DNA from: Bacillota bacterium
Lineage (GTDB): Bacteria; Bacillota; Sulfobacillia; Sulfobacillales; Sulfobacillaceae
Direction: 5' to 3'
DNA length: 41,403 bases
Assembly (NCBI GenBank): GCA_021784595.1
Contig: JAJYHT010000023.1
Coordinates: forward strand, 1-41,403
Position numbers and translations under genes: made by a program. Of the stretch, positions 1 through 41,403 are shown piece after piece. Within the stretch, counting starts at the first letter, position 1; each line of letters opens with the position of its first letter. The notes beneath the pieces were generated by a model. That model saw only the letters and a program-made list of their open reading frames with translations. It made no database searches and was not told the DNA's origin.

Positions 1-188
1 TCCGCTTCCTCAAGAGATCCTTTTTGGGCAAAGATAACCCCTATTTTGTTGTATCCTTCGGGTCGCTCAGGATACTTGTCGACTATTTCCTGAAATTTGG
101 CCATTGCCTCGTCGCGGTGGCCCGACTGCCACGCGCGAGTGCCTTCAATTAATAGTTTTTGTCCCGCAATGTCCCAGTCTTGCAGCAT
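1..188 (-). CDS. TPR-repeat protein, N-terminal part (runs off the window)
   Basis: The reading frame starts with ATG at 188 and stays open to the window edge, giving 62 residues. The protein begins MLQDWDIAGQKLL and shows a tetratricopeptide pattern: W19 and the helix up to the 'YPERPEGYNKIG' turn, then a second helix with 'AQKGSLEEA'. TPR proteins are protein-protein interaction scaffolds; nothing here identifies the partner. A GGGTGG ribosome-binding site lies about 5 bases upstream. The gene follows the YkvI-like membrane protein on the same strand with a 16-base gap, so the two are probably cotranscribed. The C-terminal part is outside the window. Confidence 0.75.
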   Translation of the reverse strand, partial: MLQDWDIAGQKLLIEGTRAWQSGHRDEAMAKFQEIVDKYPERPEGYNKIGVIFAQKGSLEEA

Positions 189-204
189 TATGCCACCCAA
201 TTTC

Positions 205-1188
205 TTATCCGTGCGTCCGATTCGAGGAACGCAAAAGAGGTACCCATATAAAGATCGCTAACAAGCCCATCACCGGATACAGTGTCGAGATAAGACCTTC
301 AAATCCTAGGGTTGACAGCGGGTATGCCGCAATCAACCACCATAGGCGCCTTGGCCCCATGCGCTCGGTGAACGCAAAAGCTTCAGCCACCCCAGTTGTA
401 AACAAAGCCGCCCAAAGACTTAACCCGTACAGCGCCCCCATGACAGGATGGACCGCCTTTGCTGCTTCAAGCAGCGGCAATGTGCCAATAGTTGCTAAAG
501 CCATAAGCACACGATGTTCTAATAATGCCATCGCCGTCAGCAACGCTGCCCCAACTAGTGCCGCGAGACCTGTTTGGCGGGACGAGGTCAACGAACGCCC
601 CAAACCTAAAAGAATCAGAATCGCGGTAAATAGATTATACGATACATATAACAATGCTGACAAAATCCAATGCCCATGAATGGCAACGACTGGTTTTGAT
701 AATGTTCCTCGAGGAACATAGCGCCACGAGACCAAGGCCGCCAGCACCACCAGATAAGGCACCAGCACCGCGTTTACCCAAACAACCATCTTAGGGCCGA
801 GCCACACCACGCCGAGCATCAACCCAAGAGACCCTAGAGCTCCCCACCCAGCTGGCATGCCGCTAACCTCGTGTAACGCGGCACCGCCCCCGGCCACCAC
901 GACTCCCAACCCCACCACCAAAAAACCCAGCACCATTCCTTGCGCCACATCCGACCAAAAGCGACTCCGGTATAGCCCCTGCACCGAAAACCTGTCCCCT
1001 GCCAGTGTCACCCGGCCCCGTTCTAATGCCAACCATCCAAGTGCAAAAAAGAGCATCCCAGCTAACCCCACCCCAAAGCCGCCTGCTTTGCCGTACCGAG
1101 AAAAAAACAGGTAGATTTCCTGTCCGCTTGCGAATCCCGCGCCCACCACCGCTCCGACATAAGTCAATCCCACCATCACCGACCGCAA
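205..1188 (-). CDS. YkvI-like integral membrane protein (transporter-like)
   Basis: This is a very hydrophobic protein of about 327 residues with roughly ten membrane segments. The first segment carries 'VGAVVGAGFASGQEI', the hallmark of the YkvI family. These are membrane proteins of unproven substrate, distantly like amino-acid permeases. I chose the TTG start at 1188 because a strong GGGAGGGGGG lies about 6 bases upstream. An in-frame ATG at 1230 would add 14 residues but has no good ribosome-binding site. The gene is divergent from yyaC; the intervening bases carry both start signals. A parS-like palindrome (703-718) lies inside the coding sequence. The substrate is unknown. Confidence 0.75.
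   Translation of the reverse strand: MRSVMVGLTYVGAVVGAGFASGQEIYLFFSRYGKAGGFGVGLAGMLFFALGWLALERGRVTLAGDRFSVQGLYRSRFWSDVAQGMVLGFLVVGLGVVVAGGGAALHEVSGMPAGWGALGSLGLMLGVVWLGPKMVVWVNAVLVPYLVVLAALVSWRYVPRGTLSKPVVAIHGHWILSALLYVSYNLFTAILILLGLGRSLTSSRQTGLAALVGAALLTAMALLEHRVLMALATIGTLPLLEAAKAVHPVMGALYGLSLWAALFTTGVAEAFAFTERMGPRRLWWLIAAYPLSTLGFEGLISTLYPVMGLLAIFIWVPLLRSSNRTHG
703..718. promoter_or_regulatory. parS-like centromere site 1 (ParB-binding palindrome)
   Basis: A perfect 16-bp palindrome, TGTTCCTCGAGGAACA, sits inside the YkvI-like gene. An identical copy occurs at 3042-3057 and a one-base variant at 3077-3092, all within 3.5 kb of parAB. It matches the classical parS consensus (TGTTTCACGTGAAACA) at 12 of 16 positions, keeping the outer TGTT/AACA and the central CG. 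Assignment as ParB target is inference from identity, palindromy and location. Confidence 0.75.
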
Positions 1189-1269
1189 GCTTTTCCCCCC
1201 TCCCGTGATAGGTACTTCTATGCCACCCATAGGGTAAAATAGTCGTAACAACCGCCAGGAGGAACGCCA

Positions 1270-1833
1270 ATGGCTGATATTGACGCCCCCAGAGGAACAC
1301 CATTTGCTCACGGCAACGAACGCCGCGTGCTCACCGACGGCACCGCATCTTTGAAGGATGCGGTGCAGACGTTGCGTTGGCTTTGGCGACTCGATGGGCC
1401 CCCGCAGGGCATCTTATGCGTAGGCACGGACCGCTCGACCGGCGACGCACTCGGACCACTAGTGGGCACCGAACTGCAGACAAAACTTCCCCGACTTAAA
1501 GTGTGGGGTACATTGGATCGGCCAGTCCATGCTGCAAATCTGGCGGACGTCCTTCGCTCCAACCCCGATCTTTCTCAAACTCGCGTCATGGCGGTCGACG
1601 CGTCACTCGGAAAACTGGAGGACGTTGGCACCTTATTGATTGGGCCTGGACCGCTCCACCCAGGGTCCGGGGTCAATAAGCAGCTCCCCCCGCTCGGACG
1701 CTATCACATGACAGGCACTGTCAATGTGGGCGGGTTTATGGAATATTTTGTTCTTCAAAACACTCGACTCGCTTTAGTTATGCACATGGCCTCATTTATT
1801 GCGTTGGCGCTTGCCGACAGTCTCGGTCCGTAA
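1270..1833 (+). CDS. yyaC: YyaC-type spore protease-like protein (DUF1256)
   Basis: The 187-residue protein belongs to the YyaC/DUF1256 family, which is related to the germination protease Gpr and found in spore formers. Characteristic stretches are 'ILCVGTDRSTGDALGPLVG' (about residues 48-66), 'VMAVDASLG' and 'GTVNVGGFMEYFVLQNTR'. The ATG at 1270 is preceded by AGGAGG at 1257-1262. It is the only plus-strand gene in the first 7 kb and overlaps the 3' end of the convergent DUF4446 gene by 42 bases. The YyaC next to parB/soj arrangement is familiar from Bacillus. Presence of this gene is the main sporulation evidence in the window; the substrate is not known. Confidence 0.85.
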   Translation: MADIDAPRGTPFAHGNERRVLTDGTASLKDAVQTLRWLWRLDGPPQGILCVGTDRSTGDALGPLVGTELQTKLPRLKVWGTLDRPVHAANLADVLRSNPDLSQTRVMAVDASLGKLEDVGTLLIGPGPLHPGSGVNKQLPPLGRYHMTGTVNVGGFMEYFVLQNTRLALVMHMASFIALALADSLGP

Positions 1834-2328
1834 TCCCTGGCGAACCGAGGCCGCCAGACCAAGAGCCTGCTTTTCTTCCTGGCTCAACGCATAGCGGCTT
1901 TCATTTTCTTGCACTGGTTTTGCGTACACCCGCACCTCATCCCGCCCCCATAAACTGGTCAGTACGACTCCGTCCCCACGGTCATTTAAAATCGACATCG
2001 CAAACGACAAATCCGCCCCCGTGTCGTCAAATGGATTGAACCGCACCAAACCCAACTTATCGAAATTGTATTCTTGCTTTTGTTCCAACGAGACAATTCG
2101 TTCCAATATCTTGTCAACATTGCTGACAGCTATTTTTGCGTCCGCCTGCGCTTTGATCACAAGCTCCTCCACCGTTTGCGATGAATCGTCAAATACCCGA
2201 AGGTACCTCCGCTTCCATCCATTCGCTCGGGCCACGGCTATCCCTGCTAAAATCACAGCGATTACCGATACTCCTCCCGCTCCCAGTGCTAACCATGCTA
2301 TTTGAACCGTACCTAAATTCGACATCAT
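1792..2328 (-). CDS. DUF4446 family membrane-anchored protein
   Basis: The protein has about 178 residues with one N-terminal transmembrane helix (about residues 8-32, 'WLALGAGGVSVIAVILAGIAVA'-like). A long helical stretch follows, probably coiled coil (residues ~45-85, ending 'ERIVSLEQKQEYNFDKLGLVRFNPF'). The core then reads 'FNPFDDTGADLSFAMSILNDRGDGVVLTSLWGRDEVRVYAKPV' in segments, which is the DUF4446 signature. Function is unknown, but the family recurs beside parB in Firmicutes. I chose the ATG at 2328 because GGAGG lies 5 bases upstream; an earlier in-frame ATG at 2340 precedes that site. The gene follows DUF554 by 12 bases and overlaps yyaC tail to tail. Confidence 0.85.
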   Translation of the reverse strand: MMSNLGTVQIAWLALGAGGVSVIAVILAGIAVARANGWKRRYLRVFDDSSQTVEELVIKAQADAKIAVSNVDKILERIVSLEQKQEYNFDKLGLVRFNPFDDTGADLSFAMSILNDRGDGVVLTSLWGRDEVRVYAKPVQENESRYALSQEEKQALGLAASVRQGLRTETVGKRQRNK

Positions 2329-2340
2329 ACCGGCCTCCAT

Positions 2341-3042
2341 TCAAAGAAAAGACAATCCATATAACTTCAACCAGCCCAGCACCACAGCCACCACCAAAGA
2401 AGGAAGCAGATCCCCGATTTTGAAAACAGTTCTGTCGAGCAGAAAATTGACTCCAATCCCCGCAATCACTAATCCGCCAACCACGGTGGCATCTTGCATA
2501 AGAGCGCCTTGCAGTAATTTATGGAGGTCGCCCGCCAACAGAGTGAGGGTGCCCTCATACAGTACTGTAGGAATCGCCGCCGCTACCACACCCCACCCAG
2601 CAGCCGTCGACAACAGAAGAGCCGTGGTGCCATCAAGCACTGCTTTCGTGGCCAGAATACTGTAATGGTTGGTGAGCCCCTCCTGCAACGCTCCCAAAAT
2701 AGCCATTGGGCCTACATTAAAAATTAGGGTTGCCGCCATAAAGCCTTTAGAGAATCCCGTGCGGTTGACACGCGCTTCGGCCCAATATCCAAACCGCTCT
2801 AAGCGCCAATCGATTTTCACAAGCCAACCTATCCAACCGCCTATCACCAAGGACAACAGGGTGTTGACGGGGTCAGTCAACGGCCACGCCGTTTTCAGTC
2901 CTATAAGCAGCACGACCAGCCCTATGAGGCGCATGGCTTGCTCACGAAATCCAGAATGCAGCCGACTCCCCCACAGCAAACCCAAGAGGGTACCGACGAC
3001 AATACCCACTCCATTTATAATAACGCCAGCTAAATGATTCAT
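2341..3042 (-). CDS. DUF554 family membrane protein
   Basis: The 233-residue protein has about seven membrane segments and belongs to DUF554 (YdfK-like). Typical parts are the N-terminal 'INGVGIVVGTLLGLLWG', 'NVGPMAILGALQEGL' and 'VGGLVIAGIGVNFLLD'. The function is not established. The start is the ATG at 3042; GGAAGGAG lies about 16 bases upstream and GAGGAA directly before it. The start codon overlaps the first base of a perfect parS-like palindrome (3042-3057), so ParB binding could affect its expression. It lies between parB (upstream) and DUF4446 (downstream) on the same strand and is likely in the par operon or read through from it. Confidence 0.85.
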   Translation of the reverse strand: MNHLAGVIINGVGIVVGTLLGLLWGSRLHSGFREQAMRLIGLVVLLIGLKTAWPLTDPVNTLLSLVIGGWIGWLVKIDWRLERFGYWAEARVNRTGFSKGFMAATLIFNVGPMAILGALQEGLTNHYSILATKAVLDGTTALLLSTAAGWGVVAAAIPTVLYEGTLTLLAGDLHKLLQGALMQDATVVGGLVIAGIGVNFLLDRTVFKIGDLLPSLVVAVVLGWLKLYGLSFL

Positions 3043-3057
3043 GTTCCTCGAGGAACA
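3042..3057. promoter_or_regulatory. parS-like centromere site 2
   Basis: This is a second perfect copy of TGTTCCTCGAGGAACA, touching the start codon of the DUF554 gene and lying 43 bases past the parB stop codon. Together with the next site (3077-3092) it forms a pair spaced 35 bp centre to centre. ParB-family proteins nucleate and spread from such sites. The assignment is inferred from repetition and location. Confidence 0.75.
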
Positions 3058-3076
3058 CTCCTTCCAATAATCTCTG

Positions 3077-3092
3077 TGTTCCTTGAGGAACA
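3077..3092. promoter_or_regulatory. parS-like centromere site 3 (one-base variant)
   Basis: TGTTCCTTGAGGAACA differs from the other two sites only at the central CG, which is TG here. It lies in the short gap between parB and the DUF554 gene, 8 bases beyond the parB stop codon. It is probably a functional but weaker ParB site. Confidence 0.7.
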
Positions 3093-3099
3093 TATTCTC

Positions 3100-3990
3100 T
3101 TAAACAACAAATCCCGCATCAGCCCCGGACACCCCTTCGCTGTCGTGTTGAAGGATGTCCAGCAACCGCTCCAACTCCTCAACGCTATGGTAAGGGATTT
3201 CAATCTTGCCCTCCGAGGGACCTCCGCGCACCACCACACGCGTACCTAAATTTCTCCGCAGGGAGGACTCAACCGCCCGCAAGTGCACATCCACAGCGCC
3301 ACCATTCTTGGCTCCTGACGCTAACGGATGCTCAGCCGCAAACAACAGACGCTTTACCGTCCATTCTTCCTCAACCGCGCGACGCGCTAAACCCCTGCGC
3401 AATTCTTGATCAACAGTTAACAAAATCTTCGCGTGCGCCACGCTTAACGCATTACTTGCCACCCACCCTAAAATCTCTTGATCCAAACCTAAAATGCGCA
3501 CGTAATTCGCAATGTGAGAACGGCTTTTCCCCACCCGCGATCCTATTTCCTCCTGCGTCCAACCCAATTCTTCTGCAAGCTTTTTGTAGGCATAAGCCTC
3601 TTCAACCGGGTTCAAGTCGCGTCGCTGAAGATTCTCCACCAACGCCATTTCCATGGATTCGGTGTCAGTGATTATTCTCACCAGTGCAGGAATTGTGGAC
3701 AGCGCCGCCTTTTTGGCTGCCCGCACTCGTCGCTCGCCAGACACCAACTGAAACCTGTTGCCCAAAGGCCGGACTAAAACTGGCTGCAATACTCCCAGCA
3801 ATTGAATAGACTGTTTAAGTTCCTCAATATCCTCCTCCGTAAAACGCTGCCGCGGCTGAAATGGGTTAGGGTCAATTAAATCCACCAGAATTTCCTGCAC
3901 CCCGGCCTTCTCCTCCGAAACCTCGCTCTCCACCACCTTTTCAGGTATCAATGACGACAGCCCTCGACCAAGTCCCCGCGCCTTAGCCAT
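3100..3990 (-). CDS. parB: Chromosome-partitioning protein ParB (Spo0J)
   Basis: The 296-residue protein is a full-length chromosomal ParB. It starts 'MAKARGLGRGLSSLIPE', continues with the CTPase/ParB-N region ('IDPNPFQPRQRF', 'LVRPLGNRFQLVSGERRVRAAK', about residues 40-110), then 'MALVENLQRRDLNPVEEAYAY' in parts. The helix-turn-helix follows ('QEEIGSRVGKSRSHIANYVR', about 155-175), and a dimerisation tail ends it. ParB clamps load on parS, spread, and act with ParA in origin segregation. I chose the ATG at 3990 because AGGAGG precedes it and it overlaps the parA stop by 8 bases (ATGGCTAA), implying coupling. The HTH should read the nearby divergent palindromes. Confidence 0.96.
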   Translation of the reverse strand: MAKARGLGRGLSSLIPEKVVESEVSEEKAGVQEILVDLIDPNPFQPRQRFTEEDIEELKQSIQLLGVLQPVLVRPLGNRFQLVSGERRVRAAKKAALSTIPALVRIITDTESMEMALVENLQRRDLNPVEEAYAYKKLAEELGWTQEEIGSRVGKSRSHIANYVRILGLDQEILGWVASNALSVAHAKILLTVDQELRRGLARRAVEEEWTVKRLLFAAEHPLASGAKNGGAVDVHLRAVESSLRRNLGTRVVVRGGPSEGKIEIPYHSVEELERLLDILQHDSEGVSGADAGFVV

Positions 3991-4744
3991 TTTCCACCAC
4001 CTCCTCCGCCAACAAACGATACCCATCCGCCCCGCGTGATTTAGGATCGTAACGCATAATAGGCAACCCGTGGCTTGGGGCCTCCGACAGCCTCACCGTG
4101 CGCGGAATCACCGCCTTGTAAACTTTGCTCCGGAAATGAGCCCGAACCTCCTCGGCAACCTGCGACGCCAAGTTGGTCCGTCCATCAAACATCGTCAGCA
4201 CGACTCCTTCAAGCTGCAATTGGGGATTTAGCCTCTCTTTGACTAATTCTATCGTGGATAGCAATTGCGACAAACCCTCCAAAGCGAAAAATTCACATTG
4301 GATGGGAATCATCACCGCGTCAGAGGCAGTCAACGCATTGATGGTCAACAACCCTAACGACGGGGGACAATCAATAAATACATAGTCATACCGGTCGCGA
4401 ATGCTGGCCAAACGGCCCTTAAGAAGTGTTTCACGATGATCCATGTGCGCCAGCTCCACTTCCGCGCCGGCCAAATCAATCGTAGCTGGAACTAAATGCA
4501 GACCAACAATGTCCGTCGGCACCAGAGCATCCATGATTTGGGCATCACCCAGCAGTGCATCATACATAGACTCCTCAATAACCAATTTGTCGATTCCTAG
4601 ACCGGTCGTGGTGTTTCCTTGGGGATCGATGTCTACCGCTAACACCCGTTTCCCAGCGTCAGCCAAATAAGCCGCCAAATTGATTACTGTAGTAGTCTTG
4701 CCGACGCCACCCTTCTGGTTGGCCACCGCTATCACTTTACCCAT
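3983..4744 (-). CDS. parA: Chromosome-partitioning ATPase ParA (Soj)
   Basis: The 253-residue protein is a Soj-type deviant Walker ATPase. The P-loop is 'NQKGGVGKTTTVINLAAYLA' (residues ~9-28), the switch motif is 'VLAVDIDPQGN' (~34-44), and Walker B is 'YVFIDCPPSLGLLTINAL'. It binds DNA non-specifically as an ATP dimer and is stimulated by ParB at the origin; in Bacillus it also regulates DnaA. There is no N-terminal HTH extension, consistent with a chromosomal rather than plasmid system. It is the first gene of the parAB pair, with a 267-base gap to rsmG upstream. Confidence 0.96.
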   Translation of the reverse strand: MGKVIAVANQKGGVGKTTTVINLAAYLADAGKRVLAVDIDPQGNTTTGLGIDKLVIEESMYDALLGDAQIMDALVPTDIVGLHLVPATIDLAGAEVELAHMDHRETLLKGRLASIRDRYDYVFIDCPPSLGLLTINALTASDAVMIPIQCEFFALEGLSQLLSTIELVKERLNPQLQLEGVVLTMFDGRTNLASQVAEEVRAHFRSKVYKAVIPRTVRLSEAPSHGLPIMRYDPKSRGADGYRLLAEEVVENG

Positions 4745-5011
4745 CTAAGTCGATGCCTCCCGTTGTTTGCACCACACGCACCTGAATGTTCCTTGAAAAA
4801 CCCCTGTTCTCACACTGAACTACTTGGCACTCTAGTTCGCCTGACCATGGGCTTTAAAACTTGTCGACCATCGGCAAACACTAAATCATAATTCTACGAC
4901 ACCCGACAAACAACAGCTCGCATTGCCATTCTACCTGCTTATGACCTATAGGCTAGGGTTTTTATCCGATCCTTCGGTGCTTCTATTCGCGACCAGTAGC
5001 ATACATTCCTC
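4745..5011. other. Intergenic region rsmG-parA, with a degenerate parS-like half palindrome
   Basis: No gene is seen here. At 4787-4802 the sequence TGTTCCTTGAAAAACC matches the local parS-like palindrome at 12 of 16 positions: the left arm is nearly intact and the right arm decayed. It lies about 45 bases before the parA start, where a ParB-responsive operator would make sense, but the match is too weak to call a site. The gap must contain the parAB promoter; I could not pick convincing -35/-10 boxes. Confidence 0.4.
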
Positions 5012-5680
5012 TTAGACTTGTCCCATTTTCTTGCCCTTGCGGGGAAATTCGAGCGGTGTGAGACTTTTTTTTATCAGGATCGCCACGTTTCCATCATCCA
5101 ACAGCAACTCTCCTCCTAATTTTCGAATAAACGATGCTTCACCCGCTAGCTCGGCCAAACTATGACCACTAACCGGCAAAAGCGACCGGCCACCGACCGC
5201 CACCAATGGCATTGTTAGCTCCGCCGCCGCCAACACCGGGGCGACCGCGCGGGCCGTCGCCAGTCGAAATCCCTGCCGAACTCCGGGCACGGCCCGCAAC
5301 CATTCCTCTACCCTTCGCCCCTCGACTGACACGTTGTCTAACCCTAACTGCTCTGCTACCCTCTCTAAGAAATCCGCCCGCCTTGTCCGACTCTCGACAA
5401 GCGTCCATTGCCAGTTGGGCCGCGCCACCGCCAACACCATCCCTGGCAATCCTGATCCAGACCCTACGTCCACGCACCGGCCTGCCGTTGCAACCTCACC
5501 CGCCCACGGCAACAAAGATAGGGCGTCTAAGACGCCCTTGGCCCAAAACTCTCGTCGGTTAAATCCCGTCAAATTCATCGGCTCTTCAAACACCATCGAC
5601 ACATAACGAGAAAGACGGTCAATCGCCTGCCGATCCATCAAGCTCTGGCCAAGTCTTTCCCTGATATCCTCATCCACCAA
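5012..5680 (-). CDS. rsmG: 16S rRNA (guanine527-N7)-methyltransferase RsmG
   Basis: The 222-residue protein is a class I SAM methyltransferase of the RsmG (GidB) family, methylating G527 of 16S rRNA. It shows 'PMNLTGFNRREFWAKGVLDALSLL' in parts (N-terminal substrate region), the SAM-binding loop 'CVDVGSGSGLPGMVLA' (about residues 68-83), and 'VESRTRRADFLERVAEQLGL' for the ribose-binding strand and following helix. 'ATARAVAPVLAAAEL' carries the conserved RAxA motif. The start is a TTG at 5680 with AAAGGTGG about 6 bases upstream; no ATG is available in frame nearby. It follows yidC by 26 bases. The usual jag, mnmE and mnmG genes that separate yidC and rsmG in many Firmicutes are absent here. 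Confidence 0.93.
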   Translation of the reverse strand: MVDEDIRERLGQSLMDRQAIDRLSRYVSMVFEEPMNLTGFNRREFWAKGVLDALSLLPWAGEVATAGRCVDVGSGSGLPGMVLAVARPNWQWTLVESRTRRADFLERVAEQLGLDNVSVEGRRVEEWLRAVPGVRQGFRLATARAVAPVLAAAELTMPLVAVGGRSLLPVSGHSLAELAGEASFIRKLGGELLLDDGNVAILIKKSLTPLEFPRKGKKMGQV

Positions 5681-5706
5681 ACTAGCCCACCTTTAAGGAA
5701 ACCACC

Positions 5707-6381
5707 CTAGCTCTTGGCTGGAGCCCCACCCGTAGCGCCATTGGCCGGTTTCCGCAAAAGCACTGTGGTCTGAACCACCTGGAACAAGTTGGAGACCACA
5801 TAGTAAATCGACAATCCAGCGGGGAATTTGGACGCCACATAACCAAAAATAATCGGCATCATCCATAGCATCATTTTTTGACTTGCTTCCATGCCCGGCT
5901 GTGGAGGAGTCATGGCCATCGTCTGCTTTTGCATAAAGAAAGTGCTCACCGCTACTAGCACCGGCAACACATAGGTGTGGTCAGGAATAGCAAGATTTTG
6001 CCATATCCACAATCCATGATGAGGAACGTATTTAAAGCTGCGCAACACATCAAACAATCCATACATGACGGGAATTTGGAGCAATAACGGCAAACACCCG
6101 GAGGCCGGGTTCACTCCTTCTTCCTTGTAGAGCTTGGCAATCTCTTCTTGCAATACCTTAGGATTCCCTTTGTGCTTTTGTTGCAATTCGCGCTGCCGCG
6201 GACTGACTTTCGCCATTTTCTGCATGGAACGGGCTTGTATAATACCAAGCGGCAACAACACAATGCGCACCGCCAGTGTCAACAAAATTATCCCGACCAC
6301 ATAATTGCCGCCCGCCATATGCGTAAACGCCTCAAAAGCCACCCGAATAATATCCAGAAAACCGCTCCAAATGCCACCCAT
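5707..6381 (-). CDS. yidC: Membrane protein insertase YidC/OxaA
   Basis: The 224-residue protein is a Gram-positive type YidC (SpoIIIJ-like) insertase that places proteins in the membrane alone or with Sec. It has five membrane segments. The first contains the conserved hydrophilic-groove arginine in 'LTLAVRIVLLPLGIIQARSMQKM' (given in parts). The cytoplasmic loop 'KHKGNPKVLQEEIAKLYKEE' and the family signature 'NPASGCLPLLLQIPVMYGLF' follow, then 'FPAGLSIYYVVSNLFQVVQ' near the C terminus. It lacks a clear lipobox, unlike SpoIIIJ of Bacillus. AGGAGG precedes the ATG at 6381. It is in the rpmH-rnpA-yidD-yidC run. Confidence 0.95.
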   Translation of the reverse strand: MGGIWSGFLDIIRVAFEAFTHMAGGNYVVGIILLTLAVRIVLLPLGIIQARSMQKMAKVSPRQRELQQKHKGNPKVLQEEIAKLYKEEGVNPASGCLPLLLQIPVMYGLFDVLRSFKYVPHHGLWIWQNLAIPDHTYVLPVLVAVSTFFMQKQTMAMTPPQPGMEASQKMMLWMMPIIFGYVASKFPAGLSIYYVVSNLFQVVQTTVLLRKPANGATGGAPAKS

Positions 6382-6402
6382 AAATGTGCCTCCTCACCTC
6401 AA

Positions 6403-6612
6403 TTAGGGAACAGGATCATATCCCCCGGGATGTAACGGGTGGCACCGCAAAATCCTGCGCACCGCCATCATACCGCCTTTGCCCACCCCGTGTTTGGTGA
6501 CCGCCTCTACCGCGTACTGTGAGCACGTGGGAACATATCGGCAAGATGGACGGGTCATGGGAGATATATATTTCTGATAACCACGAATTAAACCCACGAC
6601 AATTGTTTTCAT
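6403..6612 (-). CDS. yidD: Membrane protein insertion efficiency factor YidD
   Basis: The 69-residue protein is a complete YidD. It has an amphipathic N terminus, then '[26 protein letters not shown]' with the conserved cysteine cluster (given here in continuous form only to show spacing: C23, C29), and ends '[18 protein letters not shown]'. YidD helps YidC-dependent membrane insertion. Its position between rnpA (10-base gap) and yidC (21-base gap) is standard. The ribosome-binding site is weak (AGGTG directly upstream), suggesting translational coupling to rnpA. Confidence 0.93.
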
Positions 6613-6622
6613 ACACCTGTCC

Positions 6623-6964
6623 CTATCGGGCCCGCAGACACCCAGCTTTAATCATAAGCCTTCGCATCGAAAGCACCAAAGTTCCCCAAGGAGCAGTCAG
6701 CACCGCTGTCTTGCCTAGTATAACAACGTGGCCGCATGGCGTTATGGAACCTTCAAATCCCTGCACCAACGCCTTCAATCGACGCCGAATTCGGTTGCGC
6801 TTGACTGCCGATCCTGCCGACCTTTGCGCAGCAAAACCCAACCGCGTCTGCTCATCTCTCATAGACAGAACGAAAAGGACCATATATCGGTCCCCGAAGG
6901 TATGGCCTTCTTTAAAAACCCGACCGAATTCGGCCCGTTTTTTCAATCGCAGATGTCGCTCCAT
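6623..6964 (-). CDS. rnpA: Ribonuclease P protein component
   Basis: The 113-residue basic protein is the RNase P protein subunit, which binds the pre-tRNA 5' leader and the catalytic RNA. It starts '[20 protein letters not shown]' and carries the RNR motif region '[16 protein letters not shown]' (about residues 51-66). The ATG at 6964 comes 14 bases after the rpmH stop. The catalytic RNA gene (rnpB) is not in the window. Confidence 0.95.
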
Positions 6965-6978
6965 GGGTCAGATGCCTG

Positions 6979-7113
6979 CTATACGCACAGACGTTTACGT
7001 CCCTTGGCACGCCGCCGCTTTAATACTGCGCGACCCGCCCTAGTGCTCATTCGACTCCGAAATCCATGAACCTTGGCACGGTGACGGCGATTAGGTTGGA
7101 ATGTTCGCTTCAC
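6979..7113 (-). CDS. rpmH: 50S ribosomal protein L34
   Basis: A 44-codon gene reads [18 protein letters not shown] followed by [20 protein letters not shown] and RKRLCV, an unmistakable L34 (KRTFQPN...KVHGFR.RM.T..GR.VL..RR.KGR). The start is GTG at 7113 with GGAGGTGA upstream (7121-7128 region). It is the first gene of the minus-strand ribosomal/YidC operon and lies 40 bases from a strong promoter. The last residues (LCV) differ from the usual LSA or LSV end. Confidence 0.95.
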
Positions 7114-7152
7114 TGGTCAGTCACCTCCCGCCTTCAACCCAAATGTGCTTAC

Positions 7153-7181
7153 ATTATAGCCAGCCCCGTACTTACGGTCAA
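7153..7181 (-). promoter_or_regulatory. Promoter of the rpmH-rnpA-yidD-yidC operon
   Basis: On the minus strand a TTGACC -35 box (7176-7181) and a perfect TATAAT -10 box (7153-7158) are separated by exactly 17 bases. This is a strong housekeeping-sigma promoter 40 bases ahead of the rpmH start codon. Confidence 0.85.
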
Positions 7182-7300
7182 GAACCGGGTCGACCCGCCC
7201 TGCAACCCCTTCCAACACTACATCTCAACCGCCCCTCGACATCAATTCAGCAACCATTTCGGTAGCCTAAAAATTTATTTGGCAATAGTCCCCCAATCAA

Positions 7301-7329
7301 TTGAGCGTGTACGCCCAATTTGCTATCAT
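7301..7329 (+). promoter_or_regulatory. Candidate dnaA promoter
   Basis: TTGAGC (7301-7306) and TATCAT (7324-7329) are separated by 17 bases, about 125 bases upstream of the dnaA start. Between promoter and gene lie a small inverted repeat (CCGCG-AAC-CGCGG, 7342-7354) and a run of DnaA-box-like 9-mers, which would allow DnaA autoregulation. The assignment rests on spacing and box match only. Confidence 0.6.
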
Positions 7330-7381
7330 AGGTCCACGCCTCCGCGAACCGCGGGGCAATCGTCATTTTATGGAAAGATAT

Positions 7382-7431
7382 CAACAGGTTGTGGACAACG
7401 TTGTGGATTTCTTGTGAATACTTATGGATTA
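7382..7431. promoter_or_regulatory. oriC: Origin part 1: DnaA-box-like cluster upstream of dnaA
   Basis: Several 9-mers resemble the reverse DnaA box TGTGGATAA: TGTGGACAA at 7390-7398 (one mismatch), TGTGGATTT at 7402-7410 (two), and TATGGATTA at about 7424-7432. They are closely spaced and all in the same orientation. This is the usual place for the upstream half of a bipartite Firmicutes origin. No consensus-perfect box was found. Confidence 0.65.
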
Positions 7432-7454
7432 CTTATTTTTAGGAGGAGTTTTGA

Positions 7455-8810
7455 ATGCTTGAAGTCGGCCTGGACACTCTGTGGACAGAGGTTGTAGAAC
7501 GACTGCAAAGCGAACTATCCACCCCAAGTTTTGAAACTTGGGTACGAAGCGTAACCCCGCTGGCATTGTCCGACAACGTACTATCTCTCGCAGTTCCGAC
7601 AGAATTTGTACGTCAAATTATCGTTAGTCGCTACACCGGCCTGTTGCGTGATGTGGTGGCCAAAGTCGCTGGCCGTCCTTTGGAAATTCATTTCGACCTA
7701 GTGCAAAAACCAGTCGACGAAACCCCTGTTGCGCCCAGGCATTCAAAGCCCAGTCCAGAACATTTATCTTCGGACAACATTTACTTAACCCGACTTAACC
7801 CCAAATACGTTTTTGAGGCATTCGTCGTGGGCAGTTCCAACCGATTCGCCCATGCAGCCTGTCAAGCAGTGGCTGAAATGCCCGCGCGCGCTTATAATCC
7901 GTTATTTTTATATGGTGGCGTAGGATTGGGGAAAACACATTTAATGCACGCGATTGGCCATCATGTCTTGAACATATCGCCTGGATCGCATGTTTTGTAT
8001 GTTTCCGCGGAAAATTTCACCAACGAGATGATTAATGCCATTCGTGATGACAAAATGGTGCGTTTTCGACAGAAATATCGAAACATTGATGTCTTGCTGA
8101 TTGACGATATCCAATTTGTCGCCGGAAAAGAGCGCACCCAAGAAGAATTTTTTCATACATTCGAAGCGCTTCATGGCGCACGCAAGCAAATCGTCATTTC
8201 CAGCGACCGCGCTCCCAAGGAGATTCCCACCTTAGAAGAACGACTTCGGTCCCGCTTTGAATGGGGTCTCATTACCGACATTCAGCCGCCCGACCTGGAA
8301 ACCCGGATCGCAATCCTCGCTAAAAAAGCTCAAATTGAATCCTTGCGGGTTCCGGACGAGGTGCTTCAAATCATTGCCACTCGCATTGACACCAACATTC
8401 GTGAACTTGAGGGCGCACTGATTCGCGTCATGGCCTATGGGTCAATTTCTCGACAACTGTTGACATCTGACCTCGCTCTTGAAGCCCTCAAGGACGTCAT
8501 CCCACAAAGCCGGCCCAAGCCGATAACCATAAAGTTGATTCAAGAAGAGGTGGCATCGCACTTTGATATGCGGACCGATGAGTTTAAAGCTAAAAAACGC
8601 ACCAAGGCCGTAGCCTATCCTCGTCAAATCGCCATGTATATCGCCAGGGAAATCACCGATGCCAGTCTGCCCAAAATCGGTGACGAATTTGGCGGAAGAG
8701 ATCATACTACCGTAATGCATGCCTATGAAAAAATCGACCGCGAACGGCATAGCGATCCGCAGGTGGCCGGTTTGATCGAAGATCTTATCAAACGCATTCG
8801 TTCACGATAA
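7455..8810 (+). CDS. dnaA: Chromosomal replication initiator protein DnaA
   Basis: The 451-residue protein is full-length DnaA. Domain I is about residues 1-80 ('STPSFETWVRSVTPLAL'), with a short linker to about 105. The AAA+ domain carries Walker A 'GGVGLGKTH' (154-162) and Walker B 'LLIDDIQF' (214-221), with sensor II near 'TRIDTNIRELEGAL'. Domain IV ends with the DNA-binding signature 'GGRDHTTVMHAYEKI' near residue 420. It unwinds the origin and loads the helicase. AGGAGG at 7441-7446 lies 8 bases before the ATG. The gene sits between two DnaA-box clusters, indicating that this is the origin itself. Confidence 0.98.
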   Translation: MLEVGLDTLWTEVVERLQSELSTPSFETWVRSVTPLALSDNVLSLAVPTEFVRQIIVSRYTGLLRDVVAKVAGRPLEIHFDLVQKPVDETPVAPRHSKPSPEHLSSDNIYLTRLNPKYVFEAFVVGSSNRFAHAACQAVAEMPARAYNPLFLYGGVGLGKTHLMHAIGHHVLNISPGSHVLYVSAENFTNEMINAIRDDKMVRFRQKYRNIDVLLIDDIQFVAGKERTQEEFFHTFEALHGARKQIVISSDRAPKEIPTLEERLRSRFEWGLITDIQPPDLETRIAILAKKAQIESLRVPDEVLQIIATRIDTNIRELEGALIRVMAYGSISRQLLTSDLALEALKDVIPQSRPKPITIKLIQEEVASHFDMRTDEFKAKKRTKAVAYPRQIAMYIAREITDASLPKIGDEFGGRDHTTVMHAYEKIDRERHSDPQVAGLIEDLIKRIRSR

Positions 8811-9109
8811 CATCACAGAGGATAACCTTGGGATAACTGGCCTCGAATCTTGTGGATGACTGTCGGTTTGTACACAGACACCGTGACAAATGTCGATAAT
8901 CGACCAAGGCCTATGGATAACCTCAAAACTTATCCCAAAGTTATTCAAACGGCAAACCATTGAAGGACAGGGGTTGACATGAGTTTTCCTCATTATCCAT
9001 AGCACTTATTATGATTACGGAAATTTAAACAATATAGAACTTATCATAAGGGATAACTTTTCCAACAACCGTTTGTCGACAAAGTTGATAGTACCGGAGG
9101 AGGATTTAT
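8811..9109. promoter_or_regulatory. oriC: Origin part 2: DnaA-box-like cluster and AT-rich unwinding candidate (dnaA-dnaN gap)
   Basis: This 299-base gap is rich in GGATAA/TTATCC. One-mismatch DnaA boxes are TGTGGATGA (8851-8859), TATGGATAA (8912-8920) and TTATCCATA (8993-9001). Two-mismatch boxes are TTATCCCAA (8930-8938) and TTATTCAAA (8941-8949). An AT-rich stretch at about 9003-9060 would suit as DNA-unwinding element. A TTGACA at 8974-8979 could be a dnaN -35 box, but I do not see a matching -10. The dnaN ribosome-binding site GGAGGAGG lies just before 9110. Confidence 0.7.
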
Positions 9110-10222
9110 ATGCAGTTTACGGTCGACCAAAATCAATTAGCTCAGGCTTTGTCTATGGTTATAAGACTCGTTCAACAGCAAAACACCATGGCTGTTCTCG
9201 GTGGTGTCCAGTTGACAGCCTCCGACAGCGGACTTGATGTTCAAACCACGGATCTCTTTAGCGTAATGACCGTCAAAGTACGTGCCCACGTTATCGAGCC
9301 AGGCACAATTGTTTTGCCAGCCGCAACATTCAATGACTTGATCCACCGATTGCCAACCGCTACGGTCGACGTTCAAGTTGACCCACATTCCGGGAAGGCA
9401 GTGCTCAAATATGGACGCAACCGAGCCACCATACACGGGTTTGGAAATGATCAGCTCCCCGAATTTCCCACTTTCGGAGAAGGAGTGGTCTCAGTGACCT
9501 TGCCAGCCGGGACTCTGACCAGCTTTGCGCGCCAAATTATCTTTGCGTGCTCCAAAGAAGAATCCCGGCCAATTCTCAAAGGTATCCACATTGAATTAGG
9601 TTCCGGCAAGGTAGTTCTGGTCAGCACCGACGGCAGTAGACTATCTCACGCATGGGCTGCATTGCCGGATTACCGAGGTCCCGAAATGCGGTTAGTGCTC
9701 CCGGCTAAGATATTAGCCGAGGCGTCGCGCTTAGATAGCTCAGGGCAACCCATCGTTGTCACGTTCAGAGATGGATTTGTTCAATTCGCCACGCAAGACA
9801 CAATGCTCACGTCGCGGGTTTTGGATGGCGACTATCCCGATTATCAACGGGTCATCCCTCAAGACTATCAGGTGCAAATTCGTGTGCCCACTGCTGATCT
9901 ACGAGGTAGTGTGGAGCGGGCTCATTTAATTGCGTCTAAAGATCGGTCCAATGCGGTGAAATTCAATCACCAAATAGGATTGTTGCAAATGACCGCTTCG
10001 GCTGCCGAAGTAGGCCAGGCCCAAGAGATCTTGGAATGCGACAGCCAAGGATCGGAGATGGAGATTATGTTCAATTCGACATTCATCATCGACGCACTCA
10101 AATCGTTTAGTGGCGAAGAGGTGATGATAGAGTTTTCGGGTGTTCAGTCACCTGCGCGTATCCGAGATGCCGCCAATTCGCAGTATTTTCATATTTTGCT
10201 TCCTCTTCGGCAATTGGTTTAA
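9110..10222 (+). CDS. dnaN: DNA polymerase III beta subunit (sliding clamp)
   Basis: The 370-residue protein has the three-domain length of a bacterial beta clamp. It starts 'MQFTVDQNQLAQALSMV', contains 'ARQIIFACSKEESRPILKG' (about residues 139-157, the usual domain I-II linker region), 'STDGSRLSHA', and ends 'RIRDAANSQYFHILLPLRQL', close to the universal clamp ending (…YLIMPMRL). It encircles DNA as a dimer and tethers polymerases. GGAGGAGG precedes the ATG. recF follows after only 5 bases. Confidence 0.97.
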   Translation: MQFTVDQNQLAQALSMVIRLVQQQNTMAVLGGVQLTASDSGLDVQTTDLFSVMTVKVRAHVIEPGTIVLPAATFNDLIHRLPTATVDVQVDPHSGKAVLKYGRNRATIHGFGNDQLPEFPTFGEGVVSVTLPAGTLTSFARQIIFACSKEESRPILKGIHIELGSGKVVLVSTDGSRLSHAWAALPDYRGPEMRLVLPAKILAEASRLDSSGQPIVVTFRDGFVQFATQDTMLTSRVLDGDYPDYQRVIPQDYQVQIRVPTADLRGSVERAHLIASKDRSNAVKFNHQIGLLQMTASAAEVGQAQEILECDSQGSEMEIMFNSTFIIDALKSFSGEEVMIEFSGVQSPARIRDAANSQYFHILLPLRQLV

Positions 10223-10227
10223 TTCTT

Positions 10228-11298
10228 ATGTTATTAAGGAGCGTGGACATTCGACAATTCCGCAATATTGCGCAAGCGCATTTAGATTGTTCATCTCAAC
10301 TGACCTTAGTTGTGGGAAAAAATGCTCAAGGAAAGACTAATGCTTTGGATGCGATACACATTGCGCTGCAAGGCAAGTCGTTTCGCAATAGCCCGGAACT
10401 GGAATGGTTTTCGTTTGTCGATCCCGATGTGATTGCCATCACCGCATCGCTCGACAATGGACAAGGACGCTTGTCATCGATTGAACATCGCGTGATGGCA
10501 AATCCGCATAAACGCATTCACAGGGGCCCGAAGATTCCAGTCGTGGTCTTTAGCCCGCAAGACCTTGCCTTGTCCAAAGGATCTCCCAGTGATCGACGGC
10601 GCTTCTTGGACCAAACCATCAGCTTAATGAATGCCCGCTATGACCGTGCATTAAAACAATTTCAGCATGCCGTGTTGCAGCGTAACCGAGCCCTAAAGGA
10701 ACCACGGCTATCTCATATCGTTGATAGCTTTAATCCCGCATTGGTTTCTTATGGCACGTACGTGTGGCAAACGCGCCAAGAGTTCGTTCTCACATTGCTT
10801 AGCCAAGCCAACGTATCATATCGCCGAATTTCCAATGGCGAGAGTTTGGGGGGTCATTTGCAATATGGCGGGTGCCAATCGCCGATTGCCAGCGAGGCGG
10901 AATATCTGACCGTCCTTGAGCAGAGAAGGACCGATGAGCGTCTGCGAATGATGACACTGGTGGGACCCCATCGCGATGATCTGGCCCTGGATATTGGTGG
11001 ACGCTCAGTATCCCTCTACGCATCCCAGGGACAGCACCGTCTAGTCTCTCTCAGCCTAAAACTCGCCACCTTTCATCTGTTGCAAGAGGAATTTGGAGAA
11101 CCTCCGGTGATTTTACTGGACGATGTACTGTCCGAGCTTGATTCCGACCGACGGGGCGAGTTGCTCCGAATGATAAGTCAAAAGGATCAGCAAACTATTG
11201 TTACGGACACCGAAGCACGCAACTATGAGTATTTGTCTCCAATGATATATCATGTAGACAATGGAAGTTTTACCAAGTGGGGACAAGACCATGCCTAA
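10228..11298 (+). CDS. recF: DNA replication and repair protein RecF
   Basis: The 356-residue protein is an ABC-type ATPase of the SMC/RecF class that loads RecA at gaps with RecO and RecR. The N-terminal 'IRQFRNIAQAHLD' is followed by Walker A 'VVGKNAQGKTNALDAIHIAL' (about residues 28-47). The signature region is 'SLYASQGQHRLVSLSLKLA' (RecF family: S.GQ.R), and Walker B is 'PPVILLDDVLSELD'. The S4-domain gene yaaA, usual between dnaN and recF in Firmicutes, is missing. The ribosome-binding site is poor, so coupling with dnaN is likely. The end overlaps the next gene by 8 bases. Confidence 0.96.
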   Translation: MLLRSVDIRQFRNIAQAHLDCSSQLTLVVGKNAQGKTNALDAIHIALQGKSFRNSPELEWFSFVDPDVIAITASLDNGQGRLSSIEHRVMANPHKRIHRGPKIPVVVFSPQDLALSKGSPSDRRRFLDQTISLMNARYDRALKQFQHAVLQRNRALKEPRLSHIVDSFNPALVSYGTYVWQTRQEFVLTLLSQANVSYRRISNGESLGGHLQYGGCQSPIASEAEYLTVLEQRRTDERLRMMTLVGPHRDDLALDIGGRSVSLYASQGQHRLVSLSLKLATFHLLQEEFGEPPVILLDDVLSELDSDRRGELLRMISQKDQQTIVTDTEARNYEYLSPMIYHVDNGSFTKWGQDHA

Positions 11299-11845
11299 AC
11301 CAAAACCCTTGCAGCATATTCTCCAATCAATGTCGCAACAGTACCTCTGGCAAACAGCATCGGCCACCCGAGTGATTCAGCAAGTGTGGCTGGAGATTGT
11401 GGGACCTGTGGTGGCGCACAACACCCGCGTTATGAAATATGAAGACGGCACCATCAAACTAGCTGTGGCTTCTTCGGCATGGGCGCAAGAATTACAATAT
11501 TTAACGCCTACTTTAATTTCTCGGCTTAATGAGCATCTCGCAGTGCAATTTCGCGTCAAGAACATTCGGTCTCGGGTTTGGGTGCGCGCATTTTTAAAAG
11601 AAGGCTCATCCTCGACGCGTAAAGAACGCACTTACCGTGTGCGGTCCATCAATGGCGCACACGATGAAGATCTGCAAACCCTGCTCAGCCGCGTTCGAGA
11701 ACTGCATCGACAAGCCGTAAAGGAATGGCTTGAGTCCGGATACCACCAATGTGCGGTGTGCCAAAGCCCCACGCTTGAAGGATATTCCGTGTGTAGCGCT
11801 TGTGGCTCACAGTTTTCGTCTCGCGGCCACAATAGTGTACAATAA
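11291..11845 (+). CDS. DUF721 (DciA-like) protein with C-terminal zinc ribbon
   Basis: The 184-residue protein begins with a DUF721/DciA-like domain: 'LQHILQSM', then 'VIQQVWLEIVGPVVAHNTRV' and 'LKLAVASSAWAQELQYL'-type text (residues ~8-85). A linker follows, and then a C-terminal zinc ribbon with two CxxC pairs, 'CAVC' and 'CSAC', about 15 residues apart. DciA is the replicative helicase operator/loader in many bacteria; here the gene lies in the dnaA-dnaN-recF-gyrB cluster, which fits a replication role, but function in this lineage is inference. The ATG at 11291 overlaps the recF stop (ATGCCTAA). The zinc ribbon is the unusual part. Confidence 0.85.
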   Translation: MPKPKPLQHILQSMSQQYLWQTASATRVIQQVWLEIVGPVVAHNTRVMKYEDGTIKLAVASSAWAQELQYLTPTLISRLNEHLAVQFRVKNIRSRVWVRAFLKEGSSSTRKERTYRVRSINGAHDEDLQTLLSRVRELHRQAVKEWLESGYHQCAVCQSPTLEGYSVCSACGSQFSSRGHNSVQ

Positions 11846-11863
11846 TTGAGAGGAGGCTCGGTA

Positions 11864-12115
11864 ATGTACTTGCATGTGGGACAGGACATCATGGTTGCTA
11901 CGGATGCCATTGTGGCCATTCTTAGCAAGGAGTTGCTCGATACCTCCAAGGATGTGCGTGAATTGTACGCCAGACTGCGTTCCGAAGGACGTGTCAGTGG
12001 AAACATCAAAGAAGCAAAAACTCTTGTGGTTACCCGAACCGGCATAATTCTTTCAAACATTTCCGCCAATACTCTAGTACGGCGAGCAGGCCGTCTTGAG
12101 GATTCAGATCGATGA
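11864..12115 (+). CDS. remB: Extracellular matrix regulator RemB-like protein (DUF370)
   Basis: The 83-residue protein matches the YaaB/RemB (DUF370) family: it starts 'MYLHVGQDIMVATDAIVAIL' and contains 'LVVTRTGIILSNISANTLVRR'. In Bacillus, RemA/RemB-type proteins affect biofilm matrix genes; RemA is a DNA-binding protein, and the role of RemB is less clear. The ATG at 11864 follows GAGAGGAGG (11849-11857). The recF-yaaB-gyrB gene order is the one seen in Bacillus, except for the DUF721 gene inserted before it. Confidence 0.9.
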   Translation: MYLHVGQDIMVATDAIVAILSKELLDTSKDVRELYARLRSEGRVSGNIKEAKTLVVTRTGIILSNISANTLVRRAGRLEDSDR

Positions 12116-12150
12116 AGCATCAGAAAGCCTGAGGGTAGAGTTGCCTTCAA

Positions 12151-12166
12151 AGACCCTGCAGGGTCT
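12151..12166. promoter_or_regulatory. Perfect 16-bp palindrome upstream of gyrB (possible operator)
   Basis: AGACCCTGCAGGGTCT is a perfect 16-bp palindrome ending 29 bases before the gyrB start codon, between the remB stop and the gyrB ribosome-binding site (GGGGGA, ~12181-12186). No poly-T follows, so it is not an intrinsic terminator. It could be an operator or a 5'-UTR hairpin. No second copy was noticed in the window. Confidence 0.5.
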
Positions 12167-12192
12167 CACGTCATGTTTAAGGGGGACCATAA

Positions 12193-14109
<1,917 letters not shown>

Positions 14110-14133
14110 AGATAAAGCGGGGGTTGCAAAATC

Positions 14134-16590
14134 ATGGCAAATATCGGCCATGTATTGCCGATTGATATTCAAGAAGAGATGAAGAAGTCTTATATTGACT
14201 ACGCGATGAGTGTAATCGTGAGTCGTGCACTGCCTGATGTGAAAGATGGACTGAAACCTGTTCACCGTCGCATTTTGTACGCCATGCAGGAATTAGCCAA
14301 CACGCCCAGCCACCCTTATAAAAAATCTGCTCGTATTGTGGGTGAGGTGTTGGGACGTTACCATCCGCATGGCGACACGGCTGTATATGATGCCATGGTG
14401 CGTATGGCGCAAGATTTCTCTATTCGTTATCCGCTCGTGGATGGTCACGGAAACTTCGGGTCGATGGACGGAGATGCTCCTGCCGCCATGCGATACACGG
14501 AGGTCCGTCTATCACAAATCGCAATGGAAATGCTGGCCGACATCGATAAAGACACGGTCGATTTCACTCCCAACTTTGATGACACGACCAAAGAGCCGGT
14601 ATTGCTGCCAGCTAAAATCCCCAATCTTTTGATCAATGGATCGTCTGGGATAGCCGTGGGAATGGCAACCAATATTCCCCCGCACAACCTGACCGAAGTG
14701 GCCAATGCCGCCATTCATTTAATCGATCACCCTGAAGCGGACCTTGATCAGTTGATGAAATATGTTCCCGGACCAGATTTTCCCACCGGAGGCATGATTA
14801 TGGGGCGCGAGGGAATTCGCTCCGCCTATCAAACCGGCCGAGGCATTATCACCATCCGCGGCATTGCCAAAGTGGAGGAGGCGGATCGGGCGGGGACCAG
14901 GACCCGCATCATTGTGAGCGAAATTCCTTATCAAGTGAACAAGGCTCGCTTGATAGAAAAAATTGCCGATTTGGTGCATGACCGCAAGATTGAGGGGATA
15001 GCGGACTTACGCGACGAGTCAGACCGCGAAGGCGTCCGTATAGTGATCGATCTAAAACGGGATGCAGTGCCTAATGTGGTCTTGAATCAACTATACAAAT
15101 ACACCGCGATGCAGCAAACCTTCGGCATTATCCTGTTGGCTCTCGTGGACGGCCGTCCTTTGGTATTGAGCTTTAAAGAAATTTTGTTCTACTTTATTGC
15201 GCATCGTAAAGATGTGATTGTCCGTCGCACCCGCTTCGAATTGGCAAAAGCCGAGGCGCGAGCTCATATTCTGGAAGGCCTGCGGATAGCGTTGCAATTC
15301 TTGGATGAGGTCATTCGGCTCATTCGCGGTGCGGCTTCCGTGGACACTGCACGCTCAGGCTTAATCGAGCGGTTCGGCCTTTCTGAAATTCAGGCCAATG
15401 CCATTTTGGATATGCGTCTTCAGCGTTTAACTGCTCTCGAGAGAGAGAAGATCGAGGCAGAGTATCAAGAAATTCAGACAGAAATTCAACGGTTGCGTGG
15501 TATTTTAGCCAATGAGCAGCTTGTCTACAACATCATCAAAGAAGACCTATTGGCCATGCGCAGCAAATATGGCGATGCCCGACGTACGATGATTGGAGCA
15601 GCTGCACGCGATATTAGCGATGAAGATTTGATTCCAGAAGAAGACATGGTGGTGACCATCACACATCGTGGCTACATCAAGAGGTCGGCCACCAATGTAT
15701 ACCGCGCTCAACGACGAGGGGGTCGTGGAGTGACTGGGGGGACGGTGCGCGAAGACGATTTCATCAGCCACCTCTTTGTGGCTTCAACTCACGCATATCT
15801 GTGCTTTTTCACTAATCGCGGGCGCATCTATCGGGTTAAAGTGCACGAGATCCCGGAAGCCGGGCGCCAAGCCAAGGGGATATCGGTGGCTAACCTGATC
15901 GCTTTAGAGCAGGGAGAGCGCATTACGGCGGTGCAAACGATGTCGGCAAACCCCGAGGGGTCATACTGGGTTTTCGCCACCCGCAAAGGAGTGGTGAAGC
16001 GCACAGCACTTTCGGACTACGTTTCATGGCGAGGCGGTGGTATCATTGCCATAACCATGGATGATGGCGACGAGTTGATTGGGGTGGAATCCACTGCGGG
16101 ATCCGCGGAGATTATGCTGGCCACCCGTTCTGGATCGGTGATCCGGTTCGAGGAAACCGAGGTGCGGTCCATGGGACGCTCTGCCCATGGCGTGCATGGC
16201 ATTCGACTGCGCAATAACGATGAAGTGGTCTCGTTGGCAGTGGTGCAAAATCAACCGGAGATCTTAATTTTGACGGAGCATGGGTTTGGCAAGCGGACTC
16301 CCTTTGAACAATTTCGCCGAACCGGTCGAGGCGGCAATGGAGTGATTGGCATTCGAGTTACGCCGAAAACGGGCGCTATGGTAGGATTGGTCCCAGTTTT
16401 TGGAAACGAACAATTCATGGTGATTTCAAGTGAGGGAACACTGATTCGGATGACGGTCGAAGGAGTATCTCGTCAAGGCAGGGCTTCTCAAGGGGTGACC
16501 ATCATGCGTTTAGAAGGCGATCAGCAAGTGATGGCCTTTACCTTAGTGGCTCCCGACGAGGATAATGAGGATGATCCAGAGATGATTTAA
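14134..16590 (+). CDS. gyrA: DNA gyrase subunit A
   Basis: The 818-residue protein is a full-length GyrA. The breakage-reunion domain has '[20 protein letters not shown]', '[16 protein letters not shown]' (quinolone-region residues), and the catalytic tyrosine in '[11 protein letters not shown]' (about residue 122). The C-terminal beta-pinwheel contains the GyrA-box '[11 protein letters not shown]' (about residue 530), which distinguishes gyrase from topoisomerase IV. The acidic tail is '[11 protein letters not shown]'. GGGGG precedes the ATG. Confidence 0.98.
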
Positions 16591-16681
16591 GGCCGTGCGG
16601 ATGAGACGGCGATTCTGCAGGGCCAGCCACAGACGATTTAAGAGAAACCAAAAAAGTGACTTTTTAAGGGAGAGAGCAGCA

Positions 16682-17572
16682 ATGGCAGAAAAACAACAAG
16701 GAACCTTTACGGTTAAGGCGGGATTGGCGGAAATGCTGAAGGGCGGCGTCATAATGGATGTGACCACCCCTGAGCAGGCTGTCATAGCTGAACGTGCGGG
16801 TGCCGTGGCCGTAATGGCACTCGAAAGAGTTCCAGCGGACATTCGGGCGGCGGGCGGAGTGGCCCGGATGGCCAGTCCACGCATTGTCAAGAGCATCATG
16901 GAGGCAGTATCCATTCCTGTGATGGCGAAAGTACGAATTGGCCACTTTGTCGAAGCCCAAGTGCTAGAATCCCTCGAGGTGGATTACATTGATGAAAGCG
17001 AAGTATTGACCCCTGCCGACGATCAGTATCACATAGACAAATGGGGTTTTAACGTGCCCTTTGTGTGTGGTGCGCGCGATCTGGGCGAGGCATTGCGTCG
17101 CATTGCAGAGGGTGCGGCCATGATTCGCACTAAGGGTGAACCGGGTACAGGGAATGTAGTGGAGGCCGTGCGTCACCTGCGCCAAGTCAACGCCCAAATT
17201 CGCCTGGTGGTAGCCACACCCGATGCAGAATTAGCCGATTTGGCCAAAGAACTGCGGGCACCGTTAGACTTAGTTAGACGGGTGAAGGAATTAGGACGGT
17301 TGCCGGTGGTGAACTTTAGTGCAGGCGGCGTGGCTTCACCCGCTGATGCCGCTTTGATGATGCAACTGGGAGCCGACGGCATCTTTGTCGGGTCTGGCAT
17401 CTTTAAGTCGTCCAATCCCGACGCGATGGCGCGTGCAGTAGTCAGGGCTACGTTGCATTATAACGATCCAAAAATTGTCGCCGATGTTTCGGAAGATATT
17501 GGCGAGTCCATGCCAGGAATCGAAATGGCCACTTTGTCGCCGGCAGATCGCATGCAGGATCGAGGAATCTAG
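16682..17572 (+). CDS. pdxS: Pyridoxal 5'-phosphate synthase, PdxS subunit
   Basis: The 296-residue protein is the synthase half of the DXP-independent vitamin B6 pathway, making PLP from ribose-5-phosphate, glyceraldehyde-3-phosphate and ammonia. Motifs are '[18 protein letters not shown]', '[18 protein letters not shown]', '[14 protein letters not shown]' (catalytic lysine) and '[23 protein letters not shown]' (phosphate site, in parts). The ATG at 16682 follows AGGGAG. It is 91 bases after gyrA and 5 bases before pdxT, forming a two-gene operon. Confidence 0.97.
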
Positions 17573-17577
17573 TCGGT

Positions 17578-18180
17578 ATGCGAATAGGAGTCTTAGCGAT
17601 ACAAGGGGATGTGCGTGAACATTTGCAGCATGTGGCCAGTGCCGGGGCACAAGCGGCTTCGGTTCGCACAGTGAGCGAACTGGCACAGGTGCAAGGCCTT
17701 ATCATCCCCGGTGGCGAAAGCACCACAATTGGCATGCTGATGCAAGAAGAAGGATTGATTGAGGCCATTCAGAAAAGAGTGGCCGAAGAGGCGTTCCCTG
17801 TTTACGGCACCTGTGCGGGACTCATATTACTGGCTAAAGAGGTCATAGGAAAATCTCCGGCGCGCCTCGGCCTGATGGATATTGTCGCCGACCGCAATGC
17901 CTATGGACGTCAAGTCGCATCGTTCGAGGCGCCTTTGACCATTGCGGGGATTCCAGGGGAAACTTTTTTAGCTGTCTTTATTCGAGCTCCGCAGATAACG
18001 AAACTAGGACCGGATGTGACCCCTTTGGCGTATCACCAAGGGCAGGTCGTGATGGCCCAGCAAGGGTCATTGCTGGTAAGTTCATTTCATCCAGAAATGA
18101 CTCCTGATATTCGCGTCCATCAATATTTCATAAACAAAGTAGCCCAGCCTATAGTTCGCAATGCGACGGGGGCATCTTGA
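17578..18180 (+). CDS. pdxT: Pyridoxal 5'-phosphate synthase glutaminase subunit PdxT
   Basis: The 200-residue class I glutaminase supplies ammonia to PdxS. Visible motifs are 'MRIGVLAIQGDVREH', 'GLIIPGGESTT' (about 40-50), the nucleophile Cys79 in 'YGTCAGLILLA', and the His-x-Glu of the triad in 'SSFHPEMTPD'. It lies 5 bases after pdxS. Its last codons overlap a possible -35 box for the downstream T-box leader. Confidence 0.97.
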   Translation: MRIGVLAIQGDVREHLQHVASAGAQAASVRTVSELAQVQGLIIPGGESTTIGMLMQEEGLIEAIQKRVAEEAFPVYGTCAGLILLAKEVIGKSPARLGLMDIVADRNAYGRQVASFEAPLTIAGIPGETFLAVFIRAPQITKLGPDVTPLAYHQGQVVMAQQGSLLVSSFHPEMTPDIRVHQYFINKVAQPIVRNATGAS

Positions 18181-18235
18181 CTTTTGGAAAGGTTCCAGGC
18201 AAGATCAAGCCAACAACGCAAATGCGTATTCGCTT

Positions 18236-18444
18236 GATGATAGAAGCCAATCTTAGGAAACGTGTAAAGAGAGCCGATGGGTGGTGAAAATCGGTCACGC
18301 AATTCCTAAAGCATCCACTTCTTGAAGGCCCGACTGACGTCGGCGGATGACCCGTTATCGTCAATGAGAGGGCGTTCAAACGCCAAATAGGGTGGCACCG
18401 CGAGAAACACTCGTCCCTAAGATCTAGAGGATGAGTGTTTCTTT
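18236..18444 (+). ncRNA. Serine T-box riboswitch leader of mtnA-serS
   Basis: Stem I is recognisable: the strand CTTAGGAA (~18252-18259) pairs with TTCCTAA (18303-18309), and the apical part reads AGAGAGCCGAT...GGTGGTGAAAATCGG. The specifier loop on the 3' side is AGCATCCA (18310-18317), containing two serine codons: AGC (18310-18312) and UCC (18314-18316). UCC followed by A fits the usual specifier position better. The T-box core TGGCACCGCG lies at 18393-18402. Its TGGC would pair with a GCCA tRNA end, matching discriminator G73 seen in both tRNA-Ser genes of this window. Uncharged tRNA-Ser should favour antitermination of mtnA-serS. A weak promoter (TTGACT 18177-18182, CAAGAT 18200-18205, 17-base spacer) may start it. 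A small hairpin (ATCAAGC 18204-18210 with GCTTGAT 18232-18238) precedes Stem I. Confidence 0.93.
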
Positions 18445-18445
18445 A
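18404..18445 (+). terminator. T-box intrinsic terminator
   Basis: GAAACACTCGTCC (18404-18416) pairs with GGATGAGTGTTTC (18429-18441) and is followed by TTT. The 5' arm directly abuts the T-box core, so the antiterminator formed by tRNA binding would exclude this hairpin. It ends about 20 bases before the mtnA start codon. Confidence 0.88.
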
Positions 18446-18463
18446 TGAAGGAGAGTTGTTCTA

Positions 18464-19501
18464 ATGACTATAGAGCCGATCCGGGTGAAAAACGATACGT
18501 TGGAGATATTGGATCAACGGCAGTTGCCGCTTCAATTGCAGTGGTTGCAGTGTTCCACAGGAGATCACGTCATTGAGGCCATCAAGGCTTTAGCGGTACG
18601 GGGCGCCCCAGCCCTTGGTATTGCAGGGCTTTATGCTTTGTGGTTGGAAGCGTTGCGTCTACAAAAACAGGATAATTTTAGCTTTCAGTTTGAGCAGTCA
18701 GCCCGCAATATTCGCCGCGCTCGGCCCACCGCCGTTAATTTGGCATGGGCAGTAGATCGCGCCGTGACCGCAGTGTCAGGCTTAAGCCCCAAAGAGACCG
18801 TGATTCGTCTTCGAGCCATGGCCGATTCATTAAAGACCGAGGACCTGGAAAACAATTATGCGATGGGGCGCTGGGGTACGACGCTGTTCTCGCAGCCGGC
18901 AAAAATTTTGACGCATTGCAATACAGGGTCTTTGGCGACAGCTGGATACGGCACCGCCTTGGGTGTGATTCGTACACTTTATCAACGTCAATGGATAACC
19001 AAGGTTTGGGTTGATGAAACCCGTCCGTTGTTGCAAGGGGCGCGCCTTACAGCTTGGGAATTGCAGCAAGATCAAATCCCCGCCACCCTGGTTACAGACA
19101 GCATGGCAGGACATCTCATGGCACGGGGAGAAGTCGACGCGGTGATTGTGGGCGCCGATCGCATTGCACATAATGGAGATACTGCGAATAAGATTGGGAC
19201 TTATGGTCTGGCCGTTTTGGCCCGCTATCACAAGATACCATTTTATGTGGCAGCTCCCCTCTCGACTTTGGATCGTGACACCGCTTCGGGGACCAATATT
19301 CCGATTGAGCAACGAGACGAAGACGAAGTACGGCTACTCAAAGGGGTGGCTATCGCTCCAATGGGAATGCCGAGTTATAATCCTGCCTTTGATGTGACTC
19401 CGCACGAATTAATTACCGCCATTATTACCGAACGCGGAGTAATGAATGCACCGTTTGATGCAGCAATGGACAAACTTTTGGAGGAGGCTCGCGATGCTTG
19501 A
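18464..19501 (+). CDS. mtnA: S-methyl-5-thioribose-1-phosphate isomerase
   Basis: The 345-residue protein is MtnA of methionine salvage, isomerising methylthioribose-1-phosphate to the ribulose form. Conserved parts are 'VRGAPALGIAGLYALWLEA', the catalytic Cys152 in 'LTHCNTGSLATAGYGTALG', 'VDETRPLLQGARLTAWEL', and the catalytic Asp232 in 'GADRIAHNGDTANKIGTY'. AAGGAG precedes the ATG. The end overlaps serS by 8 bases (ATGCTTGA), so both genes are coupled and under the serine T-box. Methionine salvage under serine-tRNA control is not an obvious pairing. The fold is shared with eIF2B-like proteins, but the motifs favour MtnA. Confidence 0.93.
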   Translation: MTIEPIRVKNDTLEILDQRQLPLQLQWLQCSTGDHVIEAIKALAVRGAPALGIAGLYALWLEALRLQKQDNFSFQFEQSARNIRRARPTAVNLAWAVDRAVTAVSGLSPKETVIRLRAMADSLKTEDLENNYAMGRWGTTLFSQPAKILTHCNTGSLATAGYGTALGVIRTLYQRQWITKVWVDETRPLLQGARLTAWELQQDQIPATLVTDSMAGHLMARGEVDAVIVGADRIAHNGDTANKIGTYGLAVLARYHKIPFYVAAPLSTLDRDTASGTNIPIEQRDEDEVRLLKGVAIAPMGMPSYNPAFDVTPHELITAIITERGVMNAPFDAAMDKLLEEARDA

Positions 19502-20759
19502 TATTCGACGAATTCGGCAAGATCCCGAAGAAGTGGAAAGGCTTCTGGCTAAAAAACATGTGGTGGTCGATTTAAACCAGGTAAATATCCTCGACCAGCG
19601 ACGTCGTGATGTGTTGGGTGAAATAGAGCGGTTTAAGGCTGAGCGGAATAAGAGTTCTGAGCTAGTGGCAGCTAAAAAGAAGCGGGGAGAGGACGCCACT
19701 GAAATTATTGAAAAGACGCGTATCGTCGGCGAGCAAATCAAGCAATTAGAGGCCTCCCTGGCTCCATTGGACGAGGAACTGCGCCTGTTTTTGCTTACGG
19801 TGCCAAACACTCCGTTGCCAGAAGTTCCAGATGGCGTATCGGCCGACGACAATGTAGAAATTCATCGTGTGGGGCTGGTGCCGCAATTTCATTTCGAACC
19901 GTTGCCCCATTGGGATCTAGGAGAACGCCTGGGCATCTTCGATTTCGAGCGAGCTCGAAAAATCACCGGCGCCCGCTTTACCGTATTAAAGGGGATGGGA
20001 GCGCAATTGTCGCGCGCCCTTATCAACTACATGCTGGACCATGCCAGGGCGCGGAACTATCTTGAAGTGGCGCCTCCCTACATGGTGAATTACGATTCGA
20101 TGGTAGGAACCGGTCAGTTCCCCAAATTTATGGATGACGCTTTTGGTGTCACGCCGCATAACTATTTCTTGATTCCTACCGCGGAGGTGCCTTTAACCAA
20201 CCTACATCGCGGTGAGATTTTATCTGCGGATCTGCTGCCCATTCGCTATACGGCTTATACCGCATCATTTCGGGCAGAGGCCGGCGCCGCTGGGCGGGAT
20301 ACCCGAGGACTGATCCGCCAGCATCAATTTGACAAGGTGGAACTGGTCCGCATTGTGGAGCCAGGAGACTCAGCCCACGCTATGGAAGAGATGCTGCGAG
20401 ATGCCGAGACGATTTTGGAAGAATTGGAAATTCCCTATCGCACGGTCTTGCTATGCGGTGCAGACATGGGATTTGGCCAAGCCAAGACGTATGATATTGA
20501 GGTATGGATGCCCAGTTATGGTCGGTATGTAGAGATTTCCTCCGTGAGCAACATGACGGATTTCCAAGCACGCCGTGCAGAAATTCGATATCGTCCCAAG
20601 GGCGCCAAAAAGACCGAATTGGTTCATACACTGAACGGAAGTGCCTTGGCGGTGGGACGTACTATGGCGGCGCTGGTGGAGAATTATCAAACCATGTCGG
20701 GTCATGTGCGGATTCCTGATGTGTTAAAATCCTACATGTCCGGTGTAGAGGAGATTTAG
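19494..20759 (+). CDS. serS: Seryl-tRNA synthetase
   Basis: The 421-residue protein is a class II synthetase charging tRNA-Ser. The N-terminal antiparallel coiled coil that grips the long variable arm spans about residues 25-105. The catalytic part has motif 2 'ASFRAEAGAAGRDTRGLIRQHQFDKVE' (in parts, R of FRAEAG) and motif 3 'TLNGSALAVGRTMAALVENYQ' (in parts). The ATG at 19494 has GGAGGAGG upstream. Control by the upstream T-box through uncharged tRNA-Ser is the expected feedback. Confidence 0.97.
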   Translation: MLDIRRIRQDPEEVERLLAKKHVVVDLNQVNILDQRRRDVLGEIERFKAERNKSSELVAAKKKRGEDATEIIEKTRIVGEQIKQLEASLAPLDEELRLFLLTVPNTPLPEVPDGVSADDNVEIHRVGLVPQFHFEPLPHWDLGERLGIFDFERARKITGARFTVLKGMGAQLSRALINYMLDHARARNYLEVAPPYMVNYDSMVGTGQFPKFMDDAFGVTPHNYFLIPTAEVPLTNLHRGEILSADLLPIRYTAYTASFRAEAGAAGRDTRGLIRQHQFDKVELVRIVEPGDSAHAMEEMLRDAETILEELEIPYRTVLLCGADMGFGQAKTYDIEVWMPSYGRYVEISSVSNMTDFQARRAEIRYRPKGAKKTELVHTLNGSALAVGRTMAALVENYQTMSGHVRIPDVLKSYMSGVEEI

Positions 20760-20783
20760 GCTTAGCAGAAGGGTCGTTAGAGA

Positions 20784-21293
20784 ATGCCAGTATCTGTGCA
20801 ATTCGGGATCAAACTGGGTGTCCTGGCCAGCGTTATTGGTTTGCTTTTAGCGATACCTTATCTTTTTGTCGGATTTACGATGGATATCGTAGGTTCGGGC
20901 GCTACGGCGTGGCCTTTGATATTGGAAAATCTGGTCCCGGCCTTGTTGCTGATAATGGCCGGCAGTTTAGCGGCTCGGCGGGGACTGCGGGCAAGTATTG
21001 TGTCAGCCTCATTTGGAGCTAGCTACGGATTAATTGCGGGCCTTTTCCATTGGGTGGCCGCCATGGCCATGCCGCATAAAAGCACACTGATTGCCGCTAT
21101 GGATTTTGTCGCCATGGCTCATGGAAAGAAAATGACTCCCGCGACCCTTTCCCTTTTGGCAAAAGCGGTGGATCATCCCAATGTGTGGTCCATGGTGTTG
21201 TATAATGCGCTCGAGTTAGCGCTGTTCGGGGTCATTTTAGGATGGATTGGGGCTAAAATGACCAACAGATTGACGACATCATCCAAAAATTAA
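20784..21293 (+). CDS. Hypothetical membrane protein, four membrane segments
   Basis: A 169-residue hydrophobic protein with about four transmembrane helices (roughly residues 9-33, 43-64, 70-95 and 138-160). I do not recognise the family. It follows serS by 24 bases on the same strand and may be read from the same transcript. The coding pattern is clean, with a short basic and hydroxylated C-terminal tail. Confidence 0.7.
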   Translation: MPVSVQFGIKLGVLASVIGLLLAIPYLFVGFTMDIVGSGATAWPLILENLVPALLLIMAGSLAARRGLRASIVSASFGASYGLIAGLFHWVAAMAMPHKSTLIAAMDFVAMAHGKKMTPATLSLLAKAVDHPNVWSMVLYNALELALFGVILGWIGAKMTNRLTTSSKN

Positions 21294-21296
21294 GCC

Positions 21297-21326
21297 TTGG
21301 CGCAGACTGACGCAATCGGGTACAAT
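21297..21326 (+). promoter_or_regulatory. Candidate promoter of tRNA-Ser(UGA)
   Basis: TTGGCG (21297-21302) and TACAAT (21321-21326) with an 18-base spacer lie 20 bases before the mature tRNA 5' end. Confidence 0.55.
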
Positions 21327-21345
21327 AATTGCACCAACAATTTTT

Positions 21346-21430
21346 GGAGGGGTAGCGTAATTGGTAACGCAGCGGTCTTGAAAACCGCCGCCCTAAAGGC
21401 TTGCAGGTTCGAGTCCTGTCCCCTCCGCCA
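21346..21430 (+). tRNA. tRNA-Ser (anticodon UGA)
   Basis: The acceptor stem GGAGGGG pairs with CCCCTCC (21420-21426); discriminator G and an encoded CCA follow (21427-21430). The anticodon stem GCGGT/ACCGC encloses loop CTTGAAA with anticodon TGA. A long variable arm (CGCCCTAAAGGC region) marks a class II tRNA, and the T loop is TTCGAGT. The discriminator G matches the T-box TGGC. Confidence 0.96.
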
Positions 21431-21489
21431 CTTTGATGCCTTATCTCCGCAATGAGGTAGGCATATTTTTTTGGCAGAAAGGGAGTTCC

Positions 21490-23073
21490 ATGGCGCGTTT
21501 TACCATAGCTCATGCTCATATCGTGGATGGGACAGGCCGCCCGGCCTACCGGGGATTTGTGACGGTGTCCGAGGGCCGCATCGAATCCGTCTCCGAATTG
21601 CCTCCGGCCGTTGAAGGAGAACGTGTGGAGGCCGATGGGCTGACACTCACTCCGGGATTTATTGATATGCATTCCCATTCCGACCTTACTCTATTCGCCG
21701 ATGGCCGAGCCGTGAGTAAAGTTTCCCAAGGCATCACGCTCGAGGTTCTGGGCCAATGCGGCATTTCCGGAGCACCTCTTTTTGGTTCTATGGTGGACGA
21801 GGTCGCTCGGTTTTTTGACCGGCACCATTTGGACCTTTCGTACCGTACCATGGGGGAATATCTGTCAGCCATTGACCGCCAGACTGCGGTGAATGTTCTG
21901 GCTTTAATAGGGCAAGGAACATTGCGCCGGGGAGTGATGGGTGAAGGAGATGGCCCAGCCGGAGATAAAGAGCTGCGGCAGATGCAAGTAGCCATTGACG
22001 AGGCGATGAAAGCTGGCGCATTGGGTCTTTCCACTGGTCTTATCTATCCTCCTGGTTGTTACACCTCTACGGATGAGGTTGTTGCGTTGACCAGAACAAT
22101 AGCCCCTTATCAGGGACTCTACTTTTCTCATCTGCGCAACGAAGGCGATACATTGGTAGAAGCGGTAGACGAAGCCTTGGAAATTGGACAAAGGGCTGGC
22201 GTAGGAGTGCAATTGTCGCATCATAAGGCAATGGGACCTCACAACTGGGGTAAGACTGCGATTACACTGGATCATATAAATCAGGCCATAGATTCGGGCC
22301 TTGACGTTTATTTAGACCAGTATCCCTATGTGGCGAGCGCCACGTCCTTAACAGCTCTTTTGCCGGACTGGGCTTTAGTGGGTGGGCATGAAGCCACGCT
22401 GGCCCGATTCGAAGATGGTGAGTTGTTGCAGCGCATTATTGAAGAAACCGATCGCAAGGAATCCCGTTTCGGGTGGGATAGGACGCGAATTGGTACCGTA
22501 AGCGAAGAACAAGAGAGGGACCTGCAGGGCAAGAGTATGGCGGAGATCGCCCAAGAATGGAACATTGCTCCAGTTCACGCCCTAATTCGCATATTGCGCG
22601 ACAACCATATGCAAGTCAGCATGATTCGGTTTGGTATGGGGGAAGATGACGTAGAACGCGTTTTTCGGTATCCCAGAACACTCATTGGAACTGACGGGGG
22701 AGCCGTGGCGCCCGATGGCCCCTTAAGCCAGGGCAATCCCCATCCGCGCACGTATGGAACCTTTGCCCGAGTTTTAGGTGAATTCGTGCGGCAAAAGCAA
22801 TGGACAACCTTTGAGCAAGCCATTTATCGAATGACTGGGTTGGCGGCCCAACGGTTGCACCTAAGCCATCGTGGGCGCATTGCTCCAGGGTACTGGGCTG
22901 ATTTAGTCCTGTTGGATAAAGACCAAGTGAATGATGTAGCCACATTCGCGCGTCCGCATCAAACAGCCGTAGGAATTATTAATGTGTATGTCAATGGACA
23001 ATTGGAATGGCACGATGGCCGACATACTGGGGCGTTGTGGGGCAATGCTTTGCGATATTTCGCGGAGCGATGA
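21490..23073 (+). CDS. N-acyl-D-amino-acid deacylase (D-aminoacylase family amidohydrolase)
   Basis: The 527-residue protein is an amidohydrolase that removes acyl groups from N-acyl-D-amino acids. The metal motif is 'GFIDMHSHSDLTL' (HxH, about residues 57-69), followed by the metal-bridging Cys in 'VLGQCGIS', 'YFSHLRNEGD', 'VQLSHHKAMGPHNWGK' and the late Asp in 'LIGTDGGAVAPDGP'. The C-terminal beta-sandwich ends with 'GRIAPGYWADLVLLDKDQV', typical for the family. I chose the ATG at 21490 with AAGGGAG upstream. It lies between two tRNA-Ser genes. The exact substrate cannot be told. Confidence 0.9.
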   Translation: MARFTIAHAHIVDGTGRPAYRGFVTVSEGRIESVSELPPAVEGERVEADGLTLTPGFIDMHSHSDLTLFADGRAVSKVSQGITLEVLGQCGISGAPLFGSMVDEVARFFDRHHLDLSYRTMGEYLSAIDRQTAVNVLALIGQGTLRRGVMGEGDGPAGDKELRQMQVAIDEAMKAGALGLSTGLIYPPGCYTSTDEVVALTRTIAPYQGLYFSHLRNEGDTLVEAVDEALEIGQRAGVGVQLSHHKAMGPHNWGKTAITLDHINQAIDSGLDVYLDQYPYVASATSLTALLPDWALVGGHEATLARFEDGELLQRIIEETDRKESRFGWDRTRIGTVSEEQERDLQGKSMAEIAQEWNIAPVHALIRILRDNHMQVSMIRFGMGEDDVERVFRYPRTLIGTDGGAVAPDGPLSQGNPHPRTYGTFARVLGEFVRQKQWTTFEQAIYRMTGLAAQRLHLSHRGRIAPGYWADLVLLDKDQVNDVATFARPHQTAVGIINVYVNGQLEWHDGRHTGALWGNALRYFAER

Positions 23074-23089
23074 TTCCAGCAATCTACTC

Positions 23090-23119
23090 TTGTCAAGGTA
23101 CTTTCACGTATGGTACCAT
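23090..23119 (+). promoter_or_regulatory. Candidate promoter of tRNA-Ser(GCU)
   Basis: TTGTCA (23090-23095) and TACCAT (23114-23119), 18-base spacer, lie 14 bases before the tRNA 5' end. Confidence 0.5.
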
Positions 23120-23132
23120 AGCGTGTGCCTGT

Positions 23133-23225
23133 GGAGGGATACTCAAGTTGGTCGAAGAGGGCGGTTTGCTAAACCGTTAGTAGGCTTCAAGCCTAGCGTG
23201 GGTTCGAATCCCACTCCCTCCGCCA
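23133..23225 (+). tRNA. tRNA-Ser (anticodon GCU)
   Basis: Acceptor GGAGGGA pairs with TCCCTCC, followed by G and CCA (to 23225). The anticodon stem GCGGT/ACCGT-type encloses TTTGCTAAA with anticodon GCT. A long variable arm (TAGTAGGCTTCAAGCCTA) and the T arm GTGGGTTCGAATCCCAC are clear. It reads AGC/AGU serine codons, one of the two possible specifiers of the T-box. Confidence 0.96.
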
Positions 23226-23265
23226 TCTAGTGCTATTAGGTGGCAACAACGGTAATTAGTGTACC

Positions 23266-23294
23266 TTGCATCGAGTGGGTCCCGATGATAAAAT
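23266..23294 (+). promoter_or_regulatory. Candidate promoter of tRNA-Arg(ACG)
   Basis: TTGCAT (23266-23271) and TAAAAT (23289-23294) with a 17-base spacer lie 16 bases before the tRNA. Confidence 0.55.
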
Positions 23295-23310
23295 TGAGCA
23301 AGTCTAATAT

Positions 23311-23386
23311 GCGCCCGTAGCTCAGCGGATAGAGCGTCTGACTACGAATCAGAAGGCCAGAGGTTCAAGTCCTCTCGGGCGCACCA
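23311..23386 (+). tRNA. tRNA-Arg (anticodon ACG)
   Basis: A 76-base tRNA including the encoded CCA: acceptor GCGCCCG pairs with CGGGCGC, discriminator A. The anticodon arm CTGAC-TACGAAT-type loop carries ACG, and the T arm is AGAGGTTCAAGTCCTCT. It is the last conserved gene before the decayed accessory region, and its 3' end is a plausible integration site. Confidence 0.97.
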
Positions 23387-23444
23387 CGTTTTGCCGCTTC
23401 CTGCTTCACTTTCCCGTTTCCTCGTTGGTCAATAGCGTCGGTTG

Positions 23445-23473
23445 GAATCCCTGAGAATACCGAGGGATTCTTA
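23445..23473 (+). terminator. Probable terminator after tRNA-Arg
   Basis: GAATCCCT (23445-23452) pairs with AGGGATTC (23463-23470) over a 10-base loop, followed by TT. The U tract is short, so confidence is moderate. Confidence 0.55.
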
Positions 23474-23575
23474 GTGTGTTACGCGAAATTTACGCGACCC
23501 TTCTGGTTCGGTATCTCGCATTATTGACAGAAGTGTATCCGGGATCCAGACTTGGTAGAACAGAGGGAATGCACA

Positions 23576-24132
23576 TGATCGGGCAACGGGTCGGCTACGT
23601 GCGGGTGGTGAGTACCACCGACCAACATACCGACCGGCAGCTGGACGGCGTGACGGTGGATCGCGCCTTCACCGATCAGGCGTCGGGCAAAAGCACTGAC
23701 CGCCCTCAGCTGGATGCGCTCAAAGTGTATGTCCGGGAGGGCGATACCGTCGTGGTCCATGGATCGATTGGCCCGGAACCTGGTAGACTTGCGGAATCTC
23801 GTCCAAGGTTGGGCAGATCTCGGGATCCGGGTCGAGTTTGTGAAGGAACATTTGACGTTTACCGAGGCGGACGATCCCAGGGCCACGTTGCTGTTAAGTT
23901 TGATGGGAGCCGTGGCCGAATTTGAGCGGGCTCTGAGTCGCGTACGACAACGCGAAGGTATTGCCCTAGCCAAAAAGCGGGGCGTGTATCAGGGCAGATC
24001 CCCGGTCATGACTGGGGATCAATTGCGGATGATGCAGGATCGCCTGGCGGCGGGGATCTCGAAGGCCCAGGTGGCCGGCAATTGGGCGCGAGCCGATCCA
24101 CGGTATATCGGTATCTCAGACAGGAGGCGTGA
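23576..24132 (+). pseudogene. Serine recombinase (resolvase/invertase type), broken by two frameshifts
   Basis: Three consecutive frames together give one resolvase. The N-terminal part (from ATG 23576) reads 'VGYVRVVSTTDQHTDRQLDG' with the catalytic serine. A frame change near 23757-23763 leads into 'MDRLARNLVDLRNLVQGWAD' and 'SLMGAVAEFERALSRVRQREG'. A second change near 24083 leads into the HTH 'LGASRSTVYRYLRQEA' ending at TGA 24130-24132. At the first break the expected H-S-M-D junction is collapsed to CATGGAT, consistent with a small (about 5-base) deletion. An intact copy would do site-specific recombination. It sits 190 bases after tRNA-Arg, at the start of the accessory region. Confidence 0.85.
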
Positions 24133-24145
24133 GGAGGCAAAGACT

Positions 24146-24628
24146 ATGACACACGGACCCATTATGCTGGAATTTTACGCCAGCCCGCCGGTCGATCATT
24201 TGGATCATGACACGTATGCGGCGATGAATGAGATAGCCGAAACACTGGAGAGTCTATTGCACAAGGTGGACGAATGGGGACACTATTTGGAGGCACGATG
24301 GCCAGAAGGGAGCGACTATTGGGCACCCCTCCTCCGGCGGTTGCGGTTTGACGATATTCAGGTGCCTGCGGCATTGAACACCTATGAGTTCCAGTGCCTG
24401 AGGGAACAAACCAACGACAGTCTACAATTCCTAGCTCACGCATTCAAGGACTGGGGATCCCAACTCCAATACCATGATCAGAACTTTCCGATGCCGCCCG
24501 ACTACGATCCCAAACGTGATCATCCTTGGGGAACCAAACCAAGCGCTCACAGACTCCGTTCCGCTCATTTTTGGCTGAATCCACAAACCCGTATTACACC
24601 ACCAGAGCACTCGCAGGACAGACCCTAG
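24146..24628 (+). CDS. Hypothetical protein, 160 residues
   Basis: A clean reading frame starts at ATG 24146 with GAGGAGG (24131-24137) 8 bases upstream. The protein begins 'MTHGPIMLEFYASPPVDHLD', is acidic and aromatic-rich in the middle ('WGHYLEARWPEGSDYWAPLLRRL' in parts) and ends with a polar Pro/Arg-rich tail. No membrane segment or known motif was recognised. It directly follows the broken recombinase, so it may be cargo of the same element. Confidence 0.55.
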   Translation: MTHGPIMLEFYASPPVDHLDHDTYAAMNEIAETLESLLHKVDEWGHYLEARWPEGSDYWAPLLRRLRFDDIQVPAALNTYEFQCLREQTNDSLQFLAHAFKDWGSQLQYHDQNFPMPPDYDPKRDHPWGTKPSAHRLRSAHFWLNPQTRITPPEHSQDRP

Positions 24629-25558
24629 ACAAAGCACCCCGGGGTTGCTATCCCGAATTATCCTACCCCGATCCCAATAAGAGTGCCCCGGCAATTGGGC
24701 GTGAGGCGATCCACCGTATCATTGGCGAAGCAAATTCGTAGGATTTTCGTACCAATTTCGTACTGGACTATTAAGCAGCCCGATCCAGGAAGAACTGATC
24801 AATGACGGGCTCACATTTCTCTCAGCAGCGATGATCCAAGAGCTCGGACCCAAACGCGGGACGGCGCTGAGGGTGGCCGTGCATGCGCTGTCGCAGGCGC
24901 CGCTACCGGGTACGAATCCACCGAGAAGAAAAATCGGGCTGACGGCCATGGCGAGCGTAGTGAAGCCAGAGGAAAGCCGCTCCCCACAACGCTATCCGGG
25001 ACGCTATCGCGGGTATGTTCGGAAAATCGCCGCGCAAATTCAGGACGCAGATAGAGAGCACGAATGGCACGTAGTGGCCGCAAAAACGGCCCCTCTCGGG
25101 AAGCCAGTTTGCGCGGACCCGAAAACGCCAGCAAAAGAAATCACCAGCGAGCATAATGGTGCTAACCTCCTTAAATCGCCAGATTAGGCGAAATAACGAG
25201 AGCGGGCACTGCGTTGTTCCGTGTCCCAGCGAGACAGGAAATCCTGACGGGGCGTGGGTTTCGCAAAAGTTAGGAGACCCCTTAAGGGGGTCTAGGTCCG
25301 GACCCCTAAGATCGCAGTCATGGTGCGGCCACGGAAGACTAAAAGCGAAAAGCCTCAAAAGGGAAGGAAGAGCCAGGCACCCCGTGCTGCAGGTGCAGTG
25401 CCTCAGGATCTCGGGCGAAAAGATTTTCCATTACGGCGAAAACATTACGGCGAAAAGAAGGGATCGGGAGCCCCGCGAGAGCATCCGGAGGAGGCAAAGC
25501 TGGCGCTCCCCCTCTTCTTCCCCTGAAATAGAGTCTAGCGTTCGTCCCATAACTCTAG
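24629..25558. other. Stretch without a convincing gene
   Basis: Short open frames exist on both strands, but none has a ribosome-binding site plus recognisable protein. One plus-strand frame around 24760-24910 reads 'LTFLSAAMIQELGPKRGTAL' and might be a fragment of a lost gene. A 68-codon basic frame at 25320-25526 has no ribosome-binding site. A compact multi-hairpin structure lies at 25270-25309 (separate entry). Otherwise I see only decayed sequence. Confidence 0.5.
25270..25309. repeat. Three-way inverted-repeat structure
   Basis: An outer stem TTAGG (25270-25274) / CCTAA (25305-25309) encloses two further inverted repeats. The first is AGACCCC (25275-25281) with GGGGTCT (25287-25293), which includes the 12-bp palindrome CCCCTTAAGGGG. 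The second is the perfect palindrome GGTCCGGACC (25295-25304). An alternative pairing GGGGTC (25287-25292) with GACCCC (25301-25306) is also possible, mutually exclusive with the first. The role is unknown: an element end, a small structured RNA or a recombination site are options. Confidence 0.6.
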
Positions 25559-25933
25559 TTACGTCAGCCGTCGAAAAGTTCTATCACGGTAACAACCAAA
25601 CACAAATGGGCGGGGTGTCTCATGAAATAATTTCTCCATTTGGTCCAAGGTGCATGTGATGATTTGAAGGTATTCCCACCGAGTGGGGGTTTGTGTTTGT
25701 GCTAGTACAAACGCACCTACCTTAGCCTGACGAATCATTTCTAATTCGTTCGGCCGTTTACGAATATAGCTATCCCGAGTGATGACTATCCATTGTTTTT
25801 GACCGGCTGTTTCGAGCCATATCACATCGGGGGTGTTAGCGGGAAAGTAATCGTCTAACCAAATGATGTCGATGCGTACACACTTCAAAGCCTCGGCAAT
25901 AGATACTGGAATGCTACGATCGATAAAAATCAT
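25559..25933 (-). CDS. Putative PIN-like toxin (VapC-like/DUF5615 type)
   Basis: The 124-residue protein begins 'MIFIDRSIPVSIAEALK' and has 'IDIIWLDDYFPANTPDVIWLE', 'QWIVITRDSYIRKRPNELEMI' and 'VGAFVLAQ'. The acidic residues spaced along these strands (D5; D-D in the middle; 'TRD') match a compact PIN-like nuclease fold of the kind paired with DUF433 proteins. Members are thought to be RNA-cleaving toxins; activity here is inference. The ATG overlaps the stop of the upstream antitoxin by 4 bases (ATGA), the standard toxin-antitoxin coupling. It is one of the few intact genes in the accessory region. Confidence 0.7.
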   Translation of the reverse strand: MIFIDRSIPVSIAEALKCVRIDIIWLDDYFPANTPDVIWLETAGQKQWIVITRDSYIRKRPNELEMIRQAKVGAFVLAQTQTPTRWEYLQIITCTLDQMEKLFHETPRPFVFGCYRDRTFRRLT

Positions 25934-26580
25934 GCAGAGTCCTGTAACTCAAACCGAAGAGCGGCTTCTACCGAGATCGGCTCAAGGCGAAAATCCTTGG
26001 CAATCACGTCAATGGGATCGTTGGCCACATAACGCTCGCGGATGATTTCGGTCCGCACTCCGCTGCCGGCGATGACGGGAAATCCATATCCAAAGTGGGG
26101 GGATACCTGAATGTAGCCGCCGTGGCCTCGTGGCCACCAGGTAGATGCTAAATCCTGTGTATAGTCCAGATCCTCAAGGAAAGGCGCCAACACCTCGAGC
26201 CAAACGGTTTGTCCGCGTTGCCGTCCCACTTCAATGAGCCGATCTTCGGCTTCGACGAAAATTTCTTTTCCTCCCACGCGAAATTGGGCCGAGACCAGAG
26301 GACGTTCCAGTTTTAGCAGCTGTTGGGTGTACTGAACGATTTGCCGAATCAAGAGCAGAGGGAACCCTCGCTGTTTAAGTTTGCCGATAGCAATAACTTC
26401 CACTAGATCCAGAAAGCTCGCCGCATGGGAAGGGGTAGACGGGGCCGATATCGCCGGGTATTGCCCATATCCCAGTAGCCAACGCTTGGCAGTACCCCGG
26501 GAAACTCGGGCGAGCCGGTCGACGTCGGAAAACGTATAAAGCGGCCGATGCAAGGCAACTTCGGTAGTTGTGGACTCCAC
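25930..26580 (-). CDS. DUF433-domain antitoxin with N-terminal HTH
   Basis: The protein has 217 residues from a GTG start at 26580, with GGGAGGAGG 7 bases upstream. The N terminus has a MerR-like winged helix 'YTFSDVDRLARVSRGTAKRW' (about residues 13-32). The middle reads 'SFLDLVEVIAIGKLKQRG' and 'LLLIRQIVQYTQQLL', and the C terminus is a DUF433 domain, 'GSGVRTEIIRERYVANDPI' followed by 'VIAKDFRLEPISVEAALRFE'. DUF433 proteins pair with PIN-like toxins, and the 4-base overlap with the downstream gene fits. The frame is open further upstream to 26760, but that part lacks a ribosome-binding site and looks spurious. A -10-like TAAAAT (minus strand, ~26613-26618) may be its promoter. Confidence 0.75.
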   Translation of the reverse strand: MESTTTEVALHRPLYTFSDVDRLARVSRGTAKRWLLGYGQYPAISAPSTPSHAASFLDLVEVIAIGKLKQRGFPLLLIRQIVQYTQQLLKLERPLVSAQFRVGGKEIFVEAEDRLIEVGRQRGQTVWLEVLAPFLEDLDYTQDLASTWWPRGHGGYIQVSPHFGYGFPVIAGSGVRTEIIRERYVANDPIDVIAKDFRLEPISVEAALRFELQDSA

Positions 26581-26783
26581 GCGGCTTCCTCCTCCCTCTC
26601 TGAAACTACAACTTATTTTAGCACGATGGATGAATACACGACCGGCTATCGCTTCTTTTACGGCGCGGATGCAGCAATCAACCGAAACCCGGGTTTCGGC
26701 ATCTTTTCGTCCGCGTCCCGCGAGGGCATCGAGAAAAGAGGAGGGTGTCGGATGGGCCACCTCTCATCCCCCTGTGATGCCTT

Positions 26784-27263
26784 CTGGGCCAACGCGAATT
26801 AGAACGGCGCAGTACATTTGTCCTCATCACCACCGTCCCCGCCGACCACCTGTCGGCCGCTGCCTTGCTTGCCGAATATAAAGGACAAGTGCATGTGGAA
26901 CGCCACTTTCACTTCGTGAAAGACCCGCTCTTCGTGGACGCGCTTTTTGTGAAGAAGCCCGAACGCGTGGAAGCCTTGGGCTACGCGCTCCTGTTGGCAT
27001 GTCTGCTGTACAGTCTCTTAGAGCGCCGTTTGCGGCAGTCCGGGGTACCCTTGCCCTCACCCTCGCGTCGAGTGCTTCATCGGCCAACGGGCCACGAAGT
27101 GGTGCGCCATCTCCAAAGTCTGCAAGTGGTGCGGTCGGACGAAGGCCAGCGGACGATTGCGTTAGCGACCATTCTCCAACCGACCTTGGTGGCGATCTTA
27201 GAGGGGCTGCACATGTCCCCCGCGGTATTTACGGATCCTTCGAAGCGCGAACCGCCAGACTAA
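26784..27263 (+). pseudogene. IS1634-type transposase, C-terminal remnant
   Basis: About 160 codons in one frame read 'LERRSTFVLITTVPADHLSA', 'LLAEYKGQVHVERHFHFVKD' and 'PLFVDALFVKKPERVEALGY', then 'LLACLLYSLLERRLRQ'. This is the C-terminal third of an IS1634/DUF4277-type DDE transposase, with the conserved Y-K-(G)-Q...E-R..F-.F-.KDPLF block carrying the last catalytic Glu. The N-terminal two thirds are missing: an in-frame TGA at 26775-26777 closes the frame and the DNA before it belongs to the toxin-antitoxin upstream region. It is not functional. Confidence 0.85.
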
Positions 27264-27602
27264 AAAAAACGACGACATTACCAAATATTAGGTGCGGAAT
27301 ACGTGATGGTTAATTATCCTTCGGAAAAAGGCGTGACGACAAGGGAAAAGAGACATCGTGTGCCAGCCGGACAATTAAGTTAAAGGTATTTATTATTCGG
27401 TTTAGCTAACGTAATTTTCTGCAATGGTTAACGGATTAGGATCGAGAATGGCAACTCACCGCAGTCCGACGCGATAATCGACATTCTCGCTCTCCGTCTG
27501 ATCTAGCCGCTTAAAAGTGGTGATCTTTGGCAGGATTTTGGCCTTGCGTACCGAAGTTTCTTTAAGACCTGACAAGATGTCTCAAGCGAAGGAGTCCTCG
27601 CG
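27264..27602. other. Non-coding stretch before the globin gene
   Basis: This is relatively AT-rich and without a gene. It should contain the old IS1634 end and the promoter of the globin-coupled cyclase, but I could not pin down either. AAGGAG near 27590 serves the ATG at 27603. Confidence 0.4.
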
Positions 27603-28055
27603 ATGTTTGGACACTGGACCGAGACCGATAACGCGCAATGGACTGCTTGTGCCGTAGGCGTAGATGCTCTTTATACGGAATGGGTAGTTCAGGCATTGGA
27701 GGTTGCCCAACAGGAACCGGCCATCCTGACCACGCTCCCTCCCGGCACTGAGGTCTCCACCTGGTTGCGCGATCACCTCGAACAGCATCGTGGCGCCTTT
27801 TGCGGTTCTCCCCTCGATCCTGAAGTGCGGGAGGCGGCACGACGGGTGGGGTTTGCCCATATTACGGCCCATGTGCTACCCTCATGGTATATCAGCCTCT
27901 ACAACTTAATGTTTGCCGCTTACCATGCGTTGGAATCCGGTCCAACGCCTCCGCATCTCCCGCCGCTAGCCGTTCTTCGACGATGGTGGCTGGCCGACAT
28001 GGAGGTTGAAGCTGCTTGCTGTCAATCTATGATGATCTTAGATAATATGTTATAA
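27603..28055 (+). pseudogene. Globin-coupled sensor, N-terminal half (cut by IS607 insertion)
   Basis: The 150-residue frame is a sensor globin domain, the haem/O2-sensing head of globin-coupled diguanylate cyclases. Diagnostic is the F-helix region 'RRVGFAHITAHVLPSWYISLY': aligning the LPxxWY block to the family places the proximal His at H86. The stretch 'VREAARRVG' precedes it and an amphipathic helix 'VLRRWWLADMEVEAACCQSMM' follows. After about residue 144 the sequence becomes AT-rich ('ILDNML' stop), the presumed left end of the IS607-type element. The missing output domain is at about 30522-31068. An in-frame splice after CQSMM onto 'VTLDTYAVAV' gives a normal-looking linker. Confidence 0.8.
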
Positions 28056-28075
28056 TAAAACTAGGTGATTGTATT

Positions 28076-28727
28076 ATGGATGAGCAGTTTGTCAGCATCG
28101 GCAAGGCGGCCAAGATGCTCGGCATGAGCATCGACGGACTCCGGAAGTGGGAACGCGAAGGGCGCCTGATTCCGGTGTGTACCGTGACGAATCATCGGCG
28201 CTATCGGGTCGCGGACTTACGCGCCCTGATGCACGAGGATGTGCCTGATGTTGCGAGGGATACGCGTTGTCTCCTCGTATGCCCGAGTCTCGACCAAAAA
28301 ACAACAAGAGGCGGGGCACTGGGATCGTCAACTCGGGCGGTTAACGGCATTCGCTGCGGAGCAGCGATGGACTGTGGTGGCTGCTCTGGCCGATGTCGCG
28401 AGCGGCTTGAATGAAAAACGGCGGGGTCTCCATCGGTTGCTGGATCGTGCTCAGCAACACCAAGCGGGCATCGTGGCTGGGGAGTACCAGGATCGATTGG
28501 CACGTTTCGGGTTTACTTATCTGGAAAGTTACCTGCACGCCTTTGGCGTGCGTGTTGTCGTCATGGAGCACACGGTGAAAGACGATCAGCAGGAACTCAT
28601 GGAGGACTTGATTGCCATTACCACGTCGTTCTCGGCCCGCATTTATGGCAAACGCGGAGGGAAAAAGATGGGTGCGACCGTGCGTCAAGCGATGGCGACC
28701 TTAGCTCCGGAAGGAGTCCCGGAATGA
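28076..28727 (+). pseudogene. tnpA: IS607-type TnpA serine recombinase, split in two frames
   Basis: Frame 1 from ATG 28076 encodes the N-terminal MerR-like HTH 'FVSIGKAAKMLGMSIDGLRK' plus 'NHRRYRVADLRALM', and would run on to a stop at 28414. The catalytic domain lies in the +1 frame: 'SSYARVSTKKQQEAGHWDRQ' (catalytic Ser in RVS), 'GEYQDRLARFGFTYLESYL' and 'DLIAITTSFSARIYGKRGGK', ending at 28727. Normally these are one protein of about 200 residues. The second frame has its own ATGs at 28239 and 28248, so either one base was lost near 28250 or the two domains are made separately. All catalytic-domain motifs are intact. Its 3' end overlaps tnpB by 4 bases. Confidence 0.85.
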
Positions 28728-30244
28728 AAACCACGATTTTTGGCGTGTTGCTGGATGTCACACCCGAACAAGATACGATCCTGCGCCGTCTTATGCGCAA
28801 ATACGGCTGGATGCTCCGGTTTGCGTTCAATCGTTTACTCAAGAGTCTGCCCAACATGGGAGCCTTGGAGCGCCATCTAGCCAGTGACACGGAGTTGCCG
28901 CTGCGTTACGCCAAAGATGCCGTGCAGGAAGCGCAAGACCTCATCCGCGCCCGCCATCAAGCCATGCAAGACGGTCTGAAGCTGTGGACGCAACGCGTGA
29001 AAAAAACCCGCGAACGGTTGACTGCCCTCCGGGCATCCTCGCATCCGAATGCCCGCCGCATCGCGGGACAAGAACGGAAACTCGCGCATCAAGCAGCGTG
29101 CCTCGCGTTTTATCAACAGCATGTCGAGGCGGGCACCTTTCCTCCCGTGGTATTTGGCACCAAAAAACGGTGGGGGGATCGGTTCAAGACGCTCGACGAC
29201 CCCCTCGCCGAACAGAAACGTCAGCAAGCGTGGCGGGAAGTATGGGACGAGCGCCGCAATGGTCGGTTGTCCGCTCGGGGAGATCGCACGAAAAAAGGCA
29301 ATCCCCTCCTGCGCGTCAGCGAAGGGCCTAACCACTGGATGTTAGACATCTCCCTCGATGTCCTCAAACCAGGCAAACCCAACGCCAAAGCCCCGCGGTA
29401 TGCAAAACTGGCCATCCCCCTCTACATTGCCCGCAAGGTCTCCAAGAAAACCGGCCAAGTCAAGGGCCGTGATTATGAGGGGCTTCTGCGGCGGGTGCTC
29501 GCCTCCGGCGACCCCTATCAGGTGGAAATCCTGCGGCGACACGGACGCTATCAGGTGCGCATCACCGTCGAAGAAGTCCCTGCGCCCATACAGACCGATC
29601 CTCGTCATGGCTGGGTAGGCGTCGATACCAACAGCACTTTTTTAGCGCTCTGTCACGTCTTGCCGGACGGCAATGCCTGCGCCTTTGCGACGATGGGAGA
29701 TCCGCGTCTCTTTGATGTCCGATCAACCCAACGCGACGCGTTGGTCGGACGCCTCGCGGTCGAGACCGTGCAGTGGGCCAAGGATCGGGGGGGCGGCCTC
29801 GTCATCGAAGACTTGCAGTTCATCCATGATCGGGATGTGAGCGCCAAGTTTAACCGCGTGACGCACCAGTTTAATTACCGGGCTTTGCTGACGGCGGTCG
29901 AACGACAGGCTGCGCGGGAAGGCGTCGCCTTGCGGAAAGTCAAACCGGCATATACCTCGATTATCGGGCGGTTCAAATATCAACCGCAGTATGGCATTAG
30001 TGTCCATCATGCGGCAGCGTTGGTCATTGGCCGCCGGGGCGGCCTCAAAGTCTGGCGGGAGAACGTTCCCAAAGACCTACGGCAGTGGATGCAAGCGCAA
30101 GATCAGTGGAATGACGCGACCTATCGTAAAACTGACTGGAGCGCATGGAATCGACTCAACCGGGCTCTCACTGCCGCCCTGAAAAAACGACAGCAGTATT
30201 TGACTGCATGGCTAGGGTATCGCAAGAGATTATTGACGGAATGA
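28724..30244 (+). CDS. tnpB: TnpB family protein (RuvC-like, IS607-associated, long form)
   Basis: The 506-residue protein belongs to the large TnpB-related group. It starts 'MKTTIFGVLLDVTPEQDTIL' with the helical N-terminal region. RuvC-I is 'GWVGVDTNSTFLAL' (Asp of GVD, about residue 301) and RuvC-II is 'GGGLVIEDLQF' (Glu). The C-terminal region reads 'VKPAYTSIIGRFKYQPQYGI' then 'SVHHAAALVIGRRGG'. Canonical TnpBs have a four-cysteine zinc ribbon between PAYTS and RuvC-III, and an Asp in a DxNAA-like motif; here there are no cysteines and the position reads S-V-H-H-A-A-A. TnpBs are RNA-guided nucleases that help transposon maintenance; whether this form cuts DNA is open. The frame is intact and the start overlaps tnpA (ATGA). 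Confidence 0.88.
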   Translation: MKTTIFGVLLDVTPEQDTILRRLMRKYGWMLRFAFNRLLKSLPNMGALERHLASDTELPLRYAKDAVQEAQDLIRARHQAMQDGLKLWTQRVKKTRERLTALRASSHPNARRIAGQERKLAHQAACLAFYQQHVEAGTFPPVVFGTKKRWGDRFKTLDDPLAEQKRQQAWREVWDERRNGRLSARGDRTKKGNPLLRVSEGPNHWMLDISLDVLKPGKPNAKAPRYAKLAIPLYIARKVSKKTGQVKGRDYEGLLRRVLASGDPYQVEILRRHGRYQVRITVEEVPAPIQTDPRHGWVGVDTNSTFLALCHVLPDGNACAFATMGDPRLFDVRSTQRDALVGRLAVETVQWAKDRGGGLVIEDLQFIHDRDVSAKFNRVTHQFNYRALLTAVERQAAREGVALRKVKPAYTSIIGRFKYQPQYGISVHHAAALVIGRRGGLKVWRENVPKDLRQWMQAQDQWNDATYRKTDWSAWNRLNRALTAALKKRQQYLTAWLGYRKRLLTE

Positions 30245-30249
30245 CTATC

Positions 30250-30525
30250 GTCTGATTCTCCCCGTTGCCACCACGTGGCGAAAGGAGCAACGGGGCATCT
30301 TGATGAGGGCCCAGTAACACTGGGGCTCAGGGCACCACCGACGGGACACCAATGGGAGGTTCCTACCATCCTTCTCCTGCCGGGATCTTGAGCGGTGCGT
30401 GGGGGAACAACATCTCTACGCGATGGGGCGGAAGCCACCCCCGAGCCGGCGAATCCTGTGAGGACGGCGGGTCTCATCCGAGATCGGGAAAACCAAACGA
30501 GATTATCATAGGTTTTTCTAACCAG
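30250..30525 (+). ncRNA. Candidate omega RNA (guide scaffold) at the IS607 right end
   Basis: The bases after the tnpB stop are non-coding in character and strongly structured. CCCCGTTGC (30260-30268) pairs with GCAACGGGG (30287-30295), with an alternative inner hairpin GCCAC-CAC-GTGGC (30267-30279). GAGGGCCCAGT (30305-30315) pairs, with a bulge, with ACTGGGGCTC (30319-30328). More GC-rich inverted repeats follow to about 30490. TnpB guide RNAs come from exactly this position, with the guide read from flanking host DNA past the right end; here that would be the start of the GGDEF remnant (GTCACTCTCGACACC...). Expression is not shown. Confidence 0.6.
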
Positions 30526-31068
30526 GTCACTCTCGACACCTACGCCGTTGCGGTCACGACCCAAGTGACTGATTTAAGCAATCTGGCGCTCACTGATCCT
30601 TTGACCGGGTTATTCAATCGTCGAGGCTTCTGGCAACGTGTGACGTACGATATTGATCACGGAGTCCACCACGCGGCGTTCCTGTTATTAGACCTAGACC
30701 ACTTCAAAGCGGTCAACGATCTGCATGGGCATCCCGTCGGGGATCAAGTCCTCCAACAATTAGCGGCACCCGAGCAAGCCTCTGCGAGGCCCAGCGATGC
30801 CATGGCACGTCTCGGCGGGGATGAATTTGCCTGGTGGGTGGTCGGCATGATGGATGCGAGGGCACTTCATCGACGCCTGCAGGGGATCTCGGACGATCTT
30901 CGACACCATCAAGGGCTGACCTTTTCCGTCGGTGCGGCATGGTATCCTGAAAGCGGCTGCGATGTCGAACAGTTATATCAACGTGCGGATGAGGCGCTGT
31001 ATCAGGCGAAACGCGGAGGTCGCGAGGGCTTGACCATTGCGGGACAAAGCCAGATCTATCGGTTGTAG
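30522..31068 (+). pseudogene. Diguanylate cyclase (GGDEF) domain, C-terminal half of the split globin sensor
   Basis: The frame is 'VTLDTYAVAVTTQVTDLSNL' (signalling helix), then 'ALTDPLTGLFNRRGFWQRVT', 'FLLLDLDHFKAVNDLHGHPV' (metal/GTP site) and the active-site signature 'ARLGGDEFAW'. The inhibitory I-site RxxD is present as RPSD exactly five residues before GGDEF. The end reads 'YQRADEALYQAKRGGREGL'. An intact domain makes cyclic di-GMP. The frame stays open back to ATG 30352 through the IS607 right end, so a chimeric protein could be made, but the natural start is in the globin gene at 27603. The catalytic residues themselves are intact. Confidence 0.85.
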
Positions 31069-31241
31069 ACTCCTGAACCCCGACTCAGCCGCCCACGCCA
31101 CCCTAAAAAGTGCCGAAAGGCGTGAATGGGCAGGGGTTGGGGATCGGGGGAATGCGGGGTTTCGAAAAGCGCGAAAAGGTAACCCTGCAGAAACTGCCCT
31201 ACATGTTCACTTACAAAACGTAACCTGATTGCACACTCGTC

Positions 31242-31675
31242 CTATCGGCCTAATCTTTTACCCATTGAGCGGGAAATATGTCCACAGCCGAGGGAGTCGG
31301 AGTGATGCCAATTAGCATTAGCGCCAACACCTACCGGTCGGGCTGGCTTTTGCGTGGTGGCTAGGCGCCAAGCGACAATGGAATAGAGCGTGATCGCCCG
31401 TTCCAGCCGCTCACGGCTTTCTAATTGGAGGTCTTCGACCTGACGTCCTCCCGTTTTTAACGTGAAATGCAAGCGTTTAATGCGCCAGCGATAGCTTTCT
31501 TTCTCTTCAATGGGCCACGGCTTATGAGCAACACTCTTCCCTCGGGTTTCGGGATCGCGTGCCCAGGCGATTTGGCCCACCAGACCCAGCGGTACCCCTT
31601 CCGTGGTCAACGCTAAGGCATTACGCAATAAGAACCCTTGCTCGGTGCCGGACCCAATAGGTCCCAGGTCCGGTT
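31242..31675 (-). pseudogene. IS4-type transposase remnant with internal deletion
   Basis: On the minus strand the frame reads 'DLGPIGSGTEQGFLLRNALA', 'LTTEGVPLGLVGQIAWARDP', 'WPIEEKESYRW', then directly 'RIKRLHFTLKTGGRQVEDLQ' and 'LERAITLYSIVAWRL'. The first part is the N-terminal/central region and the second the C-terminal region of an IS4-type DDE transposase. The roughly 200 residues normally between ESYRW and the WRIE..H..LK block, which include catalytic residues, are missing without loss of frame. The 5' end is also gone. It is dead, but the deletion join is unusually clean. Confidence 0.8.
31287..31328. repeat. Direct repeat copy A (42 bp)
   Basis: This matches 32715-32756 at 38 of 42 positions (GCCGAGGGAGTCG... 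to ...GCGCCAAC). It lies within the 3' end of the IS4-type remnant, so both copies are probably tails of related insertion sequences rather than a separate repeat. Confidence 0.75.
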
Positions 31676-31749
31676 AGCGCACGAGATCCGGCTCCATCCG
31701 CCGCCGGATCCAATCCAGTACTGTACACACGCGGCCGGGACGACGCCCA

Positions 31750-32585
31750 ACGGCGAACGCGCTCAAAAAGCACTTTAATGGCATCAAGTATGAGTGGTCC
31801 CTTGGATGCGCATAGTCAGCCGTTTGCCGATTTAGGGGATGCGTGGCATCGCTTCTTTACGGGACAACACGATCGACCCATTCAAGAAAAAGGGCAAAAC
31901 CTTCGATAGCTTCTACGTGGCCATCGATAAGCTCAAGATTCGGAGCGATGCCGTTCGGATCCCCTAAATCGGGTGGGTCCGGCTCATTGAACCGCTTCGG
32001 TTCTCCGGGAACATTGTGGGCGCACGGGTGACGCGCCGGGCTGATTAGTGGTTTATCGCGCTTCACGTCGCGGTCTATCATCACTCCCGCATAGGGAACG
32101 GCCATGAAGGAGTGGATCTAGGCGTCAAAACCTCTACGGGGGAAAACATCAACAATCCTAAGGCTCTGCGGAAATCCTTGCGCCGCATTTAAATGGGGCA
32201 ACGGGCCATTACGCGGAAACTTGCAGCGGCAAAAGGACACCTGGGGCTAGGCCCCAAAGCGCCGATCCCCAAGGGTACCCGCCTGCCGATGAGCCACAAT
32301 CGCGCAAAGGCCACTTTGCGTGTGGGGAAGAGTCCTCTGCGGGTCGCGGATATTCGCAAGGGTTTCCTCCACAAAACGTCCACCCGTCTCTGTCGCGAAA
32401 ACCAAGCGCTGGGCGTCGAGACGTTATCGGTTGCGGGGATGATGAAGAATCGCCATCGCGCCCAAGCCATTGCCGACCAAGGCTTGGGGGCAATTCTTCA
32501 CGATGCTGCGATACAAGGCAGACCGTTGCGGCACGCAAATCATCGCCGCAGACCGCTGATGTTGTCAACGTTGCTCTCGGTTTGA
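31750..32585 (+). pseudogene. IS200/IS605-type TnpB, decayed
   Basis: A second, shorter TnpB can be read across several frames. Pieces are 'NALKKHFNGIKYEW', 'SQPFADLGDAWHRFFTG', 'FDSFYVAIDKLKIRSDAVRI', 'GWVRLIEPLRFSGNIVGARV', the RuvC-I 'GVDLGVKTSTGENINNPKAL', 'VADIRKGFLHKTSTRLCREN' and the RuvC-II 'LGVETLSVAGMMKNRHRAQA'. In-frame stops (for example after RIP, after RRAD and after LRRI) and frame changes break it, and the zinc-ribbon/RuvC-III end is missing. It is not related closely to the IS607 tnpB upstream. Confidence 0.85.
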
Positions 32586-32714
32586 GGACGCATCCTCGCA
32601 CCGGAATCCGGCGTCACCCTTTTCATTCGCGTTGCCACGCCAAACGCGAATCACAGTCCATAGGACTGAATCCAGTAGGGTATTTCGTCCGTAGAGTCCC
32701 TCGGTTCGATGACG

Positions 32715-32756
32715 GCCGAGGGAGTCGCAGTGATGCCCATGAGCATGAGCGCCAAC
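32715..32756. repeat. Direct repeat copy B (42 bp)
   Basis: This is the second copy of the repeat at 31287-31328, 38 of 42 identical. On the minus strand it translates in one frame similarly to copy A ('HHCDSLG' against 'HHSDSLG'), supporting a shared origin in an IS4-type transposase tail. Confidence 0.75.
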
Positions 32757-32985
32757 AGGGCGGCAGCCCGCTGGCCTCGCAAGAGGTCGGCCTACTCTAT
32801 CAAACCCTGGGATTTCTGGTTCGAATCCACTGTCTCTCCATTGGGATAGCCCGATGTCCCACCATAGACACCATAGAGTGCGGGACAAACGTATTGCAGG
32901 ATATCAGGTCGCGCTTATTCACATATTATCATTTATTCTGTCGCGGAATGTTGGGACGCAATGGACCATTGGTCGCAAAATCGAG

Positions 32986-33002
32986 GGGCCAATGGCCCTT
33001 TT
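32986..33002 (+). terminator. Possible intrinsic terminator
   Basis: A 5-bp stem GGGCC/GGCCC with loop AAT is followed by TTTT. The stem is short; it could end readthrough from the decayed region before ctaA. Confidence 0.4.
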
Positions 33003-33190
33003 GCTCTGTTTCAGATGCTGACTATCATAAAACTTAGGGATTCCAGTGTGCCACGCCGCTTCAGTTCTTGAACATTCCAGAGGTCTCGTGGAAGTATCGC
33101 CTATCACTTTGTCCCCCTTAGGTTTTACATGGCTCGATCACTGCACGACGAGGTTTTTTCTGTGGATGATACTCAGAAAGAAGGGATTCG

Positions 33191-34063
33191 ATGGTCAATG
33201 CGACAGAGACGTCGCGCATCCCCAGACTTTTGGGGACGTTAGGCGTTCTTAGCGTTCTCGGGGTATTTGCCGTTAATGCGATGGGGTTTGTGGATCACGA
33301 CACCCATTCGGGTCAGGGCTGTGGGGCACAGTGGCCATTATGCCAGGGCTCCGTGATTCCAACGTTCTCTCACGAAGCGGTCCTGATCGAGTGGACCCAC
33401 CGTGTCCTGTCTTTCGGGTTTTTTCTTGTTTTAACTGCATTTCTCATCGGGATGCGACGGCGTTACCGGGGCCAACCCGCAGTAATGCGCCCGTTGGCAG
33501 CGGTGGTTGCACTCTTGCTGTTCGAAACCGCTTTATGTACGCTGAGTGTGCTGTGGACGTCGCCGCCCGCTCTCTTGGGATTGCTGGCACTGGGCGGTCT
33601 TCTGGTGCAAGCATTGCTATGGCTCATGGTACGCGGGTTGCATGGCACACAGTCCAGTGCCCGAATGCCGCGCGGATGGGCCCGCGTAGCTCTGCTGGTG
33701 CTCTTGCTGTATCTCTACGCGGGAGCATATCTGTCTTACCAGAAACAACCCGTCGGGTGGGTCACGAGTAGTGTGCATGCCCTGGGGATTGTGATGGCCA
33801 TCACGGGAGTGGTGTGGGTGGGACTCGCCCGATCTCGGTCTGAACGCCGCACGGCGTGGGTTTTTGCGATTCCCGCTCTGCTCGGCACGACTCTCGTCCA
33901 TTTTAGTCGACTAACCGTTCTAGGGGATCTCGGTGTCGTGCTCTGGTTGTCCTGGTTAGTGACGACCGTTCTCGAGGGATGCCTGTCCCCTATCATGCTT
34001 AGCGCCCATAGTCCTGCGTCCGTCGATAACGGGTTCGCCTCGTCGAAAACGGCAAGAGTATAA
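33191..34063 (+). CDS. ctaA: Haem A synthase (CtaA/COX15 family)
   Basis: The 290-residue protein has about eight membrane segments. The first extracytoplasmic loop carries the Bacillus-type CtaA disulfide motif 'GQGCGAQWPLCQG' (Cys44 and Cys51). It is followed by 'LIEWTHRVLS', with the haem-ligand/catalytic E67 and H70. The second half has 'WVTSSVHALGIVMAITG' and 'TTLVHFSRLTVLGDLG', giving the second histidine pair. CtaA oxidises the haem O methyl group to make haem A for terminal oxidases; the oxidase operon at 37270 is the likely client. AAGGG precedes the ATG. Sequence identity to well-known members looks low, so a paralogue function is possible. Confidence 0.85.
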   Translation: MVNATETSRIPRLLGTLGVLSVLGVFAVNAMGFVDHDTHSGQGCGAQWPLCQGSVIPTFSHEAVLIEWTHRVLSFGFFLVLTAFLIGMRRRYRGQPAVMRPLAAVVALLLFETALCTLSVLWTSPPALLGLLALGGLLVQALLWLMVRGLHGTQSSARMPRGWARVALLVLLLYLYAGAYLSYQKQPVGWVTSSVHALGIVMAITGVVWVGLARSRSERRTAWVFAIPALLGTTLVHFSRLTVLGDLGVVLWLSWLVTTVLEGCLSPIMLSAHSPASVDNGFASSKTARV

Positions 34064-34132
34064 GAAAGGGGTATCAACAGCTCCTCTCCTCGAGTTTTTG
34101 GGTTTTACAGATCTGACATCATGAGACCCTGG

Positions 34133-34738
34133 TTAGGGCGCAGGGCGACGGTGGCGATATTTCCCCCCCAGGCTGGCCGCCACGACACCGATGATCACGA
34201 ATACCCCAAAGCCTACGAAAATGTCGGGCAATGACCATGCAAGGCGGAGAGTTTGCGGACGGGACGGCGTGATCATGCGCAACCATGGATGAAAGACCAT
34301 GGAAGCCCCGATTTTTGCGGTGTATGCGACAAAAAACACGGAAAGGCCTAGAAGGGCAGTGCTCGCTGCACGCATCCAGAAACGGGGGACAGGATGACGG
34401 AGACTGCTGCCATAGACGATCCATGCGCCCGTGCTGATCCCCAACGTCCACCATCCCTCGTGGGCCATGCGCTGGATCGGGATCTGGAACGCCGGCGGCC
34501 ATCGCACCAGAGATTCCGCCAGATATCCCGATAATACGGCTGCGCCGGTCGCGAGCACCGCCCCCGTTAACAGCCACCAGCTGATTCGGCGAAAGGTGGT
34601 GGCAGGCCGAAAATACCCAAGAATGTCAAAAAACAACGTCGTAAACAGCAGCACAATGGGGAAGTGGACAACGGCGGGATGTAAGTCCAAAAGGAGCATC
34701 GATTGGATTTCGAGGTGATACATACGGCCATGATGCAA
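34133..34738 (-). CDS. DUF2231 membrane protein
   Basis: The protein has up to 201 residues, with about five membrane segments. It has the DUF2231 N-terminal hallmark 'LDLHPAVVHFPIVLLFTTLF' (HPxxVHFP) followed by 'WWLLTGAVLATGAAVLSGYL'. Some relatives are linked to haem or redox membrane functions; no role is certain. The TTG at 34738 has GGAG 9 bases upstream; an ATG at 34723 is the alternative. It is convergent with ctaA (69-base gap). Confidence 0.8.
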   Translation of the reverse strand: MHHGRMYHLEIQSMLLLDLHPAVVHFPIVLLFTTLFFDILGYFRPATTFRRISWWLLTGAVLATGAAVLSGYLAESLVRWPPAFQIPIQRMAHEGWWTLGISTGAWIVYGSSLRHPVPRFWMRAASTALLGLSVFFVAYTAKIGASMVFHPWLRMITPSRPQTLRLAWSLPDIFVGFGVFVIIGVVAASLGGKYRHRRPAP

Positions 34739-35026
34739 GAGCAGTGACTCCTTCCTTTCGACGCGGATAAATCCAGTCCTGTCCTGTTATGGTATTTCCC
34801 GTTGGGTCGCTAACCATTCATGCCTGGCGCCGGACAAGGTCAGGGGACCACGCAAAAACATCGGGTCAAATCGACATCCTCCCATTGTGCGGAGTGCATA
34901 AAAGGGGCGCAATCGTAAAATCACCGTTCCGACAAAAAGAGCAGTGGCCCGACGCCGCGACGTTAATAGGAACGAGGAATGGCATGTTGGGCGAGGTGAA
35001 GGTTAGCATGAGCCTTGATGATCGGG
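34739..35026. other. Intergenic stretch, nothing recognised
   Basis: A plus-strand open frame (34789-35040) has no ribosome-binding site, no recognisable protein, and biased composition. I treat the stretch as non-coding. Confidence 0.4.
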
Positions 35027-35401
35027 TCACGAAGCATTAACGGGAGGATTGGACCGCAACGAGTTCACCCCGGTTGTCCAACCCATTTTCTTCGTGACAA
35101 GACAATGCGTAGGATCCGAAGGGGTCCACCTTACAATTGTGGCCACGCCGCAATGCGTCGAGATAGCGACCCATTGGGACAAGGGGGTCCTGATTCCAGA
35201 ATTCTTGCCAACGCCCCGACCGATGGCCATCATGAGGGCCTGCATACCTGACTCCATCACATCCAGGGTTGTCATAGCCTGCCGGATGGCAGGCGGCATT
35301 CGATCAAGAATATCAGCCGCCATCGTCGGTCCTTCCTCGTGTATCCACGCTTCAATGGCTGGGTCCATCTTGCATTGGCCAGCACTGTTCGCTACTATCA
35401 T
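35027..35401 (-). CDS. Hypothetical protein, 124 residues
   Basis: From ATG 35401, preceded by GGAGGAG at a 7-base distance, a frame reads 'MIVANSAGQCKMDPAIEAWI', 'DILDRMPPAIRQAMTTLDVM' and 'ALMMAIGRGVGKNSGIRTPL', ending 'KKMGWTTGVNSLRSNPPVNA' S. It has a Met-rich, helical N-terminal half and a C-terminal half with two 'THC' tripeptides. I do not recognise the family. The plus strand is also open here (35049-35441) but less protein-like. Confidence 0.5.
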   Translation of the reverse strand: MIVANSAGQCKMDPAIEAWIHEEGPTMAADILDRMPPAIRQAMTTLDVMESGMQALMMAIGRGVGKNSGIRTPLSQWVAISTHCGVATIVRWTPSDPTHCLVTKKMGWTTGVNSLRSNPPVNAS

Positions 35402-35503
35402 CCTACAACTCCTCCTCATCGGTCGGCATGACCTTAGGTGATGAGGAGTTTTCTACATGTATCTCGCAAGTTCCTTTGCGTACCAATAACTGCCATTTAA
35501 GGA

Positions 35504-35779
35504 ATGACCATACTCACAAAAGTGATGTGCGCCCGATTCGAAGCGCTGTCGCGACTGCCGACCGGATGTGCACCGGATTCCGTGTGGGCCATAGCAGCCT
35601 GGTTGGGCACCGCGGCGGCTTTAGATAGGGTGGCATTGGCTGTTGCGTTAGCTGCAGCTTCCCGTCTTTCGGGGAAACTGTCGTTAAATATTAGTGCATC
35701 CCACTGTACGCACGTGCAATCCTTAATGCAGTTCGGATCCCCGAACCGCCTCGTGTGGGAAGTGACCGAAGAGGGATAG
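35504..35779 (+). pseudogene. EAL-domain (cyclic-di-GMP phosphodiesterase) fragment
   Basis: The 91-residue frame reads 'ARFEALSRLPTGCAPDSVWA' (with the E-A-L signature), 'LDRVALAVALAAASRLSGKL', 'SLNISASHCTHVQSLMQFGS' and 'NRLVWEVTEEG' stop. It corresponds to the first third of a compact EAL domain, including the metal-binding N in 'LSLNIS' and the E of 'EVTEE'. The later metal and catalytic motifs (DDFG, KID) are absent, so it cannot be an active phosphodiesterase. It lies 4.4 kb from the broken GGDEF gene. Confidence 0.6.
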
Positions 35780-36264
35780 GTCAGCGATGTGAGGACAGGC
35801 TATGCGACGAAGGTGTTGGCGCTAATTCATTTTGGCATGGATTCAGCTAAAATGATCATTGTCTGCCAGGCGATGACCACCCGGCATCCGCACCACGAAT
35901 TGGGTGGGTCCCGCCTACCACGACGAACGAGACCGAACCCATATCGTTCATCAAGTCACGCGTCGGTTGGAACGGCTGGGTTATCGTGTGACTGTGGAGC
36001 CCGCCGACTAGCGAGGCTTCACACGGACAGAGGCCCGCCCCGTGAAACCTGAGTGGGGGGCTAGTTTTGCTTTGGATGTGCTGCGTTATACGATTTTCGA
36101 GACAGGTAAGATTACCGGGCTAACTCGTGAAGTGGTTAAAGTTACGTCTCGGATATCCGCCGGTTGGGATGGATCCCGAAGGTACATGTCTTTGTGTGCT
36201 GGCACGGTTAGCGTAAAAAAACTTTAACACCCCCTTCTCTTCGATGGCTCAAGTGGCCGCATTG
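35780..36264. other. Decayed stretch after the EAL fragment
   Basis: A short frame around 35920-36003 reads 'YHDERDRTHIVHQVTRRLER' and 'LGYRVTVEPAD' stop, which resembles an insertion-sequence transposase scrap. The remaining small frames are not convincing. Confidence 0.4.
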
Positions 36265-36642
36265 CTAGTCCTGCACCTCTTCTTGGGAGAGCGAAGACTG
36301 AGCGGAATGAACGTGGGCCACCGGACTGGTCGTTGGGGGCCTAATGACCCGCAAATGACTGCGCGACGTATTTTTGCTATGGCGAGGATCCCGTTGCAGG
36401 ACGCTAACGACAACGAGTGCTAGCGTGGGAAGTGAAATAACGACCGCTAGAAGCGTCAACGACTGGTATTGATGGGACGCTGCTAGTCGAGACAGATACC
36501 AGAGCATCAACAGATCAAACCCAATGAGATTTGCCACAATCACCTTCATCAGTAAGTTGCCTGCTGACCATTGCGCAGAATGTTTCGGAGCTTTCTTTTC
36601 TGGGCGTTTTACATGACCCAATTGCCCGCCGCCAGGCATCAT
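36265..36642 (-). CDS. Hypothetical small membrane protein, two membrane segments
   Basis: The 125-residue frame starts at ATG 36642 with AAGGAGG 6 bases upstream. It has a basic, Gly/Lys-rich N terminus, two transmembrane helices ('KVIVANLIGFDLLMLWYLS' and 'LTLLAVVISLPTLALVVVSV'), and a polar tail ending 'SQEEVQD'. The topology suggests both ends in the cytoplasm. Divergent from the oxidase operon; no family recognised. Confidence 0.6.
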   Translation of the reverse strand: MMPGGGQLGHVKRPEKKAPKHSAQWSAGNLLMKVIVANLIGFDLLMLWYLSRLAASHQYQSLTLLAVVISLPTLALVVVSVLQRDPRHSKNTSRSHLRVIRPPTTSPVAHVHSAQSSLSQEEVQD

Positions 36643-37269
36643 CGTGTTCCTCCTTATGTGCAATTGAGATGGGAGCCACCCTCTCCGTTGCGATTATTCA
36701 CATTTATCGGACGAAAAGAACTAGTATCAACTATCAGTTTATATTTTAAAGGAACGATCACACAGAATCAACTAGTATGAACTACGAAAATCGAACTTAA
36801 GCCCATTACAAAAATAGCCATTAAGGACCCCTCGTATAGTTATTTAGAACTATATCATTTTGGGGTTTGCAGCTATTGCTTCGGCAGCAGATTTGCCCAA
36901 AGGCTTGATAAAAAAGAGTGGTTTTTTAAAAAACCCAAACCAGCTGAAAGCGCTGTGTGCTCTTGGCGAAGAAGGTGTTTAACTAGAGAATAGTGTGAAC
37001 CAACTTATGTAAAATATCAGAATATTATTTTTATCAAATTGTAACCTGACACGAATCAAAGTGCGTGTTTTCTTGGAATCTGTTGATTCATAAGTTCAAT
37101 AGATGATATACTGCCGGTAAACGCATCGATTACTATAATCTCGAAGATATTTAACTTCCGTGGTTTGGTCTTGCAAGAGTGTTAATGGGAGCAATGGTTG
37201 TATCTTCGCCGGTGATCCGACGCGACATGTCTTTGTTTTGGTGGTAAAAAACTCTCCCGAGAGGTGATA
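36643..37269. other. Long AT-rich intergenic region before the oxidase operon
   Basis: There is no gene in this 627-base stretch. It is much more AT-rich than its surroundings. It contains a perfect 16-bp palindrome GGTTTTTTAAAAAACC at 36920-36935 and a candidate operon promoter at 37083-37112. The long 5' region suggests regulated expression of the oxidase or a long leader RNA. Confidence 0.5.
37083..37112 (+). promoter_or_regulatory. Candidate promoter of the quinol oxidase operon
   Basis: TTGATT (37083-37088) and TATACT (37107-37112) with an 18-base spacer lie about 157 bases before the first gene. It is the best sigma-A-like match in the intergenic region; the resulting leader would be about 150 bases. 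Confidence 0.5.
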
Positions 37270-38199
37270 ATGATGCCGAAAAGGCGTCGTGGCTGGCCGT
37301 ACCGATATGTAGTGCCTCTTGCAATGGTGGTGGGCCTCTTGGTGTCGGGGTGTGGTCAGCAGTATGTGCTGTTGCATCCTGCGGGTCCTGTAGCCCAAAG
37401 TGAATTACATCTCTTGATAGTGGCCTCTCTTGCTATGTTGGTAGTGATTGTGCCGGTCTTTGTGTTGTTAGCCATTACGGTGATACGTTTTCGCGATAAA
37501 CCTGGCAACAAAGCACCGTACTGGCCTAACTGGCATGGAAACAAAAAACTTGAAATTATATGGTGGATTATTCCCGTTGTGTTGTTGACTGTGATAGCGG
37601 TGCCTACCGTAGGACAGACGTTTGCCCTCTCTAAGCTGCCGAAAGCTAAGGATCCCGTGATTATTGACGTGACTTCTCTGACCTGGAAATGGCTTTTTCA
37701 ATATCCTGGCCAGCATGTGGCCACGGTCAATTATGCGGTAATTCCTGCGGGAGAGCCGGTGCTATTCGAACTCACGGCTGACTCTCCGATGAACACCTTT
37801 TGGGTGCCCCAGCTAGGGGGAATGGAATATACAATGCCCAATGAGGTACTTCCACTATGGTTGGAGGCCTACAAGCCCGGAGTATATTGGGGTCATAGCG
37901 GAAATTTTTCGGGCGAAGGATTTGAAAAGATGTTTTTTAACGTCAAATCTGTGACGCCTGAGGCATTTCAGCAATGGGTTAAGAAGGTTCACCAAACCGC
38001 AAAGCCTATGACGATGACGAACTATCATAACTTGCTTGCTTTCAATACCGTTGGAGTGCAGACCTATTCGAACTATCCTTCCGATACGTTTCCGGCGGAG
38101 GCTAATGGTTTTACGCTTAATGGCGAGGGGATGTACATGATTATGCACGACCAACATGGCATCACCTACATGCCCATGTCGGATATGTCGAACCACTAA
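37270..38199 (+). CDS. Haem-copper quinol oxidase subunit II (no Cu-A site)
   Basis: The 309-residue protein has a lipoprotein-type signal ending 'VGLLVSGCGQQ' (lipobox Cys), two membrane helices (about 45-70 and 90-112), and a periplasmic-side cupredoxin domain. The domain reads 'LTWKWLFQYPGQHVATVNYA', 'MNTFWVPQLGGMEYTMPNEV' and 'KPGVYWGHSGNFSGEGFEKM'. Cytochrome c oxidases have a CxxxC Cu-A motif where this has 'GHSGNFSGEGF', exactly as in QoxA/CyoA. So electrons should come from quinol. A GTG at 37264 is an alternative start; AGAGGTG supports ATG 37270 or 37273. First gene of the operon. Confidence 0.92.
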   Translation: MMPKRRRGWPYRYVVPLAMVVGLLVSGCGQQYVLLHPAGPVAQSELHLLIVASLAMLVVIVPVFVLLAITVIRFRDKPGNKAPYWPNWHGNKKLEIIWWIIPVVLLTVIAVPTVGQTFALSKLPKAKDPVIIDVTSLTWKWLFQYPGQHVATVNYAVIPAGEPVLFELTADSPMNTFWVPQLGGMEYTMPNEVLPLWLEAYKPGVYWGHSGNFSGEGFEKMFFNVKSVTPEAFQQWVKKVHQTAKPMTMTNYHNLLAFNTVGVQTYSNYPSDTFPAEANGFTLNGEGMYMIMHDQHGITYMPMSDMSNH

Positions 38200-38253
38200 G
38201 GAAACTTAAGCGCACGACATCGCCTCAATGTATCAGGAGAAAGGTGGATAAAG

Positions 38254-40233
38254 ATGCCCTCATTTGTGCAATATCTGATTCGGACGTTGTTTCCGCATGA
38301 CGTGCTTCGACCGACCGAACTCGGAGCCGACGTGATGATTCTGGCCACTGGGGTAATCATCGTGTATTATCTCACGAAACAAAAAAAGTGGCTGTACTTG
38401 TGGAACGAATGGCTCACCACCGTAGACCATAAAAAAATCGCGGTGATGTATCTGATAGCCGCGGTTGCCATGCTCTTTCGGGGTGGCGTCGACGCATTAA
38501 TGCTGCGCACCAATTTAGCATTGCCAACCACGCCGGTTATTAGTGATTTGGAATACAACCAGGTTTTCACGACGCATGGCACTATCATGATTTTCTTTAT
38601 GGCGATGCCGTTTATCTTTGCTTTATTCAACGCCGTAGTGCCTCTTATGATTGGTGCCCGCGACGTGGCGTTCCCGCGACTAAACGCCATGAGTTTTTGG
38701 CTGTTTGCTTTCGGGGCCTTGTTGCTTAACATTTCGTTTGTCATTGGTGGCTCGCCCGACGCAGGATGGACCGCATATCCCCCCTATACTGGACTGCTAT
38801 TCAACCCCGGACCAGGAGAAAACTATTATTTCTTGTCGCTGTTGATTGCAGGGATTGGCACTACCATGACGGGAGTCAACTTCCTTGTCACTACCTTGCG
38901 CATGCGGGCACCAGGGATGACTTTAATGAAGATGCCCATGTTTATTTGGGCAACCATGGCGACTTCGGCCTTGATTCTGTTTGCATTTCCTCCCCTCACC
39001 GTGGCCTTGGCCATGAGCCTTTTTGATCGATTGTTCGGCTCCTCATTCTTTACCCTGGCGCATGGGGGGTTGCCGATGATGTACGTCAACCTATTCTGGT
39101 TGTTCGGCCATCCTGAAGTGTATATCGTGGTGTTGCCACCATTTGGAATATTCTCTGAGGTCGTGGCGACATTTTCAAGGAAGGCACTTTTCGGCTATTC
39201 GGTCATGGTGGTCTCCATCATATCGATTATGTTTTTGGCCTATGGCACCTGGGTGCATCACTTCTTTACCATGGGGGCGGGTCCTGCGGTCAACGCCTTC
39301 TTTGGCTTATCAACGATGCTGATTGCAATTCCGACGGGTGTAAAGATCTTCAACTGGATTTTTACCATGTGGGGCGGACGTATCCGGTTGACCACAGCCA
39401 TGCTGTACCAACTGGCTTTCATTCCGACATTTGTTATTGGAGGAGCGACTGGCATTTTGCTGGCCACCGTCCCCGCCGACTATCAGCTGCACAACACGTA
39501 CTTCTTAATCGCCCACTTCCACAATGTACTCATTGGCGGGACTCTCTTCGGTTTGCTGTCAGGCATGTATTATTGGTGGCCTAAGATGTTTGGGCACAAA
39601 TTGAACGAGCGTCAAGGGCAATGGGCCTTTTGGCTTTACTTTATTGGGTTTTGGGTAACCTTCGGCCCCCAGTATCTCTTGGGACTCAAAGGCATGACGC
39701 GGCGCATCTATACGTATCCTTTAGGCTTTGGTTGGCACGAACTGAACGTTATCTCGACCGTAGGTGCCTTCATTATGGGGGCAGGATTTGTGGTTATGGT
39801 TTATAACGTAGTGTGGAGTTTGAAGTATGGCGAAAAGGATCTTACGGGAGATCCGTGGGATGGACGGACCTTGGAGTGGGCATTGCCCTCCCCAGTGCCG
39901 GAATATAACTTCGCGCGAATTCCGGTTGTGACGGCTCGCGACGCGTGGTGGGACATGAAGCAAAAGGGTCAAACTTTGGCGAATTCTCTGCGTCCCGAGG
40001 ACATGCGCACCATAGAGTTGCCAAAGAATACACCAGTACCCTTTTTACTGGGATTGGCATTTTTCGTGGTGGGATTTGGCATGACCTTTCAATGGTGGGT
40101 CATTGTGGCCTTCGGTGCAGCGGGAGTTGTCGCCTCGCTGGTGTATTCCGCGTTTGACTATGATGAGCACAAACATGTTGGCGCCGAAGTCATCCGGAGA
40201 ACGGAAGCGGCGTTGGGGAGGTTACAAGGATGA
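38254..40233 (+). CDS. Haem-copper quinol oxidase subunit I
   Basis: The 659-residue protein is the catalytic subunit with about 14-15 membrane helices. Ligands are visible: the low-spin haem His108 in 'VFTTHGTIMIFF', the Cu-B His with the cross-linked Tyr in 'LFGHPEVYIVVLPP', the Cu-B His pair in 'TWVHHFFTMG', and the haem histidines in 'HNTYFLIAHFHNVLIGG'. R76, D80 and Q103 match the E. coli CyoB quinol-site residues R71, D75 and Q101, but the His98 position is Glu100 here. It reduces oxygen to water while pumping protons. It starts at ATG 38254 and overlaps subunit III by 4 bases. Confidence 0.95.
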   Translation: MPSFVQYLIRTLFPHDVLRPTELGADVMILATGVIIVYYLTKQKKWLYLWNEWLTTVDHKKIAVMYLIAAVAMLFRGGVDALMLRTNLALPTTPVISDLEYNQVFTTHGTIMIFFMAMPFIFALFNAVVPLMIGARDVAFPRLNAMSFWLFAFGALLLNISFVIGGSPDAGWTAYPPYTGLLFNPGPGENYYFLSLLIAGIGTTMTGVNFLVTTLRMRAPGMTLMKMPMFIWATMATSALILFAFPPLTVALAMSLFDRLFGSSFFTLAHGGLPMMYVNLFWLFGHPEVYIVVLPPFGIFSEVVATFSRKALFGYSVMVVSIISIMFLAYGTWVHHFFTMGAGPAVNAFFGLSTMLIAIPTGVKIFNWIFTMWGGRIRLTTAMLYQLAFIPTFVIGGATGILLATVPADYQLHNTYFLIAHFHNVLIGGTLFGLLSGMYYWWPKMFGHKLNERQGQWAFWLYFIGFWVTFGPQYLLGLKGMTRRIYTYPLGFGWHELNVISTVGAFIMGAGFVVMVYNVVWSLKYGEKDLTGDPWDGRTLEWALPSPVPEYNFARIPVVTARDAWWDMKQKGQTLANSLRPEDMRTIELPKNTPVPFLLGLAFFVVGFGMTFQWWVIVAFGAAGVVASLVYSAFDYDEHKHVGAEVIRRTEAALGRLQG

Positions 40234-40850
40234 GCTTACCAGTCGCGGAAGAAAATCTGGAGCAGCATCTCCCACTTGAGTTTTCGGATGAAAAAGAGAG
40301 CATTAAAATTACTGGCTTTTGGATGTTCTTGGTCACCGATGTATTGATTTTTGGCAGCCTATTTTCTTCCTATGCGGTTTACCGTTCCGCATTCGCACAA
40401 GGGCCCACGCCGAATCAACTATTCACCTTTGGACCAGTGATCTTGGAAACGTTACTGTTGTTGACGAGCAGTTTTACCATCGGCTTGGCCATTTATGCAA
40501 TGAGAAAGCAAAACAAAAAGGCGTTAATGGCATGGCTGGTTGTCACCTTGTTGTTGGGCGCAGGATTTGTCACTAGCGAGGTGCATGACTTCGTCGGCTA
40601 CGTGGCTAGTGGCGCGACATGGCATCAAAGCGGGTTTCTTTCCGCGTTCTTCTTCTTGGTAGGGACCCATGGTGCCCACGTAACTTTTGGAATACTGTGG
40701 GCGGTGACGTTGCTTATTCAGGTAGCTCGGAGAGGTTTGACACCGATTACTGCGCGCAAGCTGTTTACCTTTTCGTTATATTGGCACTTTTTGGATATTG
40801 TGTGGATCTTTATTTTCACGTTTGTATATCTGAACGGCAAAATCGTTTAA
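40230..40850 (+). CDS. Haem-copper quinol oxidase subunit III
   Basis: The 206-residue protein has five membrane helices, typical of CyoC/QoxC. Recognisable parts are 'ITGFWMFLVTDVLIFGSLFS', 'ILETLLLLTSSFTIGLAIYA' and 'GTHGAHVTFGILWAVTL', ending 'FSLYWHFLDIVWIFIFTFVY' L. It stabilises subunit I. Its ATG overlaps the subunit I stop (ATGA). Confidence 0.94.
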   Translation: MSLPVAEENLEQHLPLEFSDEKESIKITGFWMFLVTDVLIFGSLFSSYAVYRSAFAQGPTPNQLFTFGPVILETLLLLTSSFTIGLAIYAMRKQNKKALMAWLVVTLLLGAGFVTSEVHDFVGYVASGATWHQSGFLSAFFFLVGTHGAHVTFGILWAVTLLIQVARRGLTPITARKLFTFSLYWHFLDIVWIFIFTFVYLNGKIV

Positions 40851-40874
40851 AAGCGCGGGCGAGGGGGGATTTCC

Positions 40875-41261
40875 GTGGCAGAGAAGTTGCAGTTTCAGTC
40901 CGAACTGGCAAGCGGCCGGGAACATGAAGGAGAAGACGAAGGATTACGTTTTCTGCTTCCTAAGTTTGGCGAAGAGAAGTTTCCCTGGATTCAAGTATGG
41001 GGTTATATCGGCTCTTTGGTTTTAACGTTTGCCGCTTTATTTATGGTGGTAGACCATGTGTTGCCTCCGGTTGCACTATTGTCCGTCATTCTTACGCTAG
41101 CCGTGGGTCAGGCAGCCTTACAACTCGGCGTGTTCATGCACGTCCGGGAAAGCCGAGGCTTGGCCTGGCAGATGATCTTCTTGGGTCTGGTGTTGCTCAT
41201 TGCGGTGGGAATGGTTGGAATGTCAGTGTGGATTATGTTGTTCAAATCTGGCGTATCGTAG
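40875..41261 (+). CDS. Haem-copper quinol oxidase subunit IV
   Basis: The 128-residue protein starts at GTG 40875 with GAGGGGGGA upstream. After a charged N terminus of about 40 residues it has three membrane helices. The middle one has 'LAVGQAALQLGVFMHVRESR', the family pattern for CyoD/QoxD (…QaxvQL..FMH). Its role is in assembly of the Cu-B centre. It is the last gene of the operon. Confidence 0.92.
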   Translation: MAEKLQFQSELASGREHEGEDEGLRFLLPKFGEEKFPWIQVWGYIGSLVLTFAALFMVVDHVLPPVALLSVILTLAVGQAALQLGVFMHVRESRGLAWQMIFLGLVLLIAVGMVGMSVWIMLFKSGVS

Positions 41262-41278
41262 GGCTAATTGTGTTCTGG

Positions 41279-41324
41279 GCCGATTCGATGGAGTACGGTA
41301 AGAATCCATCGAATCGGCTCTTTT
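41279..41324 (+). terminator. Strong intrinsic terminator of the oxidase operon
   Basis: GCCGATTCGATGGA (41279-41292) pairs perfectly with TCCATCGAATCGGC (41305-41318) over a 12-base loop, followed by TCTTTT. It lies 18 bases after the last stop codon. Beyond it the window holds only about 80 bases without a visible gene. Confidence 0.93.
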
Positions 41325-41403
41325 GCCTGTTCACGGAGAGATGACGACCAAAAATTGTTGGCAAGAGAAATCAAGCAGGAATCACATGGGTTCTTCGCGG
41401 ACA

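What the first reader, a model, noticed from the sequence alone, without database searches (positions are those of the whole stretch)
27603..31068. A globin-coupled diguanylate cyclase split by an IS607-type element
A sensor globin (proximal His86, LPSWY block) stops at 28055, and a GGDEF domain with intact RPSD I-site and GGDEF signature resumes at about 30522, with tnpA-tnpB between. Joining after 'CQSMM' to 'VTLDTYAVAV' keeps the frame and gives a normal linker. Oxygen sensing would have been cut off from cyclic-di-GMP output, yet both halves retain intact domain sequences and the GGDEF half has an open chimeric frame. It implies recent insertion or continued use of the parts.
Basis: partly seen in the sequence, partly recalled or inferred. 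Interest (0 to 1): 0.75.

Follow-up and report, generated by a model that had tools for sequence, protein, structure and literature searches.

The report
Mobile element splits a globin-cyclase gene
A common type of bacterial jumping gene (IS607) has landed inside a single gas-sensor/second-messenger gene in this Sulfobacillus-like bacterium and very probably broken it; the insertion is real, but this is an ordinary kind of event.

Summary
One gene for a compact globin-coupled diguanylate cyclase is cut by a complete 2,521-bp IS607-family element (28006-30526). Sixteen related proteins, two from the same genus, are uninterrupted globin-GGDEF fusions. The window's flanks, joined at the element's ends, align at 93% and 90% with the two same-genus genes, without a gap at the junction. 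Copies in other genomes share exactly the same ends, at a GG core after a GGAGG-type flank that matches the published TAM of IS607 TnpBs.

Three details of the finding are wrong. The true junction is ADMEV|TLDTY, not after CQSMM: the last 15 codons of the 'globin' ORF belong to the element. The element's tnpA carries a one-base frameshift. The 'chimeric GGDEF frame' runs through the element's structured right-end (guide-RNA-like) region and lacks a ribosome-binding site.

Mechanism: simple insertional inactivation, precisely reversible in principle. Nothing shows continued use of the parts. The insertion may be fairly recent: the GGDEF half is well conserved, while the globin half has lost an Arg invariant in all 16 relatives. 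Oxygen sensing is plausible but unproven: the heme His is invariant, but the usual distal Tyr is absent. Interest is low to modest.

The parts
27603..28005 (+). 5' part of the interrupted gene: sensor-globin domain, codons 1-134 (proximal His86, PSWY block)
   Evidence: Pfam Protoglobin; 91% and 86% aa identity to intact genes in L009 and L010; profile of 15 homologues hits HemAT, PDB 1or4, E 5.8e-5
28004..28005 (+). GG core at the left junction; left flank TGGAGG
   Evidence: empty-site alignment; 17 distinct left flanks, 15 of them ending GGAGG
28006..30526 (+). complete IS607-family element, 2,521 bp
   Evidence: ends coincide with copies in other genomes (L027, L028, L029, L030, L050)
28006..28055 (+). 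element left end; supplies the last 15 codons and the stop of the 'globin' ORF
28076..28727 (+). tnpA (MerR-type HTH + serine recombinase) broken by one extra base near 28277 into 112-aa and 162-aa frames
28724..30244 (+). tnpB, 506 aa; RuvC Asp (GVD) and Glu (IED) present, canonical third Asp and zinc ribbon absent
30245..30526 (+). element right end: structured noncoding region (putative reRNA/omega-RNA scaffold) ending AACCAGG
   Evidence: alignment; consensus fold with 12 pairs changed on both sides in at least one sequence
30527..30546 (+). sequence that would be the guide of the element's reRNA (start of the GGDEF part of the host gene)
   Evidence: inference from position next to the right end and published IS607 TnpB work
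30352..31068 (+). chimeric ORF, element right end + GGDEF; no good ribosome-binding site
30527..31068 (+). 3' part of the interrupted gene: linker + GGDEF domain with RPSD I-site and GGDEF motif

Best explanation
An IS607-family element (MerR/serine-recombinase TnpA plus TnpB) inserted at the GG of ...GACATGGAGGTC... in a gene for a compact globin-coupled diguanylate cyclase, the only one of its kind found in this genome. Shown: the intact gene in relatives, the exact element ends, the GG exchange without target duplication, and an in-frame stop supplied by the element 50 bp past the left junction. Inferred: the cell makes at most a globin fragment with a short foreign tail; the GGDEF half is not translated, or only poorly; the sensor function is lost. 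Inferred: the element's reRNA would carry the host-gene sequence as guide, so that TnpB, if active, would bind or cut a chromosome that has lost the element. Excision by an IS607 transposase would restore the gene exactly, but this copy's tnpA is frameshifted and would need a transposase from elsewhere in the genome.
For: Uninterrupted fused ORFs in relatives, including two of the same genus. Joined flanks align at 93% (980 bp) and 90% (966 bp), the only gap being 2 bp upstream of the ATG. Identical element ends in many genomes. Left flank GGAGG in 15 of 17 distinct sites, in line with the TAM 5'-AGGAG measured for IS607 TnpBs of 18 of 22 strains (PMC11061315). GG target and no duplication are established for IS607 (PMC6188088). 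No other globin of this type in the genome. No Shine-Dalgarno before in-frame starts of the GGDEF part. Globin half: R128, invariant in the 16 other aligned proteins, is W here.
Against: Loss of function is not shown by expression data. The GGDEF half shows purifying selection on the window's branch (2 nonsynonymous, 9 synonymous; p 8e-5 against neutrality), but that branch includes time before the insertion. The genome is a 101-contig draft, so allele frequency and small sequence errors (for example the extra tnpA base) cannot be checked.
Confidence: 0.9

Rival explanations
1. The parts are still used: the globin fragment acts alone and a chimeric GGDEF protein starting in the element's right end makes c-di-GMP without control by the globin.
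For: The chimeric frame is open from ATG 30352; GGDEF catalytic and I-site motifs are intact; few amino-acid changes in the GGDEF half on this branch.
Against: No ribosome-binding site at any in-frame start. The upstream part is a conserved structured noncoding region, not a sequence selected for this frame. A published cyclase domain alone was monomeric and inactive (EcGReg 297-460, PMC5549716). Pro at position 216 is seen in no relative.
Confidence: 0.05
2. Reversible switch: precise excision restores the sensor gene in part of the population.
For: IS607 exchange at a 2-bp GG core leaves no scar, and the proposed pathway reseals the donor (PMC4058570). Related copies elsewhere in the genome have intact tnpA frames of 216 and 236 aa (L013, L014).
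Against: This copy's tnpA is frameshifted. The only complete related left end read in the same genome (L014) is diverged. R128W in the globin half suggests weak constraint on the gene in this genome. TnpB, if active, would act against the empty allele. No read data.
Confidence: 0.06
3. Assembly artefact joining two contigs at a repeat.
For: The genome is a draft in 101 contigs, and related element fragments end at contig borders in several genomes.
Against: Both junctions are exact, at a GG core, with the two halves of one gene on either side in the right order. No other piece of this element found in the genome is closer than 85% identity, so it is not a collapse-prone repeat.
Confidence: 0.02
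4. Globin and GGDEF genes are naturally separate and the element lies between them.
For: Only the appearance of the window.
Against: Fused single ORFs in the relatives, with continuous alignment through the junction.
Confidence: 0.005

Closest known systems
IS607 family (IS607, ISC1904; active TnpBs such as ISFba1)
   Same: MerR-HTH + serine recombinase TnpA (NCBIfam transpos_IS607), TnpB downstream, no target duplication, GG core, AG-rich left flank like the published AGGAG TAM, structured right end next to the guide position
   Different: tnpA frameshifted in this copy; TnpB is 506 aa (ISFba1 387 aa) and lacks the canonical third RuvC Asp and the zinc ribbon in all 11 copies read; no Rfam match for its right-end RNA
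Globin-coupled diguanylate cyclases (EcDosC/EcGReg, BpeGReg)
   Same: N-terminal sensor globin with proximal His, C-terminal GGDEF with I-site
   Different: about 314-323 aa instead of 460-475: no room for the middle domain between globin and GGDEF; the globin is remote (best PDB hit HemAT, E 5.8e-5) and lacks Tyr at the aligned B10 position; interrupted here
HemAT sensor globin (PDB 1or4)
   Same: H86 aligns with the HemAT histidine in IHLRIGLLPKWY
   Different: HemAT is a chemotaxis transducer; no Tyr at the position aligned with HemAT residue 70

Membership tests
IS607 family | TnpA with N-terminal MerR-type HTH and serine-recombinase catalytic domain | tested here: met
   both parts present but in different frames in this copy, one 216-aa frame in other copies
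IS607 family | GG core and no target-site duplication | tested here: met
   empty site and ends
IS607 family | No terminal inverted repeats | not tested
   none seen by eye; no repeat search run
IS607 family | Intact TnpA frame in this copy | tested here: not met
   +1 frameshift near 28277; sequence error not excluded
RNA-guided TnpB nuclease | RuvC D-E-D triad and zinc ribbon | tested here: not met
   D and E conserved, no acid at the canonical third position and no CxxC ribbon in 11 copies; an alternative acid elsewhere is not excluded
RNA-guided TnpB nuclease | TAM-like left flank and structured right-end RNA | tested here: met
Globin-coupled diguanylate cyclase | Globin domain with proximal His fused to GGDEF | tested here: met
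   in the intact relatives; in the window the fusion is broken
Globin-coupled diguanylate cyclase | Middle domain between globin and GGDEF | tested here: not met
   intact proteins are mostly 311-350 aa with GGDEF starting at about residue 153-155; model of the linker is of low confidence
Globin-coupled diguanylate cyclase | Distal B10 Tyr | tested here: not met
   profile alignment places position 32, a non-Tyr residue, opposite HemAT 70 and GcHK 45; alignment is remote
Globin-coupled diguanylate cyclase | Heme and O2 binding, O2-controlled c-di-GMP synthesis | not testable with these tools
   needs purified protein

The most novel reading that the evidence does not exclude
The element's TnpB, which lacks the canonical third catalytic acid in all copies read, uses the host-gene guide to silence or hold the sensor gene rather than cut it, so that the split state is enforced and only a transposase supplied in trans can restore the gene: an RNA-guided on/off control of a globin-coupled cyclase.
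Probability: 0.04. Interest if true: 0.65.

Novelty: new member of a known kind. Interest (0 to 1): 0.22.

Why it matters
It is a clean example, with empty-site evidence, of an IS607 element inactivating a predicted gas-sensing c-di-GMP gene. It also defines the exact ends and the GGAGG-type target flank of an IS607 lineage spread through this bacterial family, and exposes a compact globin-GGDEF family that keeps the heme histidine but lacks the middle domain and, by a remote alignment, the distal tyrosine. None of this overturns what is known.

Tried and rejected
AlphaFold2 on the intact relative with three sequences gave a usable GGDEF but a poor globin (residues 69-154 under pLDDT 50), and the Foldseek rows shown were all GGDEF proteins, so the model is not used as evidence for the globin fold; the profile search is. 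Rfam gave no match to the right end (one sub-threshold chance hit in tnpB). A PDB search with TnpB found nothing useful. Plasmids hold no relative of the globin. Selection on the two halves differs in direction but not significantly (Fisher p 0.16), so no claim of relaxed constraint is made from counts alone. Whether this IS lineage inserts preferentially between Shine-Dalgarno and start codon was looked at and left open: only some right flanks begin with a start codon and a long frame.

Full report
What is there. The window is contig C13 of a 3.8-Mb draft genome. That the organism is Sulfobacillus-like is my judgement from the relatives (Bacillota MAGs), not a tool result. The ORF 27603-28055 encodes a protoglobin-type domain, 30527-31068 a GGDEF domain, and IS607-type tnpA and tnpB lie between them.

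The gene was one gene. A scan of public genomes with the globin found three relatives, L009, L010 and L011, each with one uninterrupted ORF carrying globin and GGDEF. In the same taxonomic family 18 of 34 genomes, the window's own included, have a match to the globin; 16 related proteins, L011 included, were aligned over both halves. Joining the window's flanks at the element ends gives a sequence that aligns with L009 over 980 bases at 93% and with L010 over 966 bases at 90%; the only gap is 2 bases in front of the start codon, none at the junction.

Exact borders. Copies of the element in other genomes (for example L027, L028, L029, L030, L050) match the window from base 28006 to base 30526. 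Left ends read GG|TT(G/T)AAGCTGCTTGC, right ends ...TAACCAGG|. The gene therefore continues ADMEV|TLDTY.

Target. Of 17 distinct left flanks 15 end in GGAGG. This fits IS607: insertion at GG without duplication (PMC6188088) and a TAM of AGGAG for most active IS607 TnpBs (PMC11061315). The window's flank is TGGAGG. ISFba1 TnpB lost activity with any single TAM change, so whether this empty site would be recognised is uncertain.

The element. tnpA carries one extra base near 28277 against all other copies read there and is split into two frames; most other copies have one 216-aa frame. TnpB is a full 506-aa frame. RuvC Asp301 and Glu362 are conserved, but the canonical third Asp and the zinc ribbon are absent in all 11 copies. 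It is therefore not filed as a proven nuclease. The right end is strongly conserved and folds with 12 pairs changed on both sides in at least one of five sequences, as expected of a right-end guide RNA; the guide would be the host gene from 30527.

What the insertion does. An in-frame stop follows 50 bases past the left junction. The GGDEF half is open from ATG 30352 through the right end, but none of its in-frame starts has a recognisable ribosome-binding site. In EcGReg the cyclase domain alone is inactive, and truncated proteins fail in vivo (PMC5549716). Loss of function is the likely result; this is inference, not measured.

Age and constraint. On the window's branch since the split from L009 the globin half has 5 nonsynonymous and 4 synonymous changes, the GGDEF half 2 and 9; the GGDEF half is significantly constrained (p 8e-5), the globin half not (p 0.15), and the two do not differ significantly (p 0.16). 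R128, invariant in 16 relatives, is W in the window. Since the branch includes time before the insertion, this is compatible with a fairly recent insertion and does not require continued use.

Is it an oxygen sensor? The heme histidine is invariant in all 17 sequences and aligns with that of HemAT; a profile of the family finds HemAT at E 5.8e-5 and GcHK at 0.82. All 15 members tested match Pfam Protoglobin. The distal Tyr position is not Tyr in this remote alignment, and the middle domain of known globin-coupled cyclases is absent. Gas or redox sensing is plausible; oxygen specifically is not shown.

Verdict. A real, cleanly documented, but ordinary insertional inactivation by a known family of mobile element.

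Noticed in passing
window 28724-30244; L027, L028, L030-L034, L037, L050, L053: TnpB of this IS607 lineage lacks the canonical third RuvC Asp and the zinc ribbon in all copies read (SVHHAAALVIGRRG block), with Asp and Glu kept; either an alternative acid or a non-cutting guide protein.
   Followed up: partly
left flanks of 17 element copies, for example L027, L028, L044, L088, L090: Nine of 17 left flanks end AGGAGG or AGGAGA, like a Shine-Dalgarno sequence; several right flanks have ATG 6-11 bases on with a long frame (L030, L032, L034, L051), so some copies may sit between ribosome-binding site and start codon.
   Followed up: partly
L010:4719-4769 (minus strand): A left-end remnant of the same element family lies about 230 bases upstream of the intact globin-GGDEF gene in a relative, so the locus seems to have been hit twice independently.
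   Followed up: no
L028: In this copy tnpA and tnpB read as one 721-aa frame.
   Followed up: no
window 26865-27263: ORF next to the gene that resembles the end of an IS1634-type transposase (own knowledge; no Pfam match).
   Followed up: no
window 25930-26760 (minus): 276-aa ORF with a DUF433 match over the cut-off.
   Followed up: no
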